Assembly (NCBI RefSeq): GCF_014196915.1
Contig: NZ_JACIEP010000007.1
Span: forward strand, 1 to 64,000
DNA length: 64,000 nt
Reading direction: 5' to 3'
DNA from: Dysgonomonas hofstadii
GTDB lineage: Bacteria; Bacteroidota; Bacteroidia; Bacteroidales; Dysgonomonadaceae
The notes under the pieces are model-generated. The model did no database searches. It was not told where the DNA came from and saw nothing but the letters and a program-made list of their open reading frames with translations. Every line of letters starts with the position of its first letter. Positions within the stretch are counted from its first letter, which is position 1. The position numbers and the translations under genes were made by a program. Shown here piece after piece: positions 1-64,000 of the stretch.

Positions 1-144
1 TATTTAACTATTCCAAGAAATTATGGCTTAGAAAAACCTAATATTAAACCTTGAAAATTTTGCCCTACTGTCAGATCTAGTCTAAACTTTTACACATAAT
101 ATCAGCAGGGTTTTTGTTTATAAGAGTCTGTATTTAAGTTGGGT
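1..144. other. Intergenic start of window, no gene seen
   Basis: No convincing reading frame lies here. An imperfect inverted repeat (63-70 with 103-110, one mismatch) is followed by a run of T at 111-115. It could be a weak plus-strand terminator of a gene outside the window, but the loop is long and this is uncertain. Confidence 0.3.
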
Positions 145-1335
145 TTACCGTTTAGCCTTACCCTCTATCTTTATATTCTTAGTTTCGGCTTGTGATTGTA
201 CCGCTTTGAATACTACATTGTCAAAGGAATTTTCTACTTGTTCCGAATCCATTTTTTGCAGTTCCGAATCTATATGAGCCTGGCGTTGCTTGCCTAGTTC
301 CAATATCTCTTTCTCCAGCGCTTTACGCTTGCTTATCTGATCTGCGACATACTTCTCTCTTTCGGCCTGTGACATCTTTTTAAGGTTGTCAGGCAGTTCC
401 TTTTCAGGTATATCAGATAACTTCTTTCCTCCTATTACATCATTAATCAGCTCATTGCTTCCGTAATAGCTCTTGTATCCTGCTGCGGAGAGGTTATATT
501 CAGCCCGACGTGCATTCACTGCCGCATCACCTTTGCTCATCTTGCTGCTTTGTACTTCTTTCACTTCCATCTGAGCTGATGATTCTCCGTAGTATATACG
601 GGTTTTATCAAGCTCGCGCTGACGTTCGTTTATCCTGTCGTCGTACGGGGTACGGACAACAATGTTATTAACGTTCATATCCGTTTTGATGTACTCACCA
701 TTCGTCTTAGATGCTATTTCTTTCCATATCTGATCGGCAGTCGGGTCATTACCCATTAATATGGTATTCACTATAATACCTTTCTTTTTCGCTTCGGAGC
801 AGCTCTCAGGATATTTTACATCATCTCTGTAATCCATATGAGGAGGGCAATCGCCGACAAGAAAGAGTGTTTTGTAGGTGTTTTCGCTATCATCCCATCG
901 CATATCGTTCACTCCTTCATAAAGAGCCTGATTCACACTCTCCGGCGCATCTCCTCCACCATCGGCGCGAATTGCCATCAGCTGTTCATACAGGTTATCG
1001 AGGTCAGAGCCCAGAGGTATTTTCTTTGTGATGAATTCATCGCCCCTGTCGCGATAGAAAATCATACCTACTTCTATATCCGGTGCTGGATCGGTTTGTG
1101 TAAGGCTACTGGTTATCGACCATATTTTATCCTTGGCAGCACTTATCAGTCCCGACATGCTGCCTGTGGCGTCGAGCAGGAAAACCACCTGCATTTTAGG
1201 CTTCTGGGTCACAGGCCGGATTGTTTTCTTTTGGAGAATGTTTTGAGGTATCTCCTTTGTGTTATTCGCTGCATTCAGGGAACAGATTGCACCTATGGAT
1301 ATGAGACATAATAGAAAATAATATCGCTTTTTCAT
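145..1335 (-). CDS. Secreted von Willebrand factor A (vWA) domain protein
   Basis: A 396-residue protein with an N-terminal signal peptide (about residues 1-22, ending LNA). A vWA fold starts near residue 48 and carries the metal-ion adhesion motif DATGSMS at residues 55-61, so divalent metal binding is likely. A second conserved stretch, LFLVGDCPPH, fits the core strand following the MIDAS helix. The C-terminal third is highly charged, rich in Lys, Glu and Arg, and probably helical. The ATG start sits about 38 bases inside a TATATTTG box. The protein is likely exported to the periplasm or surface. Its ligand is unknown, and the neighbours (a small lipoprotein and ubiE) give no hint. Family assignment is firm and function is not. 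Confidence 0.85.
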   Translation of the reverse strand: MKKRYYFLLCLISIGAICSLNAANNTKEIPQNILQKKTIRPVTQKPKMQVVFLLDATGSMSGLISAAKDKIWSITSSLTQTDPAPDIEVGMIFYRDRGDEFITKKIPLGSDLDNLYEQLMAIRADGGGDAPESVNQALYEGVNDMRWDDSENTYKTLFLVGDCPPHMDYRDDVKYPESCSEAKKKGIIVNTILMGNDPTADQIWKEIASKTNGEYIKTDMNVNNIVVRTPYDDRINERQRELDKTRIYYGESSAQMEVKEVQSSKMSKGDAAVNARRAEYNLSAAGYKSYYGSNELINDVIGGKKLSDIPEKELPDNLKKMSQAEREKYVADQISKRKALEKEILELGKQRQAHIDSELQKMDSEQVENSFDNVVFKAVQSQAETKNIKIEGKAKR

Positions 1336-1372
1336 AACTTCAGAGGTTTGTGATTGGTTAGTATTTCTGAAG

Positions 1373-1380
1373 CAAATATA
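1373..1380 (-). promoter_or_regulatory. Promoter -7 box of the vWA gene
   Basis: On the minus strand this reads TATATTTG, matching the Bacteroidetes TAnnTTTG -7 consensus, 37 bases upstream of the vWA start codon. No clear -33 TTTG was found. Confidence 0.55.
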
Positions 1381-1453
1381 AGCGACTCTATTTTATAAAG
1401 TGAGGAAGAACGGGTGAACTGCTTTTTTCAGTTGGTAAAAATTATAGATGACT

Positions 1454-1918
1454 TTATTTTTCCAGTTTTACTTCAACTTTAAATACTCCTGCCCACGGGT
1501 CGCCTGCCATCATATTCTCGTGCACCGATATTTTATAAGTTCCATCCATCGGCAGATCATATTCCATATCTCTGCCCCATGGACCGTCCATTTTACCGTC
1601 GGGCATAAATATCTGCGAAAACCTGATATTAGCCAATGAATCGGGAGAAGACAAATGGGCTGATAATTTTTTTGAACCTTTGGATGAGAATTCTATGTAA
1701 ACGGTCTGGTTTTCATTCTTCTGAATAGTTGCCGATGCTTGCCCGTCGGTTAAATCGATTTTTATCAGATCGTTATTCGAGGGTATCAGGATTTCCGACT
1801 TTTGTATATCGAAAACGGTAGAATTAGTGTCGGATTTTTCTTTCCAGTTTTTTGAACAATAAGTGAACAACAAAGCTAGTATAACCGGCAAAAGTACTGT
1901 TTTATTCATCTCATTCAA
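1454..1918 (-). CDS. Small lipoprotein, function unknown
   Basis: A 154-residue protein beginning with a hydrophobic signal sequence that ends in a Cys at residue 21 (LLFTYC). The residue before the Cys is Tyr, which is unusual for a lipobox but tolerated in this phylum. The remainder is polar and predicted rich in beta strands. The C-terminal part (DGTYKISVHENMMAGDPWAG) resembles the beta-sandwich of pre-peptidase C-terminal-type domains, which is only a shape resemblance. It lies 48 bases after ubiE on the same strand with no terminator between, so it may be read from the same transcript. I do not recognise a named family. Confidence 0.65.
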   Translation of the reverse strand: MNEMNKTVLLPVILALLFTYCSKNWKEKSDTNSTVFDIQKSEILIPSNNDLIKIDLTDGQASATIQKNENQTVYIEFSSKGSKKLSAHLSSPDSLANIRFSQIFMPDGKMDGPWGRDMEYDLPMDGTYKISVHENMMAGDPWAGVFKVEVKLEK

Positions 1919-1966
1919 TTATATATTATTATATACAATTGAAAGTGGTATTATGTTCAATAATAT

Positions 1967-2704
1967 TTACTTCTTTGCCAGATACATAGAACATGTACCC
2001 ATCGTATATGTTTTATATGAAGCCTCTTGAAAGCCGTTTTTCAGCAATGTGTTTACCATATCCTTCCCTTGTATAAAAGCTTCGATGGATTTAGGCAGGT
2101 AAGAGTAGGCTGTTTTGTCTTTCGATATCAGCCGTCCTATTGTTGGAATATATACTTTGGAGTATAACCAGAACCCCTGCTTTAACGGGAAATGACGGGG
2201 AGTGGATAATTCCAGTATCATCAGTTCTCCACCGGGTTTCAATACACGGAGTATTTCTTTCAGGCCTTTATCGAGGTCTTCAAAGTTGCGGACACCAAAA
2301 GCGACCATTGCCGCATCGAACGAATCGTCAGGTAACTGTAGGTTCATGCAGTCCTGTTTTTCAAAACTTATTTTATCGCCTAATCCTGCTTTTGCTACTT
2401 TTTGTCGTCCCACATCCATCATCCCTTCCGAAATGTCGATACCCAGAATAGATTGCGGCTGCAGTATATCAAAAGCCTGAATAGCAAGGTCTCCGGTTCC
2501 GGTGGCGATGTCAAGTATAGTTTGCGGGTTTTGCTTTTTTAGCATCGACAGGCCTTTTTTGCGCCAGCCAATGTCCAGCCGCATCGACATGGTACGGTTC
2601 AATGTATCATAATTTTCAGCGATGGAATCAAACATTTTCTCAACCTGCGCGCCTTTGTTTTCTCCACTTGAATATGGAACTATTTTTTCAGCTTCGTATG
2701 TCAT
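1967..2704 (-). CDS. ubiE: Demethylmenaquinone methyltransferase
   Basis: A 245-residue class I SAM-dependent methyltransferase of the UbiE/MenG family, which methylates demethylmenaquinone to menaquinone, the final step of respiratory quinone synthesis. The SAM-binding loop ILDIATGTGDLA lies at residues 63-74. The family signatures near the N-terminus (MFDSIAENYDTLN) and in the centre (FGVRNFEDLDKG) are intact, and the length is usual for the family. Bacteroidales use menaquinone, so menG would be an equally good symbol. The ATG overlaps the TGA of the upstream 63-residue ORF in an ATGA arrangement. It therefore appears translationally coupled to a zeta-toxin-like pair, an odd setting for a core metabolic enzyme. 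Confidence 0.93.
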   Translation of the reverse strand: MTYEAEKIVPYSSGENKGAQVEKMFDSIAENYDTLNRTMSMRLDIGWRKKGLSMLKKQNPQTILDIATGTGDLAIQAFDILQPQSILGIDISEGMMDVGRQKVAKAGLGDKISFEKQDCMNLQLPDDSFDAAMVAFGVRNFEDLDKGLKEILRVLKPGGELMILELSTPRHFPLKQGFWLYSKVYIPTIGRLISKDKTAYSYLPKSIEAFIQGKDMVNTLLKNGFQEASYKTYTMGTCSMYLAKK

Positions 2705-2892
2705 TTCGAATGCGGATATGGAATTTTTATATCAACAGTATTCAGATCTCTGGCCTTTATTCCCACAACCCTTCCGTTATGTGAGAAATACAGTTCCTCG
2801 TTTTCCTGCTGTCTTTTTCTGACCAGTTCGTTATAAGAAACCTGTATCCCTGTGAGCAATTTGTTGCGTATGGCTATTTCTTCCGGTGTCAT
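2701..2892 (-). CDS. Small partner protein of the zeta-toxin-like kinase
   Basis: A 63-residue protein whose ATG overlaps the stop of the upstream kinase gene and whose stop overlaps the ubiE start, each by four bases. The N-terminal half is charged and predicted helical (residues 1-32). The second half contains a short strand-turn-strand pattern around SHNGRVVGIKA. Small proteins of this size commonly sit next to COG4185 zeta-like ATPases and are suspected antitoxins. The identity here rests on position and size and not on a recognised domain. It is kept as a gene because it is tightly coupled on both sides and its reading frame is uninterrupted. Confidence 0.65.
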   Translation of the reverse strand: MTPEEIAIRNKLLTGIQVSYNELVRKRQQENEELYFSHNGRVVGIKARDLNTVDIKIPYPHSK

Positions 2893-3455
2893 ACGTCTCT
2901 CAGATACAGGAACCTGTCTTCGTCATATATATCTATGATCTTTGTTTTATTCCCTTCGGCGATCATCCTGAAAGGATCGGTAGAATTGTCCACCAGTAAC
3001 CAGTAATCGGAGATAGGGATGAAGATAGAAAACAAATTCCTCATTCCTGCAAAGTAACGCCTTACAACCACGTCATCCGGCACATTATGCCCTCCAAAAC
3101 GAACCCGCTGTTCTACCCTTTTTATCGCCAGTTCGGGCGATTCGAGCCAGAAGTAGATCAGGGTAACGAAGTAACCCTCCTTCTGTGCTCTTTTTATAAA
3201 GTTGGCATAGGAACGGGTGGCCAGGGTTGTCTCTATGGCAAAATCCTCCTGCATGCGCATCATTTCGTTCATACGCATCAGCATAATACGGCCTGCATCG
3301 ATAGCTACCGATTCCGGTTGGAAAGGGGATAGGCCTTTAGCTATTTCGTCTGCATTGATAAACTCTTTACAGTCGAGCATTTCGGGAAACATAGCATACG
3401 ATGCGGTTGTTTTTCCCGCACCGTTACACCCTGATATAATATAGAGATTTGGCAT
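2889..3455 (-). CDS. Zeta-toxin-like P-loop kinase (COG4185 type)
   Basis: A 188-residue P-loop protein with Walker A GCNGAGKTT at residues 9-17 and the zeta family signature FINADEIAKGLSP just after it. A conserved catalytic-type region follows (AIETTLATRSYANFI), then an Arg-rich lid (KRVEQRVRFGGHNVPDDVVVRR). Family members phosphorylate UDP-N-acetylamino sugars or unknown small molecules, and the COG4185 branch is often annotated as a predicted ABC-type ATPase. The gene is first of a three-gene overlapping run with a 63-residue ORF and ubiE. This order differs from the classic epsilon-zeta systems, where the antitoxin comes first. Whether it is toxic cannot be read from sequence. Confidence 0.8.
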   Translation of the reverse strand: MPNLYIISGCNGAGKTTASYAMFPEMLDCKEFINADEIAKGLSPFQPESVAIDAGRIMLMRMNEMMRMQEDFAIETTLATRSYANFIKRAQKEGYFVTLIYFWLESPELAIKRVEQRVRFGGHNVPDDVVVRRYFAGMRNLFSIFIPISDYWLLVDNSTDPFRMIAEGNKTKIIDIYDEDRFLYLRDV

Positions 3456-3576
3456 CCGGTTGTAAATATTGATTTACTGATATTTTTTTAACACGGAGTA
3501 AAAGGAGTTAAAAATAGATTTTATATAGTACTCCTGATACTCTTTTTACTTTGTGTTTATAAATTGTAAGGTTCTC

Positions 3577-4527
3577 TTAACCTCTTTTACTTAAATACTC
3601 GTTTATATTCTTTTCCAGGCGTTCGGCAACACTGCTGATATCGGCCTTTACAAACTTTTCGCCTACAATCTTTTCATATAGTTCGATGTAACGTTCCGAT
3701 ACGCTGTTGCAATACTCCTCGGTCATTTCAGGTACCAACTGCCCTTCTTTTCCTTGGAATCCGTTGTCCATAAGCCATTTACGGACAAACTCCTTTGACA
3801 ACTGGCGCTGTTCTTCTCCTTTGTCGAACAATTCCTGATAGGTGTCGGCATAGAAATAACGGGAAGAATCGGGTGTATGTATTTCATCGATAAGATAGAT
3901 TTTACCGTCTTTTTTCCCGAATTCGTATTTTGTATCGACAAGGATCAGTCCTTTTTGAGCCGCCATTTCTGTTCCCCGTTGGAACAGGGCATAGGTATAT
4001 TTTTCCAATTGCTCGTATTCTTCCTTACTCACAAGCCCTTGTGCTATGATTTCTTCTTTCGATATATTTTCGTCATGTCCTACGTCTTCTTTCGTGGTAG
4101 GAGTGATGATCGGTTTCGGAAATTTCTGGTTTTCTTTCATGCCTTCGGGTAATGGTACTCCGCAAAGACTTCTTGCTCCTGCTTTGTATTCGCGCCATGC
4201 ACTTCCTGTAAGGTATCCGCGGATCACCATTTCCACTTTGTACTGTTCGCAACGTAATCCTACGGTCACCATCGGATCGGGAGTCGCCTGTTTCCAGTTA
4301 GGGACGATGTCGGCTGTCGCGTCAAGGAATTTGGCGGCGATCTGGTTTAGTACCTGCCCTTTATATGGTATACCTTGTGGTAATACAACATCAAACGCTG
4401 ATATTCGATCAGTCGCTACCATCACCAAAAGGTCGTTGTTTATAGAATATACATCTCTTACTTTACCGTGGTATACGTGGGTTTGTCCCGGGAAATTGAA
4501 ATCTGTTCTGACTAAAGTATTCTTCAT
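3577..4527 (-). CDS. purC: SAICAR synthase
   Basis: A 316-residue phosphoribosylaminoimidazole-succinocarboxamide synthase, which joins CAIR and aspartate using ATP in de novo purine synthesis. The nucleotide-binding N-terminus ([11 protein letters not shown]) and the signature block [14 protein letters not shown] are intact, as is [12 protein letters not shown]. The length matches the longer, eukaryote-like branch of PurC that is common in Bacteroidetes. It is cytoplasmic. It appears to be a single-gene transcript: a -7 box lies 48 bases upstream and the next gene downstream is 121 bases away. Confidence 0.95.
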
Positions 4528-4574
4528 TCTGTTTTATTTTCTAATTGTTCTTCCTTATAACAAAATACTTGCTT

Positions 4575-4582
4575 CAAAGTTA
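4575..4582 (-). promoter_or_regulatory. Promoter -7 box of purC
   Basis: The minus strand reads TAACTTTG, matching TAnnTTTG, 48 bases upstream of the purC ATG. Confidence 0.5.
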
Positions 4583-4647
4583 CTGAAAGTTGGGCAAAAA
4601 TCAATAATATATCTGAGCCACTTGTTAAAAGTTGACAATTATCAATC

Positions 4648-4669
4648 GCCGAAGCGTAGGCGAGGCAAA
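4648..4669 (+). repeat. 22-base direct repeat, copy 1
   Basis: This copy begins GCCGAAGCGTAGGCGAGG and is identical to the copy at 4806-4827, 158 bases away. It is GC-rich within an AT-rich spacer, with a partly palindromic GCC/GGC edge. Confidence 0.8.
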
Positions 4670-4683
4670 GTTGACACATATTT

Positions 4684-4733
4684 ACAGTTAACAGTCAACA
4701 GTTATCAGTTAACAAAAAAGTTACAAAAGTTAC
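4684..4733 (+). repeat. Dispersed repeat, copy A
   Basis: The reverse complement of this stretch matches 43545-43600 over an uninterrupted core of about 31 bases. It contains iterated GTTAACTG / GTTGACTG units. The second copy carries one additional GTTGACT unit. Confidence 0.75.
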
Positions 4734-4805
4734 ACTTTTGTCTCTTTTTCAACCAATGCCTGACAAACAACGTTCGGCAGAGCAAAGCGGAGCCAATTGA
4801 AAATT

Positions 4806-4827
4806 GCCGAAGCGTAGGCGAGGCAAA
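4806..4827 (+). repeat. 22-base direct repeat, copy 2
   Basis: Identical to 4648-4669. A related degenerate GC-rich stretch (CGTTCGGCAGAGC) lies between the copies at about 4771. Confidence 0.8.
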
Positions 4828-4959
4828 CCTGACATATTTTATTATTCCCCAATTTGTTCATTTTTCAAATTTTCATTGGCACACCGGCATATTATATAAT
4901 CAGTACATTGATATACCATAGATAAAGTTCCTGAAATAAAATACAATTCCGATCCCATA

Positions 4960-4984
4960 AAAAAACCGGAGCTTATTGCTCCGG
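4960..4984 (-). terminator. Intrinsic terminator of phoH overlapping its stop codon
   Basis: On the minus strand, a 7-base-pair stem CCGGAGC/GCTCCGG (4978-4984 with 4966-4972) encloses a five-base loop and is followed by six T. The loop contains the phoH TAA (4973-4975), so the last three sense codons of phoH are part of the hairpin. Confidence 0.85.
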
Positions 4985-5953
4985 CTTTTTCCTTTCTTCT
5001 TCTTTCAGTTTCTTTACTCTGCGGTCTTCTTTTTCGTAAGCTTCCACAATGCTTTGTACAAGCCTGTGCCGCACGATGTCTTTTTTATCGAACTCAATAT
5101 GTCCTATTCCTTTTACGTTTTTGAGCACACGCAAGGCATGCTTCAATCCCGACAGTTGCGATGGCGGCAGGTCGATCTGTGTGATGTCGCCTGTAATGAT
5201 CATTTTGGCGTTCATCCCCAGGCGGGTAAGGAACATTTTTATCTGATGCACAGTCGTATTCTGTGCTTCATCCAATATAATCACCGCATCGTTCAACGTG
5301 CGCCCGCGCATAAAGGCGAGGGGGGCGATCTGAATTACTTTGTTCTCAATATAATCTTTCAGTTTTGCCGGGGCGATCATATCTTCCAGTGCGTCATACA
5401 ACGGTTGCAAATACGGATCGATCTTATCTTTCATATCTCCGGGAAGGAATCCGAGTTTTTCACCGGCTTCCACAGCCGGACGGCTAAGGATGATTTTTTT
5501 TACTTCCTTGTTTTTGAGTGCTTTCACTGCTAATGCAATGGCCGTATATGTCTTTCCCGATCCGGCAGGCCCTATGCCGAACACCATATCGTTTTCGTTG
5601 AAACTGTCTACCAGCCTTTGCTGATTAGGCGTGCGTGCAAAAATAGGCTTACCGTTGATGCCGTAAATGATCAGGTTTTCCTGCTTTACTACATTCGGTG
5701 TATTCCCTTTTACTATGCTTATAATATCTTCTTCGGTAAGTTTGTTGCGATCATGTGAGAAGGTCTCCAGTTCACGCACTTTCTCTTCGAACAGGGGAAT
5801 ATCTTCCGCATTACCCGAAACCTTAATAGCATTGCCCCGTGCCATGATACGTAATTTAGGAAAAAGAGTCTTTAGTAGTTGTATGTTCGAATTATTCACC
5901 CCGAAGAACACTACGGGATCAATGTGTTCTAAAATTATTATCTGTTCAATCAT
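4973..5953 (-). CDS. phoH: PhoH family ATPase
   Basis: A 326-residue PhoH/PhoL-type protein. An N-terminal KH-like region (about 1-100) precedes a P-loop ATPase domain with Walker A GPAGSGKT at residues 128-135 and Walker B VIILDEAQN further on. TGDITQIDLP matches the conserved sensor-like block of the family. The length is typical of the single-domain bacterial PhoH protein. The family is thought to act as cytoplasmic RNA-associated ATPases or helicases, and the precise substrate is unsettled. The gene diverges from mutS, with a separate promoter box for each. Its 3' end is built into its own terminator. Confidence 0.9.
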   Translation of the reverse strand: MIEQIIILEHIDPVVFFGVNNSNIQLLKTLFPKLRIMARGNAIKVSGNAEDIPLFEEKVRELETFSHDRNKLTEEDIISIVKGNTPNVVKQENLIIYGINGKPIFARTPNQQRLVDSFNENDMVFGIGPAGSGKTYTAIALAVKALKNKEVKKIILSRPAVEAGEKLGFLPGDMKDKIDPYLQPLYDALEDMIAPAKLKDYIENKVIQIAPLAFMRGRTLNDAVIILDEAQNTTVHQIKMFLTRLGMNAKMIITGDITQIDLPPSQLSGLKHALRVLKNVKGIGHIEFDKKDIVRHRLVQSIVEAYEKEDRRVKKLKEEERKKPEQ

Positions 5954-6020
5954 TCAATTCAATATCAACAATGTACCATTCTGTTTTAATTTTGGTATGT
6001 CGGGTGTGTGTAATGGATTA

Positions 6021-6028
6021 CAAAGATA
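6021..6028 (-). promoter_or_regulatory. Promoter -7 box of phoH
   Basis: The minus strand reads TATCTTTG, 67 bases upstream of the phoH ATG, in the divergent spacer with mutS. Confidence 0.55.
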
Positions 6029-6089
6029 GATATAAATTTATATTTGTCGATGATTTACGGGTTATCAATTTAATTCCGTTAATTTTTTC

Positions 6090-6097
6090 TATCTTTG
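6090..6097 (+). promoter_or_regulatory. Promoter -7 box of mutS
   Basis: TATCTTTG, 47 bases upstream of the GTG start of mutS. Confidence 0.55.
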
Positions 6098-6144
6098 TTC
6101 ACTTGTAAAATTATAAAGAATACATCTAAATAAACATACAGGAC

Positions 6145-8757
6145 GTGTCGAAGAAAATAGCTGAAACCCCACTGATGAAACAATATTTCGAGATTAAAAG
6201 CAAGCATCCCGATGCTATACTTTTGTTTCGTGTGGGCGACTTTTACGAAACTTTTTCACAGGATGCTATCGATGCGGCCGAGATACTGGGGATCACGCTT
6301 ACCCGTCGGGGAAATGGTGTAGCTTCGTTCGTCGAACTGGCAGGATTCCCGCATCATGCATTGGATACATATTTACCGAAGCTTGTGCGGGCAGGGAAAC
6401 GGGTGGCTATCTGCGACCAACTGGAAGATCCTAAGCAGACAAAAACACTGGTGAAAAGGGGAATAACCGAACTGGTGACTCCCGGTGTTTCTATCAATGA
6501 CAATATACTGAACCATAAAGAAAATAATTTCCTGTGTGCCATTCATTTTGCCAAGAACGTTTGTGGCGTATCTTTCCTCGATATTTCCACAGGGGAATTT
6601 ATGGTAGCCGAAGGAACAAAAGAATATATTGATAAGCTGCTCACAAACTTTTCTCCGAAGGAAGTTCTTATAGAACGTAGCAGGAGGAAACAGTTCGAAG
6701 AATATTTCGGTAGCCGTTTCTTTATCTTCGAACTGGAAGACTGGGTGTTTACTGAAGATACAGCGCGTGACCGTCTGTTGAAACATTTTGAAACGAGAAA
6801 TCTGAAAGGTTTCGGTGTGCAACATCTTACTAACGGTGTTATAGCTGCGGGGACAATCCTGCATTATCTGGATGTCACCCAGCATAATCAGATAGGGCAC
6901 ATTACTTCACTGTCACGTATAGAAGAAGACAAGTATGTACGCTTAGATAAATTCACCGTACGTAGTCTTGAAGTTATCTCTACGATGAACGAAGGGGGGA
7001 AAAGCCTTCTCGATATTTTGGATAAGACCGTTTCGCCGATGGGAGCGCGGATGCTCCGCCGATGGCTGGTTTTTCCGTTGAAAGATATCAAGCCGATCAA
7101 TAGCCGCCTGTCTGTAGTGGAGTATTTTTTCAAAGATATAGAATTAAAGAACCTGCTGGAAGAACAACTCTCATTGATAGGCGATCTCGAACGTATTATC
7201 TCAAAAGTGGCTGTTAACCGTATTTCGCCACGCGAGGTAGTACAATTGAAAGTAGCATTGAGAGCTATCGAGCCTATTCGCAATGCCTTTCTTGCATCGG
7301 ACGAACCGAGTTTGAAAGAAATAGGCGAAAAGCTTAATCCATGTCCTGTTATTCGCGACCGTATCGAAAAAGAGATACAACCCGATCCTCCGGCATTGGT
7401 CAACAAGGGGAATATCATCAAAAGAGGCATTAATCAGGATCTGGATGAATTGCGCGATATCGCCTATTCGGGTAAAGATTACCTGCTGAAAATACAACAA
7501 CGGGAAACTGAAGCAACGGGAATTTCTTCCCTGAAAATAAGCTTTAATAATGTTTTCGGATACTATATAGAAGTCCGTAATACACATAAAGATAAAGTTC
7601 CTGCCGAATGGATCAGAAAGCAAACGTTGGTAAATGCCGAACGCTATATCACTCAGGAACTGAAAGAATACGAAGAAAAGATTCTTGGTGCTGAAGAAAA
7701 AATTCTTGCGTTGGAATCGAATATTTTCAATGATCTGGTGCATAGCCTTGTCGATTATATCCCGACCATACAGCTAAATGCAAGCCTTATAGCACAGATA
7801 GACTGCCTGCTGTCTTTTGCCAAAGCTGCCAAAGAGAATAAATATATCCGTCCCGAAATAAACGATTCGGATGTACTGAATATTAAAAACGGGCGACACC
7901 CTGTTATTGAGAAGCAGCTTCCGTTAGGCGAATCCTATGTGGCCAATGATGTCCGCCTGGATAGTAACAAGCAGCAGATTATTATTATTACAGGGCCAAA
8001 TATGGCGGGTAAGTCCGCATTGCTTCGTCAGACAGCATTAATAACACTGATGGCACAGGCCGGAAGTTTTGTTCCCGCCGAAGCTGCTCAGATAGGGCTG
8101 GTAGATAAGATATTCACTAGGGTAGGGGCTTCCGATAATATTTCGCTGGGAGAATCAACCTTTATGGTGGAGATGAATGAAGCATCGGATATCTTGAACA
8201 ACCTGTCTCCGAAAAGCTTGGTTTTATTCGATGAATTGGGGCGTGGTACTAGTACATATGATGGTATATCCATTGCCTGGGCGATCGTGGAATATATACA
8301 CGAGCACCCGAAGGCCAAAGCTAAAACACTGTTTGCCACCCATTATCACGAACTGAATGAGATGGAAAAATCATTCAAACGCATAAAGAACTTTAACGTA
8401 TCGGTGAAAGAAGTAGACAATAAGGTGATTTTCCTGCGTAAGCTTGTTCCCGGTGGCAGTGAACACAGTTTCGGTATCCATGTGGCCAAGATGGCAGGGA
8501 TGCCGCAAAGTATAGTGAAACGTGCAAACAACATACTGAAGCAATTGGAATCGGACAATCGCAAGCAGGGAATATCCAAACCTATTACCGATATCAAAGA
8601 AAATCGTGAAGGTTATCAGTTAAGCTTTTTCCAATTGGACGATCCTGTACTCAGCCAGGTGAGGGATGAAATAAAATCGCTTGATGTCAACAACCTGACG
8701 CCTATGGAGGCTCTGAACAAACTGAATGATATTAAGAAAATTGTTTCGGGGAAATAA
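6145..8757 (+). CDS. mutS: DNA mismatch repair protein MutS
   Basis: An 870-residue MutS that recognises mismatches and small loops and starts repair in an ATP-dependent way. The mismatch-reading F-x-E motif is FYE at residues 33-35. The Walker A motif GPNMAGKS is at 617-624, followed by the family signature [20 protein letters not shown] and the conserved FATHYHEL. The C-terminal tail ends with the short helix ([19 protein letters not shown]) typical of MutS1 proteins. The start is GTG. No in-frame ATG upstream gives the conserved N-terminus, and the frame from the GTG matches the family beginning. The gene appears monocistronic. Confidence 0.97.
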
Positions 8758-8970
8758 TAGATGAGACTGTAATGAGTATTTGTCTGTAAAACGAACCTTT
8801 TTCTTTTTATATAAACATGATAACCGAAGTTAAAGGGGGTACTCTGTATGACGGGTTTTGCACCAAAAAGGATGAAAATTAAGACAATAATCTCTTCTAA
8901 TTCAACATTTTTTTATTCCTTTGTAACCTGAAGCAGACTTTCTACAATTTATCTGAAAAATAGGATATTA

Positions 8971-9912
8971 ATGAACCGTAAAAAAATCCTTGTCACGGGT
9001 GGTGCCGGCTTTATTGGCTCTCATTTATGTGAAAGATTACTCAATGAAGGTAACGAGGTGTTATGCCTTGATAACTATTTCACAGGATCGAAAGAGAACG
9101 TAGTCCATTTATTAAATAATTCCTATTTCGAACTAATTAGACATGATGTTGTGCATCCGTTCCATGTAGATGTAGACGAAATCTATAATCTTGCCTGTCC
9201 GGCATCTCCTGTACATTATCAGTACAATGCTATCAAGACAATAAAGACCTCGGTGATGGGGGCTATAAATATGCTTGGGCTGGCCAAGAGGGTGAAAGCT
9301 ACAATATTGCAGGCTTCTACCAGCGAAGTGTATGGAGATCCTCATATGCATCCGCAACCCGAGTCGTATTGGGGAAATGTAAATCCGATAGGTATCCGTT
9401 CGTGCTATGATGAAGGAAAACGTTGTGCCGAAACATTATTTATGGATTATCATCGTCAAAATGGTGTAAAAATAAAGATCGTGCGTATTTTCAATACCTA
9501 TGGTCCACGGATGAATCCTGAAGACGGACGTGTAGTCTCCAATTTTATTGTCCAGGCTCTCAAAGGTGAGGACATAACCATATATGGCGATGGCACACAA
9601 ACCCGCAGCTTTCAGTATGTAGACGATCTGGTAGAGGCTATGATACGGATGATGGCTACAGATGATTCATTCACCGGACCTGTCAATACAGGAAATCCGG
9701 GAGAATTTACTATGATCGAACTGGCTAACCTTGTGCTGGAACTGACAGGATCTAAATCGAAACTTATATTCATGCCATTACCCAGCGATGATCCAAGACA
9801 AAGACGTCCCGATATAACGCTTGCCAAAAAAGAATTAGGGTGGGAACCTAAAATTCAGCTTAGGGACGGATTGATGAAAACTATTGAATATTTTGACACG
9901 ATTCTAAAATAA
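8971..9912 (+). CDS. UDP-glucuronate decarboxylase (UDP-xylose synthase)
   Basis: A 313-residue extended short-chain dehydrogenase. The NAD-binding GGAGFIGSH lies at residues 10-18. The stretch [13 protein letters not shown] is diagnostic of UDP-xylose synthase. The catalytic Y146-x3-K150 lies in SCYDEGKR, and TSEVYGDP provides the catalytic Ser/Thr and Glu region. The enzyme converts UDP-glucuronate to UDP-xylose (or the 4-keto-pentose in related enzymes), supplying pentose for surface glycans. A glycosyltransferase gene follows 93 bases later on the same strand, probably in the same transcript. No promoter fully matching the consensus was found in the 213-base gap after mutS. Confidence 0.92.
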
Positions 9913-10005
9913 TAGATTCGGATACTACTGGGATTGCAGAAAGACTATAATAAGGCAGAACAGACATTTTAAGTTAGATTGGGGTAAAAATTTAAAACTA
10001 CAAAT

Positions 10006-10722
10006 ATGAAATTATCTATTGTCATTCCCGCATATAATGAAGCTAGAACAATTCATTTAATTTTAGATAAGGTATTAGAAGTAAATCTGATAGGGGGATT
10101 CGGAAAAGAGATCCTCATTGTAAACGATTGTTCAAAAGATGATACTATAGAAGTAGTACGGGCTTACATCGCAGCACATCCCGAAGCCGACATGAAGCTC
10201 TTCGAGCAACCTGTGAATATGGGTAAAGGAGCTGCTCTCCATCGTGGTATCAAAGAGGCTACAGGTGATTATATTATTATACAGGATGCCGATTTGGAGT
10301 ACGATCCGGAGGAATATAATATTTTATTGAAGCCTGTTGTTACAGGGTTTGCCGATGTTGTGTATGGTTCCCGCTTTATGGGAGGAAACCCTCATCGTAT
10401 ATTGTTCTTCTGGCATTCTATAGGGAACAGGATACTTACATTTGTTTCTAATATGTTTACTAATCTGAATCTTACAGATATGGAAACTTGTTACAAATTA
10501 TTTCGTGCCGATATCATCAAAAGTATATCATTAAAAGAAAGACGTTTTGGCTTTGAGCCGGAAGTAACAGCAAAAGTGTCGAGATATCCTAATGTGAGGA
10601 TATACGAAGTTGGTATTTCATACTATGGTCGCACTTATGAAGAAGGTAAGAAAATCGGTTGGAGGGATGGTGTGCGGGCATTTATATGTATGCTCAAATA
10701 TGGACTGTTCAGAATGAGATAA
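10006..10722 (+). CDS. Family 2 glycosyltransferase, polyprenyl-phosphate type
   Basis: A 238-residue GT2 protein of the dolichyl-phosphate mannose/glucose synthase-like group. It opens with [14 protein letters not shown] and has the nucleotide-binding DCSKDDT and the metal-binding DADLEYDP stretch. The later conserved [11 protein letters not shown] and [12 protein letters not shown] blocks are typical of this group. It has no membrane segments beyond the catalytic domain, so it probably works at the inner membrane face and charges a polyprenyl phosphate carrier. It follows the UDP-xylose synthase gene and converges on the GT4 gene with a four-base gap. The donor sugar cannot be read from sequence. 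Confidence 0.88.
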
Positions 10723-10726
10723 AGGA

Positions 10727-11854
10727 TCAGGAAGCAACTATTTCAGATAAGAAGGATTCGGTTGACCGGGTGAAATTAGCCCATGACAACCGGATCTTTT
10801 CCTTTTTCAGATTTTGCATGAATAATTCGTGCGAATCCATCGAGAAAAATTCGGTTATCTTACCGGCGATCTCTTGTGCGTCGGGTGTGCTTACAAGCAG
10901 GCCGGTACCAGAATTTTCGACTGTGCAGCCCAATGCTCCTACATTGGTTGCTATCATTGGCAATTCCAGTTGGTAGGCCATAGCTACCACTCCACTCTGT
11001 GTAGCCGACCGGTATGGCAGTACCAGTACATCGGATGCTGAGAACAGGGTAGATACCATGTCGTCGGGAATGTATTGTTCAAACACTTTAATGTTGTCCC
11101 GTAACGGAGATTTATCTATCAGGTTCTGGTATTTTTCGAAACTGCCGTAGCTCTCTCCTGCAATTACCAACTGGTATGAATTGTCCAGATAAGACATCGA
11201 TTCTATAAGAATGTCCAATCCTTTATAGTCTCTTATCAGCCCGAAGAACAACAGGTTTTTCTTGTCTGGGCTTATTCCTAACTTTTGGCAAGCATTTGTT
11301 TTATCCGTACGCTCACCATATTGGTCATATATAGGGTGTGGCTGAAGTAAGATATTGGCATTCTTTTTCAGTAAGAGCAGATCTTTTTGTACGGGTTCAC
11401 TCATTACAATGAAACCATTGCATCTGTTGAAGAAATATTTCGCCAGCGGTTTTTCCAGTAATGTTCTTTCGTGCGATATCGCATTATGCACGAGTGAAAC
11501 TATTTTGATGCGTTTATTCAGTAATAAACAGACAGTTCCAAAAGCGGGCGATAGAAAAGACATCCAATAGGGAATAATCAGGATATCGGGAGCATATTTA
11601 TTTATAAGCTGTGCTGTTTTTATATATGAAAAAGGATTTATGCTGTTTAAAATGCGCTCAGCATCTATTTTAGTCGCAGAATCAGCTTCATCTACATACT
11701 GCGTTTTTCCCGGAAACAAAAAATCAGGATATAATGTTGTAAATGTAAATGCTTTCACCTGATTGTCTTCCGACAATTCTGTATACAAGCGGGCATTCAA
11801 TTGAGCCAGGCCCCCTCTGTAGGGATAAAAAGGTGAAAGTATCGCTATCTTCAT
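10727..11854 (-). CDS. Family 4 glycosyltransferase
   Basis: A 375-residue retaining GT-B enzyme of family GT4. The N-terminal half starts ILSPFYPYRGGLAQLNARLY, a typical acceptor-side Gly-rich loop. The C-terminal half carries LFFGLIRDYKGLDILI and ASDVLVLPYRSATQSGV, containing the donor-binding E/S-x7 type region. The start overlaps the stop of the upstream GT9 gene by four bases, so translation is likely coupled. It probably builds a cell-surface glycan or lipooligosaccharide together with the GT9 partner. The sugar donor is unknown. Confidence 0.88.
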   Translation of the reverse strand: MKIAILSPFYPYRGGLAQLNARLYTELSEDNQVKAFTFTTLYPDFLFPGKTQYVDEADSATKIDAERILNSINPFSYIKTAQLINKYAPDILIIPYWMSFLSPAFGTVCLLLNKRIKIVSLVHNAISHERTLLEKPLAKYFFNRCNGFIVMSEPVQKDLLLLKKNANILLQPHPIYDQYGERTDKTNACQKLGISPDKKNLLFFGLIRDYKGLDILIESMSYLDNSYQLVIAGESYGSFEKYQNLIDKSPLRDNIKVFEQYIPDDMVSTLFSASDVLVLPYRSATQSGVVAMAYQLELPMIATNVGALGCTVENSGTGLLVSTPDAQEIAGKITEFFSMDSHELFMQNLKKEKIRLSWANFTRSTESFLSEIVAS

Positions 11855-12891
11855 GTTTGTTTTTTGTCTAGTACAGCCTCTATTTTAGATACGACCATTT
11901 CCTCGGAAATTCTGTAGAGACAGGCATAATCTCCCCTCTGGCAGGGCAATTCTCCATAAACAGCACAAGGCTTGCAATCGAGATCGTTTATTTGTATAGC
12001 GTTATCAATATCTTGCCCCAATCCGTAAAAGCCTAAAGACGGATGGGTAGCCCCCCATATTGAAACAACAGGAGTTTGTACCAGTGAGGCCAGATGCATA
12101 TTTGCCGAATCCATAGAGAGCATAACGTCGAGATGTGAGATCAATAGTAATTCTCTCGTCAGATTTAGTTTTCCGTCTGGGTTTATTACATTCGGGTATT
12201 TCGAACTCCACACAGATAAGACTTTGTTTTCCTCTTTTCCGGCCCCAAGCAGGAAGATTGTAGTATCTTTTCTTTGTGACAAAATTTCTATTACTTTCTC
12301 CATTTTCTCTAAAGGATATATTTTCCCCTTGTGCTTGGAAAAAGGAGCTATACCTATCCATTTCCCTTTCTTTTCGGTAATTACCGCTTTAAGTTCTGAA
12401 AAATTGAGAGGAGCAAAATCGAATATATTGTTGAATGTCATAGGTGCCTGAAAACCAAGCTTGTCAAAAACATCCTGATAACGTTGTATCGTTGACTTCA
12501 ATGGAGGGGCTAATTTCTTGCTGTTTATCATTTCAGCCTTTTCTTTTCTTCCCTTATCGATGCAGACAACTTTCTTGCCTGTCATCTTCATAGCATACCG
12601 GACTCCTTTCGACCTCAGTACGTCGTGTTCGTCCGCCACATGAGAAAATCCTGAGGCAAAAATCCTTCTCATCACTCTGTAAAATCCACGAAGCCCTCTG
12701 TGCCTGCCTTTCACGTCGAGGGGGATAACGTTTACATTAAAGCCCAGATTTTCGAAAAGTGGGGCAAAAGCCTTCCTTGTCATTACCGAAAATCTATCCT
12801 GCGGATACTTTGCGGCAACAGAAAAAACCACAGGAACCAGCATAGCTACATCTCCGAATGAAGATATCCTTATTACTAATACCTTAGCCAT
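11851..12891 (-). CDS. Family 9 glycosyltransferase (heptosyltransferase-like)
   Basis: A 346-residue GT9 protein resembling ADP-heptose:LPS heptosyltransferases. The N-terminus VLVIRISSFGDVAMLVPV is the conserved opening strand and loop. The C-terminal donor site region includes LLGAGKEE and SMDSANMHLASLVQTPVVSIWGATHP, the family hallmark. It acts at the cytoplasmic face on lipid A core or a related acceptor. Its gene lies 36 bases after DUF4254 and overlaps GT4 downstream. DUF4254 and GT9 genes are often neighbours in Bacteroidetes, which supports a shared role in lipooligosaccharide core assembly. Confidence 0.9.
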   Translation of the reverse strand: MAKVLVIRISSFGDVAMLVPVVFSVAAKYPQDRFSVMTRKAFAPLFENLGFNVNVIPLDVKGRHRGLRGFYRVMRRIFASGFSHVADEHDVLRSKGVRYAMKMTGKKVVCIDKGRKEKAEMINSKKLAPPLKSTIQRYQDVFDKLGFQAPMTFNNIFDFAPLNFSELKAVITEKKGKWIGIAPFSKHKGKIYPLEKMEKVIEILSQRKDTTIFLLGAGKEENKVLSVWSSKYPNVINPDGKLNLTRELLLISHLDVMLSMDSANMHLASLVQTPVVSIWGATHPSLGFYGLGQDIDNAIQINDLDCKPCAVYGELPCQRGDYACLYRISEEMVVSKIEAVLDKKQT

Positions 12892-12927
12892 ATTAATTGA
12901 TCAATTTGTAAGTTTGTATAAGCATTT

Positions 12928-13539
12928 TTACTGTGCTGTTTTCCCATATAAAACCGGGTTAAGTTCCGGGTCATTATACATCTTCATCTGTTTGTATACT
13001 TTCATGTATTTATGTCCTTGCTCAATGTCTGCAAGCAATTCTTCGATTGCTGCAGAGAGGTCTTCGCGCTGGGTAAGAAGGACTTTCAATTTCGTTTCAG
13101 CTTGTTTGCGATGTTCTGCCGACACATTTTCCCGGGTTGCCTCCAGCTTCATATGATATATCTTAAGAGCCAGTATCGACAGACGGTCTATCGCCCAGGC
13201 CGGGCTTTCGGTATTGATGCTGGCATGGATGCCAGGAGTTACATTTTTATATTTTTCAAGAAAATAACTATCTATCAACTCTACGAGGTCTGTCCTGTCC
13301 TGATTCGATTTATCGATGCGACGCTTTATTTTCAGGGCATCCACCGGATTGATGTCCGGATCGCGTATTATATCTTCCAGATGCCATTGTACCGTATCTA
13401 TCCAGTTTTTCAGATATAAATAATATTCGATGGACTTTTCCTCATGAGGATTAATGATCGGAGTATCTACATGGTCTGTTTTATGATAGTCTGATATTAC
13501 TTTATCGAATATAGAGTTGCTTAAATCTGTGAAATTCAT
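12928..13539 (-). CDS. DUF4254 protein
   Basis: A 203-residue, mostly alpha-helical cytoplasmic protein without signal peptide. The stretch VQWHLEDIIRDPDI matches the conserved core of DUF4254 (a His/Glu/Asp helix), and the rest is charged helix. The family has no established biochemical role. It recurs beside heptosyltransferase-like GT9 genes, as here, so an accessory role in surface glycan synthesis is a reasonable inference. It lies 27 bases downstream of comM and 36 bases upstream of GT9, so the transcript could begin at comM or in the short gap. Confidence 0.8.
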   Translation of the reverse strand: MNFTDLSNSIFDKVISDYHKTDHVDTPIINPHEEKSIEYYLYLKNWIDTVQWHLEDIIRDPDINPVDALKIKRRIDKSNQDRTDLVELIDSYFLEKYKNVTPGIHASINTESPAWAIDRLSILALKIYHMKLEATRENVSAEHRKQAETKLKVLLTQREDLSAAIEELLADIEQGHKYMKVYKQMKMYNDPELNPVLYGKTAQ

Positions 13540-13566
13540 AGATTCTATTGTCTTTTAATTTTAATA

Positions 13567-15108
13567 CTATTTACTTGTCCAGGTTTCCCTATCCAAATTT
13601 CGGTAATTAATTGCTTCTGCCAAATGTTTTGGCAATATTTTTTCAGAATTATCTAAATCTGCTATGGTTCGTGACACTTTCAGTATCCGGTCGTATGCCC
13701 TGGCCGACAAATTGAACCTGTCCATGGCTGTCTTTAACAGTTCCAGCCCGGCAGTGTCGGGAGAAGCGTATTTGGCCAGTAACTTAGGTGTCATCTGAGC
13801 GTTACAGTATATTCCATCTTCATCTTTGAAACGGGTATATTGTATCTCACGGGCTCCTATTACCCGTTGCCTTATATTTTTGCTAGGTTCTCCCTGCGCT
13901 TTATCCGATATTTTATCGAAAGGTACAGGTATTATCTCTATATGTATATCTATCCTGTCCAGTAATGGGCCTGATATTTTATTCAGGTATTTCTGTACAG
14001 CTCCGCTAGGGCATACACATTTTTTTTCAGGGTGATTGTAATATCCGCAAGGACATGGATTCATCGAAGAAATCAGCATAAAGCTGGCAGGATATTCTAC
14101 CGAGAATCTTGAACGGGAGATGGCGATTTTTCTGTCTTCCAATGGCTGACGCATTACTTCGAGAACGCTGCGGCTAAATTCAGGAAGTTCGTCCAGAAAT
14201 AGTACTCCGTTATGTGCCAGGCTGATTTCTCCTGGTTGGGGATAAGCGCCTCCGCCTACAAGGGCTACGTCTGATATAGTATGGTGTGGACTCCGGAACG
14301 GGCGCTGAGCCATCAGAGAGGTTTCAGCGCCTATTTTTCCTGCTACACTATGTATTTTTGTCGTTTCCAGAGCTTCGTTCAGGGTAAAAGGAGGCAGTAC
14401 CGAAGGCATACGTTTTGCCATCATGGATTTACCTGCTCCCGGAGGGCCTATCATGATCAGGTTGTGACCTCCGGCTGCTGCGACCTCAAGCGCACGCTTT
14501 ACGTTCTCTTGCCCCTTCACATCGGCAAAATCGAATTCGAAAGTTTCCTGAGCATTATAGAATTCATTCCGGGTGTCTATTATGGTTTTTTCCAGTTCCT
14601 TATTCCCATTGAAAAATTCGACAACATCGCGTATGTTTTCTATACCATGCACGTCGAGCTTGTTGACCACAGCGGCTTCCCGGGCATTTTTTTTTGGCAG
14701 TATTATTCCCTTAAATCCGGCTTCACGTGCCTTTATGGCGATGGGTAGCACTCCTTTTATGGGTAATATACTCCCGTCAAGGGATAATTCTCCCATAATG
14801 AGATAGTCTTCAAGCTTGTCTGATTTCAGATTATCAGCTGCAGCCATTATTCCTATAGCAAGGGGTAGGTCATAGGCTGTCCCTTCTTTACGGATGTCGG
14901 CCGGAGACATATTGATAACAGTTTGTTGACGGGGGAACTTATATCCGTTGAATTGGAGTGCCGATACAATACGTTCGTGGCTTTCCTTCACAGAAGCATC
15001 GGGTAAACCTACAAGCATAAATTTTATACCTTTAGAACAGTTTACCTCAATTGTTATAAGTGTAGCATTTATGCCCTGAACCGCAGCGCCAAAAACTTTT
15101 ACCAGCAT
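13567..15108 (-). CDS. comM: YifB/ComM family Mg-chelatase-like AAA ATPase
   Basis: A 513-residue ComM/YifB protein. An N-terminal Lon-protease-like domain (about 1-170) precedes an AAA+ domain with Walker A GPPGAGKS at about 221-228 and LFLDELPEFSRSVLEVMRQP as Walker B. A C-terminal Mg-chelatase-like domain includes the four-Cys cluster CPCGYYNHPEKKCVC. Homologues are hexameric helicases that drive branch migration during natural transformation. The longest frame starts at a TTG at 15120, but the conserved family N-terminus (MLVKVFGAAVQGINA) starts at the ATG ending at 15108, which I use. A -7 box lies 26 bases upstream. Confidence 0.93.
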   Translation of the reverse strand: MLVKVFGAAVQGINATLITIEVNCSKGIKFMLVGLPDASVKESHERIVSALQFNGYKFPRQQTVINMSPADIRKEGTAYDLPLAIGIMAAADNLKSDKLEDYLIMGELSLDGSILPIKGVLPIAIKAREAGFKGIILPKKNAREAAVVNKLDVHGIENIRDVVEFFNGNKELEKTIIDTRNEFYNAQETFEFDFADVKGQENVKRALEVAAAGGHNLIMIGPPGAGKSMMAKRMPSVLPPFTLNEALETTKIHSVAGKIGAETSLMAQRPFRSPHHTISDVALVGGGAYPQPGEISLAHNGVLFLDELPEFSRSVLEVMRQPLEDRKIAISRSRFSVEYPASFMLISSMNPCPCGYYNHPEKKCVCPSGAVQKYLNKISGPLLDRIDIHIEIIPVPFDKISDKAQGEPSKNIRQRVIGAREIQYTRFKDEDGIYCNAQMTPKLLAKYASPDTAGLELLKTAMDRFNLSARAYDRILKVSRTIADLDNSEKILPKHLAEAINYRNLDRETWTSK

Positions 15109-15133
15109 TAAGCTTTTCAAATAGTGTGAAAGA

Positions 15134-15141
15134 CAAAAGTA
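15134..15141 (-). promoter_or_regulatory. Promoter -7 box of comM
   Basis: The minus strand reads TACTTTTG (TAnnTTTG), just upstream of comM. It also argues against the TTG at 15120, which would lie almost on the start of transcription. Confidence 0.5.
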
Positions 15142-15166
15142 CGAAAAAAGAGGTAAGGTTCAAGGC

Positions 15167-16312
15167 TTATTTCCCTTTTTTATCCGTTTTGGCGATTTCC
15201 TCGTTCAACTTGCCAGGCAAAGCCAGAATGTGAAGATCTCTTTCAAGTATATAACCGGTAGGAGAAATGAGTATATTGTATGGTATCTCACGTACATAAT
15301 ATGAATCAAAAATTCTTGCACTCCACCCACCATTTACCGGCAGAATGTCCCATTTCACCGAGTCAGAGATATTCTTGGAAAGGGGTATTTGTTCGATATC
15401 TTTTACTATGGAAACAAATTCTATATTCTTTTTCTCTTTTTTCAGTTCGTTGTAAACTGCTATTGCATCTTTCTTTTCCTGACGGCACACGTCACAGGTT
15501 GTGGCAACGAACATAAGCAAGACGTATTTGCCTCTGAAATTGCTCAGTTGAACAGCCTTTTCATCCAGATTTTTAATAGAAAAATGCGGTGCATATGAAC
15601 CCACAGCTGACAATTTTACCTTGTCTCTGAAGTCTTTCAGGTCTGCAGTCACCGGAAAATCAATCGCTCTGCCCTTCAACAGGTTCAGACATTCATCCAA
15701 GCGGGAAATCGATGCCTCATCTTTAAAGAACGTATTGAGCAGCATTACGCTTGCTACTTTTTCGGGATTAGCTTTTATATAACTTTCAGCGATATTGGCT
15801 AGTTCAAAGTTTATATTTTTCAATTCTACCACGTAGTCTTTCACCGGAAGGCTATCATTATTGCGAGAAGATTGTTCGGCCTCTCTTAGTATATCGGCAC
15901 GCGATTTTAATAATTCCTTGTTTTTGTTTTTAAAGTCGGTAAGGCTTTCATTTACCTCGCCACCTTTTACTTCTATCAGATCAGGGTAGAGCATATCTCC
16001 TTTCATTTCTACATTCCAGTTTTTATCCACCAGCACGAATGTGTTCTTTGTATTCTGATTGAAGTACAGTGACATTACCGTTAGTGTATCCACTTTTCCT
16101 TTGAAAGAAAATTTACCCTTTTGATTTATTGGAATGGTGTCTATTATCACAGAATCACCCACTTCATGGGACATGAAGAAATAATTGCCGGTTACATTTT
16201 CCAATGTTCCCGATATCTCGAACTCTCCTGTTTTTTTTCCACATGATGATAATATGATGCCGATAAGCAGAGATGCAAGCCCTGTATATATAATTCTCCT
16301 TCCTTTAGTCAT
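15167..16312 (-). CDS. Thioredoxin-like lipoprotein with DUF4369
   Basis: A 381-residue lipoprotein with lipobox LSSC (Cys24). The region at about 28-120 matches DUF4369, a beta-rich domain common before TlpA-like domains in Bacteroidetes. A linker of charged helices follows, then a thioredoxin fold from about residue 235 with the redox pair C273-D-V-C276 in ATTCDVC. It probably acts as a periplasm- or surface-facing thiol-disulfide reductase. CDVC is an unusual active-site dipeptide (TlpA-type enzymes often have CxPC), so its redox role may differ. It has its own promoter box upstream. Confidence 0.88.
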   Translation of the reverse strand: MTKGRRIIYTGLASLLIGIILSSCGKKTGEFEISGTLENVTGNYFFMSHEVGDSVIIDTIPINQKGKFSFKGKVDTLTVMSLYFNQNTKNTFVLVDKNWNVEMKGDMLYPDLIEVKGGEVNESLTDFKNKNKELLKSRADILREAEQSSRNNDSLPVKDYVVELKNINFELANIAESYIKANPEKVASVMLLNTFFKDEASISRLDECLNLLKGRAIDFPVTADLKDFRDKVKLSAVGSYAPHFSIKNLDEKAVQLSNFRGKYVLLMFVATTCDVCRQEKKDAIAVYNELKKEKKNIEFVSIVKDIEQIPLSKNISDSVKWDILPVNGGWSARIFDSYYVREIPYNILISPTGYILERDLHILALPGKLNEEIAKTDKKGK

Positions 16313-16350
16313 TTTCCTTGTGTATTATGTTCTTGTATTCTTATAACGTA

Positions 16351-16358
16351 CAAATATA
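16351..16358 (-). promoter_or_regulatory. Promoter -7 box of the TlpA-like gene
   Basis: The minus strand reads TATATTTG, 38 bases upstream of the ATG. Confidence 0.5.
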
Positions 16359-16489
16359 ATTATTATTTTCTGAACGTTTAAAAAAATAAAATTGTTCTAA
16401 AAAAGATTAATTTAATATTCACTCTTTCGTTTTAATCGGGTGGTTGACCGAATAAAAATCTCATAATGGCTCAGAACCTATAAATTCAT

Positions 16490-16497
16490 TATCTTTG
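16490..16497 (+). promoter_or_regulatory. Promoter -7 box of the DPP-IV-like gene
   Basis: TATCTTTG ends 24 bases before the ATG at 16522. The TTG within it gives an in-frame false start nine codons early. Confidence 0.55.
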
Positions 16498-16521
16498 TTT
16501 ACTCAATACAAAAAACTTGAT

Positions 16522-18678
16522 ATGAAATATTTTGTTTCTGCATTATTAGCCATAAGTATTTTACTCCCTATGAAATCGTTTAGTCAAAATGCACCTCTGA
16601 CACTGGAAGACCTCATTCCCGGAGGGAAAACGTATAACAAGTATCGTGCCGAAATGCCTCGTCAGATGGCGTGGTCGGGAGATAATCTCACTTATGTGAA
16701 AAATGATACAGTGTATATTGCACCCAAAACAGATAAGGAGAAACCGGAAGTATTGTTTACATTAAAAGACATCAATGCAGGACTTAAGGAAGGAAACAGT
16801 CCTCTGAAAAGTCTGAACGGAGTGAGGTTTATTTCTCCACAATCGAATGAATTGATGATTTATTCGATAGATAAAATCTATTTATATGACTATATAAATA
16901 AAAAAGTAACTGCCAATTTCTCTTATTCGAAAGATATGGCTGATATAAAGTTGGCAGAAAAAAGTCGTTTGTTGGCATATACAAAAAAGAATAACCTGTA
17001 TCTGCAGGCTGCTGACGGAAAAGAATATGCTGTGACAAATGAAACCGATGAAGGTATCGTTTGCGGGCAATCGGTTCATCGCAACGAATTCGGGATCAAC
17101 GGGGGAATATTCTGGTCGCCACAGGGGAATCTGCTGGCGTTTTACCGGATGGACGAAACAATGGTAACGGACTATCCGCTGGTGGATGTTTCGGAACGGG
17201 TGGCAAAGCTGAAAAATATAAAATATCCGATGGCCGGAATGAAAAGCCATCATGTCACAGTGGGTATATACAATACTGCTACCCAGCAAACCATTTATCT
17301 GAAAACGGGGACACCCAAAGAAAAATACCTGACGAATGTAGCGTGGAGCCCCGATGAAAAAAATATCTATATTGCCGAAGTAAACCGGGGACAGGACATC
17401 TGTATGCTGAAATGTTATAATGCAGCAACCGGAGAGTTGCAAAATACACTATTTACTGAGACGCATCCAAAATATGTGGAACCACAAACTCCTGTTTTGT
17501 TTTTGAAAAACGATCCCGGGAAGTTTATATGGGAAAGCCGTAAGGATGGGTATAATCATTTATACTTGTATGACACAACAGGGAAAGAACTGAAACAATT
17601 GACAGTGGGTACATGGGATGTTCTTTCGGTCATAGGTTTCGATGAAAAGGGCGAAAACCTATATTTCCTGTCTGCACAAGCAAGCCCGATTGAGAAGCAT
17701 ATTTATATGCTTAATTTGAAAAATGGCAAAAAGATACAGCTCTCGAAAGAGCCGGGAGTACACTCTGTGTTACTGAGCGGTTCGGGCAAATATATATCCG
17801 ATGTGTACACTTCCCGGCACAATGCGGGTAAAGCTGCCATAACCGAAATAAAAAGTAATAAGACATATATTTTCCATATGGCAAAAGATCCTTACAGGAA
17901 TATAACACTGCCTGAAATAACTGTAGGAAGTATAAAAGCGAATGACGGAAAGACCGATCTTTATTACCGTCTGGTGAAACCATCAGATTTTGATGCATCG
18001 AAAAAATATCCGGTGATCGTATATGTGTATGGAGGGCCACATTCGCAAATGGTGAACAACTCTTGGATGGGGCAGGCACGCGGATGGGATATTTATATGG
18101 CACAGAAAGGCTATGTGGTCTTTACCCTTGATAACAGGGGAACAGGTAACCGTGGACTCGATTTTGAGAACATTACACATCGTCAGTTGGGTATAGTGGA
18201 AACTCAAGACCAGATATCAGGGGTTGAATATTTGAAATCACTTTCGTATGTAGATGCTGACCGCATTGGGGTGCACGGCTGGAGCTATGGCGGATTTATG
18301 ACGCTGAACCTGATGCTCCGTCATCCTGAAACATTTAAGGTGGGAGTTGCCGGAGGGCCTGTAACCGACTGGAAATACTATGAGATAATGTATGGAGAAC
18401 GCTACATGGACAGTCCGCAGGAAAATCCGGAAGGATATAAGGAAACCAGCATGATAGAGCGTGCCGGAGATCTGAAGGGAAGATTATTACTTATACACGG
18501 GGATGAAGACCCTACTGTTGTGATGCAGCATAACCTGGAATTTATTGCTTCGGCTATAAAGAAAGGTACACATCCGGATCTTTTCATCTATCCGGGGCAG
18601 GGACACAATATGGTTGGAAGAGACCGTGTGCATCTGCACGAACATATTACCCGCTATTTCGATGATTTTCTGAAATAA
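16522..18678 (+). CDS. Dipeptidyl-peptidase IV family serine peptidase (S9)
   Basis: A 718-residue secreted peptidase with a signal peptide (about 1-22, ending SFSQ). An eight-bladed beta-propeller DPPIV-N domain follows, then a C-terminal alpha/beta hydrolase. The catalytic triad is visible: Ser588 in GWSYGGF, Asp663 in HGDEDPT and His695 in GQGHN. The DPP-IV double-Glu motif region in the propeller is represented by DETMVTDYP. It probably releases N-terminal dipeptides from oligopeptides in the periplasm. The longest frame begins at a TTG inside the -7 box, so I use the ATG at 16522. A strong terminator follows. Confidence 0.92.
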   Translation: MKYFVSALLAISILLPMKSFSQNAPLTLEDLIPGGKTYNKYRAEMPRQMAWSGDNLTYVKNDTVYIAPKTDKEKPEVLFTLKDINAGLKEGNSPLKSLNGVRFISPQSNELMIYSIDKIYLYDYINKKVTANFSYSKDMADIKLAEKSRLLAYTKKNNLYLQAADGKEYAVTNETDEGIVCGQSVHRNEFGINGGIFWSPQGNLLAFYRMDETMVTDYPLVDVSERVAKLKNIKYPMAGMKSHHVTVGIYNTATQQTIYLKTGTPKEKYLTNVAWSPDEKNIYIAEVNRGQDICMLKCYNAATGELQNTLFTETHPKYVEPQTPVLFLKNDPGKFIWESRKDGYNHLYLYDTTGKELKQLTVGTWDVLSVIGFDEKGENLYFLSAQASPIEKHIYMLNLKNGKKIQLSKEPGVHSVLLSGSGKYISDVYTSRHNAGKAAITEIKSNKTYIFHMAKDPYRNITLPEITVGSIKANDGKTDLYYRLVKPSDFDASKKYPVIVYVYGGPHSQMVNNSWMGQARGWDIYMAQKGYVVFTLDNRGTGNRGLDFENITHRQLGIVETQDQISGVEYLKSLSYVDADRIGVHGWSYGGFMTLNLMLRHPETFKVGVAGGPVTDWKYYEIMYGERYMDSPQENPEGYKETSMIERAGDLKGRLLLIHGDEDPTVVMQHNLEFIASAIKKGTHPDLFIYPGQGHNMVGRDRVHLHEHITRYFDDFLK

Positions 18679-18689
18679 AAGCACTAAAA

Positions 18690-18728
18690 AACAGGTTGCT
18701 AATCTGATTAGCAACCTGTTTTTTTATT
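18690..18728 (+). terminator. Bidirectional intrinsic terminator
   Basis: A perfect 14-base-pair stem (18690-18703 with 18707-18720) closes a three-base loop. A T run follows on the right and an A run precedes on the left. It separates the DPP-IV-like gene from the convergent FISUMP gene and can serve both strands. Confidence 0.92.
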
Positions 18729-18747
18729 TTGTCAACCAACGTTATTA

Positions 18748-19962
18748 TCAGTCTTTTTTACATCTTACACTATAAAGGGCAGTTCTTGAAGCATTTACTC
18801 GTTGCACAGGAGGAAGGTTGGCAGTGACGGTCCGATCCATTGCATTCCCATAAGAAGAAATATCAGTGGAGGAAGTCCAAAAATAGGAAGCCTGACCGTA
18901 GTAAGAGGTAATGTTTTTTTGAGAAATACCAACAGGTAAAACATTAAATCCTCCTTTTACAGTCAAATCACTGAGGCCTCCGGTTGAGGTATTAACTCCT
19001 GTAACGTTGCAGGGAGACATCATTGCTGTACCATGACCAACTGTTAAAGTAGACGGGCGCATACTCAAAGATTCATAATCATCCTGGCTTGAAGAGGAAA
19101 TCACCATTGGCTGAGAACCGCTAACGCGATCGCGCCAAGGAGTAGGAGTAGTCACAGATGAATATTCCTGAGGATTTTTAGCCATTTCTTCTTCGAGCTG
19201 ACTGAATTCATAGTCGGAAGGTACATGCCATCCGTCAGGACAGAGGCCTTGTATAACAGGTGCATCGGGGTCATTTCCGGGATTAAGAAAGGTTTGGTTG
19301 TCACTATTTATCGTAGCGGCATAGGAATAAAGGATACCATATTTAGGATTCCATGGGATAAGGTCAGGGTCAGTTATAGACTCTCCGCTTGTCTGAGGAT
19401 AAAAATAGGTTCTGTCCCAAGGATTAGAATCTGTTGCCGGAACAATCTGTAAACTACCGTCAGTGGGCAGATACCTCAGGTTTTCGGTCATCCAGTCGCC
19501 GGCAGTACCAAAGTTCCGATAATAATATGTTTGCGGGCCATGTATCTGTGGGCGGGTGTCTGTATAAGTTTTCACAGTGGAAGATATTACTTCCCCCAGA
19601 TACTGCCATTCGGTTCCTGTCCATACATGCATTCCTTTCTGAAGAGGCAATGGCTCTATACAAAGATCCTCACTTACATTATAAACCAGTAATCCTATGT
19701 GTTCATCCAGATCCCATTCTTCGCTACTGTCTCCTCCAATCGATTGCGAAAGTCCGGCCTTGGTTGTCGGAGTGAGGTCGGTTATTTTCACACGTGGCAT
19801 CCCGAGTCCTTTAGTGGCATTTTCCGCTGTGTTATCATTTTGTTTAAGTTGCAGCAGTGCTCCCGATAAAGGGTCTTTATCAACCCCTATTGTTACCTGT
19901 GCATTAAGATGTGTAGCCAGTAACAAACTAAGCGATACAAATAGTATTAATCTGATATTCAT
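18748..19962 (-). CDS. FISUMP-domain secreted protein
   Basis: A 404-residue protein with a signal peptide (MNIRLILFVSLSLLLATHLNA). The C-terminal two thirds match the Fibrobacter succinogenes major paralogous domain: DWMTENLRY, GLCPDGWHVPSDYEF, YFWTSS and the closing SVRCKK are its hallmarks. The N-terminal region (VTIGVDKDPLSGALLQLK) resembles the head of Bacteroidetes fimbrillin-like or cell-surface proteins. The function of the domain is unknown and surface exposure is likely. The longest frame starts 14 codons upstream (TTG), but the ATG ending at 19962 begins a proper signal peptide. A near-consensus -7 box lies at about 20002-20010. Confidence 0.88.
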   Translation of the reverse strand: MNIRLILFVSLSLLLATHLNAQVTIGVDKDPLSGALLQLKQNDNTAENATKGLGMPRVKITDLTPTTKAGLSQSIGGDSSEEWDLDEHIGLLVYNVSEDLCIEPLPLQKGMHVWTGTEWQYLGEVISSTVKTYTDTRPQIHGPQTYYYRNFGTAGDWMTENLRYLPTDGSLQIVPATDSNPWDRTYFYPQTSGESITDPDLIPWNPKYGILYSYAATINSDNQTFLNPGNDPDAPVIQGLCPDGWHVPSDYEFSQLEEEMAKNPQEYSSVTTPTPWRDRVSGSQPMVISSSSQDDYESLSMRPSTLTVGHGTAMMSPCNVTGVNTSTGGLSDLTVKGGFNVLPVGISQKNITSYYGQASYFWTSSTDISSYGNAMDRTVTANLPPVQRVNASRTALYSVRCKKD

Positions 19963-20455
19963 AAATTTGTAAAATAAATGAGCCCTTATATCTTGTTGGA
20001 ACAAAATATAAAGTAAAGTTTATAATTTGAAATAAATATTACATAACGAATTAAAGGCCATAGTGTGTTTGTCCTCCTTTACTACGCGGCATCGAATGAA
20101 TAAAACAATCCGGAATCTTATTTTGTGTTAAATAAGAAAGCTGTCCTCTTGTAAAGATTGTTTTTTTAAGATGCGTGGTAATTTGTCCTTTGCTGTTTTA
20201 ACATTTTAGTGCCCCTGAATAAATTAACGCTGATCCCGTAAAATTACAGATAGAAAACCAGCCTTTTTATTAAAGTATTTATTGTCTTCATATTGTTTGT
20301 CAGGAACAAAGGTAAAAAAATATTTGAAAAAGAGAAAAAAATCATGTTTTATGTAATAAGAGCGATTATCAGTTTGGATAATTATAAACGATTCATCGTT
20401 TACAGGAAGGTTCTTCTTTCTTTTTATTTATATTTGTGAAAATGAATAACGGGAT
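19963..20455. other. Spacer between FISUMP gene and lipoprotein gene
   Basis: About 490 AT-rich bases hold divergent promoters but no recognisable gene, RNA or strong hairpin. Confidence 0.5.
20429..20436 (+). promoter_or_regulatory. Promoter -7 box of the lipoprotein gene
   Basis: TATATTTG, 20 bases before the ATG at 20456. Confidence 0.5.
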
Positions 20456-21202
20456 ATGAAAAATCTGATACTATACTTCTTTCTTATACTCTTGTTTGCT
20501 AATTGTGCCACCACAAAAAGGTACTACTTCCACTCTGGAATAGATGCGGTGGATAACGTGCGGAAAGATAGCGCCGGCTGGCTTATTGTGCAAAGAGACA
20601 GTATCGATCTCATATACTCGTTTTCAGGAGAAAATATTACCATGGAAATAACGGTGGATAACAAATCTTCCTCTCCGCTATATATTGATTGGGATAAATC
20701 GTGGATTAAGGTAAACGATCAGAATGCGAGGTCGTATAATAATCTGACAGGATATACAAATTTCAACGCTGTTTCTGAAATCATGCCAAACAGTTATGAC
20801 AGTTATAACTTATTGAAATCTGCACATTTCGATTTTAAACAAATCAGCCGGAAACAGCTAACGACCCAAAAAGTATATATGGCCGATAAAAAACTGAAAA
20901 CAAAAGCGATCCGGTTTGAAAAAGAAAATTCTCCTTTGTCGCTGACGAGTTGTATCGTGGTTAATATCAATGGGGCGGACAGAGAGTTGACCAACAGTTT
21001 TTATTTATCTACATTTACTAATGGTGACAAAAAAGCATATAAATCATTCCTGGCAGAAGCTTATAATCGGAATGACGGATTTTGTTCTACCTATGTCGTG
21101 GACAAGAAAGAGGGGAGAATTGCTAATGGAGTATTTGGCACATTGTTGAAATTAACGGAATTTCTAATAATGTACAGGCTTGAAGAAGAGGGTTATTATT
21201 AA
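20456..21202 (+). CDS. Lipoprotein of unknown function
   Basis: A 248-residue protein with a signal sequence ending in lipobox FANC (Cys17). Beyond the anchor is a predicted beta-rich region (about 45-190; SGENITMEITVDNKSSSPLYIDW resembles an immunoglobulin-like strand pattern). A C-terminal stretch, GVFGTLLKLTEFLIMYRL, is hydrophobic enough to be membrane-associated or amphipathic. I do not recognise a named domain. It has its own -7 box and is followed by the separate queD promoter, so it is probably monocistronic. Confidence 0.65.
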   Translation: MKNLILYFFLILLFANCATTKRYYFHSGIDAVDNVRKDSAGWLIVQRDSIDLIYSFSGENITMEITVDNKSSSPLYIDWDKSWIKVNDQNARSYNNLTGYTNFNAVSEIMPNSYDSYNLLKSAHFDFKQISRKQLTTQKVYMADKKLKTKAIRFEKENSPLSLTSCIVVNINGADRELTNSFYLSTFTNGDKKAYKSFLAEAYNRNDGFCSTYVVDKKEGRIANGVFGTLLKLTEFLIMYRLEEEGYY

Positions 21203-21239
21203 GAAAACTAAAGGCTGCGATCGGAGGACAAAAAATTAC

Positions 21240-21247
21240 TACCTTTG
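21240..21247 (+). promoter_or_regulatory. Promoter -7 box of the queD-queE-rnz operon
   Basis: TACCTTTG, 34 bases before the queD ATG. Confidence 0.55.
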
Positions 21248-21281
21248 TTCTTTCTTAAATTAAGATCAGATTACACCCATT

Positions 21282-21641
21282 ATGTACAAGATAAGTAAAC
21301 AATTTGCCTTTTCGGCATCACATATACTGGAAGGCTTGCCTCACGAACATCCCTGCTCGCGATTGCATGGGCACAATTATGTAGTAACCGTACACCTGAA
21401 AAGCGAACAGTTGAATGAAGTAGGATTTGTAAAAGACTACAGGGACCTCGATATGGTGAAACAATATATCGATGAAAAACTCGATCACCGCCATCTTAAC
21501 GATATATTTCCGTTTAACCCTACAGCCGAGAATATGGCGAAATTTCTTTACGATACATTCAAGAAGAATATTGCTGAATTGTATGCTGTAGAAGTGTCGG
21601 AAACTCCTAAAACAACTGCGATCTATGAAGCTGACCGTTAA
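21282..21641 (+). CDS. queD: 6-carboxytetrahydropterin synthase
   Basis: A 119-residue QueD enzyme that turns dihydroneopterin triphosphate into 6-carboxytetrahydropterin, the second step towards the queuosine precursor preQ0. The zinc ligands are His14 (FSASH), His29 and His31 (LHGHNY), with the catalytic Cys25 just before. The C-terminal Glu in VEVSETP is the conserved pterin-binding residue. It is first in a tight operon and overlaps queE by 17 bases. Confidence 0.94.
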   Translation: MYKISKQFAFSASHILEGLPHEHPCSRLHGHNYVVTVHLKSEQLNEVGFVKDYRDLDMVKQYIDEKLDHRHLNDIFPFNPTAENMAKFLYDTFKKNIAELYAVEVSETPKTTAIYEADR

Positions 21642-22206
21642 CGAAATATTCTACTCTCTCCAGGGAGAGGGAGGACGCAGCGGCGAAGCATCTATATTCA
21701 TCAGGCTTACAAAATGTAATTTGGCATGTAGTTTCTGCGACACCGATTTTGCCGATGGAAACGATATGACTCTCGAGGAAATACTGGATGTGATAAAGGA
21801 ATTTTCCTGCAAGTGGATCATCTGGACAGGAGGGGAACCAACTATTCAGCTGAGAGACGAGCATCTGGCATTTTTCCGTGATCACGGATATAAACAGGCG
21901 ATAGAAACGAATGGAACAAGACCTGTTCCTTCGCTGATCGATTATATTACATGCAGCCCGAAGCAAAAATACGAAAGTATCAAATTACGTATTCCAAAAG
22001 TGAATGAGATAAGGATGCCGATAGCCGTAGGGGACGAAATCCCTGATATTTCGGTACTCCCTCCGGCTGACAACTATTTCCTTAGTCCTATATTCGATGC
22101 CGATAAGATTAATATTGAAAATGTAAATCATTGTGTGGAGTTGATAAAACAATATCCCGAATGGCGCCTTAGCCTGCAAATACACAAACTGATACATATA
22201 GAATAG
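21625..22206 (+). CDS. queE: 7-carboxy-7-deazaguanine synthase
   Basis: A 193-residue radical SAM enzyme acting directly after QueD, rearranging 6-carboxytetrahydropterin to 7-carboxy-7-deazaguanine. The cluster-binding Cys-x3-Cys-x2-Cys is in KCNLACSFCDTDF, preceded by the family opening EIFYSLQGEG. The glycine-rich SAM contact IIWTGGEPT follows. The start lies within the end of queD, so translation is likely coupled. The rnz gene follows after two bases. Confidence 0.95.
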   Translation: MKLTVNEIFYSLQGEGGRSGEASIFIRLTKCNLACSFCDTDFADGNDMTLEEILDVIKEFSCKWIIWTGGEPTIQLRDEHLAFFRDHGYKQAIETNGTRPVPSLIDYITCSPKQKYESIKLRIPKVNEIRMPIAVGDEIPDISVLPPADNYFLSPIFDADKINIENVNHCVELIKQYPEWRLSLQIHKLIHIE

Positions 22207-22208
22207 GA

Positions 22209-23123
22209 ATGGAGAAATTCGAACTCGACATACTAGGCTGTGGTTCTGCCACGCCGACCACATTGCACAATCCCTCATCTCAGGTACTGAATGTGAGGGA
22301 TAAGCTTTTTATGATCGATTGTGGAGAAAGTACACAATTGCAACTCCGGCGGAGCAGGTTACGATTCGGGCGTCTTAACCGGATATTTATATCTCATCTG
22401 CATGGCGATCATTGCTTCGGACTGATAGGACTGATCTCGACCTTGGGACTGCTTGGCCGTACCGGAGATTTGTATATTCATTCTGTGGCAGGGCTTGAGG
22501 AGATACTTCGTCCCGAGATAAATTTCTTTTGTAAGGACAGCCCTTTTCAGGTGAAAATAGAAATATTCGATCCGAAGAAGAGCGAGATAATCTATGATGA
22601 CCGGTCGGTTACAGTAAAGACGATACCGTTGTTTCACCGTGTGCCTTGTGCCGGATTCCTTTTCACGGAAAAACAGAAAGAAGCACACCTGATACCCGAC
22701 ATGATAAAGTTCTATAACATTCCGGTAAAAGAATTGGTTAAAATAAAGCAAGGGGCAGATTTTGTAACGGAAGATGGCAAGGTTATCCCTCATTCGCTGT
22801 TGACAAAACCAGCCGAGCCCGCCCGTTCATATGCTTACTGCTCCGATACCGCCTATTCTGAAAAGGTTGTACCAATCATAGAAGGGGTAGATCTGTTGTA
22901 TCATGAGGCAACATTTGCTGACGAAGATGCTGCACGGGCAGCAAGTACAGGACACTCCACAGCCCGGCAGGCAGCACAGGTCGCCTTGCAGGCTAATGTG
23001 AAGAAGCTGATGCTGGGCCATTTTTCGGCTCGTTACACCGATAACAGGATTTTACTGAACGAAGCTAAAGAGGTCTTTTCCAACACGATGCTTGCAAACG
23101 AAGGACTTCGTGAAAAATTGTGA
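22209..23123 (+). CDS. rnz: Ribonuclease Z
   Basis: A 304-residue metallo-beta-lactamase-fold endonuclease that trims tRNA 3' ends. The zinc motif HLHGDH is at residues 63-68. The later ligands fit HRVPCAGF, YCSDTAY and HSTARQAA, and the C-terminal GHFSARY is typical of RNase Z. The length is that of the short bacterial form. It is the third gene of a queuosine/tRNA operon with queD and queE, so all three products act on tRNA or its modification. Confidence 0.95.
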   Translation: MEKFELDILGCGSATPTTLHNPSSQVLNVRDKLFMIDCGESTQLQLRRSRLRFGRLNRIFISHLHGDHCFGLIGLISTLGLLGRTGDLYIHSVAGLEEILRPEINFFCKDSPFQVKIEIFDPKKSEIIYDDRSVTVKTIPLFHRVPCAGFLFTEKQKEAHLIPDMIKFYNIPVKELVKIKQGADFVTEDGKVIPHSLLTKPAEPARSYAYCSDTAYSEKVVPIIEGVDLLYHEATFADEDAARAASTGHSTARQAAQVALQANVKKLMLGHFSARYTDNRILLNEAKEVFSNTMLANEGLREKL

Positions 23124-23172
23124 AGCCGGGTAATTTTTTTATCTTTTTTATACTTTTATAAGTATTAATCCC

Positions 23173-23180
23173 TATATTTG
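23173..23180 (+). promoter_or_regulatory. Promoter -7 box of the 113-residue secreted protein
   Basis: TATATTTG, 21 bases before the ATG at 23202. Its TTG forms an in-frame false start. Confidence 0.5.
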
Positions 23181-23201
23181 TGCTTGTTAGGCTTATTATA
23201 T

Positions 23202-23543
23202 ATGGTAAAATACAGGACGATATTATTCCTCTTATTGGCGACGGGGGCTTCATTTGCTGCTAGTATTGATGCGGCGGATGCAGATTTTCCTATGTCCAAT
23301 TCTGTATTTGAACAGCAAAGTGATAATGCTATGACACTTGACATAACCATCAACGGAACCACAAAACTGAAGATGGAAAATATACCTACCGAAGGTTATC
23401 TGGAAGTATATAGCATATTGGGAGTAAAGATTACCAGTAAAAATCTGAAAACCTGTGAAGGCGGGCAATGTTACCTCGATCTGTCGAAAGGACTGTATAT
23501 ACTGAAAGCCGGAAAAGTCGCTGTGAAAGTTATAGTAAGATAA
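23202..23543 (+). CDS. Small secreted protein resembling an isolated sorting domain
   Basis: A 113-residue protein with a signal peptide (about 1-20, ending SFAAS). After a short acidic linker, residues 48-113 form one beta-sandwich-like unit: EVYSILGVKITSKN, CYLDLSKGLYILKAG and a closing VAVKVIVR. This pattern of strand, turn, L/G-x-Y-I-x-K and a basic final strand resembles the C-terminal sorting domain of type IX secretion cargo. Here it stands alone with no passenger. It could be a decoy, a structural protein or a remnant. No T9SS gene is in the window, so the link is shape-based only. The ATG is preferred over the upstream TTG. Confidence 0.6.
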   Translation: MVKYRTILFLLLATGASFAASIDAADADFPMSNSVFEQQSDNAMTLDITINGTTKLKMENIPTEGYLEVYSILGVKITSKNLKTCEGGQCYLDLSKGLYILKAGKVAVKVIVR

Positions 23544-23580
23544 TCACCCCAAACAAGTCATCTTTTAATGTCTCTCCGAT

Positions 23581-24240
23581 TTATTTCGGATCGGTACTTT
23601 TGTAGGATATTCTATCCCAAAGAAAGATTTTTGGCTCTTCGATAAGATATGGCTGTACTTTTTTATACTCTTCGTCTGATAAATAGCCCTTGATCATAAA
23701 CTGAGCAGATAGATTATAATCACTGGAAGAAAGTGTTATCATCACAGGATCCATATCGATGGCGGCGTATGCATTTATGAAATCCTGACTATTACGGTCT
23801 ACATCCGGTTTTATAAACCATTCCTTTGTTACTTTCGGGAAAAGATCAGTTCCCGGTATAGGCATCCACTTAGTGGTGTAAAATTGCATCTGGCTGTCGC
23901 TAACCTTCTTTTGGCTATCATAAACGGTTTTTACCACGCAGATGATCTTTGAGTCGTTTATCAGTGGCAGAAGCTTTATTTGTGTTGACCCGGCATCCGA
24001 TGTCTTTATCGCAATAAAGTCGGCCGTCATGGCCAACCTTTTCAGTTCGCCGTATCTGTCCAGAGAAATGGTAATCCCTGTTGTGTCATCCGGATTGGAA
24101 ATAAGCAGGTCTTTTTGTGCCGCATCCAGATTGGTAATTATTGTATTCGGCATAGTATTGATAACTTCAATTATGTTCTGGGCCGAAGCCATTGATATCG
24201 ATAATATGCTAAAAGTTATTATGTAGATTAATTTTCTCAT
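23581..24240 (-). CDS. DUF3256 family secreted protein
   Basis: A 219-residue protein with a signal peptide (about 1-20, ending ASAQ) and a predominantly beta-rich body. The pattern PLINDSKIICVVKTVYDSQKKVSDSQMQFY followed by a second half with DMDPVMITLSSSDYNLS and IEEPKIFLW matches what I know of DUF3256, a Bacteroidales family of unknown role. It is likely periplasmic. It lies 10 bases downstream of the EamA transporter but also has a -7 box inside the end of that gene, so it may be transcribed from both. Confidence 0.7.
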   Translation of the reverse strand: MRKLIYIITFSILSISMASAQNIIEVINTMPNTIITNLDAAQKDLLISNPDDTTGITISLDRYGELKRLAMTADFIAIKTSDAGSTQIKLLPLINDSKIICVVKTVYDSQKKVSDSQMQFYTTKWMPIPGTDLFPKVTKEWFIKPDVDRNSQDFINAYAAIDMDPVMITLSSSDYNLSAQFMIKGYLSDEEYKKVQPYLIEEPKIFLWDRISYKSTDPK

Positions 24241-24250
24241 TGTTGTTTCT

Positions 24251-25150
24251 TTATTTAGTCCCCAAATATAGGAAAAACATTGCTACTATTATCAAAGCGA
24301 GGTCGATAGCCTTGCCTTTTAAGTTTTTTTCATGGAAGAAAAGCACTCCACCTGCAAATGAAACCAGTACACTGCTGCGGCGAACCATCGACACGATAGA
24401 TATCATGGCATCGGGATCGGTCAGCGCATAGAAGTATACAAAGTCGGCAATAGTGAGAAATACAGAAACAAGAATAATACTCCACCTCCATTTAAACGGA
24501 GTATTCTTTTCCCGCTTCGAATACCAAAGCACGATCAATACTATCAACATTAGCAGACATTGATAAGTATTGAACCAGAATTGCACAGCCGTGGAACTGA
24601 ATCGCTGCATCAGGTATTTGTCATACAATCCGCTGGCAGCTCCGGCAATGGATGCGAGGATCATAAAGAATATCCATTTATTTTTGCTGAAACTGATACC
24701 TTCTTTCTTGCTCGACATCGATAACAAATAGAAAGATACAATAGTGATTATTACCCCGATCCATTGGTACAGGTTAAGTCTTTCCCCGAATATCAATAAC
24801 GCTCCGACTAAGGTCATAACCGGGCGAGTGGCATTGATAGGGCCTGTAATGGTGAGCGGCAAATGCTTAATGGCGAAATAGCCGAATATCCACGAAGTGA
24901 GGACAATAACAGACTTAATAAATATATAACCGTGTGTTTCCCACGAAACGACCGGTACATAACCTATGGTGCCGATTAATGTATCTGGCGATATTCTCGA
25001 GACAAGTACCAACGGAAATAATAGTAGAGAGCAAAAAAGCGTATTGAGAAACAATACGGGAATAACGGCATTCTCATGTACCGATTTCTTTTTGCTGATA
25101 TCGTATAATCCGAGGAAAAATGCTGAAACAAAAGCAAGTGCTAACCACAT
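24251..25150 (-). CDS. EamA/DMT superfamily transporter
   Basis: A 299-residue integral membrane protein with about ten hydrophobic segments arranged as two EamA repeats (about 1-140 and 150-290). Each repeat ends with the family-like pattern (PINATRPVMTLVGALLIFGERL and SMVRRSSVLVSFAGGVLFFHEKN). Members export or import metabolites such as amino acids, nucleotides or sugars, and the substrate here is unknown. A terminator separates it from nhaA upstream, so it probably has its own promoter, though no consensus box was seen in the short gap. Confidence 0.85.
   Translation of the reverse strand: MWLALAFVSAFFLGLYDISKKKSVHENAVIPVLFLNTLFCSLLLFPLVLVSRISPDTLIGTIGYVPVVSWETHGYIFIKSVIVLTSWIFGYFAIKHLPLTITGPINATRPVMTLVGALLIFGERLNLYQWIGVIITIVSFYLLSMSSKKEGISFSKNKWIFFMILASIAGAASGLYDKYLMQRFSSTAVQFWFNTYQCLLMLIVLIVLWYSKREKNTPFKWRWSIILVSVFLTIADFVYFYALTDPDAMISIVSMVRRSSVLVSFAGGVLFFHEKNLKGKAIDLALIIVAMFFLYLGTK
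24263..24270 (-). promoter_or_regulatory. Promoter -7 box of the DUF3256 gene
   Basis: The minus strand reads TATATTTG, 22 bases upstream of the ATG, inside the last codons of the EamA gene. Confidence 0.45.
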
Positions 25151-25171
25151 ATGTTTTATACATTAAATGAG

Positions 25172-25194
25172 AAAGAGGCTTTTTCGGCCTCTTT
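25172..25194 (-). terminator. Intrinsic terminator after nhaA
   Basis: An 8-base-pair stem AAAGAGGC/GCCTCTTT with a seven-base loop lies between the nhaA stop and the EamA start. The T run is short and broken on the minus strand. Confidence 0.65.
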
Positions 25195-25199
25195 CTTTC

Positions 25200-26381
25200 T
25201 TATTCTTTTACCCTCTCTTTTGTTTCTTCTTTTTTCAGTACATAGTTCAGCCAGGCATAGCCGATAATCCCCGAAGCAAGCGAAGCAAGTAATATCATAA
25301 GTTTCGATTCGTTGATATAGTGCATATTTCCTTTGAATGCCAGCAGGGTGATAAAGATAGACATCGTAAACCCTATACCGCCCAGCATACCTGCGCCCAA
25401 CAAGGCTTTCCATTTCACACCTCTTGGCAAGGCGCATAATCCTGTTTTCACACTGATGAAGCTGAACAATGTGATGCCAATAGGTTTGCCAACAATAAGA
25501 CCTAAGATAATACCCAGCGCAAACGGTTCACCTATCGACTGATCCCAATTGCCTTCTATCAGCATGGCCGTATTGGCAAGGGCGAATATCGGTAATATAG
25601 CGAATGCAACGGGATAATGCAGAGCACTCTGCATTTTGTTGGAAAGGCATTTCGGATCGCCCTTTTTAAATGGTATGGTTATAGCCAACAATACTCCCGC
25701 AATAGTAGCGTGCACACCTGAATGAAGCATGCAGTACCACATGATAACACCGCCTATCAGGTAAGGGATGAGGTTTGTTACATTGAATTTTTTATTTAAT
25801 AAAAGCAATAGGACAAATATACCTATGGCAGCCAGCAGATATACCCATGCTAGCGAAGTTGTATAGAACAAGGCGATGACGATTATTGCACCCAGGTCGT
25901 CTATTACTGCCAGTGCAGTAAGGAATACCTTGAGTGATATTGGCACACGGTTACCCAATAAAGACAACACTCCCAAAGCGAATGCTATATCGGTAGCCAT
26001 TGGAATACCAAATCCGGCATGTGTATCTGTTCCGAAGTTTAAAGACATATAGATGGCGGCAGGAATAAGCATTCCCCCTAATGCTCCGGAGATTGGTAGC
26101 ATGGCTCGCTTTACATTCGAGAGTTCACCTTCATATATTTCCTGTATCAACTCCAGCCCTACCAGAAGAAAGAAGATTGCCATAAGTCCGTCGTTGATCC
26201 AGTCGGCTATAGTATGACTTCCCGCCTGTGTTTCCCAGAAACCTCTGTAACCTTCCCCAATACCCGAATTGGCGAGAAGTATAGATATGATTGTGCAGAC
26301 AATAAGTGTCAGCCCTCCCGATTTCTCACTTTCCATAAACCCCCGTAGGGTTCTTCCGCTTAAAATCCGTCCGATTTTCAT
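25200..26381 (-). CDS. nhaA: Na+/H+ antiporter NhaA
   Basis: A 393-residue antiporter of the inner membrane, exchanging two protons for one sodium ion. The ion-binding Asp pair is in [11 protein letters not shown] and the third conserved Asp is in [15 protein letters not shown]. About eleven to twelve hydrophobic segments are visible. The N-terminal ESEKSGG matches the family opening before the first helix. The start overlaps the truA stop by four bases (ATGA), so translation is coupled to truA. A terminator follows. Confidence 0.95.
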
Positions 26382-27130
26382 TCTATTATAAATATGTCGT
26401 TATTATATTCTATTTCTTCTAAGAAAAGAGCGTGTCCCGGTACCGATGTTCCGGCAGCACCCCTGTCTTTAGCTTGAATTATCTCTCTCATGCCGTTTTC
26501 ATCGATTTTTCCCCGGCCGGCTTCCAATAATGTGCCTACAATAGAGCGAACCATATTGCGCAGGAAACGGTCGGCTTTGATCGTAAATATGTAATCGTCT
26601 CCCGATTGTTCCCATCCGGCCTGCATAATTTTGCAATTGTTTGTCTTTACATCGGTATGCAGCTTGCTGAAACTGGTAAAATCTTCGTAATCGAATAAAA
26701 TATTTGTACAGGCATTCATCATCTTTACATCCAATTCACCGTGTATTTTATATTTCAGATGATAGAGGAACGGATCTTTCGCTGTTGTTATATAATAACG
26801 GTAAAGCCTTGATGTCGCATCGAAACGGGCATGTGCATCGTTCCTCACCTTTAATATATTATATATCACTATATCTTTGGGCAAGATACGGTTCAGTTTA
26901 AACGTAAGTTGATGAACATTTTCTATATCTTCTGTATCGAAGTGGGCAAACATTTGCCGCGCGTGAACTCCCGCATCGGTGCGTCCGGCTCCGACAATAG
27001 ATGTAGGAATGCGCAAAAGGGTGGACAGCCCTTTTTCTATTGTTTCCTGCACAGAGGGGGCATTCGGTTGTATTTGCCAACCGTTGTAATTCTCTCCGTT
27101 GTAAGCTAAATATATAAAATAGCGATTCAT
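26378..27130 (-). CDS. truA: tRNA pseudouridine(38-40) synthase TruA
   Basis: A 250-residue TruA that converts uridines 38-40 of the tRNA anticodon stem-loop to pseudouridine. The catalytic Asp52 lies in GRTDAGVHA, and [14 protein letters not shown] is the conserved C-terminal block. The longest frame begins at TTG 27136, but the family starts with [12 protein letters not shown], so the ATG ending at 27130 is chosen. It is first of a two-gene unit with nhaA. A palindromic repeat occupies the gap upstream. Confidence 0.95.
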
Positions 27131-27143
27131 CGTCAATTAGCAT

Positions 27144-27193
27144 ATTAGCAAATTAGCATATTCGGTAATTTCCGAATTTCCAAATTTGCTAAT
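27144..27193. repeat. AT-rich palindromic repeat
   Basis: An inverted repeat with arms at 27144-27165 and 27171-27193 around a five-base loop. The outer ten bases pair perfectly and the inner part is imperfect. It is built of TTAGCA(A/T)A units (ATTAGCATATTAGCAAATTAG style). It sits between truA and the DUF5715 gene, both on the minus strand, and has no T run. Confidence 0.75.
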
Positions 27194-27200
27194 TTTCGAA

Positions 27201-27854
27201 TTATCTTACTGTTATATGAAAACAAGACTGCTTGCGTTCATGTTTTATATAGCATCTGTCACGTTGGCGAAGGTCGTGCAACACCTGTCCTAATACCGCT
27301 TTCAATTGACCATCGTCTCTTGTCCTTTCATCGGTGTGATCTACCTTATCGAAGCGAGTCCATGCGATGTCGAAAGTTGTAGCATAGCGGTGCACTGAGT
27401 TTTCACTGGCATTCCTGTTTCGCTGCGATAATCCCTTCACATCGTCGTTTGTACGGGTGACACTGGTCACAATCAGTTTATACAGAGGCATCTTTTTACT
27501 GATAAGTGAATCCCTGAAATTAAGCCCTATATCAGACAGAAGCGTGGCGGCCTTAGGTACAAGGAGTGGCATGGAATGTTTCAGTCTGTCTACCCTGTAA
27601 ATTCCCAGTTCCTGAGGGATTCTTACCAGCCTGTCCTCATACAAGGCAGTATCTGCCCTCGTTTCCAATGGGCCTACTCCGTTTTCGGTTGCAGCCTGTA
27701 TATGCAGGTCGGGCAGATCGTTGAAAGTTGTGCTGTATTTTCCGTTGAAACGGGAATATTTCTTAGGTTCGGAAGGCTTTTCTCCTTCTTTATTGCCTGA
27801 GTTGCAGCTTAAGAGTGAAAGAATACTCAAGGAAAGTATCCAGATCGATTTCAT
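27201..27854 (-). CDS. DUF5715 lipoprotein, M15 peptidase-like
   Basis: A 217-residue lipoprotein with lipobox LLSC (Cys17). The body matches DUF5715 as I know it. It contains S153-x-H155-x6-D162 (SVHRYATTFD), which has the same spacing as the zinc-binding SxHxxGxAxD motif of M15 D-Ala-D-Ala peptidases (VanX, VanY), with Ala in place of Gly. The terminal FHITV offers His213 as a possible third zinc ligand, with Glu206 as possible base. It could therefore trim peptidoglycan stem peptides in the periplasm, which is an inference. The longest frame starts 15 codons earlier inside the promoter region, so the ATG ending at 27854 is used. Confidence 0.8.
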   Translation of the reverse strand: MKSIWILSLSILSLLSCNSGNKEGEKPSEPKKYSRFNGKYSTTFNDLPDLHIQAATENGVGPLETRADTALYEDRLVRIPQELGIYRVDRLKHSMPLLVPKAATLLSDIGLNFRDSLISKKMPLYKLIVTSVTRTNDDVKGLSQRNRNASENSVHRYATTFDIAWTRFDKVDHTDERTRDDGQLKAVLGQVLHDLRQRDRCYIKHERKQSCFHITVR

Positions 27855-27888
27855 ATATGATTTGCTAATATTGTTTGGAATTTCGGCA

Positions 27889-27896
27889 CAAAGGTA
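27889..27896 (-). promoter_or_regulatory. Promoter -7 box of the DUF5715 gene
   Basis: The minus strand reads TACCTTTG, 34 bases upstream of the ATG. Confidence 0.5.
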
Positions 27897-27929
27897 CAAA
27901 AATACCCCGTTTAGCCTATAAATTATAAT

Positions 27930-27937
27930 TACTTTTG
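27930..27937 (+). promoter_or_regulatory. Promoter -7 box of the SpoU methyltransferase gene
   Basis: TACTTTTG, 19 bases before the ATG at 27957 and overlapping the more upstream ATG at 27939. It therefore favours the later start. Confidence 0.5.
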
Positions 27938-27956
27938 CATGTTAAGTATTTTGAAA

Positions 27957-28751
27957 ATGGAAAAGATCAGTAGTTTACAGAATCCCAGGATAAAGAATAT
28001 CACTAAACTTGCCAAGAATAAGGAGCGGAGGGAACAAGGGCTTTTTATTATTGAAGGAGCCAGGGAATTGAGTCTGGCATTGATGGCGGATTATGAAATT
28101 GATTCGGTGTTTATTTGTCCCGGATTGTTTGCGAAAACCGATTATCCCGATGTGCTGGAGACCATTCCGGAGAATAAGATATATGAAGTAACCGAAGTTG
28201 TTTTCGATAAAATCGCTTATCGTGAAGGATCGGACGGATTGCTTACGTTGGCAAAGCCAAAAGATCATACATTAAATAATCTGAAATTATCGGACAATCC
28301 CTTTATTATTATCCTCGAAGCTGTAGAAAAGCCCGGTAATCTGGGGGCAATACTTCGTACAGCCGATGCTGCCCGGGCCGATGCGGTTATAATATGCGAT
28401 CCGGCAACTGATTTATATAATCCGAACGCTGTGCGATCGAGTGTAGGGTGCCTTTTCACCGTGCAAACAGCTGTTTGCTCATCGCAGGAAGCCCTTGATT
28501 TTCTTCATGGGAAAAACATAAAATCATTCGCCGCCGAATTGCAGGCATCGCAATGGTATCAGGATACGAATTTCACCACTCCGTCGGCTATAGTTATGGG
28601 TACCGAAGCAGATGGGCTAACAAATTTCTGGCTCGATAATGCCGATGTACGGATCAAGATACCGATGCGCGGAAAAATAGATTCTCTGAATGTGTCGGTT
28701 TCGACGGCCGTTATCACATTTGAAGCGATGAGACAGAGAGGGTTTTCTTAA
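27957..28751 (+). CDS. SpoU/TrmH family RNA 2'-O-methyltransferase
   Basis: A 264-residue SPOUT-fold enzyme. An N-terminal L30e-like substrate-binding domain (about 1-95) precedes the methyltransferase domain. The three SpoU motifs are present: EKPGNLGAILRTADA, IVMGTEADGL and IPMRGKIDSLNVSVST. It methylates a ribose 2'-OH in rRNA or tRNA, and which site cannot be told. The length and domain order resemble RlmB/TsnR-like proteins. An ATG at 27939 lies at the expected transcription start and is rejected in favour of 27957. Confidence 0.9.
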   Translation: MEKISSLQNPRIKNITKLAKNKERREQGLFIIEGARELSLALMADYEIDSVFICPGLFAKTDYPDVLETIPENKIYEVTEVVFDKIAYREGSDGLLTLAKPKDHTLNNLKLSDNPFIIILEAVEKPGNLGAILRTADAARADAVIICDPATDLYNPNAVRSSVGCLFTVQTAVCSSQEALDFLHGKNIKSFAAELQASQWYQDTNFTTPSAIVMGTEADGLTNFWLDNADVRIKIPMRGKIDSLNVSVSTAVITFEAMRQRGFS

Positions 28752-28875
28752 TTAGAAATGAATAATAAAAGTTGTGATATCCGTTTTTATAAATGGATAT
28801 TTAATTTCTATTAATAACCTGGAATGCGCTTTGAACTTTCAACTCAACAAACCCCTCGTTTTCAAAAACTTTCCT

Positions 28876-28883
28876 TATCTTTG
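28876..28883 (+). promoter_or_regulatory. Promoter -7 box of pnp
   Basis: TATCTTTG, 31 bases before the pnp ATG. Confidence 0.55.
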
Positions 28884-28914
28884 CTCGATTTTAAGAAGTT
28901 AAGAAAAAATATTT

Positions 28915-31086
28915 ATGATGAATCCGATTACAAAGAGTATCGATTTGGGTGATGGAAGGACTATCACCATTGAAACCGGAAAACTAGCAAAACAAGCAGA
29001 TGGAGCAGTAGAATTACGTATGGGTGACACCGTATTGCTGGCTACTATAACAGCTGCAAAAGACGCTAAACCGGATGTTGATTTTATGCCACTTTCTGTG
29101 GATTATAAAGAGAAGTTTGCTGCTTTCGGACGTTTTCCCGGAGGTTTTCAAAGAAGGGAAGGACGCCCTTCTGATTACGAAATTCTGGTTAGCCGTTTAA
29201 TAGACCGTGCACTTCGTCCGTTATTTCCGGACGATTATCATGCTGAAGTATTTGTAAATGTTATATTGTTCTCTTCCGATGGTAAAGATATGCCTGATGC
29301 TTTGGCCGGGCTTGCGGCATCAGCTGCACTGGCTGTTTCAGACGTGCCGTTCAATGGACCGATATCGGAAGTAAGGGTTGCCCGTATTGACGGACAATTC
29401 GTTATAAATCCTACATTCGAACAGCTGGAGCAAGCTGATATGGATATCATGGTAGGTGCTACTATGGACAATATTATGATGGTTGAAGGTGAAATGAAAG
29501 AGGTTTCGGAAGAGGAAATGCTGGAAGCCATCAAAGTTGCACATGAAGCCATCAAAGTTCAATGTCAGGCTCAGATAGAACTGATGGAAGCTGTAGGCAA
29601 AACCGTGAAGCGTGAATACAGCCACGAAACGAATGATGAAGAGCTAAGAAAAGATGTATGGGCCAAATGTTATGACAAAGCTTATGCTGTGGCTACATCT
29701 TGTAATACAAACAAACACGAGCGTGGCGACAACTTCGCTGCTATTGTAGAAGAATATAAAGCAGGCCTGACCGAAGAAGAACTGGCAGAAAAAGGTATGC
29801 TGATTTCCCGCTATTATCATGATGTGGAAAAAGAAGCAATGCGCCGTTCTATACTCGATGAAGGCAAGCGCCTCGACGGACGTAAGACTACCGAGATCCG
29901 CCCTATCTGGAGTGAGGTCGATTATCTTCCGGGAGCCCACGGTTCGGCAGTATTTACACGTGGCGAGACACAATCGTTGACTACTGTTACCTTAGGTACA
30001 AAACTGGATGAGAAGATTATCGACGATGTGCTTAACAACGGAAAAGACAGATTCCTTTTGCACTATAACTTTCCTCCGTTTTCAACTGGGGACGCAAGAC
30101 CATCGAGAGGTGTAGGACGTCGTGAAATAGGACATGGTAACCTTGCGCATCGTGCATTGAAACCAATGATCCCGGCAAATTATCCGTATGTTATCCGTGT
30201 AGTATCAGATATCCTCGAATCAAACGGTTCGTCTTCTATGGCTACTGTTTGTGCGGGCACACTGGCATTGATGGATGCAGGGGTACAAATCAAAAAACCG
30301 GTTACAGGTATTGCTATGGGACTTATCTCTGAAAAGAAAGGAACCAATTTTGCAGTGCTTTCTGATATACTTGGAGACGAAGACCACTTAGGTGATATGG
30401 ACTTCAAAGTGACAGGAACAGTAGACGGTATCACTGCCACACAGATGGATATAAAGGTTGACGGACTTTCTTACGAAATACTTGAAAAAGCATTGAATCA
30501 GGCAAAAGAAGGACGTTTACACATTATGGGTAAAATCCTTGAAACATTACCTGAACCACGTGCCGACTTTAAAGAAAACGCTCCTCGTATCGAAGTTATT
30601 ATTATTAACAAAGAATTCATTGGTGCTGTTATCGGCCCTGGCGGTAAGATTATACAAGGTATACAGGAAGAAACAGGTGCTACTGTTACTATCGAAGAGA
30701 TAGACGGTTACGGACGTGTTGAAGTATCTGCTACCAGCCGTACTTCTATAGAAGCAGCGATGGCTAAGATAAAAGGTATTGTTGCCGTTCCTGAGGTAGG
30801 TGAGATATACGAAGCTAAAGTTCGCTCGGTAATGCCTTACGGTGCATTCTGTGAATTCCTTCCGGGTAAAGACGGATTATTACATATCTCTGAAATCTCA
30901 TGGGATCGTATAGAGGATATGGAAAAAGCCGGACTGAAAGAAGGTGACATGATAGAGGTGAAGTTGATTGACATTGATCCTAAGACAGGTAAGTTCAAAT
31001 TGTCACGCAAAGTACTTCTTCCTCGTCCTCCTCGTCCTGAAAAACCGGTACAAAAGAGAAACGAAAACGAAGGAGAAAATAACTGA
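28915..31086 (+). CDS. pnp: Polyribonucleotide nucleotidyltransferase
   Basis: A 723-residue PNPase, a trimeric 3'-to-5' phosphorolytic exoribonuclease. Two RNase PH domains (about 10-220 and 310-540) flank a helical linker, followed by a KH domain ([17 protein letters not shown]) and an S1 domain ([20 protein letters not shown]). The stretch [14 protein letters not shown] in the second core is the usual phosphate-binding area. Two adjacent ATGs occur at 28915 and 28918, and the first is used. A terminator follows the gene. Confidence 0.96.
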
Positions 31087-31114
31087 TTATATCCGAAATT
31101 AGAATAAAAGAAGA

Positions 31115-31147
31115 AAGAGCTGTATGAAAATACAGCTCTTTTTTGTT
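31115..31147 (+). terminator. Intrinsic terminator of pnp
   Basis: An 11-base-pair perfect stem (31115-31125 with 31130-31140) with a GAAA tetraloop is followed by a T-rich tail. Confidence 0.92.
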
Positions 31148-31289
31148 TGGTCTGAAATCTATGAAATGGAGTCCTATTTGAGCCAATATGTAATAATAAA
31201 TGTGATGAATTGGTAAAATGCCAGGATAAATTATCATAAACTTTTTGGCTAAAATGTATAAATGTTAACAAATATATTATTAGAATAAA

Positions 31290-31297
31290 TATCTTTG
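31290..31297 (+). promoter_or_regulatory. Promoter -7 box of the LysM gene
   Basis: TATCTTTG, 49 bases before the ATG at 31347. Confidence 0.5.
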
Positions 31298-31346
31298 CAT
31301 ATGAGGAGAGGAAATCACACTACAAAAAACTAATACATAAACTACT

Positions 31347-32270
31347 ATGATTAATCGGACAAGATTATTTTTTCTGTTTCTGTCCCTGTTTATAATAATG
31401 GCTGGTTCGGCGACGAATGAGGATCGACCAGAGAATTATATATCAGGAGGTGGACAATCTAGAGTCTATCAGGCTCATGCTGTAATTTCGTATCATAAAG
31501 TAAATAAGGGAGAAACCCTGAAGTCGATAGCTCGCAGCAATGATGTATCTGTTGAAAATATTCAAAAATGGAACGATCTGGAATCGGATTATATACAACT
31601 TGGTACGGAGTTGAAAATTCAGAAAATAGAGTTTATCCTTATCGAAGAACCGCAGTTAAAAGCCCCTTTACTGGCAGAGATATCAATTGACAAAGGTGCG
31701 GCAACAAAAATAATGGAGGATTATATGAATAACATGGTGCCTGAAACCTCTTCTTCCGGAATGATAGATTCGTATGAACGGATACTGGCGTTGACTGAAA
31801 AGAATTTTGAGGATTATGAAATAACTCTTAAAAAGGAAAAGAATGTCTGGGGTCGGATATCCGGGGTAGCTAATATTGCATTCAACTCAGTAAAAGGGTG
31901 GGGCAAGGATGTCTTTGCCAAACCGAAGGAAAAGAAGGGAACGGATGTATTGCTGGCAGATAATAATAAAATACAAATAGAAGAAAGGAGTGAAAAAGAA
32001 AATATAAGCCTGGAGGAGATAAAGATAGAACCCGAAAAGGTATTTCCAAAAGGGGATAATTGGAAAAAGATATATCATAAGGTACGTTTCGGTGAAACAA
32101 TGACTCAGATCGCCTTTCGCTATCAGGTTTCTAAAAATGATATAGTACAGTGGAATAATCTGCCTTGCGATATAGCAAATGTAAAACAACGCTTGTTAAT
32201 ATTCGTACCGAAAGACTTTACATTAGCCCAGTATCAGAAAAATACTGATAACAGAGGTATTGAATTATAA
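31347..32270 (+). CDS. Secreted protein with LysM domains at both ends
   Basis: A 307-residue protein with an N-terminal hydrophobic signal (about 1-20). A first LysM domain (about 49-92, YHKVNKGETLKSIARSNDVS) lies near the N-terminus and a second (about 242-290, YHKVRFGETMTQIAFRYQVS) near the C-terminus. Between them are about 150 residues of charged helix without a recognised catalytic domain. LysM units bind N-acetylglucosamine polymers such as peptidoglycan, so the protein may tether to or bridge the cell wall. It is flanked by its own promoter and lies near the NTF2-like lipoprotein downstream. Confidence 0.85.
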   Translation: MINRTRLFFLFLSLFIIMAGSATNEDRPENYISGGGQSRVYQAHAVISYHKVNKGETLKSIARSNDVSVENIQKWNDLESDYIQLGTELKIQKIEFILIEEPQLKAPLLAEISIDKGAATKIMEDYMNNMVPETSSSGMIDSYERILALTEKNFEDYEITLKKEKNVWGRISGVANIAFNSVKGWGKDVFAKPKEKKGTDVLLADNNKIQIEERSEKENISLEEIKIEPEKVFPKGDNWKKIYHKVRFGETMTQIAFRYQVSKNDIVQWNNLPCDIANVKQRLLIFVPKDFTLAQYQKNTDNRGIEL

Positions 32271-32349
32271 ACTTTCTTCTTATTTTTACTTATAGATAAA
32301 GCTTTTTAATAATAAGAGGCATGAATCTTTATTTTGTAAAAATAGCGCT

Positions 32350-32748
32350 ATGAAAACTATCTTTTTATTCATGTTATTACTCGTCACTTTGAATTGTTGT
32401 TCTCAGAATAAGAAGGATAACACTGAAAGATTGCTTTTTGGTAGGGAGCATGCGGAAAAAGAATTAAGAGAGTCCCTATCCGATAGCCTTATTCATAATG
32501 TCATAGGAAAAGATAAAATCCTGATAAAAGAAGAAGCCGATGCGGTGAAAATTGCAGAGGTGGTTTTATTCTCTATCTATTCCGAGGAAAATATTATACG
32601 GCAACACCCGTATGAAGTTCATTTTATTGATAATTACTGGATTATTTCAGGTACGTTTCCTTTAGAACCCAGAATGGTTGGAGGTACATTTCTTATTATT
32701 ATAGATGCGCGTGACAGCAGGATACTGCGTATAACCCACGGAAAATAA
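32350..32748 (+). CDS. NTF2-fold immunity-like lipoprotein
   Basis: A 132-residue protein with a signal sequence and a Cys pair at residues 16-17 (TLNCC) consistent with a lipobox. The mature part resembles the NTF2-fold immunity protein family found beside polymorphic toxins: AVKIAEVVLFSIYSEENI, YWIISGTF and the closing DSRILRITHGK follow that family's order. It stands alone: no toxin, VgrG, Rhs or T6SS gene is in the window. The lipid anchor suggests a periplasmic or outer-membrane position, as expected for protection against a delivered effector. The family assignment is from memory of conserved motifs. Confidence 0.68.
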   Translation: MKTIFLFMLLLVTLNCCSQNKKDNTERLLFGREHAEKELRESLSDSLIHNVIGKDKILIKEEADAVKIAEVVLFSIYSEENIIRQHPYEVHFIDNYWIISGTFPLEPRMVGGTFLIIIDARDSRILRITHGK

Positions 32749-32766
32749 GAAATATCACAATTGAGG

Positions 32767-33891
32767 CTATTTATTTAACGACCATTCGTCGTGCCATCTT
32801 ATAATAAATCTGTCTCCCTCAAATTCGATGGGTAGCCAGACATAACGTCCGTCTATAGCATTCTTAGGAGTCCATCTGTCTCCCATGTATATGAATTGAT
32901 TGTCTTTACCCTGCACCGGTAGGATGTAGGTGCTTTGCGAAAAAAATGTTTTCTTGTCAATGTGATCTATACAAGGATCTCCCAACTCTGTCCATGGTCC
33001 CCAGATAGATTCGGCTACAGCCGAGCGGGCTTCGTTCGGACTCCATCCGGTACAACCCGACATCATCAGGTAATATTTATTATCTTTTTTGAACATCGCC
33101 GGAGCTTCCATAAACCTGCCGGGGAAAAAACGCCCGTATTTGCCACTGTGAGACAGATAATCGTCACTAAGTTCGGCAATATGTAAAGTACTGTTCTCTT
33201 CCGATGAGTATATGTGGTATCCTTTTCCGTCGTCATCTACAAAAAGAGTCATATCCCGGGCCATTTGTCCACCCTGCATATCCCGTCCCAATATATTAAG
33301 TGAATCGACATCGCCGGGTAAACTCCCTCCCGAAAATTCAAGACCTTCGCTTCTGATCTCTCCTTTGTGTATATCCAATACATTTACAGGCCAGTGCCCG
33401 GCATTGGGGCGAACGGCTTTAATATATTTATAGGGTCCTGTTGCATTATCACTTATAGCTATACCACTCAAAGCGCCAAAATATCCTTTCCCTTTTGGTT
33501 CCAGATGAAACCACATGATGTATTTACCCGTTTTCTCGTTTTTTATGACTTTTGGCCTTTCCAGAATACACCCTTTTTCAATATCGCTACCTGAATTTAT
33601 ACTGTCTACTCCAAGGGCTATTCCTTCATCTTTCCAGTTATATAAATCTGAGGATGAATAACAATGTACACCTACATTTGCGTAGTTTCCATTTTTCCCC
33701 TCAGTCTTATGTTCGCCATACCAATAGTAAACCCCGTTGTCATATAATATCCCTCCACCATGGGCATTTATGTGCACACCATTGTTGTCGGTCCAGAGTT
33801 CGCCCGGCTTGAATGATTGGGTTTTTTCCTGGTTTTTACATGAAATTAAAGTAGCTAAAATTAGTCCGAAAAGTAAAATCCTTTTAGTCAT
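32767..33891 (-). CDS. GH43-like family glycoside hydrolase lipoprotein
   Basis: A 374-residue lipoprotein with lipobox LISC (Cys18). The catalytic domain is a five-bladed propeller of the GH43 type. HINAHGGGILYDNGVYYWYGE and ERPKVIKNEKTGKYIMWFH (Glu111 as the likely acid) resemble the exo-beta-1,3-galactanase branch (subfamily 24/34-like). In that branch the usual N-terminal Asp base is not retained. It probably removes galactose-type residues from plant or host glycans at the cell surface. It is not beside a SusCD pair and converges with the NTF2-like gene. Substrate specificity cannot be read from sequence. Confidence 0.8.
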   Translation of the reverse strand: MTKRILLFGLILATLISCKNQEKTQSFKPGELWTDNNGVHINAHGGGILYDNGVYYWYGEHKTEGKNGNYANVGVHCYSSSDLYNWKDEGIALGVDSINSGSDIEKGCILERPKVIKNEKTGKYIMWFHLEPKGKGYFGALSGIAISDNATGPYKYIKAVRPNAGHWPVNVLDIHKGEIRSEGLEFSGGSLPGDVDSLNILGRDMQGGQMARDMTLFVDDDGKGYHIYSSEENSTLHIAELSDDYLSHSGKYGRFFPGRFMEAPAMFKKDNKYYLMMSGCTGWSPNEARSAVAESIWGPWTELGDPCIDHIDKKTFFSQSTYILPVQGKDNQFIYMGDRWTPKNAIDGRYVWLPIEFEGDRFIIRWHDEWSLNK

Positions 33892-33989
33892 TGGTATTCG
33901 ATATTGATTGTACTTGAAATCCTTTGGATAAAGATAATTATAAAGTTAAAAATTTGAGGGAATAACTCTGTCTTTTGTATTAAAGATTT

Positions 33990-33997
33990 TAACTTTG
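33990..33997 (+). promoter_or_regulatory. Promoter -7 box of the tricorn-like peptidase gene
   Basis: TAACTTTG, 33 bases before the ATG at 34031. The TTG of the box opens an in-frame false start at 33995. Confidence 0.5.
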
Positions 33998-34030
33998 CTT
34001 TTTGTCAAGGAAAATTATAAAAAACTAATT

Positions 34031-37000
34031 ATGAAAAGAATCATACTAGCTGTTCTCATATCAATAGCTGCTTTGCCATTGGTATTCGCTCAGGAAGCGC
34101 GTTTGCTTCGTTTTCCGGCTACTAATGGCCAGGAGATCGTTTTTTCTTATGCAGGCGATCTGTATAAAGTTTCTATCAATGGAGGCGAAGCTCAACGATT
34201 GACCTCACATATCGGTTACGAGATGTTTCCGAAATTTTCCCCTGATGGGAAAACTATCGCATTCACCGGACAATATGACGGAAATACAGAGGTCTATACG
34301 ATTCCTTCAACAGGCGGCGAGCCTTTGAGGGTAACTTACACACCAACCAATCAGCGTGACGATCTGGGTGATCGCATGGGGCCTAATAATATTATTATGG
34401 GCTGGACTCCCGATGGAAAGGATATTCTGTATCGTAACCGCATTAGTGATGGATTTAGTGGGCGTTTATTTTTGGTTGAAAAAGAAGGTGGATTATCAAG
34501 AGGGCTTCCATTGCCGGAAGGTGGATTCAGTAGTTACTCTCCTGATGGGAAAAAACTGGCTTACAATCGTGTGATGCGTGAGTTTCGCACATGGAAATAC
34601 TATAAGGGAGGGATGGCCGACGATATCTGGATTTATGATCCGTCAGCTCAATCGGTGACCAATATTACCAATAACGACGCACAGGATATTATGCCGATGT
34701 GGGTAGGAGATGACATTTATTTCATTTCCGACCGTGATCGTACGATGAATCTGTTTGTTTATAATACAGTATCGAAACAAACAAGTAAAGTAACTAATTT
34801 TACAGAATACGATATTAAATTCCCCTCTTATCATGGGAATATTATTGTTTTCGAGAACGGAGGATATATCTACAAACTGGATGTGGCAAATAAACAGCCA
34901 GTTAAAGTAAATATTGCGTTGAAATCGGATAATATCTATGCCCGTAGTGAAATAAAAGATGGAGAAAAATACCTGAAATCTGCCGGACTTTCACCTGACG
35001 GGGAACGTGTGGTTATAACTGCCCGTGGCGAAGTTTTCAATGTTCCTGCTGATAAAGGGGTAACTAAAAATATGACACGTTCGCCCGGAGCACACGATCG
35101 TGATGCCGAGTGGTCGCCCGATGGAAAATATATTGCATATATATCTGATGCAACGGGTGAAACAGAGCTTTATATGCAAGATGCGACAGGCTCGGAGCCA
35201 ATACAGCTCACGAAGAACAATGATACATATATCCGCTCATTCACATGGAGCCCCGATTCTAAATCAATTGTCTATACCGACCGTAAAAACAGGATAAACC
35301 TGTTGACTATAGCATCGAAAGGCAAAACTACTTTACTACAAGACCCGGTGGGTGAACCGAGAGGGATAAGCTTTTCACCAGACAGTAAATGGTTGACATA
35401 TACCCGTATGGAATCTAATGATTTCAATGTGATCTATGTATTTGACATTGCCGCCAAGAAAGAATATGCGGTTACTGATAAATGGTATGAATCTTCCAGT
35501 CCTGCATTCAGCAAAGACGGAAAATACCTGATCTTCTCTTCCGACCGTGATTTCAATCCGATCTACGGGCGTAAAGAGTGGAACCATGTTTATACTACAT
35601 CAGGAAGTGTATATCTCGCCCTTTTATCGAAAGAGACTCCTTCTCCTTTCCTGCAAAAAGATGCCGAAGTAAAGGTTGAAGTAGAAAAGGATGCAAAAAC
35701 AGCGGATGATAAAAAAGCAGATGCAGAGAAGAAAGATTCAGGTGTTTCTGTGAAAATAGATTTTGACGGGATAACCGGACGCATTATAAAACTCCCTGTT
35801 TCCACCGGATATTACTGGGGTTTCTATGCTAATGGAGACAAAGTTTATTACAATAAACAAGGAGCATCAATGGTCTATGATCTGAAAGCTCAGAAAGAAG
35901 AAACTGTAGCTGATGGCGGGGCGAATATTTATATTTCAAATACCGATAAAAAGGCTCTTTTCTTTAAAGGAGGACAACTGTATGTAACTAATATTCCTTC
36001 AGGAAAAGCAGATCTGAAAGATGCGGTTAACCTGAAAAATATAAAGATTACTATCGATTATCCACTTGAATGGGCACAAATATTTGATGAGGCGTGGCGT
36101 GTATACCGTGATGGTTTCTATGTGGAAAACATGCATGGTGTAGACTGGAAAGCAATCAAGAAAAAGTATGAGGTCTTACTTCCATATGTAAAAACACGCC
36201 TCGATCTGAATTACATTATAGGAGAAATGATCGGCGAACTAAATTGCGGGCATGCTTATGTCAATCCGGGAGAAACACCTCGTCCTGAAAAAATAAATAC
36301 GGGCTTGTTAGGGGCTGAAATATCCCGAGATAAGAGTGGATTCTTTAAAATAGAAAAGATACTTCAAGGTGCATCCTGGGATAAAAAACTGCGATCACCA
36401 CTTACCGAAACAGGAATAGAAGCAAAAAAAGGCGATTTCATCGTGGCAATAGATGGTATACCAACCAATAGCGTAAAGGATATGTATTCGCTGCTGGTAG
36501 GCAAGGCGGGAGTCCCTACCGAAATATCCTTGAATACCAGCGCTCAGCTTGCAGGAGCCAAAAAGATTGTCATCAGTCCGCTTTCTGAAGAATACTCGCT
36601 TTATCATTACGAGTGGGTACAGAATAACTTGAAGAAAGTGGAAGAAGCTTCCGGCGGAAAGATCGGTTATATCTATATCCCTGATATGGGACCTGAAGGT
36701 CTGAACGAATTCGCACGCTATTTCTATCCGCAGCTCGATAAAGAGGGACTGATAATCGATGATCGTGCAAACGGCGGTGGAAATGTATCTCCTATGATAC
36801 TCGAGCGTCTTGCCCGCGAACCTTACCGTCTGACAATGCGCCGTGGTTCTACCCGTATTGGTACTGTACCCGATGCTGTACAGGTTGGCCCTAAGGTTTG
36901 CCTTATCAATAAATATTCGGCTTCTGACGGTGACTTGTTCCCTTGGGGATTCCGTGCGTTGGGATTGGGCAAACTGATAGGAACACGCACATGGGGAGGT

Positions 37001-37264
37001 ATTGTCGGTATCTCTGGTTCGCTGCCTTTCATCGATGGAACAGATATCCGTGTTCCTTTCTTCACTAGCTACGATGCTAAAACGGGACAATGGATTATTG
37101 AAAATCATGGAGTAGATCCTGATATTGTTGTCGATAATGATCCTGTAAAAGAATGGAATGGAGAAGACCAGCAATTGAACCGTGCCATAGAAGAAGTGAT
37201 GAAAGATCTGAAAAACAGGCAACCATTGAAACCTGTGCCAGCTCCGAGAGTATGGAATAAATAG
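34031..37264 (+). CDS. Tricorn-like S41 family serine peptidase
   Basis: A 1077-residue secreted protein with a signal peptide (about 1-20, ending VFAQ). WD40-like PD40 propeller repeats fill residues 25-530 (repeated FSPDGK / WSPDGK units). A charged Lys/Asp/Ala-rich segment follows (about 545-580), then a C1-type region, a PDZ-like domain near 770-860 and an S41 core. DDRANGGGNVSP and YSASDGDLFP (Ser965) match the active site of tricorn peptidases. It probably degrades oligopeptides in the periplasm. A strong terminator follows, so it is monocistronic. Confidence 0.92.
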   Translation: MKRIILAVLISIAALPLVFAQEARLLRFPATNGQEIVFSYAGDLYKVSINGGEAQRLTSHIGYEMFPKFSPDGKTIAFTGQYDGNTEVYTIPSTGGEPLRVTYTPTNQRDDLGDRMGPNNIIMGWTPDGKDILYRNRISDGFSGRLFLVEKEGGLSRGLPLPEGGFSSYSPDGKKLAYNRVMREFRTWKYYKGGMADDIWIYDPSAQSVTNITNNDAQDIMPMWVGDDIYFISDRDRTMNLFVYNTVSKQTSKVTNFTEYDIKFPSYHGNIIVFENGGYIYKLDVANKQPVKVNIALKSDNIYARSEIKDGEKYLKSAGLSPDGERVVITARGEVFNVPADKGVTKNMTRSPGAHDRDAEWSPDGKYIAYISDATGETELYMQDATGSEPIQLTKNNDTYIRSFTWSPDSKSIVYTDRKNRINLLTIASKGKTTLLQDPVGEPRGISFSPDSKWLTYTRMESNDFNVIYVFDIAAKKEYAVTDKWYESSSPAFSKDGKYLIFSSDRDFNPIYGRKEWNHVYTTSGSVYLALLSKETPSPFLQKDAEVKVEVEKDAKTADDKKADAEKKDSGVSVKIDFDGITGRIIKLPVSTGYYWGFYANGDKVYYNKQGASMVYDLKAQKEETVADGGANIYISNTDKKALFFKGGQLYVTNIPSGKADLKDAVNLKNIKITIDYPLEWAQIFDEAWRVYRDGFYVENMHGVDWKAIKKKYEVLLPYVKTRLDLNYIIGEMIGELNCGHAYVNPGETPRPEKINTGLLGAEISRDKSGFFKIEKILQGASWDKKLRSPLTETGIEAKKGDFIVAIDGIPTNSVKDMYSLLVGKAGVPTEISLNTSAQLAGAKKIVISPLSEEYSLYHYEWVQNNLKKVEEASGGKIGYIYIPDMGPEGLNEFARYFYPQLDKEGLIIDDRANGGGNVSPMILERLAREPYRLTMRRGSTRIGTVPDAVQVGPKVCLINKYSASDGDLFPWGFRALGLGKLIGTRTWGGIVGISGSLPFIDGTDIRVPFFTSYDAKTGQWIIENHGVDPDIVVDNDPVKEWNGEDQQLNRAIEEVMKDLKNRQPLKPVPAPRVWNK

Positions 37265-37283
37265 AAAACAATATAAATATAAG

Positions 37284-37320
37284 GCCGGTAGGAAAAGTTA
37301 TCCTACCGGCTTTTTTATTT
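37284..37320 (+). terminator. Intrinsic terminator of the tricorn-like gene
   Basis: A perfect 10-base-pair stem GCCGGTAGGA/TCCTACCGGC (37284-37293 with 37301-37310) is followed by six T. Confidence 0.95.
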
Positions 37321-37376
37321 AATAAATCGTATATTCGCAGTATTAATAACTAGGTCTAACAAATCCGTAAAAAGCG

Positions 37377-38666
37377 ATGAAAAAGATTATATTAGCTTTA
37401 CTTGTGGTTTTTTTTTCTCAGGCTGGTTTTTCCCAAAATACAGATAAAAATTTTGTTGATACTATTAATGCCTATTTCGAAGAGGTGAGAGTAGCAACAA
37501 AAGATAACTATTCATTATGGAATATGGACTTATATGCTCCTTTGATGCTTATCGATCCTGATACCAGAAAAATATATACGAATGAACAAGATAGTGCTGC
37601 TACCCTAACCCCAATAGATTTGGTATACACGGGTATACTACCACCAAATGTAAATTTTGCAAATACAGCTATAAACTGGAACGGGAAAAAATGGGCCATG
37701 GTTATGCTTCCCCTGTCACCGGACAAATCTGAAAGAATAAATCTGTTATCACACGAATTATTTCATGTTGCCCAACCCAGACTAGGTTTTAATATGCTTA
37801 ATACGGATAACAATCATTTAGATCAGAAAAATGGCAGGATATATTTGCGCCTGGAACTGGAGGCATTAAAGAACAGTATTTTGTCGGAGAATAAGGAGGA
37901 TCAGAAAAAACACCTTATAAATGCTTTTATTTTTAGGAAGTATAGAAATAAATTGTATCCACAATCCGTAATATCGGAGAATAAACTGGAACTAAACGAA
38001 GGAATAGCCGAATACACCGGGCAGGTAATAAGTGGTAGAAACCAAAAACAAGCAACAGATTATTTGAGTAGAAGTTTCGATTTATTCATGTCTAACCCTA
38101 CCTATGTGAGGTCATTTGCATATCAGACTATTCCCGGTTATGGGTTTCTTCTGAGGGCGAAGAACAGAAGCTGGAATAAAGAGGTGTCCGCAGAAATCAA
38201 TCTGATAGACTATTTTATCAAGGAATTAAATATAACTCTTCCTGAAAACCTGGATCTGGCGGTAAATAATATGCAGGAATTGTATAATGGCTCCCGCATA
38301 ATTGAAGAAGAAATGAAAAGAGAAGAAATAAAATTACAACAGATTGCAAGATATAAACAGATTTTTATTGAAGAACCGCACCTGATTGTTCCTCTAGAGA
38401 AGATGAGTATCTCGTTTAACCCCTCAAATATAATTCCTTTGGGTGATGACGGAAATGTTTATCCAACAGCCACTATTTCCGATAATTGGGGCGTTCTGAC
38501 GGTAAATAGAGGAATGCTTTTATCACCTAACTGGAAAACTGTTTATTTATCTGTTCCTTTGGAGGAAACACAAAATCATATAGCAGGGGAGGGATGGAGT
38601 ATTGATTTAAAGAATGGCTACAAGGTTTTAAAAGATGCAAAAAACTATATTCTTTCCAAGGAATAA
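37377..38666 (+). CDS. Secreted HExxH (gluzincin-like) putative metallopeptidase
   Basis: A 429-residue protein with a signal peptide (about 1-20, ending GFSQ). H126-E-L-F-H130 in SHELFHVAQ is the zinc-binding HExxH motif. Glu208 in LNEGIAEY, about 78 residues later, resembles the third-ligand NEGxA motif of gluzincins. I do not recognise a named family. The C-terminal region (about 330-429) is beta-rich and could be an accessory domain. The next gene, a YARHG protein, starts 18 bases after the stop, so they form a two-gene unit. The substrate is unknown. Confidence 0.72.
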   Translation: MKKIILALLVVFFSQAGFSQNTDKNFVDTINAYFEEVRVATKDNYSLWNMDLYAPLMLIDPDTRKIYTNEQDSAATLTPIDLVYTGILPPNVNFANTAINWNGKKWAMVMLPLSPDKSERINLLSHELFHVAQPRLGFNMLNTDNNHLDQKNGRIYLRLELEALKNSILSENKEDQKKHLINAFIFRKYRNKLYPQSVISENKLELNEGIAEYTGQVISGRNQKQATDYLSRSFDLFMSNPTYVRSFAYQTIPGYGFLLRAKNRSWNKEVSAEINLIDYFIKELNITLPENLDLAVNNMQELYNGSRIIEEEMKREEIKLQQIARYKQIFIEEPHLIVPLEKMSISFNPSNIIPLGDDGNVYPTATISDNWGVLTVNRGMLLSPNWKTVYLSVPLEETQNHIAGEGWSIDLKNGYKVLKDAKNYILSKE

Positions 38667-38684
38667 TTAAAGATATGTAAATAT

Positions 38685-39824
38685 ATGATCAAAAGAATTC
38701 TGGCCTTATCACTTGTTATTCTGATACTCAGCATTTCTGTTTCAGCCAATGATGGCTCGTATTATGTAAGTGGCAATCAATTGATCCCGATTATAGAAAC
38801 CGACATTTCCGTAAGAAAGGAAATACTGAAAATTACCCGTAAAACTAAAAGACAGGTAGAAGTTTCTGTCTATTATGAGTTTTTTAATCCGGGTAACCCT
38901 AAATCTGTAATTGTGGGTTTTGAAGCCTTTTCTCCGGGAGGGGATGTCGATCCAAGGCCTAGGGACGGGCAACATCCTAATATTTACCATTTCACCGTGA
39001 ATATGAATGATAAACCATTGTCTTATAAGGTAGCCATTGTAGAAGACAGCGCTTATTATGAGAACGGAAAATTCAAAACACTCACCCGTACCCAAATGGA
39101 AGAGTCGATGGGCAATAATGGGTGGCAAAGTGCCGATTTCTTCTATGTATACCATTTTACCGCCGATTTTAAGACAGGGTTGAATATAATCAAGCATACT
39201 TATATATGTGATTTGTCGGGTAGTGTAGACTTCTTATACTCATTCGATTATGTATTGACGGCAGCTACTCGTTGGGCGAATAAGCAGATCGATGATTTCA
39301 CCCTGATAGTGGATATGGGTGAGTTTCAGGATTTTCATATAGATGATCCGGCCTTCGGAGAATCTCCTGGATGGACGATAAAAGGGAAAGGTGTGAAAAA
39401 CAGGGAGCAATCGCATATCGATTATTCCGGTCACGATGAAAGAGAGCTTACCCGTACCCGTTTTGCCATGATGAAAGGACAGGTTGAATACCATGCAAAG
39501 AACTTCCATCCGAAGGAAGAATTACATATACGTTCTTTCCAGCCTTTGGCCTATATGCCGATCCCTTTCGATTGTAAAGAATGGTTGCAACTGGCCTACA
39601 ATCTCACTTATGTTGAAGATTATACGATAGAAACAGCCAATGATCTCTCAAGAAGGATATTGCGTAACTATCCTTTTGCCCGCCGGGGATATATTTTCTC
39701 TTCTCCCGAATTAAAGAAATATTATTCAAACCAAACCTGGTATAAACCTGATCCGAATTATAAAGCAGTGGTCTCGGAATTACCAAAAGAAGAACAGGAG
39801 TGGATATTCCGCTATCCTGAATAA
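38685..39824 (+). CDS. Secreted YARHG-domain protein
   Basis: A 379-residue protein with a signal peptide (about 1-22, ending VSAND). A beta-rich domain of unknown type fills about residues 30-300. The C-terminus carries a YARHG domain (about 318-365): LRNYPFARRGYIFSSPELKKYYS followed by WYKPDP, where FARRG stands for YARHG. The domain is extracellular and suspected to bind cell-wall components. It is cotranscribed with the upstream HExxH protein, so the pair may act together on an envelope substrate. A terminator lies at its end. Confidence 0.82.
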   Translation: MIKRILALSLVILILSISVSANDGSYYVSGNQLIPIIETDISVRKEILKITRKTKRQVEVSVYYEFFNPGNPKSVIVGFEAFSPGGDVDPRPRDGQHPNIYHFTVNMNDKPLSYKVAIVEDSAYYENGKFKTLTRTQMEESMGNNGWQSADFFYVYHFTADFKTGLNIIKHTYICDLSGSVDFLYSFDYVLTAATRWANKQIDDFTLIVDMGEFQDFHIDDPAFGESPGWTIKGKGVKNREQSHIDYSGHDERELTRTRFAMMKGQVEYHAKNFHPKEELHIRSFQPLAYMPIPFDCKEWLQLAYNLTYVEDYTIETANDLSRRILRNYPFARRGYIFSSPELKKYYSNQTWYKPDPNYKAVVSELPKEEQEWIFRYPE

Positions 39825-39850
39825 AAAAAGGATTGCTCAAAGAGCAATCC
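39823..39850 (-). terminator. Intrinsic terminator at convergent gene ends
   Basis: A 9-base-pair stem GGATTGCTC/GAGCAATCC (39830-39838 with 39842-39850) has an A run on the left. It gives a T run on the minus strand, so it best serves the GNAT gene. It touches the YARHG stop and may work in both directions. Confidence 0.8.
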
Positions 39851-39873
39851 TTCCGTCCCCAAATTTTACTTTA

Positions 39874-40149
39874 TCAAGCTAAAATATCTTTATACTCGGG
39901 ATGCCGCTCGATATATGCTATTGTATAGGGACAGATCGGACGGACTTTATATCCCTTTTCCCGTACATAATCCAATAGGGCCTTATTTATAGCGGCTGCG
40001 ATTCCCTGTCCGCTGAGCTCTTTTGGTACACCTGTATGCGTCACCAGAAAAACGCCATCGCGATTGCGGTAATCCACTACTGACAAAAGACCGTCTATTT
40101 CTACTTCGAAACGGTTTTCCGCTTCATTATGTACGACATTGTATTCCAT
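39874..40149 (-). CDS. Small GNAT family N-acetyltransferase (YjdJ-like)
   Basis: A 91-residue minimal GNAT domain of the PF14542 (YjdJ/GTLF3B) type. VFLVTHTGVPKELSGQGIAAAINKALLDYV covers the acetyl-CoA-binding loop (SGQGIAAAI), and the closing VRPICPYTIAYIERHPEY is characteristic. It is cytoplasmic and its substrate is unknown. It stands 37 bases from the LEA14-like gene in the same direction, possibly at the end of a DUF2027-Smr / LEA14 / GNAT run. Confidence 0.85.
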   Translation of the reverse strand: MEYNVVHNEAENRFEVEIDGLLSVVDYRNRDGVFLVTHTGVPKELSGQGIAAAINKALLDYVREKGYKVRPICPYTIAYIERHPEYKDILA

Positions 40150-40186
40150 GAGATAAGTTGTTTTCTATTGTAAACAACTATATATG

Positions 40187-40774
40187 CTATTTAGTTCCTC
40201 CAAAGCTGAAACTTACCGGAATATATACAGGGGAAGCTACAGTAGTCCCGCCGATATTGAAAGAAGGTTTTAGCTGGAGACTCACTTCTGATTTTTCAGA
40301 ACCTATCCCTAAAAAGTTTTTGGCAATGTCAACCACTGCATCCTTCGAATTATTTTTCATCAGTGATGCCAGATCTACTCCGATCGAAAGCGGCAAGGTT
40401 TGTGTTTGTCCTGCGCCGATGTTAAGTGACTGGTTGATAGATCCGGTGGTGAACTCTATTCCGTCGATACTAAGTATATACTGTAGTCCGTGCAGCATAG
40501 CCGCCGATTCGTTCGGATTCTTCACATCCAGGTTAAGGTTAAAGTTTAAAGGAATGGACGTTGCGCTTCCTGATAGTATAGATGTGATTTTAGGAATAGC
40601 TGTCAGCGACAGGCCGCTGGAAAGATCGATACCCGAAACAGTAAGTCCCGAAATGGATTTATAATTGTACTCGCAATTAATCATATTGTAAGTACTTTTC
40701 AAACTTTGTTGTACGGAATCGCAGCTAACCAATGTGGCTACAACAGCCAGTAATACTAAAATTCTTTTTTTCAT
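40187..40774 (-). CDS. LEA14-like lipoprotein
   Basis: A 195-residue lipoprotein with lipobox LVSC (Cys18). Residues about 75-190 look like a LEA type 2 (WHy) beta-sandwich: FNLNLDVKNPNESAAMLHGLQYILSIDG is the typical strand-NPN-strand pattern. Such proteins are implicated in stress or envelope stability, but the bacterial members have no fixed role. It lies 26 bases after the DUF2027-Smr gene. Confidence 0.72.
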   Translation of the reverse strand: MKKRILVLLAVVATLVSCDSVQQSLKSTYNMINCEYNYKSISGLTVSGIDLSSGLSLTAIPKITSILSGSATSIPLNFNLNLDVKNPNESAAMLHGLQYILSIDGIEFTTGSINQSLNIGAGQTQTLPLSIGVDLASLMKNNSKDAVVDIAKNFLGIGSEKSEVSLQLKPSFNIGGTTVASPVYIPVSFSFGGTK

Positions 40775-40800
40775 TGTCGATTTAATTTATTGTGTTAAAG

Positions 40801-41847
40801 TTATTTTATAGTTACCATCGTGGCGCCGTATCCATATTCCCGGAATGAAGCGTCCTGATAGTAATATGATTTATATTTGGTTTTCAGTTCTTTCAATATC
40901 TCATTTTTCAGGATTCCATCGCCTTTACCATGGATGAAGACTATTTTTTGTCCTTTGTTCTTTTTATTCTCTTCCAATACTTCCCTGAATTTGTTCAGTT
41001 GATATTCGAGCATGTCGCCTGATGACATGCCATTTGTACTGTCAATAAGTTCATCAATATGCAGGTCTATTTCCAGTATATCTTTTTTATCCTTTTTGGC
41101 GATAGGCTGTATTCGAGGGCGTTGTTCCTTTTGTTTCATAGCGATTTCTATTTCTTCCGCTGAAACAACCAGCTCTTTCTCCGACACATCACGCCTCACT
41201 ATAGGATATACAATAGCTTCATCTTCGAAATAGTCGTTTTCTCTAAAACTATGCAGTTTGTAAAACTTCACAGTGTCTATCCGGGCTTCTACTGAATAGA
41301 CGTTTTTTATGGCAAAAGGTTTATTCTGCTTGTATGCAAAAAATTGCAGGCAGACACGTTCCATATCATTCAGTCCTGTTTTATCGAATTCGTCGATAAA
41401 AAGCTTGGTATTCGGTTCAATAACTCCTGTTTTGCGCCTTGTCCATCCTTCATCTGTCCTGCTCATATAGTTGTATGACAGGTAATAATTGCTGTCATTG
41501 ACAAGATAACATTCGAAATTGGTAGTGCTTATATTTTTAATATCTACAGGCAGATAGGCCAGTACAACAGTGAGCAACTCTCCCTCTTTTGTTTCTTCGG
41601 GGATATATTCTTTTTCCTTTTGTTCAGGTTTGTTTACAGATGCGGCTTGTTGAACCTCATTGGTCGGTTTCAGGTTTTGTCTTACCTGTGCTTCGTTTGC
41701 CGGTTCTATGACTACAGTTTCTCTGATCAGCACAGGTATATCAAATCCTTCCTCGTCTTCTACCAATACAATGTCTTTTCCCTGAAATCCTTTTACGATA
41801 CCGCCTCCTGTAGTGTTGAGGAAGCGTACTTTATCTCCTATTTTCAT
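40801..41847 (-). CDS. DUF2027 and Smr-domain protein
   Basis: A 348-residue cytoplasmic protein. The N-terminal half matches DUF2027, starting with a MutS2-like KOW/SH3-type opening, MKIGDKVRFLNTTGGGIVKG. The C-terminal 85 residues form an Smr domain with the nuclease-associated HGKGDG motif at His306, preceded by DLHIDELI. Smr domains of MutS2-type proteins cut RNA or DNA, some during ribosome rescue. This protein lacks the MutS core. It starts a possible three-gene run with LEA14-like and GNAT genes. Confidence 0.88.
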   Translation of the reverse strand: MKIGDKVRFLNTTGGGIVKGFQGKDIVLVEDEEGFDIPVLIRETVVIEPANEAQVRQNLKPTNEVQQAASVNKPEQKEKEYIPEETKEGELLTVVLAYLPVDIKNISTTNFECYLVNDSNYYLSYNYMSRTDEGWTRRKTGVIEPNTKLFIDEFDKTGLNDMERVCLQFFAYKQNKPFAIKNVYSVEARIDTVKFYKLHSFRENDYFEDEAIVYPIVRRDVSEKELVVSAEEIEIAMKQKEQRPRIQPIAKKDKKDILEIDLHIDELIDSTNGMSSGDMLEYQLNKFREVLEENKKNKGQKIVFIHGKGDGILKNEILKELKTKYKSYYYQDASFREYGYGATMVTIK

Positions 41848-41922
41848 AATTATAATATTTAAAAGCCCCCTCTTTCTCCCCCTTGGAGGTCAGAGTTATT
41901 AAGCTCTGTCTATCTCTTTCTT

Positions 41923-41993
41923 TGTCATGTTGAACAATAGTGAAACATCTCTTAATAATAGAAAAGAGATCCTTCCCTATGGTCAGGATGACA
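41923..41993. repeat. MITE-like inverted repeat
   Basis: The left arm (41923-41953) begins TGTCATGTTGAACAATAG. The right arm (41964-41993) ends with the reverse complement, TCAGGATGACA, with one indel and a few mismatches. A ten-base loop separates them. Closely similar TGTCAT-CTGAAC...TCAGGATGACA elements are widespread in Bacteroidetes intergenic DNA in my recollection. No transposase is nearby. Confidence 0.78.
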
Positions 41994-42092
41994 GAATGGT
42001 ATATTGGCTGTTTGTACAGTCTATTTCAGAGTCTGACAACCATCCCTTTAGGGAGGTTGGTAGAGCCACTTTTTTATTCCCGCAAAGTTGCT

Positions 42093-42100
42093 TATTTTTG
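42093..42100 (+). promoter_or_regulatory. Promoter -7 box of queA
   Basis: TATTTTTG, 20 bases before the GTG start at 42120. It argues against the upstream ATG at 41940, which lies inside the repeat. Confidence 0.45.
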
Positions 42101-42119
42101 TCGAATAAAAAAAGCAAAA

Positions 42120-43343
42120 GTGGAAATATCGAATCCCAGGGAAATACGTATAGAGGACTATAACTACAATCTGCCTGACGACAGGATCGCAAAGTATCCG
42201 TTAACTAAACGTGATAGTTCGAAGCTTCTTGTATATAAGGACGGAGAAATATCAGATTTTGTTTTTTCAGACCTGCCTGAATATCTGTCAGGGGATAGTT
42301 TGTTGGTTTTTAATAATACAAAGGTTATTCAGGCACGTTTGCATTTTTGGAAAGCAACGGGTGCACAGATTGAAATATTTTGCCTCGAGCCACATTCTCC
42401 TCACGATTACCAACTTAATTTTCAGCAGACAGAGCGTTGCTCGTGGATATGTCTGATAGGTAATCTGAAAAAATGGAAGGAAGGTAACCTGACCAGGGAA
42501 ATTTCAATTGATGGCAAATTAATACTGGTCACTGCTAAAAGACTGCAATCTCATGGCGATGCGCATATTATAGAGTTTGAATGGAATAATGCTGATGTTA
42601 CTTTTTCAGAATTACTCGAAGTCATGGGAGAATTGCCAATTCCTCCTTACCTGAACAGAGATACAGAAGAACAGGATAAACAAACCTATCAGACTGTCTA
42701 TTCGAAGATCGACGGATCGGTAGCTGCACCCACTGCCGGATTGCATTTCACACCCCAAGTTTTCAATTCTTTAGAAGAAAAAGGAATAAAAACAGCTGAG
42801 ATTACCTTACATGTCGGAGCCGGAACATTCCGTCCTGTAAAATCGGAACAGATAAAAGATCATCTGATGCATTCTGAATTTATTTCGGTGAAAAGGGAGT
42901 TCTTCGAACAATTACTGAATCATAAAGGACGAGTTATTACAGTAGGTACTACATCTGTACGTACACTTGAAAGCCTTTATTACTTAGGAGAATTGCTAGA
43001 AAAGGAAGAGAATCCTGTGATGCAGGTTTCACAATGGCAACCTTACGAGGAAGCAAGCAATCAGATAACAAAAGAAAAAGCGTTGACTAATCTGATTGAC
43101 TATCTTGATGTTCATAAACTAAATACACTTATAGCGGACACGCAAATTATAATAGCTCCTGGATATAAATTTAAGATTGTCGATGGAATAGTTACAAACT
43201 TTCATCAACCGCAGAGTACCTTGTTACTCTTGGTATCGGCATTTCTTGGAGAGAATAAATGGGAAGATGTTTATAAGCATGCTTTGGAAAATGATTACCG
43301 TTTTTTGAGTTATGGCGATAGCTCATTGTTATTAAATGAATAG
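42120..43343 (+). CDS. queA: S-adenosylmethionine:tRNA ribosyltransferase-isomerase
   Basis: A 407-residue QueA that transfers and isomerises the ribosyl of SAM to form epoxyqueuosine in tRNA, a later step of the pathway begun by QueD and QueE in this window. The family opening YNYNLPDDRIAKYPL, the core VAAPTAGLHF, LHVGAGTFRPV and the closing NFHQPQSTLLLLVSAF and YRFLSYGDSSLL are all present. It is about 50 residues longer than the E. coli enzyme, mainly in an N-terminal and central expansion. The ORF runs open from 41940, but the proper N-terminus follows a GTG at 42120. Confidence 0.9.
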   Translation: MEISNPREIRIEDYNYNLPDDRIAKYPLTKRDSSKLLVYKDGEISDFVFSDLPEYLSGDSLLVFNNTKVIQARLHFWKATGAQIEIFCLEPHSPHDYQLNFQQTERCSWICLIGNLKKWKEGNLTREISIDGKLILVTAKRLQSHGDAHIIEFEWNNADVTFSELLEVMGELPIPPYLNRDTEEQDKQTYQTVYSKIDGSVAAPTAGLHFTPQVFNSLEEKGIKTAEITLHVGAGTFRPVKSEQIKDHLMHSEFISVKREFFEQLLNHKGRVITVGTTSVRTLESLYYLGELLEKEENPVMQVSQWQPYEEASNQITKEKALTNLIDYLDVHKLNTLIADTQIIIAPGYKFKIVDGIVTNFHQPQSTLLLLVSAFLGENKWEDVYKHALENDYRFLSYGDSSLLLNE

Positions 43344-43459
43344 AAGTTTATCTATAGGATAAACAATGAGCTAATGTGGTAATATGCCGATGTGCCAATA
43401 TTTAAATGAAGAATGAAGAGAGTAAATTCTGTTACTTTTTAGTAAAAAACTAATGGTTT

Positions 43460-43525
43460 GTAGGGGTAGTGGCTTGTCTCTGCCCGTTTATTATATTTCG
43501 GGCAACCACAAGGGGGCGCCCCTAC
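43460..43525. repeat. Palindromic G-rich element
   Basis: Arms of 27 bases at 43460-43486 and 43499-43525 (GTAGGGG... / ...CCCCTAC, also TGCCCG/CGGGCA) surround a 12-base loop. The ends pair perfectly and the middle imperfectly. The style resembles the short palindromic repeats dispersed in bacterial intergenic DNA. Confidence 0.75.
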
Positions 43526-43544
43526 AGATAAACACTGCAAAAGC

Positions 43545-43600
43545 GTTACTTTCGTTACTTTTTTGTTAACTGATAACTGTTGACTGTTGACTGTTAACTG
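43545..43600 (-). repeat. Dispersed repeat, copy B
   Basis: Matches the reverse complement of 4684-4733 over about 31 contiguous bases, with one extra GTTGACT unit. The strand is given relative to copy A. Confidence 0.75.
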
Positions 43601-44054
43601 AATATTTTGTTACCTTTGTTATCATACTATGCAAAAAAATAGAATTCGATTGAATATCAATCAATAAGGAGGGTGAAAAAGAAGAATAGGTAACGATTTA
43701 GAAACCACCAGACCACCTTATTCTACTTTACTTTTCATCGATTCAAATAACTCTTTTTACAAAATTAAATACATTTCTTGAAATACAAATACTTTTCATT
43801 CAAAAATGTTCGCATCCTCAATTCTGATATAAATAAAGTATTAATCTTATATTGAAGTCAACTTATATGGCTATTCAACAAATAAGCTACGAGCATGAAG
43901 CAATAGCTTTATTTTCAAGTTCGCTACTTAAAACTATATACTTAAGTACAAGGCTTTAGCTTCTAAAAATGTTTTAAATTTTATCTTTGTAAGATTTATG
44001 GAAAATAACTGATTTGTGTGGAATAAGAAAAAATATAAGTGCGTACCCGAAGAA

Positions 44055-46397
44055 TTACCTGAAGTCTACAGCTTTCATCACTCTGAATTTATCCTCATTT
44101 TCACTTCTTATGCTTAATGTGACAGACTCCCATTGGGGCACCCAACCTCCACATATATCGGCAAGTCTAATCATTCTGAATTTATGATAACCCTTGGCCA
44201 ATGCTATTGATTTATCGTTATTCGAATTCCTTTTAACAAAACCTTCGTTACTAATCAAGAGTTTATCATTAATCCAAAACTGATCGCAATTGGTACTGAA
44301 ATAATACACAGCGTCAATAGGAATGGTAATATAGCCTTCTACAATAACACTTCGGGCATTTCCCTCCGTCAGTAAGCTGTTGTTTTTTATTCTGTCTTTC
44401 AATAGTTGAGGTTCCTCTATAATTTCCTCTAAGACAGGAATTTTTGCAAAAAGATTATCTACCTTATTTTCAAAACCTGTATAGTATTTCACTTTTAATC
44501 CTCTATAGTCAGGAGTTTTTTCTATAGAAGGGATAAAATCCTGTTTTTCGATATGAATAGTCCTAACTTCCCCCAATTTACCTAAAAGTAATAGCGAACG
44601 AACCTTTAAGGTTTTTGTTTCATCAAATATCAGAGGAGTTTTGTACACTGCCGATTTATCATTGGGCTCCGTTCCATCTGTTGTATAGAGTATTGTAACC
44701 GGTTCTGTTGTACAAAGGTCCAAAATAATATTAGTATTAAATGCAACAAAATTAGCAGATGGTACATTTTTTTGCTCAGGAAGAGGAATATAGTAATTCA
44801 CCTTGTGCATATCTAATCTCACTCTCTGATTATCCAGCCTTCTTAAAAATTCTTTATAGTTTTTATTATCGGGCTTGCTCCATGCCACTTCGGCCAAAGC
44901 TATTAAACGTGGATAAGTGTACCATTCAAATAAATCCTCAGTTGGAATGTATTCAGCCCAAGTAGCAGCTTGTGTCCCTAGTATTTGATTATGTTTTGAT
45001 ACATCAAGACTTTCCGGAACCGGATCCAAAGAATAAGTCTTTTCGAGTGGTACATAACGAGGAGGGGCTGGTGGTAGTAATTTGGCATCTCCCTGCGGCT
45101 GATCTAAATATACATAAGGTCTGGGTGACATTATCACATTATTTCCTAAATTAGCCGCTTCAATACCTTTTTCCAATCCTCTCCAACTCATAACCGTAGC
45201 AGAAGGGGATAAGTTACCATCCACCATTTCCTCCCAACCAATTATCTTTTTTCCTGATCGTGCAAGATAACTTTCTATTCGCCCCATAAAATAGCTTTGC
45301 AATTTATTTTCGGCCGACGCTTTTTTATCAGATACAAGTTTCAATTCTTTCATTTTCAGCTGGCATTTAGGGCATCTTTCCCATTGATACTTATCGGCTT
45401 CGTCGCCACCTAAATGAATAAAATTACTCTCGAAGAGTGGAAGTATTTCGTCTAGTATGTCTTCAATAAAGGTATATGTTTGTTCATTCCCCGCACAAAA
45501 AATATCAGAAGATATTCCCCATACATTCCTCACGCTATGTGGCCCTCCTGTACAGGAGTATTCGGGATATGCCGCAACTGCCGCGACAGCATGTCCCGGC
45601 ATATCAATCTCGGGAATAACCTCTATAAAGCGTTTTTTTGCATAGGCTACGATTTCTTTTATATCCTCTTGCGTATAATAATATGGGCCATATATAGTTC
45701 CGTCATGTTCTTTTCGTTGCGAACCGATTTTTGTAAGATCCGGGTATTTCTTTATTTCTACTCTCCAACCCTGATCGTCAGTCAAATGCCAGTGAAGTCT
45801 ATTTATCTTTAGCATTGCCATTATATCCAATTGCTTTTTTATAAAATCGACACTCCAGAAATGCCTGCCCGAATCAACTAGGAAACCACGATATGCAAAT
45901 CGGGGTTCATCGCGTATTTCTACCGAAGGTATTTTCCATTGTATGTTTTTTTGCAAATCGGGGCTTTCTATCTCAGCCGGTAATAACTGTATCATTGTTT
46001 GCATTGCATAAAATATGCCGGCCATATCACTTGCTTTTATATTAACGACTTTGTTATCCGATTTCAGCAAATATCCTTCCTGTTTTAAATTAAGATTTTC
46101 ATCTATAGTTATTCTTATTTGATTTTGCTTTTCAATACTTACGATAGGGATATCCAGACCTGTTGGATTCTTAATCTTCATTGCGAACAATCCGGCAATT
46201 CTTTGCAATTCGTCAGATTGTGTATTAATGTATATTGTCGTTTTTTCATTCAAACTGAAGAATCCTTCACTAACTGTAAGTTCGGACGGAACAGGCGTGA
46301 TATTGATGCCTGTGTTATATCTCTTTTCCGACTCTTGTCCTGTAACACCGACTGTTAATAATAAACCAAACAATATTGAGAGACTATATCTAAGCAT
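44055..46397 (-). CDS. Family 20 beta-N-acetylhexosaminidase
   Basis: A 780-residue secreted enzyme with a signal peptide (about 1-20, no lipobox). A GH20b domain (about 30-150) precedes the GH20 catalytic barrel, with the catalytic pair Asp342-Glu343 in HLGGDEADK. After the barrel a chitobiase C-terminal-type segment (about 570-620, TILYTTDGTEPND) and a PA14-like beta module (about 640-765) follow. It removes terminal beta-GlcNAc or GalNAc by substrate-assisted hydrolysis. It is the last gene of the sigma/SusCD locus, 20 bases after the GlpT-like permease, and is the only glycoside hydrolase there. Confidence 0.92.
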   Translation of the reverse strand: MLRYSLSILFGLLLTVGVTGQESEKRYNTGINITPVPSELTVSEGFFSLNEKTTIYINTQSDELQRIAGLFAMKIKNPTGLDIPIVSIEKQNQIRITIDENLNLKQEGYLLKSDNKVVNIKASDMAGIFYAMQTMIQLLPAEIESPDLQKNIQWKIPSVEIRDEPRFAYRGFLVDSGRHFWSVDFIKKQLDIMAMLKINRLHWHLTDDQGWRVEIKKYPDLTKIGSQRKEHDGTIYGPYYYTQEDIKEIVAYAKKRFIEVIPEIDMPGHAVAAVAAYPEYSCTGGPHSVRNVWGISSDIFCAGNEQTYTFIEDILDEILPLFESNFIHLGGDEADKYQWERCPKCQLKMKELKLVSDKKASAENKLQSYFMGRIESYLARSGKKIIGWEEMVDGNLSPSATVMSWRGLEKGIEAANLGNNVIMSPRPYVYLDQPQGDAKLLPPAPPRYVPLEKTYSLDPVPESLDVSKHNQILGTQAATWAEYIPTEDLFEWYTYPRLIALAEVAWSKPDNKNYKEFLRRLDNQRVRLDMHKVNYYIPLPEQKNVPSANFVAFNTNIILDLCTTEPVTILYTTDGTEPNDKSAVYKTPLIFDETKTLKVRSLLLLGKLGEVRTIHIEKQDFIPSIEKTPDYRGLKVKYYTGFENKVDNLFAKIPVLEEIIEEPQLLKDRIKNNSLLTEGNARSVIVEGYITIPIDAVYYFSTNCDQFWINDKLLISNEGFVKRNSNNDKSIALAKGYHKFRMIRLADICGGWVPQWESVTLSIRSENEDKFRVMKAVDFR

Positions 46398-46417
46398 TTA
46401 TTCTATGTTTTTTTAAT

Positions 46418-47797
46418 TTAAGACTTCTTTTTCTTCCATACCAGAAGGATTAAAGAGAAGGAGATAATGGATGCTGTAATCCAAAATATGGAGGCATAAT
46501 CGAAATTATATACAGTAGTTCCGTTCTCTACACTCTTTCCCGAATCGATGAACCATCCACTTACAATATCCTGTATCCCGGCTCCCACATAACTGGCTAT
46601 TCCAACAATACCTAAAGCTGCTCCGCTCGCATTGCGGGGAACAATATCTACGGCCATCAGCCCTCCCAGAAAACATATAAGTACACCAATGGCTATTCCG
46701 AAAAGTACCATACTGAGTATATTTATGTAGATATTATTACCGGAATATAGGAAGAGGCATAAAGAAAAAGTATTCAATATGCCAAACAGAAGCGCAGGCA
46801 AATTACGATTCCCTTTGAAGAGCTTATCCGATATCCAACCCGAAAAAATAGTTCCGAATATTCCAAGCAAGGCATTTATAGATATTATCTGTGTTGCTGT
46901 TCCCAGCGAAAAGCCTTTCGATTCCTGAAGAAATAGTACTCCCCATCCATTGATCGCATATCTGCTAATGTACATAAATGCACTAAATAGGGCTAATATC
47001 CATACCCAGGGGTTTCTTAATACTGCTTTTTGCACATCCTTGGTACCTCCTTTATTATCAGTGGGGGCGATCTTTTCGTTGGTTAATACTTCTACGGTTG
47101 GCAGACCTTTACTCTGTGGAGTGTCGTGCAAGAAGAGTATAATAATCAGAACTCCTAGTATTCCTGCAACAGAAGAGCCTATAAATCCCCATTGCCAACC
47201 GCACAAGCCAACAATAGTTCCCACAAAAATAAAGGAAAGAAACTCTCCCAGATTATGGCTGGCACTAAAGAAGCCATAGTAGGTTCCTCGTTCTTTGATT
47301 GGGTACCATCGCGAAAGAGATATAATGGCAGGAGCAGCACCCATTGATTGGCTCCACCCGTTAATACCCCACATAATGGCAAATGCAATAAAAAAAATAA
47401 AACTGGAAAACCCTATGGTCGAAGATTCGGCCAACCCCAGTATTCCTACTATCAAATTAGCTAAAGTAGAAATAATGAGACCGGTAGCCATAAAACGTTT
47501 TATGTTGCTATGATCGGCAAGAAAGCCATTAATAAATTTTCCGATGGCGTAAGAGAATAATAAGACAGAACCAATAATACCCAATTGACTGGCGTTTAAT
47601 GTCCCATTTTCGAGAATAGGTTGTTTGACTACATTGAGGCTTGTGCGACAAACATAATAGAGGCTATATCCTACCGTAGCTGCAAAAAAACTAGAAAACC
47701 GCAGTCTTTTATATTTCCGTTGCTGTTCATCTTCGGTAATTGACTCAAGCTTTACCGGACTGCTTATTTTATAGAATGAAATGATTTTTTTGAACAT
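46418..47797 (-). CDS. GlpT-like organophosphate MFS transporter
   Basis: A 459-residue inner-membrane permease of the OPA branch of the MFS (GlpT, UhpT). Twelve hydrophobic segments are visible. YYVCR (Arg51) at the end of helix 1 corresponds to the phosphate-binding Arg of GlpT. SASHNLGE (His181) corresponds to its conserved His165, and KERGTYYGFF is the OPA signature. It probably exchanges an organophosphate such as sn-glycerol-3-phosphate for phosphate. It sits between a glycerophosphodiesterase and GH20 with gaps of about 20 bases, which strongly suggests glycerol-3-phosphate as cargo. Confidence 0.88.
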   Translation of the reverse strand: MFKKIISFYKISSPVKLESITEDEQQRKYKRLRFSSFFAATVGYSLYYVCRTSLNVVKQPILENGTLNASQLGIIGSVLLFSYAIGKFINGFLADHSNIKRFMATGLIISTLANLIVGILGLAESSTIGFSSFIFFIAFAIMWGINGWSQSMGAAPAIISLSRWYPIKERGTYYGFFSASHNLGEFLSFIFVGTIVGLCGWQWGFIGSSVAGILGVLIIILFLHDTPQSKGLPTVEVLTNEKIAPTDNKGGTKDVQKAVLRNPWVWILALFSAFMYISRYAINGWGVLFLQESKGFSLGTATQIISINALLGIFGTIFSGWISDKLFKGNRNLPALLFGILNTFSLCLFLYSGNNIYINILSMVLFGIAIGVLICFLGGLMAVDIVPRNASGAALGIVGIASYVGAGIQDIVSGWFIDSGKSVENGTTVYNFDYASIFWITASIISFSLILLVWKKKKS

Positions 47798-47818
47798 AAT
47801 GATGTATTCGAATCTGAA

Positions 47819-48757
47819 TCAATGATGTAGATTGCGTTTTTGCAGATAGTTAATCAGATATTGAGGACGATCCGTTTGTATGATTCTGGCACCTAACGAA
47901 TCAATCAGATAGCCATAACCTTGATCAGGACTAACTAAAGACATATCATCGTCATGCCCTCCAGCCATTGTATCCCATAGGGTATTGTACCAGATGAGCG
48001 ATTTGCCACTTAAGGTTTTCATCACTTCTTTAGGTAGGGGATTAGTATCTTTTTTGTATAACAACTCAAAGGCTACAGGAGGCATTTTCTTTATAAAATC
48101 ATTTATTATAGTTTCGCTATTTTCGTTATCGAGGCTGACTATCGGCATGTATATAATTTCATTTAAATATTTGCTAAATTGAGCTTGCACCGTTTCATAT
48201 GGCTTACTCCCTTTCATTATTATCTGCCGTTCCGTTCCAGTCTTTTTCAATAGCTCGTACACTTCGTCAAAATAGCGGTCGGCTTTGTCCAGATTGAGAA
48301 AGATCCTCCCTTTAGCAAATAAAAGAGCTTCTTCCAGTGTTGGTACCATTTCTTTGGTTCTTGCAGCACAACCATTTCTTAATTTTAATGTTTTGATGGA
48401 ATCCAGTGTCCACTCTTCTACTTTACCTTTTCCGGTAGTTGTACGATCTAATGTAGCATCATGCATCAGTATAAGGTGCCCGTCTTTGGTCCGCTGTATA
48501 TCAAGCTCTACTACGTCAACTCCCATTTTGATACAATTTTCTATTGCAGGCAATGAGTTCTCCATTGCATAGCGCCAGTCGCCACGATGTGCTACAACGA
48601 TTACTTTGTTCAGATTGGGATTCATCAGTTCGGCTCTTATTGCTTCTGTGTCTCTTATTATTGAGGATGTAGACGATGTTGTAGAAGGTGCGCAGGCTGC
48701 AAATATATACAGAAAACAAGCGATGGAAATTGCGTTGAAATTTAGTATTTTTTTCAT
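47819..48757 (-). CDS. Glycerophosphodiester phosphodiesterase lipoprotein
   Basis: A 312-residue GDPD with lipobox FAAC (Cys22). The TIM-barrel active site is complete: His57-Arg58-Gly59 (VVAHRGD), Glu66 in AMENS, Glu84 and Asp86 in VVELDI, and His99-Asp100 (ILMHD). The family cleaves glycerophosphodiesters to sn-glycerol-3-phosphate and an alcohol. It is 100 bases downstream of a second, PKD-fused GDPD and 21 bases upstream of the GlpT-like permease, so its product could feed the permease directly. The longest frame starts 14 codons upstream, but the signal sequence begins at the ATG ending at 48757. Confidence 0.92.
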   Translation of the reverse strand: MKKILNFNAISIACFLYIFAACAPSTTSSTSSIIRDTEAIRAELMNPNLNKVIVVAHRGDWRYAMENSLPAIENCIKMGVDVVELDIQRTKDGHLILMHDATLDRTTTGKGKVEEWTLDSIKTLKLRNGCAARTKEMVPTLEEALLFAKGRIFLNLDKADRYFDEVYELLKKTGTERQIIMKGSKPYETVQAQFSKYLNEIIYMPIVSLDNENSETIINDFIKKMPPVAFELLYKKDTNPLPKEVMKTLSGKSLIWYNTLWDTMAGGHDDDMSLVSPDQGYGYLIDSLGARIIQTDRPQYLINYLQKRNLHH

Positions 48758-48857
48758 AATAGTGATATAATTTGCTCCTAGCCGATAATTGATATTCATT
48801 GACCAGGAGCAAACTGAATATTTTGTTACAAAATGTTTAATATAAGAATAGCTGAAT

Positions 48858-50000
48858 CTAATTCACATATTCGTTAACTAACTCAGCATAATCTGTTTGG
48901 ATGATTTTAATTTTCTTGTTTACCAGATTATCCAGTTTAGAATAATCGCCATTCAGCATATCCAGGTCATCCTGTTCAAGATGGTTGCTAAACGAAGGTA
49001 CTCCTTTTACCAAAGCAGCATTAATGAGACTAGACTCAGTATCGGGAGCTAATTGTACCAGTTTTGCAACAGACCAGTTGGATAAATCACCTGTTGAACT
49101 GATCCATGGAAATAGTAAAGAGTTTTTGTTAGCACTGATAAAGTCATTCCCGACAGCCTGATTACGTGCGATATAGAAAACTACACGATCCATCATATAA
49201 GTATCTTCTATCATTTTTACCAGCCGTTTGGTATCTTCCGCTGTCCATCCGTCCGATAGCATTGCCCCCAAGTCTATGTTGTAATATATTTTTCCACGTC
49301 CGGATTCCAGTGCTTCTTTCAGGGTAGGGACTTTATGTTCTGTTACGTTGCCTGCATTGTCTTTCAGCGAAAGGCTTTTTATCTGTAGCAGTGACAATGC
49401 CGATACATTCCCTGTTCCGTTGGTAGTTCTGTTGACACTCTTATCGTGCATTATTACAAACTCTTTGTCGAAGGTAATCCTAATATCAATTTCTATCATT
49501 TGCACCTTTTGTTTAATTGCAGTCTCAATCGCTTTTAACGAGTTTTCGGGAGCCATGTTCGCTCCATTTGTGAGCCCCTTGTGAGTATTTGCCCGGTGGG
49601 CGCATATCCAGAATTTATTACTTTGTACAAGCTTTGTAAGTTCTACAGGGAGTTTCTCTCCCATCACCTGAATATTGATCGAACTTTCAATTATCGCTCC
49701 TCTATCATTCGTAATTTTTACTTTTACAGGATGAGTTCCATTTTGGTCATAAGTCAGTTTAATCTCTTTTTTGTCGCTTATGATCTCTCCATCTACTGTC
49801 CATACAGCAGTGCTTTCTCCTTGTACCGAATAAGAGAGAGTAATCTCCTCATTAATACAGGGAAAAGGGTTGCTCGCTTTTATAATCGACTCCTCTGGAT
49901 TAGGATCGACATTCGAATTACCCCCCCAATCGTCATATTCTGTTTTACTGCAACTCAGAAGAGCTATCAGTGCCAATAAGTAAATGTGTATGTATTTCAT
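48858..50000 (-). CDS. PKD-GDPD fusion lipoprotein
   Basis: A 380-residue lipoprotein with lipobox LLSC (Cys17) followed by an acidic EYDDW stretch typical of surface-exported Bacteroidetes lipoproteins. A PKD-like Ig domain (about 38-115) precedes a GDPD barrel (about 125-380). The active site is a variant: His135-Arg136-Ala137-Asn138 instead of HRG, then Glu152, Glu170, Asp172 and His185. The Ala/Asn change and the long insertion before APENS suggest a different substrate from the neighbouring GDPD. It is likely cell-surface exposed, handing fragments to SusCD. Confidence 0.88.
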   Translation of the reverse strand: MKYIHIYLLALIALLSCSKTEYDDWGGNSNVDPNPEESIIKASNPFPCINEEITLSYSVQGESTAVWTVDGEIISDKKEIKLTYDQNGTHPVKVKITNDRGAIIESSINIQVMGEKLPVELTKLVQSNKFWICAHRANTHKGLTNGANMAPENSLKAIETAIKQKVQMIEIDIRITFDKEFVIMHDKSVNRTTNGTGNVSALSLLQIKSLSLKDNAGNVTEHKVPTLKEALESGRGKIYYNIDLGAMLSDGWTAEDTKRLVKMIEDTYMMDRVVFYIARNQAVGNDFISANKNSLLFPWISSTGDLSNWSVAKLVQLAPDTESSLINAALVKGVPSFSNHLEQDDLDMLNGDYSKLDNLVNKKIKIIQTDYAELVNEYVN

Positions 50001-50022
50001 CTTCGTTTATTTTTAGAAAAAA

Positions 50023-51660
50023 TTAATTAGGCTGTCTATTAGTGCGTTGAGCATTTTGTCCTCTCATTGGCCATACCGAGTTGGCTGGGCCTGTGACAGA
50101 TTTATGCTTAAGAGAGAGTAAAACACTTTCTCTCTTGTCGTTTTCCATGTTTGTCACGCCTATATAGATTGTTCCATCGGAGTCAATAACCGGAGAATTC
50201 CAGCATTTGGTTTGTCCTACAGCCCATTTAGCAGCTATCTCAGGATATTTTCTTATTATCAATTCTGCCAGATCTGATAAGAATATTTCCGTTGTGCCAT
50301 CTGAGGATAAGATGTAGTATTGCCCGCCATCTGTAGCAAAATGGATATTACCGGCCTGATCTATAGCCGGAGTGCCCGATACATCTTGAGGTATACCATA
50401 ACGCCAGCGAATGCTGCCGTCCGGGTTTACAGCAACTATTCCTCCTCCTTCTGTCCCAACAGCACGTTTCAGCCCACTATATATAGTACCATCTGCCCCG
50501 ATGGCTACTCCTCCCTGATCGACTGAGCCTACCGATTCCAGTGCGCAATACCATTTTGCCTTTGGCCATTCTTCGGTAGCGTTGCCGTCTAATGCGAAAA
50601 TAACTTTACCAACAGTTTTAAAGTTTGCCAGCCCATATATTGTTCCATCACTGCCGATAGCCATTGCTGAATTGATACTTTCTTCTCCTGCATATGTATA
50701 AAATCGCCAGTCCCAATTTACTCTGGCATCTATTTCCATTTTACTGGCAGAAGCCCTGAAAAGCCCATAGATTCCGCCTTGCCAAAACAGGCGGTTCTTA
50801 TTGTCAAGCAATACCCCCGACGACACTCCTCCTCCCGGACCACCGTTACTATTATTAGCTACATAAGCTTTTCTATATCCTGTAGTTTTATCGATAGCCA
50901 GTACCGATCCGGTAGTTCCTCCGTTGCCGATGTATATAGAGTTATCTCCAATAGCGGCATTCAAGTGGTTAATCTTAGGGTTTGGAGTTCCTGAAGCAGC
51001 CCAAAAGCCATTATCTCCATACGGAACCATCCATTTTTTTGTTCCGTCACTGTTTATTGCATAAAAACGGCCATTTGTTCCATTGCCCGTACCCATATAA
51101 ATTGTACCATCGGTATCTATAGATGGCACCGCAAGGGTTGCTCCTGTAGGTAATGTGCCGTCGGCAGGATTCCACAAATTAAATTCCCACATTTGGCTGC
51201 CATCCACTTTCGAAAACTTACGAAGTATATTATCAGCAGAGGCTATGACAACATTTCCCTGAAGGTCTACGGCCGGAGATGTAGCCTGTATGTAACCAAA
51301 GGTTTTTCCTGACAGCCAATTAATATCTATCTCGCCTACACTTCTGGCTGGTTGGTCGATGTTAATCAGTCGTTTATGTTCTGATGTTCCTCCCTCCCCG
51401 GAGACTGTTAGTTTGATTGTATAGCCTCCCGGTTCGGTATATACTACTATCGGACTTGCTTCGGTCGACGTTTGTCCGTCGCCAAAGTGCCAGGTATAAG
51501 ATACCCCCTCCCCGTTACTCTTATTGTTCATTTTAATCTCGTCGCCTGCAAAGTAAGACGAACGAGCTGTGTCGAATAGGGCATAAGGAGGCTCATCGGA
51601 TGAGCTACAAGCAGCCAGCAATACAATGGTTGTGCAATAGATTATATATTTTATTTTCAT
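50023..51660 (-). CDS. PKD and PQQ-propeller surface lipoprotein
   Basis: A 545-residue lipoprotein with lipobox LAAC (Cys18). A PKD domain (about 25-105, YTWHFGDGQTS) is followed by a BamB/PQQ-like beta-propeller with repeated DGTIYxG units (for example SDGTIYIG and ADGTIYSG). It occupies the place where SusE/SusF glycan-binding lipoproteins normally sit, directly after SusD. I infer substrate capture at the surface. It has no evident catalytic residues, so a quinoprotein enzyme activity is unlikely. The spacing of 24 and 22 bases to its neighbours indicates one operon. Confidence 0.82.
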   Translation of the reverse strand: MKIKYIIYCTTIVLLAACSSSDEPPYALFDTARSSYFAGDEIKMNNKSNGEGVSYTWHFGDGQTSTEASPIVVYTEPGGYTIKLTVSGEGGTSEHKRLINIDQPARSVGEIDINWLSGKTFGYIQATSPAVDLQGNVVIASADNILRKFSKVDGSQMWEFNLWNPADGTLPTGATLAVPSIDTDGTIYMGTGNGTNGRFYAINSDGTKKWMVPYGDNGFWAASGTPNPKINHLNAAIGDNSIYIGNGGTTGSVLAIDKTTGYRKAYVANNSNGGPGGGVSSGVLLDNKNRLFWQGGIYGLFRASASKMEIDARVNWDWRFYTYAGEESINSAMAIGSDGTIYGLANFKTVGKVIFALDGNATEEWPKAKWYCALESVGSVDQGGVAIGADGTIYSGLKRAVGTEGGGIVAVNPDGSIRWRYGIPQDVSGTPAIDQAGNIHFATDGGQYYILSSDGTTEIFLSDLAELIIRKYPEIAAKWAVGQTKCWNSPVIDSDGTIYIGVTNMENDKRESVLLSLKHKSVTGPANSVWPMRGQNAQRTNRQPN

Positions 51661-51684
51661 GTCTTTTTAGTTTTAATAATGAGT

Positions 51685-53043
51685 TTATTTTGCCCCGGCA
51701 TAACCCGGATTTTGTGGATATGCTGTTGTACCTGCCAAATCAATCTCATTTTGAGGTATCGGATAGTACATCAGATAATTCCGCCCGTTAAGGGTCTTAA
51801 GCAGATCGAGCCTTCCTGTTCGTTTTATATCGAACCACCAGTATCCTTCTCCATAAAATTCACGATGCCGCTCATCTAAAATCAAATCCTGAAAGTCTGA
51901 TTCGGATAAGGCTTGAATAGCAGCGTTTGTAGGGACGTTATCGTAGCGTTTTTGTAAAAAAGCAAGCAATATATCCGCTCCGTCAACCGGACCCAGAAGT
52001 TCGGCTTTTATCAAATACATTTCGGCAATACGGCTAATCACAATAGGGGTATTAGCTTGATCGGGCGTTGGAACCAGTTGCTGCCCACTAATTCCGTTGG
52101 GGAACTTGATGACACGTTTATCATCACTACTGAATGTTGCTTTTGCCCTTCTATCCCCTTTCCTGTTTAATATGTTATCGTCGGCAAATAGAGATTGGAA
52201 AACATCTGTTGCGGGGGAATAATCCCATGTGGGGTCAACATCATTCAGTTTTTGAGAAAAAACCAATTGCCCTGTAGAACGTTTATTGGCAAGTCCGAAG
52301 ATTGTTTCTTTACTTTTTGCATCTGTAACATATATACTTGCAAATTCTTCGGAAGTATTGGCTAAAATGAAGTTGTTGTTTAACAAAACTGCATTCACAT
52401 TCTCTAAAACTTTAGTTTTGTTTCCCCTGGCTAAATAGATACGTGCAGCCAGTGCCTGTGCAGCTTCTAACGAGACATAATAACTATTGGTGAAGCCTTG
52501 AAGTATGGATAGCGCTTTTTCTATGTTACCTTCAGTAAACGCCCATACATTTTCTTCCTGCGAGATAGGAACGAGGTTCTCGTTTTGTTTGTCCAATATT
52601 GGAACATTGCCCCACCTGATAGCCATATCATAATAGATAAGAGCTCTGAAGAAATAGCCTGTTCCGCCTATTTGTTTTTCCTTAGCTGTAGGTGCACCCG
52701 AAAGAGCCTCGTATGATTCTATTAATGCATTTACCTGATTGAGAACTACAAACGATGTTTGCCAGCGGTTTTTTATGTCGCCATCACCAGGTGTCATCAT
52801 CACCGGATCTGTAAGTACCCAACCGGGGCCTTCCTTATAGTTCTCGGCCTTATAATCGAAATCGAACCATCCGTTAAACTGTTGTCTTTCTATTTCGGCA
52901 TAGACACCTGTCATCAATTTTTCGATATCGTCTGCCGTCATCTCGTCAAGAGGGATAGCATTTCTTGGCAACATCTTGTCCAATTGCGATTCACAACCTG
53001 TTATTGCCAGTAGTAGAGTTAGGAATATAATTATCTTTTTCAT
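51685..53043 (-). CDS. SusD/RagB family nutrient-binding lipoprotein
   Basis: A 452-residue lipoprotein with lipobox ITGC (Cys17). The helical SusD fold is supported by the TPR-like N-terminal two thirds (FRALIYYDMAIRWGNVPI) and the C-terminal FYGEGYWWFDIKRTGRL and YYPIPQNEIDL blocks, which are the family hallmark. It forms the lid of the SusC transporter on the cell surface. It is 15 bases downstream of SusC. The length is slightly short for a SusD, and the ligand cannot be read from the sequence. Confidence 0.93.
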   Translation of the reverse strand: MKKIIIFLTLLLAITGCESQLDKMLPRNAIPLDEMTADDIEKLMTGVYAEIERQQFNGWFDFDYKAENYKEGPGWVLTDPVMMTPGDGDIKNRWQTSFVVLNQVNALIESYEALSGAPTAKEKQIGGTGYFFRALIYYDMAIRWGNVPILDKQNENLVPISQEENVWAFTEGNIEKALSILQGFTNSYYVSLEAAQALAARIYLARGNKTKVLENVNAVLLNNNFILANTSEEFASIYVTDAKSKETIFGLANKRSTGQLVFSQKLNDVDPTWDYSPATDVFQSLFADDNILNRKGDRRAKATFSSDDKRVIKFPNGISGQQLVPTPDQANTPIVISRIAEMYLIKAELLGPVDGADILLAFLQKRYDNVPTNAAIQALSESDFQDLILDERHREFYGEGYWWFDIKRTGRLDLLKTLNGRNYLMYYPIPQNEIDLAGTTAYPQNPGYAGAK

Positions 53044-53058
53044 ATTATCATTTGAGAT

Positions 53059-56000
53059 TTAGAAGTTAACATTTAAACCGAATATAATATTCTTCAACGT
53101 AGGCAGTTCTCCATAGTCTACGCCATAATTAGCACTGCTGGGTTGCGATGCGTAGGAGAACTCGGGGTCGTAACCTGAATAGGAGGTAATTGTAAAAAAG
53201 TTATCGAGCGAAGCATATATTTTTGCTCTGCTAAGTCCGATTTTCTTCATTAGCGAAGTTGGAAGATTGTATGCTAATGTTATTGTCTTAAACTTGAAAT
53301 AGCTTGCATTTTCGAGATAACGGGTAGATGTTTGTGTATTATAATCTCCAGCATATCCTGTATGAACGCCTCTCATTACCGGACGAGGTACTGAATTGGT
53401 CGTTCCCGGACCTCTCCAGTAATCTGTAGCCATCTCTTTGGATACATTGTAAAACTGATTGCCCGAAACGGCAACACCTAGGTGATCAGTCCCTTCGGTT
53501 CCACCACCTCCACGCCATGCCGGCATAATTTTTCCTCCTGCGCTAAACTGAGTAAATACAGCCAGTTCGAAATTTTTCCAACTCATAGTAGAGGTTATTC
53601 CTCCAAAAAAATCGGGATTGGCTTTTCCTACATATACCCTGTCATTATCATCTATGTCGCCATCTTTATTATGATCGATATATCTGACATCTCCAGCTCT
53701 TACTCCTTTTGCATACAATGCAGCCGGTACATCCGAATCGTATTGATAAATTCCGCCCATTTCGAGCATATAATACGAACCTATGGCTTTACCATTTATC
53801 AGTGCACTTTTTTGCCCTCCAAAGTTGACACCGCTACTACCCAATATAATCATGTCTTGTCCATCGAGTAATTTTCTCAAACGGTTGCCTATGAAGGATA
53901 TATTACCGCTCAGATTCCATTTAAAGTCGCCGGTCAGAATGTCTCCGCCTATAGCCAGTTCCAATCCTCTGTTGTCGAGTTCCCCTATATTTCCTGTCAG
54001 CGAAGTATAGCCGGTAGTAGCCAAGGTAGGGCGTCCATACAAGAGGTCGGTAGTACGGTTGTAGAATAAGTCCACTGTAAAGTTAATCCTGCTATTTAGA
54101 AATTCTGCATCAACACCTACATTAAACTGCGTAGCCTTTTCCCATTCCAGATGTTGTGCCATTTGAGATATTTTAAAGCCCGGGTCGTTATTGTAAGAAT
54201 TTCCTCCGGCTGTTACCAGCGAGTGTGGTATATAGTTGCCGATACCTGACTGGCTTCCTGTACGCCCCCAACTAAGGCGCATCTTCAACTCGTTCATTAC
54301 TTTAGTCTTCGGGATAAAATTTTCTTCTGATACTCTCCATGCAAAAGATGCTGAAGGGAATGTACCATATCTGGCATTTTTGGAGAATCGTGAAGAGCCG
54401 TCTCTTCTGATTGCGCCTGTTAGTATATATTTATTCTTATAATTGAGTGTGAGCCGGGACAGATAAGAGTCTAAAGTATACTGATTAAATCCTATTGAAC
54501 CTTTATAAATGTTATTGGATGCAGCCAGAGAGTTAAATCCGTCGGAAGGGAAGCCGTCTCCATAATTATCACTTTTTGCCCCAAATGTCTCATATTTATA
54601 TTGTTCGAAAGAGTGACCGACCAGAGCGGTATACCTCAAATCTTTCCATTCGCCATCATACGAAAACATGTTGTCGACAACATATCTTACACTAAAGTCT
54701 TTTTGTTGTGTTAATGCCGCCCAATCTGCATGGTTTTTTCGGGCGTCATGTTTTTCTGATATTTTCTTTTTGACCTGATCCAGTATTCCGTATACATTAC
54801 CAGTTACTGCATATTTAAATCCGGCAAAGGGTGTAAAGTCAATGCCAAGATTGGCCACAACCTGAGTTTTATCTACAGTCCAGTCTTCTTCGTTTACAAG
54901 CATTACCGGGTTGTGACGTATAATTTGGTCTTCTCCGTTTACTTTGTAACTTCCGTCTTCGTTGTACGGGCTATACCACGGTTGTTCTTCTCTGGCCGTA
55001 CGGATGATTTTCAAGCTGGAATCACTATCTTCTACCTGAGAGAACCGGCTATGTGTCCCAGACATATTAAGCCGGACATTGAACATCCTGTTTATCTTGT
55101 GAGAAAATTTTGCTCTTAGACTATATTGGTCGTAATCACTTTTCCGCACTGCACCTTCCTGCATAGTATATCCTAATGATGTGTAGAAAGACGTGGCTTC
55201 ATTACCTCCCGATAGAGATACATTGTGAGCTGTTTGGTATGCGGGACGACGATATATTTCTTTCAGCCAGTCTGTTTCTTCAATCACATCGGGAACAAAG
55301 AATTCGTTGTTTGTCCTCATTTGTACATTGTAATTGTCCACAGCAGTTTGCATTACCCGCTTATACTCATCTACATTGGCCATTTTGATATCATGAGCAA
55401 TATATCCTACTCCAAAACGTCCGTTATAGTCTACTTTTGTTTTGCCCGATTTACCACTTTTAGTCGTAATTATGACAACTCCGCTATTTGCTCTGGAACC
55501 ATAAATGGCAGCAGATGAGGCGTCTTTCAAAATATCCATTTGTTCTATGTCGTTTGGGTTTATTACGGGCATAGACTCGCTCGGTATCCCATCTACTACA
55601 TACAAAGGACCATTGCTGCCTGAAATGGAACTCGTTCCCCGGATAAGGATATTAGGCATACTTCCCGGTTTACCCGATGCGGAAGATACATTGACCCCTG
55701 CAACACGTCCTTGCAGCATTTTTACTGCATTATAGTCTGCACCCTGATCCACATCGTCTACTTTCATGTGACCGATAGATGTAGTAACTAGTTTCTTAGA
55801 CTGTGAACCGTAGCCTACAACAATGACTTCATCCAGTACTGTTTGATTTTCTTCCAGTATTATTTTTATTTCTGTTTGATTATATATCTTCGTTTCCTTA
55901 GGATTATATCCAACATAGGTAATTGATAACGTAGATTGCTTATCAACAGATAAGAGGGAGAATCGCCCATCGACATCAGTAAATGTACCATATGTAGTTC

Positions 56001-56415
56001 CTTTGACAGAAACACTGGCTCCTATAATGGGCTGCCCATGCACATCCAAAACGACTCCTCCTATGTTTACTTTTTCTTTAGGAGTCGGATCAGATGTTTT
56101 TTTCTTATCGAAAATAACTATTGATGTTTCAGATACAATATTAAAGTTGAGATTGCGACTAGCAAAAGCAGATGACAATACGAATGATACGTCTACTTTT
56201 TTCAATGAAATATTAATATCTCTTTTGTCGTCTAATACTACATTCCGGTACGCAAACCTGTATGTAGTTTGTTTTTCGATAGTAGAGAACAATTCTTTTA
56301 AGGTTGCATTTTTGAGTTCTACTGTTACTTTTTGTTCTTGGGCATATGCATTTGCATTACTTATGACCAACAATAATAAAACAAGTAGAATATGCCTTGT
56401 TTTAGCTAATTTCAT
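53059..56415 (-). CDS. SusC/RagA TonB-dependent outer membrane transporter
   Basis: A 1118-residue TonB-dependent transporter. The order is signal peptide (about 1-25), STN secretin/TonB domain (about 28-105), carboxypeptidase-like regulatory domain (about 112-190), TonB box region DEVIVVGYG near 193-201, plug and 22-strand barrel. The C-terminus ends in a Phe-containing final strand (GLNVNF). The STN domain is the sensor that contacts a FecR anti-sigma factor, so the transporter also signals substrate availability to the sigma/FecR pair upstream. It pairs with SusD downstream. Confidence 0.95.
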   Translation of the reverse strand: MKLAKTRHILLVLLLLVISNANAYAQEQKVTVELKNATLKELFSTIEKQTTYRFAYRNVVLDDKRDINISLKKVDVSFVLSSAFASRNLNFNIVSETSIVIFDKKKTSDPTPKEKVNIGGVVLDVHGQPIIGASVSVKGTTYGTFTDVDGRFSLLSVDKQSTLSITYVGYNPKETKIYNQTEIKIILEENQTVLDEVIVVGYGSQSKKLVTTSIGHMKVDDVDQGADYNAVKMLQGRVAGVNVSSASGKPGSMPNILIRGTSSISGSNGPLYVVDGIPSESMPVINPNDIEQMDILKDASSAAIYGSRANSGVVIITTKSGKSGKTKVDYNGRFGVGYIAHDIKMANVDEYKRVMQTAVDNYNVQMRTNNEFFVPDVIEETDWLKEIYRRPAYQTAHNVSLSGGNEATSFYTSLGYTMQEGAVRKSDYDQYSLRAKFSHKINRMFNVRLNMSGTHSRFSQVEDSDSSLKIIRTAREEQPWYSPYNEDGSYKVNGEDQIIRHNPVMLVNEEDWTVDKTQVVANLGIDFTPFAGFKYAVTGNVYGILDQVKKKISEKHDARKNHADWAALTQQKDFSVRYVVDNMFSYDGEWKDLRYTALVGHSFEQYKYETFGAKSDNYGDGFPSDGFNSLAASNNIYKGSIGFNQYTLDSYLSRLTLNYKNKYILTGAIRRDGSSRFSKNARYGTFPSASFAWRVSEENFIPKTKVMNELKMRLSWGRTGSQSGIGNYIPHSLVTAGGNSYNNDPGFKISQMAQHLEWEKATQFNVGVDAEFLNSRINFTVDLFYNRTTDLLYGRPTLATTGYTSLTGNIGELDNRGLELAIGGDILTGDFKWNLSGNISFIGNRLRKLLDGQDMIILGSSGVNFGGQKSALINGKAIGSYYMLEMGGIYQYDSDVPAALYAKGVRAGDVRYIDHNKDGDIDDNDRVYVGKANPDFFGGITSTMSWKNFELAVFTQFSAGGKIMPAWRGGGGTEGTDHLGVAVSGNQFYNVSKEMATDYWRGPGTTNSVPRPVMRGVHTGYAGDYNTQTSTRYLENASYFKFKTITLAYNLPTSLMKKIGLSRAKIYASLDNFFTITSYSGYDPEFSYASQPSSANYGVDYGELPTLKNIIFGLNVNF

Positions 56416-56571
56416 AATTAATCATAGAAATTTAAAGGTTAATAATTTATTCACTTATATCAACGTCGATTGTATATAAAGACAGTGGTTACGGAATGAA
56501 GTACCGAAACAAAAGTGTGTTGTAAAACATGTTTTTCGTAATGCTACATGAAAGAAACTCTAATAAAATGA

Positions 56572-56598
56572 GGCATGATACTGTAAATATACCATGCC
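56572..56598 (-). terminator. Hairpin between fecR-like and susC-like genes
   Basis: A stem of GGCATG/CATGCC plus TATA with a bulge, on the minus strand, lies between the two genes and is followed by a weak T-rich stretch. It may act as a terminator or attenuator separating the regulator pair from the transport genes. Confidence 0.45.
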
Positions 56599-56619
56599 CT
56601 TATTTTGATTATGGACATT

Positions 56620-57591
56620 TTATTTGTCAGTGAAACTTATTTCCCGGCCTTTGATTGTGTAATTCAGATGATATGATAGACTTATAATTTCTAATGCTTC
56701 GAGGAGGTTGTCTCCTACTATTACGCCCGAAAATAAATCGTTATTCATTTTAGTTCTTAGATTTAAGGAAATGCTGACTCCGTAATTTTCTTCAATAGTT
56801 TGGAGTACATCCTGCAAGCGGGCATTCTCGAATAAAAGTTTTTTCGATTTCCAGATTGATGCATTTTGTGGGTTCTCCTCTGTCGTTATATTAATTTCTC
56901 CAGTCAAGCGATTGAATATTCCTTTTTGCTTAGGGTGTAGTTCTTTTTCTTCTTTGAAAGATGATAGCAATACATGTCCTTCCTCTAATACCAGTTCTAC
57001 GGTTTTACTTTTTTCCCGGGCATATAAATTAAATTTAGTTCCGAGTACCTTTATTTTCATATCGTCTACTGCTATTATGAAAGGCTGATCTTGCTTTTTT
57101 GTAACATCGAAATACGCTTCTCCCTCAAATGATATCTTTCTTTCTTTCTTACCATAAGCCTGAGGTGCATACCGTAGCTGTGACTCTGAATTTAGTGCGA
57201 CTTTTGTCCCATCTGGCAAAACTATATTTGCCCTTTCTCCCTTTGTTGTAGATACGATCATTTCTTGTTCTGCAAGACTCTTGTTTTCATAATAAAGATA
57301 GCCTGTAGCCAGCAACAATACAGGTATCAGGATGGATGCAGCAACCTGCATTATTCTACGGAATGGTAGTACTCTTTTTTGAGTAGGATAAATATTTCTA
57401 TTTACTTTGTGTTTTATTTCTCTAAGTTGTTCTTCGGATACAACATCTTCATCGATAGAATCATGAAGCCAACTTTCATACATAATATCTTCTAATTTCG
57501 AATCGGGTAGATTATTTACAATATTCCTCAGTTCTTCCAGTTCTTCCGAGTTTATATTGTTTTGTTTATATTTTGTTTCCAGTTTTTTCAT
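56620..57591 (-). CDS. FecR family anti-sigma factor
   Basis: A 323-residue transmembrane regulator. The cytoplasmic N-terminus (1-90) contains an anti-sigma-like helical region (DIMYESWLHD). A single membrane span at about 91-112 is followed by a periplasmic FecR domain (about 130-225, STTKGERANIVLPDGTKVALNSES and EGEAYFDV) and a C-terminal STN-like domain (about 245-315). It transmits the signal from the SusC STN domain to the sigma factor. It is 32 bases downstream of the sigma gene. Confidence 0.94.
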   Translation of the reverse strand: MKKLETKYKQNNINSEELEELRNIVNNLPDSKLEDIMYESWLHDSIDEDVVSEEQLREIKHKVNRNIYPTQKRVLPFRRIMQVAASILIPVLLLATGYLYYENKSLAEQEMIVSTTKGERANIVLPDGTKVALNSESQLRYAPQAYGKKERKISFEGEAYFDVTKKQDQPFIIAVDDMKIKVLGTKFNLYAREKSKTVELVLEEGHVLLSSFKEEKELHPKQKGIFNRLTGEINITTEENPQNASIWKSKKLLFENARLQDVLQTIEENYGVSISLNLRTKMNNDLFSGVIVGDNLLEALEIISLSYHLNYTIKGREISFTDK

Positions 57592-57623
57592 AACAAGATG
57601 TATAATAATGTATGACAGCTTTT

Positions 57624-58223
57624 CTATAAATCTGTACCGATGGACAGTATATTTTTAACAATTAATAAGACTATAGTCCAAGGCAAATGTTTTTGTAGTT
57701 CTTGTTGCAAAGCTTTTAGTCCTATAGATAATTGATTCTTAATTGTTTGCTCTTTCAACTGTAACTTATCAGCAATCTCCTGATTGGAGTACTGCTTCAG
57801 CTTACTATATTCTATTACTTTTCGCTGAGTTTCGGGTAAAGCCTTCAGGGCATTTTCTAATAAGCGACAGAAATCATCGTACTCTATGGCATGATGTGTA
57901 TTGTCTATGGAAAGCTTCTTCTCATTATAGAAATCCACATAAGTTTCGAAGGAAAATGAATTCAGATTTGACTTGTATTTATTAATAAGCTGAAATTTTG
58001 CTATTTTAAAGATTAGAGATCGGAGTGTATCTGTCTGTATAATTTTCTCTTTATTTTGCCATAATTTTATAAATACATCCTGCATTATTTCTTCAGAGTC
58101 CTCTCTCGATTTTGTATATTGCATACAATAGCCATAGAGACGAGCTCCATACAAGTCGTATATCTTGTCAAAAGCCGCTTCTGATCCTTCTTTTAGCTGG
58201 GATATTAATTCTTTCTCTCCCAT
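57624..58223 (-). CDS. ECF sigma-70 factor
   Basis: A 199-residue ECF sigma factor. Region 2 is in the N-terminal half (FDKIYDLYGARLYGYCMQYTKSREDSEEIMQDVFIKLWQ shows the -10 recognition helix). Region 4 with its helix-turn-helix is at about 120-175 (YSNQEIADKLQLKEQTIKNQL). It belongs to the FecR-linked ECF group of Bacteroidetes. The hydrophobic C-terminal tail (TIVLLIVKNIL) is typical of the group. It starts the nine-gene locus and probably activates the susC promoter when substrate is sensed. Confidence 0.94.
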   Translation of the reverse strand: MGEKELISQLKEGSEAAFDKIYDLYGARLYGYCMQYTKSREDSEEIMQDVFIKLWQNKEKIIQTDTLRSLIFKIAKFQLINKYKSNLNSFSFETYVDFYNEKKLSIDNTHHAIEYDDFCRLLENALKALPETQRKVIEYSKLKQYSNQEIADKLQLKEQTIKNQLSIGLKALQQELQKHLPWTIVLLIVKNILSIGTDL

Positions 58224-58281
58224 ATACTTAGTGGAGTTTGAATATTTTTTTGATAATTAGTATGAAAGTCTCTTTTGGATT

Positions 58282-58289
58282 CAAACTTA
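58282..58289 (-). promoter_or_regulatory. Promoter -7 box of the ECF sigma gene
   Basis: The minus strand reads TAAGTTTG, 58 bases upstream of the ATG. It indicates that the sigma gene itself may be read by the housekeeping sigma factor. Confidence 0.45.
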
Positions 58290-58724
58290 GCAAAATTGAT
58301 TCATATTTTATGTGAGATTTTCCAAAAATAGATAATATTTAGATTGTGGCAGTCGGTTTCGATAAATTTTAATAGCAAGTTAACTTTAGAGTTAATAGAT
58401 TCAACACTTCTCAATTTTTCAGATATTGCTCATGAAAATACAAGGTATGAAAAATAAGAATAGGATGTACCATGTAAGATTATACTAGTTTATAAAAGAA
58501 CAGACTTGCTATTTATCCCTAGATATCTGTTTGTTTTACTATCTTTTACTTCGATATTCTACTATCAAAAACAGGTAACGAATTGGTAATAGAGGTACTG
58601 CTAAAATCTGCCTTTTCTTGCTTTTTTATTTCCCGAATAGCAAAGCAGATTAATGCTTTATAATTTGATTATCAATCTGATGTTATTAAATTTTGTTAAT
58701 CTACTTAGATATATTACCTTTGTT

Positions 58725-58732
58725 ACTTTTTA
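58725..58732 (+). promoter_or_regulatory. Promoter -7 box of mltG
   Basis: TACCTTTG, 39 bases before the ATG at 58772. Confidence 0.5.
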
Positions 58733-58771
58733 ACTAAATAATAATTGATAATAAGCGAATTAAACAAATAT

Positions 58772-59791
58772 ATGAAAAAGAAAATTATTTACATATTACT
58801 TGCTTTGGTTGTGATCGCCGGAGCGGTTGCCGGATATGGTTATAGTATATTGAATACCGGATTTGCCACAGATAAAACAGTATATATTTATATCGATGAA
58901 TCGAAAGATTATAACAGGCTATTGGCGCAGGTAAGAGATAGTGCTAAAGTTGAAAGTTTATCGCATTTCGAAACATTAGCTGGATTAATGGATTACAAAG
59001 ATAACCTGCGTACAGGACGGTATGCAGTAAAACCCGGGATGAATATCTATGACCTAATAAAAAGCCTGCAAAGGGGACAGCAGGTTCCGGTAAGGCTTAC
59101 TTTCAATAATATCCGTACAAAAGAGGATTTCGCTAAACGTATTGGTGAACAGTTGATGCTGAATGATGCAGAGTTGTTAAGTAAGCTGGATAATGAGCAG
59201 ATATGCGAAGAATCAGGCTTCAACCTCCAGACTATCCCGGCAATGTTTATTCCCAATACTTATGAGTTTTATTGGGATATAAGCATAGATAATTTTCTGA
59301 AACGGATGAAGCAGGAATACGATAAATTCTGGACAGAGAGCAGGTTAAACAAGGCAAAAGAAATAGGACTAACCCCGATCGAAGTTTCAACGTTAGCTGC
59401 TATTGTAGAGGAGGAATGTATGTATGCAGATGAATACCCGAAGGTTGCCGGATTGTATATAAACCGTCTGAATAAGGGGCAAGCATTGCAGGCAGATCCT
59501 ACAGTAAAGTTTGCTGTGGGTGATTTCGGTTTGCGTCGCATCCTTTTCAAACATTTAGAAGTGGAGTCTCCTTACAATACGTACAAGCATACGGGATTAC
59601 CTCCGGGTCCGATACGTTTCCCGTCTATAAGAGGTATAGATGCGGTATTGAATTATGCGAAACATGATTACCTGTATATGTGTGCAAAAGAGGATTTTTC
59701 CGGCTATCATAACTTTGCGAAAACACATGCTGAGCATGAGCAAAATGCTAACAGGTACAGGAGGGCTTTAAGTGCAAGAGGAATTTTTTAA
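58772..59791 (+). CDS. mltG: Endolytic transglycosylase MltG
   Basis: A 339-residue single-span inner-membrane protein (span at about 5-25) with a YceG domain. LysM-like residues (about 35-105, RTGRYAVKPGMNIYDLIKSL) precede the catalytic region. The catalytic Glu lies in AAIVEEECM (Glu213), followed by the conserved LYINRLNKGQALQADPTV. The enzyme cuts nascent peptidoglycan strands to set glycan length. The longest frame begins with a TTG at 58745; the ATG at 58772 opens the conserved membrane anchor. It converges on the sugar transferase gene with a seven-base gap. Confidence 0.95.
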   Translation: MKKKIIYILLALVVIAGAVAGYGYSILNTGFATDKTVYIYIDESKDYNRLLAQVRDSAKVESLSHFETLAGLMDYKDNLRTGRYAVKPGMNIYDLIKSLQRGQQVPVRLTFNNIRTKEDFAKRIGEQLMLNDAELLSKLDNEQICEESGFNLQTIPAMFIPNTYEFYWDISIDNFLKRMKQEYDKFWTESRLNKAKEIGLTPIEVSTLAAIVEEECMYADEYPKVAGLYINRLNKGQALQADPTVKFAVGDFGLRRILFKHLEVESPYNTYKHTGLPPGPIRFPSIRGIDAVLNYAKHDYLYMCAKEDFSGYHNFAKTHAEHEQNANRYRRALSARGIF

Positions 59792-59798
59792 AGCTTTT

Positions 59799-61211
59799 CT
59801 AGAATGCCTTTTCTTCGCCTTTTATGGCATTGTATACTGTGAGGAATATGATCTTCAGATCGAGGAAGAAAGTCCAGTTTTCGAGATACCACACGTCTTT
59901 GATCACACGCATTTCCATTTCTTCGACAGTCTTGGTTTCACCTCGGCAACCGGTAACCTGAGCCCAACCGGTAATTCCGGGTTTCACAAGATGGCGCACC
60001 ATAAACCTGTCGATAAGTGAAGAGTAAAGAGCTGTGTGTTGGAGCATATGGGGGCGTGGTCCAACTATAGACATATCATTCTTTAGCACATTAATAAACT
60101 GGGGGAGTTCATCGATGCTTGTCTTACGCATGAAAGCGCCTATTTTGGTAACCCGGGGGTCGTTTTTAGTAGCCTGTAGTTTGTTCGCTTCCTTGTTTTG
60201 CCGCATCGATCTGAATTTGTAGCAATTGAATTCTTTACCTTTAATTCCAGTTCTCTTTTGTTTAAAAATAATAGGCCCCGATGATTCTCTCTTTATTAAG
60301 AGGCCGAAAATTAGATAAATGAAAGGGAATAAGGTTATCAGGAATAGTGACGAAACGACAATATCGAAAGCTCTTTTGACAAATCTGTTGGAGAAATATT
60401 GCAAAGGCTCGTACCTAAGGCGGAGTACCGGTGTGGAACCTATAAATTGCAGTGATGCTTTACGTTTGAAGTATTTGTAGAATCCGGGGATAAGCTGGAA
60501 TCTTATCATATTCTTTTCCGAGATCCTTATTAGATTTGAGATATAGCTTTCTTCCCTGTCAATAACTGTGCAGAACAGGTCATCTACTCTGTTGTTTTCG
60601 ATAAAGGCTTCTATGTCGGATATTTTGCCCAGATAATTAGGTAGAGAGTCCCGCTGATTCTCATCATCGTCGAAAAAGCCTAATATCTTATATCCAAAAT
60701 CACTGGACATAAGGGTTTCGTATGCTTTTTCTCCATTGGTCCCTCCTCCTATAATGATTACATGCCTGAAGTTATATCCTCTTTTTCTGTAAGACTTTAA
60801 CGCTATTCTGAACAGAATATGCCATCCCACGAAGAATGTTCCTAAGATAAAGAATCCTGTGAGCCAAACTAATATGGAAAGATTTATGACTCCGAACAGT
60901 GATAAACTGACAGTTACAAATACAGCATAAAGAGCAATGAAGACAGAGGATTGTTGTACTATCTTTTCGAGAAAAATGATGTTGGAAGATATTTGGAAAT
61001 GGACAAATGAAGAGGTGAAGAAATAACAGAGATTGATTATTAAAAAAGCAATTACTTTCTCTTTATATTGTAATTGGCTGGTGATAACTTCATTTTCTGA
61101 AAATATATTAAATGCTAATAAAAAGAATGAATTGATGAGTAATAAATCACCAAAACGAATAATCCAATCTATCAGGTAGCCATATCCTTCTTTTCTGTCC
61201 TTCACATCCAT
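59799..61211 (-). CDS. Polyprenyl-phosphate sugar phosphotransferase (WcaJ/EpsL-like)
   Basis: A 470-residue inner-membrane enzyme that transfers a sugar 1-phosphate (often glucose) to undecaprenyl phosphate, starting exopolysaccharide or capsule units. Four N-terminal membrane spans (about 10-135) are followed by a CoA-binding-like Rossmann region ([16 protein letters not shown]). A C-terminal bacterial sugar transferase domain comes last (about 275-465) with [16 protein letters not shown] and SIVGPRPHM, the last being a family hallmark. Its promoter lies upstream, and it may share surface glycan roles with the 8971-13539 block. Confidence 0.92.
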
Positions 61212-61230
61212 AGAGTAGCTAATGAGTATA

Positions 61231-61238
61231 CAAAGATA
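61231..61238 (-). promoter_or_regulatory. Promoter -7 box of the sugar transferase gene
   Basis: The minus strand reads TATCTTTG, only 19 bases upstream of the ATG, giving a short leader. Confidence 0.5.
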
Positions 61239-61255
61239 ATACTAGTTTCGGGATT

Positions 61256-62131
61256 TTAACCCATTATCTTTTTTATATAAATAAATAAAATCAAACCAGA
61301 TAAAGTCAAACTCGATAATATAAGTATCATATTTTGATCAAGACTGAAATAACTTATTTGTTCTGTTTCGGGTATATCGTAAAAAACATATATAAGAATT
61401 ACATTAATTGCATTATGCACAATGTGCACGATAACAGGTATCCATATGCTATGTGACCATACAAAAAGATATCCTAAAAGTGCGCCTAATAAAACTCGCG
61501 GGATGAAACCATAAAACTGAAAATGAAAGATGCTGAAAATGATAGCAGCCATCCATATAGCGATATGCTTGTTTATTACTATTTTTTGTACAATCTGTTG
61601 TAGGCAGCCTCTGAAGAAGAACTCTTCAACAATTCCGGCTACGACAGCTATTACCAATAAGTTCAGAATCAGTCCACCAATAGATCTGTCTATAAATAAT
61701 AGCTTTACCAAAGCTGCAGAGGATTCTTCTTTTTCTCTCATCCAGGTTTCAAGGGAAGCCATAGATTCGGGTAAGATTATTTGTTGGTTATAATAACTTA
61801 TACAATTGACAAGAGGTTGTATAACAATTATAAGCAATATGGACAGAGCCATTAAAGTCCAGTTTTTACTGATCTTGGAAGAGAGAAATATTCTGGGTTG
61901 GGGATAACAAAGGCAGGCAAATGCTATGGATGGAATGAGAAATAAGCCTAAGGATTGGATAACCATCACGATTCTGGTTACAGAATCAGTTTTGCCTATC
62001 TCCCCGATATTTACGGCTAAAGTTATGATCAAAGTACTTAGGAAAGCACTGGAAATAAAAAGAAAAATGAAAAAAAATAGCTGCGACCAGCCTCCCATTC
62101 CATATAATCCTATTTTATAGTTATTATCCAT
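61256..62131 (-). CDS. CPBP family intramembrane metalloprotease
   Basis: A 291-residue integral membrane protein with about eight hydrophobic segments. The CPBP/Abi (Rce1-like) motifs are present: E169-E170-x3-R174 in VEEFFFRGC, His203 in IFHFQFYG, and HNAINV near the C-terminus. Family members process peptides or prenylated proteins, and the substrate is unknown. The longest frame starts 20 codons upstream and overlaps the previous gene. The ATG ending at 62131 (MDNNYKIGLYG) gives a clean five-base gap and is used. Confidence 0.88.
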   Translation of the reverse strand: MDNNYKIGLYGMGGWSQLFFFIFLFISSAFLSTLIITLAVNIGEIGKTDSVTRIVMVIQSLGLFLIPSIAFACLCYPQPRIFLSSKISKNWTLMALSILLIIVIQPLVNCISYYNQQIILPESMASLETWMREKEESSAALVKLLFIDRSIGGLILNLLVIAVVAGIVEEFFFRGCLQQIVQKIVINKHIAIWMAAIIFSIFHFQFYGFIPRVLLGALLGYLFVWSHSIWIPVIVHIVHNAINVILIYVFYDIPETEQISYFSLDQNMILILSSLTLSGLILFIYIKKIMG

Positions 62132-62136
62132 AAATC

Positions 62137-62994
62137 TTAATCGTTGATCCGGAGAATACTGATGCCCGTACAGTTTTTTGAACTTTGGCAATAATCTATC
62201 AAAGTCCTGCTTTCAATTATTATTTTCTTCATTCTGCTGGATGCATGGATGAAGTGTAGCTTCTCTCCCTGCCAATAGGCAATCCCTATATGGGAATAGT
62301 CCAATCCTTTTATGGCTGTGGCAAATGCGATAATGTCTCCGTTTCTGATTCCTTTCTGATTATTTGCAATAGAGGTAACCGAAATTATATTATAGCTGTT
62401 CCTGCTATTGATAGTTTTCTCTACTGTCTTTATTTCTTCTATGTTTTCAGGGCTATTTTTCAGATGTGTGTACAGATCGGGTTTGGATGACATAAAGTTA
62501 ATCTCCTTATGGATATTGCTTCCTCCCAGTTTGAGAGTTATATCTTTAAGTACTCCCTTTTGCCCGTTTTCATATATCCAATCGGTAGTATAATGCAATC
62601 GTGAGGTATAGCCATCCGCTTTCCCGTTCCGGTACCTGATATTGGAAAATGTGCGGGAGAGATTTTCCTGAGAGTAATCTCCTGATTTTATTACTTTCGA
62701 AAGGGCTATACAAGCTTCAACGAAGGTTGTACAATCAAACTCATTTAGGTTTATAACTATTTTGCTATCATCAGAGATTTCCAGAGTGGAAGCTATATAA
62801 GGCTTATTCAGGAAAAATCTGGCAGTATTGATTATTAGTTCTTCATAAGGTTTATCCTTTTGATCAGAAAATCGCTTTATATAATCTTCGTATACCAGAG
62901 AATCCTGTTTATTCCAAAGTATTTCTATGCTCTTTACCTGGAAAGAACATAATAGTCCGGTTATAATCAAAATGTATACTTTGGCAGATCCCAT
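62137..62994 (-). CDS. DUF1460 NlpC/P60-like amidase, secreted
   Basis: A 285-residue protein with a signal peptide (about 1-22). It matches DUF1460, whose members have an NlpC/P60-like fold and are regarded as N-acetylmuramoyl-L-alanine amidase-like. The probable nucleophile is Cys88 in FDCTTFVE and the probable His is His235 in YSHIGIAYW. It likely trims peptidoglycan or its fragments in the periplasm. It lies four bases after fhs and five bases before the CPBP gene, so the three may be one transcript. Confidence 0.88.
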   Translation of the reverse strand: MGSAKVYILIITGLLCSFQVKSIEILWNKQDSLVYEDYIKRFSDQKDKPYEELIINTARFFLNKPYIASTLEISDDSKIVINLNEFDCTTFVEACIALSKVIKSGDYSQENLSRTFSNIRYRNGKADGYTSRLHYTTDWIYENGQKGVLKDITLKLGGSNIHKEINFMSSKPDLYTHLKNSPENIEEIKTVEKTINSRNSYNIISVTSIANNQKGIRNGDIIAFATAIKGLDYSHIGIAYWQGEKLHFIHASSRMKKIIIESRTLIDYCQSSKNCTGISILRIND

Positions 62995-62998
62995 TTCC

Positions 62999-64000
62999 CT
63001 AACTTAATCCTTCGACAAATCCGTTTATGATATCTATCTGTTTTGCCTGAGGTTCTGCCGGTAGTCCGGGCATCCGCATAATATTTCCGGCTATGGCTAC
63101 AATAAACTCTGCACCATTGTTGATTACAATGTCATTGATAGTTAAAGTAAAGCCTTTCATCGTGCCATAAGCATGTGCATTATCTGAGAAAGAATATTGC
63201 GTCTTGGCAATGCATACAGGATAGTGATTAATACCTAGTTTGTCTATTTGCACAAGTTTCTTTTTAGCCTTTGCCGAAAGGACAACAGAACCTGCCCCAT
63301 ATATTTGTTTTGCTATCTTTTCTATCTTGACCTTTGGAGAATCTCTCTCTTCATAAGTAAAGCTGAGATTGTTTGATGGGTTTGACTCAATTTGAGAAAT
63401 TACCGCCCGGGCAAGAGAAACAGCACCTTCTCCACCTTTGGCAAATGATTCGTTGAGAGCAAAACTTACTCCTTGTTTTTCACAATGGTCTTTAATCAGT
63501 TCAATTTCTTCATCTACATCGAATCCATATTTGTTCAGGGCTACAATGACTGTCTGTCCGAATGACCTCATATTCTCGATGTGTTTATCCAGGTTGTCAA
63601 AGCCTTTCTTTAATCCTTCGATATTTTTCTTCTTTATATCTTCTAACGGTACATCTCCATGCATCTTCAAGGCTTGTGTCGTAGCCACAATAACTGTTAG
63701 CTTCGGACTAATACCAGCTTTTCTGCATTTAATGTTGAAGAATTTCTCAGCTCCCAGGTCGGCGCCGAATCCGGCTTCCGTGATCACAAAATCGGCATGT
63801 GTCATCGCCATTTTTGTGGCTATTATAGAATTACATCCATGTGCAATATTGGCAAAAGGTCCTCCGTGTATAATAGCCGGACTGTTTTCCGTAGTCTGTA
63901 CAAGATTTGGGTTTATCGCATCTTTCAGTAAAACCGTTATTGCTCCGGCAACTTCCAGGTCGGCAACTGAAAATGTATTTCCATTCGCAAAATAACCTAA
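62999..64000 (-). CDS. fhs: Formate-tetrahydrofolate ligase, 3' part only
   Basis: The last 333 or so residues of FTHFS, the enzyme that makes 10-formyltetrahydrofolate from formate, ATP and THF. The frame is open to the window edge at 64000 and the start lies outside. [35 protein letters not shown] and the closing [13 protein letters not shown] are conserved family blocks. A Met at 63809-63811 is internal and not a start. It is followed by the DUF1460 gene after four bases. Confidence 0.95.

Follow-up and report, generated by a model that had tools for sequence, protein, structure and literature searches.

A Sus-type locus of Dysgonomonas hofstadii that joins two GDPD-family phosphodiesterases and a GlpT-group permease to GH20: a probable system for glycosylated glycerophosphodiesters

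The closest published concept for the locus considered here is the PusCD phosphate-utilisation system of Flavobacterium, in which SusCD pairs stand beside phosphodiesterases and phosphatases, some of them with ECF/FecR regulators, and have been interpreted as systems for lipid headgroups and nucleic acids (PMC8115612). The GDPD fold is also found in GlpQ of Bacillus subtilis, an exo-acting enzyme that releases glycerol-3-phosphate from wall teichoic acid made of unmodified poly-glycerophosphate and comes to a halt where a unit is glycosylated (PMC7086022). A partial literature search found no relevant paper on a polysaccharide utilisation locus (PUL) directed at teichoic acid or centred on GDPD, and no paper on the DUF4996 domain that accompanies one of the GDPDs described below.

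The window, that is, the whole stretch of DNA that was analysed, comprises 64,000 nucleotides (positions 1-64,000, forward strand) of contig NZ_JACIEP010000007.1 from the Dysgonomonas hofstadii assembly GCF_014196915.1, a genome of 5.04 Mb in 44 contigs, and all coordinates are those of the window. The nine minus-strand genes named in the preliminary description match open reading frames exactly, and Pfam and NCBIfam domains agree with the identities proposed for them. The features are as follows.

57624..58223, minus strand: ECF sigma factor of the Bacteroidetes family TIGR02985 (Pfam/NCBIfam)
56620..57591, minus strand: FecR-type anti-sigma factor (FecR and FecR_C domains)
56571..56599, minus strand: terminator-like hairpin of 11 pairs between FecR and SusC, followed by a T-rich stretch (pattern match only)
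53059..56415, minus strand: SusC/RagA TonB-dependent transporter with STN signalling domain (TIGR04056, 876 bits)
51685..53043, minus strand: SusD lipoprotein (SusD domain)
50023..51660, minus strand: PKD and PQQ beta-propeller lipoprotein, a putative surface binding protein (domains, anchor residues)
48858..50000, minus strand: GDPD2, lipoprotein with a weak PKD-like domain and a GDPD domain (domains, catalytic residues)
47819..48757 (open reading frame to 48799), minus strand: GDPD1, with GDPD and DUF4996 domains (domains, catalytic residues)
46418..47797, minus strand: organophosphate:phosphate antiporter of the GlpT group, within the GlpT/UhpT/PgtP group of the MFS (NCBIfam, alignment to 1pw4)
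44055..46397, minus strand: GH20 beta-N-acetylhexosaminidase with CHB_HEX_C and PA14 domains and a plain signal peptide (domains)

From the sigma factor to GH20 the intergenic gaps measure 32, 204 (FecR-SusC), 15, 24, 22, 58, 21 and 20 bp, values that correct the earlier wording of gaps "mostly 15-32 bases". Operons for ECF/FecR-controlled transporters usually consist of a regulator unit and a separate transporter unit, and here the 204-bp gap with its terminator-like hairpin (56599-56571, in a sequence whose total hairpin number is about that expected after shuffling) suggests that sigma/FecR and SusC-to-GH20 are probably two transcription units. The tight run thus consists of seven genes, SusC-SusD-PQQ-GDPD2-GDPD1-GlpT-GH20, and because GH20 belongs to it, the original characterisation of the locus as built around phosphodiesterases "instead of glycoside hydrolases" was too strong. 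The STN domain of SusC scores weakly on the whole protein and at E 4.5e-6 on the N-terminal piece alone. Downstream of GH20 lies a long gene-free spacer (43344-44054) with repeated sequence of the AACAGTCAACAGTTATCAGTTAACA type. The flanking genes were considered as wall-related partners and set aside, being on the other strand or separated from the run: MltG on the plus strand, with Bac_transf, Rce1-like and AmiA-like genes farther away, and a queuosine synthase gene on the other side.

The grouping of these genes is not a matter of chance, since two of the four GDPDs in the genome and the only GlpT-group permease detected in it share a single run with one of 57 SusD-like genes, and since the linkage recurs elsewhere. 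The genome also encodes six GH20 proteins, one NAGPA phosphodiester glycosidase and one GlpD-type glycerol-3-phosphate dehydrogenase.

Both phosphodiesterases belong to the GDPD family by virtue of a TIM-barrel GDPD domain and of the catalytic set His-Arg, Glu, Glu-x-Asp and His (HR..E..ExD..H), which is retained in the alignment of each. The family profile of GDPD1 finds structure 3i10, from B. thetaiotaomicron, at E 1e-122; the start of GDPD1 is probably at 48757, where the signal peptide begins, and not at 48799. The predicted structure of GDPD2 (mean pLDDT 85) has 3i10 as its top match and also matches B. subtilis GlpQ with glycerol-3-phosphate (5t9b) and the GP-PDE domains of staphylococcal phages. 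Acidic residues after the lipid-anchor cysteine mark surface export in Bacteroidota. The residues in that position are SKTEYDD in GDPD2, SSSDEP in the PQQ lipoprotein and the neutral APSTTS in GDPD1, on which grounds GDPD2 is probably a surface phosphodiesterase, the PQQ lipoprotein is read as a surface protein and GDPD1 is probably periplasmic. In the permease, the site residues R, K, H and R of E. coli GlpT (1pw4) are all aligned and kept; the protein scores 211.9 bits against the NCBIfam glpT equivalog, whose cut-off is 632.55, and is therefore placed in the same group and not called GlpT itself. The nearest solved structure to the GH20 protein is 6q63, a general beta-hexosaminidase.

A gene order unique to this genome, with GDPD genes unlinked to SusCD elsewhere, was among the conditions that the preliminary description had set for its own refutation, and the search for such cases did not refute it, with linkage found in Bacteroides, Alistipes, Muribaculaceae, Maribellus and rumen Paludibacteraceae. 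A first genome scan yielded 79 GDPD/DUF4996 loci, and the comparison was widened to 95 (individual loci are designated by L numbers). Among these 95, which are not a random sample because they were gathered by GDPD similarity, the partners found in the same run were a GlpT-group permease in 42, SusD in 45, SusC in 39 and a PQQ-type lipoprotein in 17. In an even sample taken across the order, 7 of 13 convincing DUF4996 sites, the focal locus included, lie in SusCD operons, as compared to a rough background of 11% derived from SusD density (binomial P ~2e-4). Almost the same arrangement, SusC-SusD-GDPD-PQQ-GDPD-permease, is seen at L044, from the same genus, and at L170, from a different family of the order.

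In loci of Alistipes, Cryptobacteroides and Muribaculaceae, the slot of the surface enzyme is occupied by a lipoprotein of the MBL fold in which an HxHxDH motif is invariant. This family takes the place of GDPD2 in L104, L106-L108, L112, L115, L117, L118, L121-L123, L134, L138, L139 and L142. No PDB sequence match was obtained for it, and its structural model (pLDDT 69.5) resembles a generic MBL-fold hydrolase, with UlaG-like proteins, YhfI and NAPE-PLD among the matches at modest TM-scores; because the fold comparison is so generic, a phosphodiesterase activity for this lipoprotein would be only a guess. Two stretches of Bacteroides DNA, one from B. stercorirosoris (NZ_FQZN01000019.1; L120/L162) and one from B. 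cellulosilyticus (L128), each carry at least four GDPD genes together with SusCD, an esterase and lectin-like proteins.

GDPD-linked SusD proteins are polyphyletic overall in a tree of 91 rows, and the other loci therefore need not share the substrate of the focal one. The focal SusD is 47% identical to that of L106 and pairs with it; the sister group of these two comprises L109 and a clade of Dysgonomonadaceae SusD proteins, a grouping supported by an SH-aLRT of 99 in the 91-row tree and by values of 99/99 in a more careful tree of 33 rows. An NAGPA gene adjoins SusD in all eight of the sister-clade loci sampled, which were chosen by SusD similarity alone in a family-level search, and in none of the six loci with the next-closest SusD (L189-L194, one of them incomplete). 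The sister-clade copy in the D. hofstadii genome itself (L166; contig 10, 146000-165900) reads FecR-SusC-SusD-NAGPA-BACON lipoprotein-alkaline phosphatase-GH20, and a gene for a GH29 fucosidase lies there on the other strand. L109 likewise carries NAGPA and GH20. An order-wide SusD search at E 1e-25, in which few candidates were scored per genome, returned only the focal protein and this same-genome copy. L166 thus represents a Sus-type locus built around NAGPA that is conserved in Dysgonomonadaceae and of which we found no description.

Around the core of GDPD and permease, the sugar enzymes vary from locus to locus: among the GDPD-linked loci, GH20 is confined to two (the focal one and L109), GH3 is found in L106 and L052, GH65 in L086 and L144-L158, GH92 in L046, GH125 in L049/L050 and GH2 in L089, while L092 and L094 (B. 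heparinolyticus and B. neonati) consist only of sigma/FecR-SusCD-GDPD-GlpT and have no glycosidase. Phosphoesterases of the EEP or calcineurin type, or an alkaline phosphatase, accompany the GDPD in some loci. A constant GDPD-permease pair with a changing glycosidase favours a glycerophosphodiester with variable sugar decoration as the substrate. Kojibiose occurs on some lipoteichoic acids. The top PDB match of the GH65 proteins of L086/L144-L158 is 7fe3 (E 3e-197), which we take to be FjGH65A. FjGH65A is an alpha-1,2-glucosidase (PMC8626586). The rumen loci L144-L158 (Paludibacteraceae/Bacteroidales), which contain SusD, an EEP and beta-helix protein, GH65, a Gfo/Idh oxidoreductase, GDPD, a GlpT-group permease and a GDSL lipase/esterase, look like a distinct glycosyl-phosphodiester system.

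Taken together, we consider the focal locus to be a substrate-sensing Sus-type system for glycosylated glycerophosphodiesters that would yield glycerol-3-phosphate and HexNAc, a reading to which we assign a probability of about 0.62; as a class of mechanism, glycerophosphodiester uptake with release of glycerol-3-phosphate has good support from gene content and from the related loci. The PKD-PQQ lipoprotein and SusD, to judge by their families and anchor sequences, would bind the substrate at the cell surface, where GDPD2, with its GDPD fold and catalytic residues, would cut it, and SusC with TonB, as in the family to which it belongs, would import the oligomers. Within the periplasm, GH20 would strip beta-HexNAc before GDPD1 releases glycerol-3-phosphate, an order suggested by GlpQ, whose stalling at glycosylated units gives a reason to pair a hexosaminidase with a GDPD. 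The GlpT-group permease, which keeps the site residues, would then exchange phosphate for the incoming glycerol-3-phosphate, and a GlpD-type dehydrogenase is there to use it. The architecture of SusC-STN, FecR and ECF factor suggests that the transport operon may be induced on arrival of the substrate.

The preliminary description had the locus harvesting a glycerophosphate polymer, and gene content and the NAGPA of the sister clade uphold its elements of SusCD uptake, glycerophosphodiester cleavage, glycerol-3-phosphate uptake and HexNAc removal; they do not carry over to the identity of the polymer. Teichoic acid is a plausible candidate, compatible with the action of GlpQ on poly-glycerophosphate, and poly-glycerophosphate teichoic acid with beta-GlcNAc is our leading single candidate for the natural substrate, a tentative choice held at less than even odds. 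Slightly more doubtful again is the broader proposal that Bacteroidota possess a locus specialised in feeding on the (lipo)teichoic acid of Gram-positive bacteria around them, belonging to a set directed at their poly-glycerophosphate in which interchangeable GH20, GH3 and GH65 (alpha-1,2-glucosidase type) match the sugar decorations. Some related loci have GH92 or GH125 and others have no glycosidase. The former, being equipped with mannosidases, do not suggest teichoic acid, and mannosylated phosphodiesters fit them better; the existence of the latter keeps deacylated phospholipids among the candidates.

Scavenging of phosphate and carbon from deacylated phospholipid headgroups (glycerophosphocholine, -ethanolamine, -glycerol or -inositol) in the manner of PusCD, with GH20 as an accessory only, would account for the minimal SusCD-GDPD-GlpT loci and has the Flavobacterium clusters as its precedent. 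We nevertheless regard it as rather unlikely for the focal locus, where the presence of two surface lipoproteins and, apart from these, of a GDPD in the periplasm speaks for a polymeric or oligomeric substrate, and where sugar-cleaving enzymes are found both in the locus itself (GH20) and beside its closest SusCD relatives (GH3 in L106; NAGPA and GH20 in L109 and L166). That same NAGPA in the sister clade can be taken to point to phosphodiester-bearing eukaryotic glycans, whether GPI-type, phosphomannan or other modified glycoproteins, from which the phosphodiesterases would serve to unmask the glycan. The alpha-mannosidases of GH92 or GH125 in the GDPD-linked L046 and L049/L050, an M60 peptidase gene past GlpT in the same-genus locus L044, and the resemblance of the focal GH20 to a Bacteroides-type glycan enzyme are in keeping with such substrates, but no gene for a mannosidase, sialidase, fucosidase or peptidase is found in the focal locus, and its GlpT-group permease suggests that the product is free glycerol-3-phosphate, which makes this explanation improbable. 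Least credible by a wide measure is an ordinary HexNAc-glycan locus (for N-glycan or mucin) into which GDPD genes have drifted: GH20 is indeed common, with six in the genome, but it is the GDPD-permease pair that recurs across lineages and the glycosidase that is the changing part.

If our reading of glycosylated glycerophosphodiesters is true, the Sus paradigm would cover phosphodiester-linked glycans in addition to ordinary ones, and gut-type Bacteroidota could draw carbon and phosphorus from Gram-positive walls or from phospholipid debris. Related loci are present in the cultured species B. stercorirosoris, B. cellulosilyticus and B. heparinolyticus and, by report, in B. thetaiotaomicron, where BT4724-BT4727 appear as SusC, SusD and GDPD in the gene list of an iron-stimulon table (PMC10434189) and, as far as that list goes, are alike in having SusCD near GDPD.

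With GlpQ (PMC7086022), the focal GDPDs have fold and catalytic residues in common, and the same release of glycerol-3-phosphate is predicted for them; GlpQ trims its own cell's wall, whereas the focal enzymes would act on foreign material. The PusCD clusters of Flavobacterium, PUSI-PUSIV and others, likewise place SusCD beside periplasmic phosphodiesterases and phosphatases, some include an ECF sigma factor or FecR and inner-membrane organophosphate transporters as the focal locus does, and PusD is polyphyletic like the GDPD-linked SusD (PMC8115612). The phosphodiesterases of PUSI are listed under the metallophosphoesterase type (pf00149, pf16670) and not as GDPDs, and PUS loci are reported to be induced by phosphate depletion and to have no PUL CAZymes (PMC8115612), so that the focal locus agrees with them in its linked phosphodiesterases (two GDPDs) and organophosphate transporter and departs from them in its GH20. 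In gene content it has the features of a Sus-type PUL, namely adjacent susC and susD, a linked CAZyme (GH20) and linked regulators (ECF, FecR, STN), and it has the SusCD tandem, surface lipoproteins, GH20 and ECF/FecR/STN in common with Sus-type PULs under ECF/FecR control, from which it differs by its phosphodiesterase core enzymes and by a permease of the organophosphate-antiporter group.
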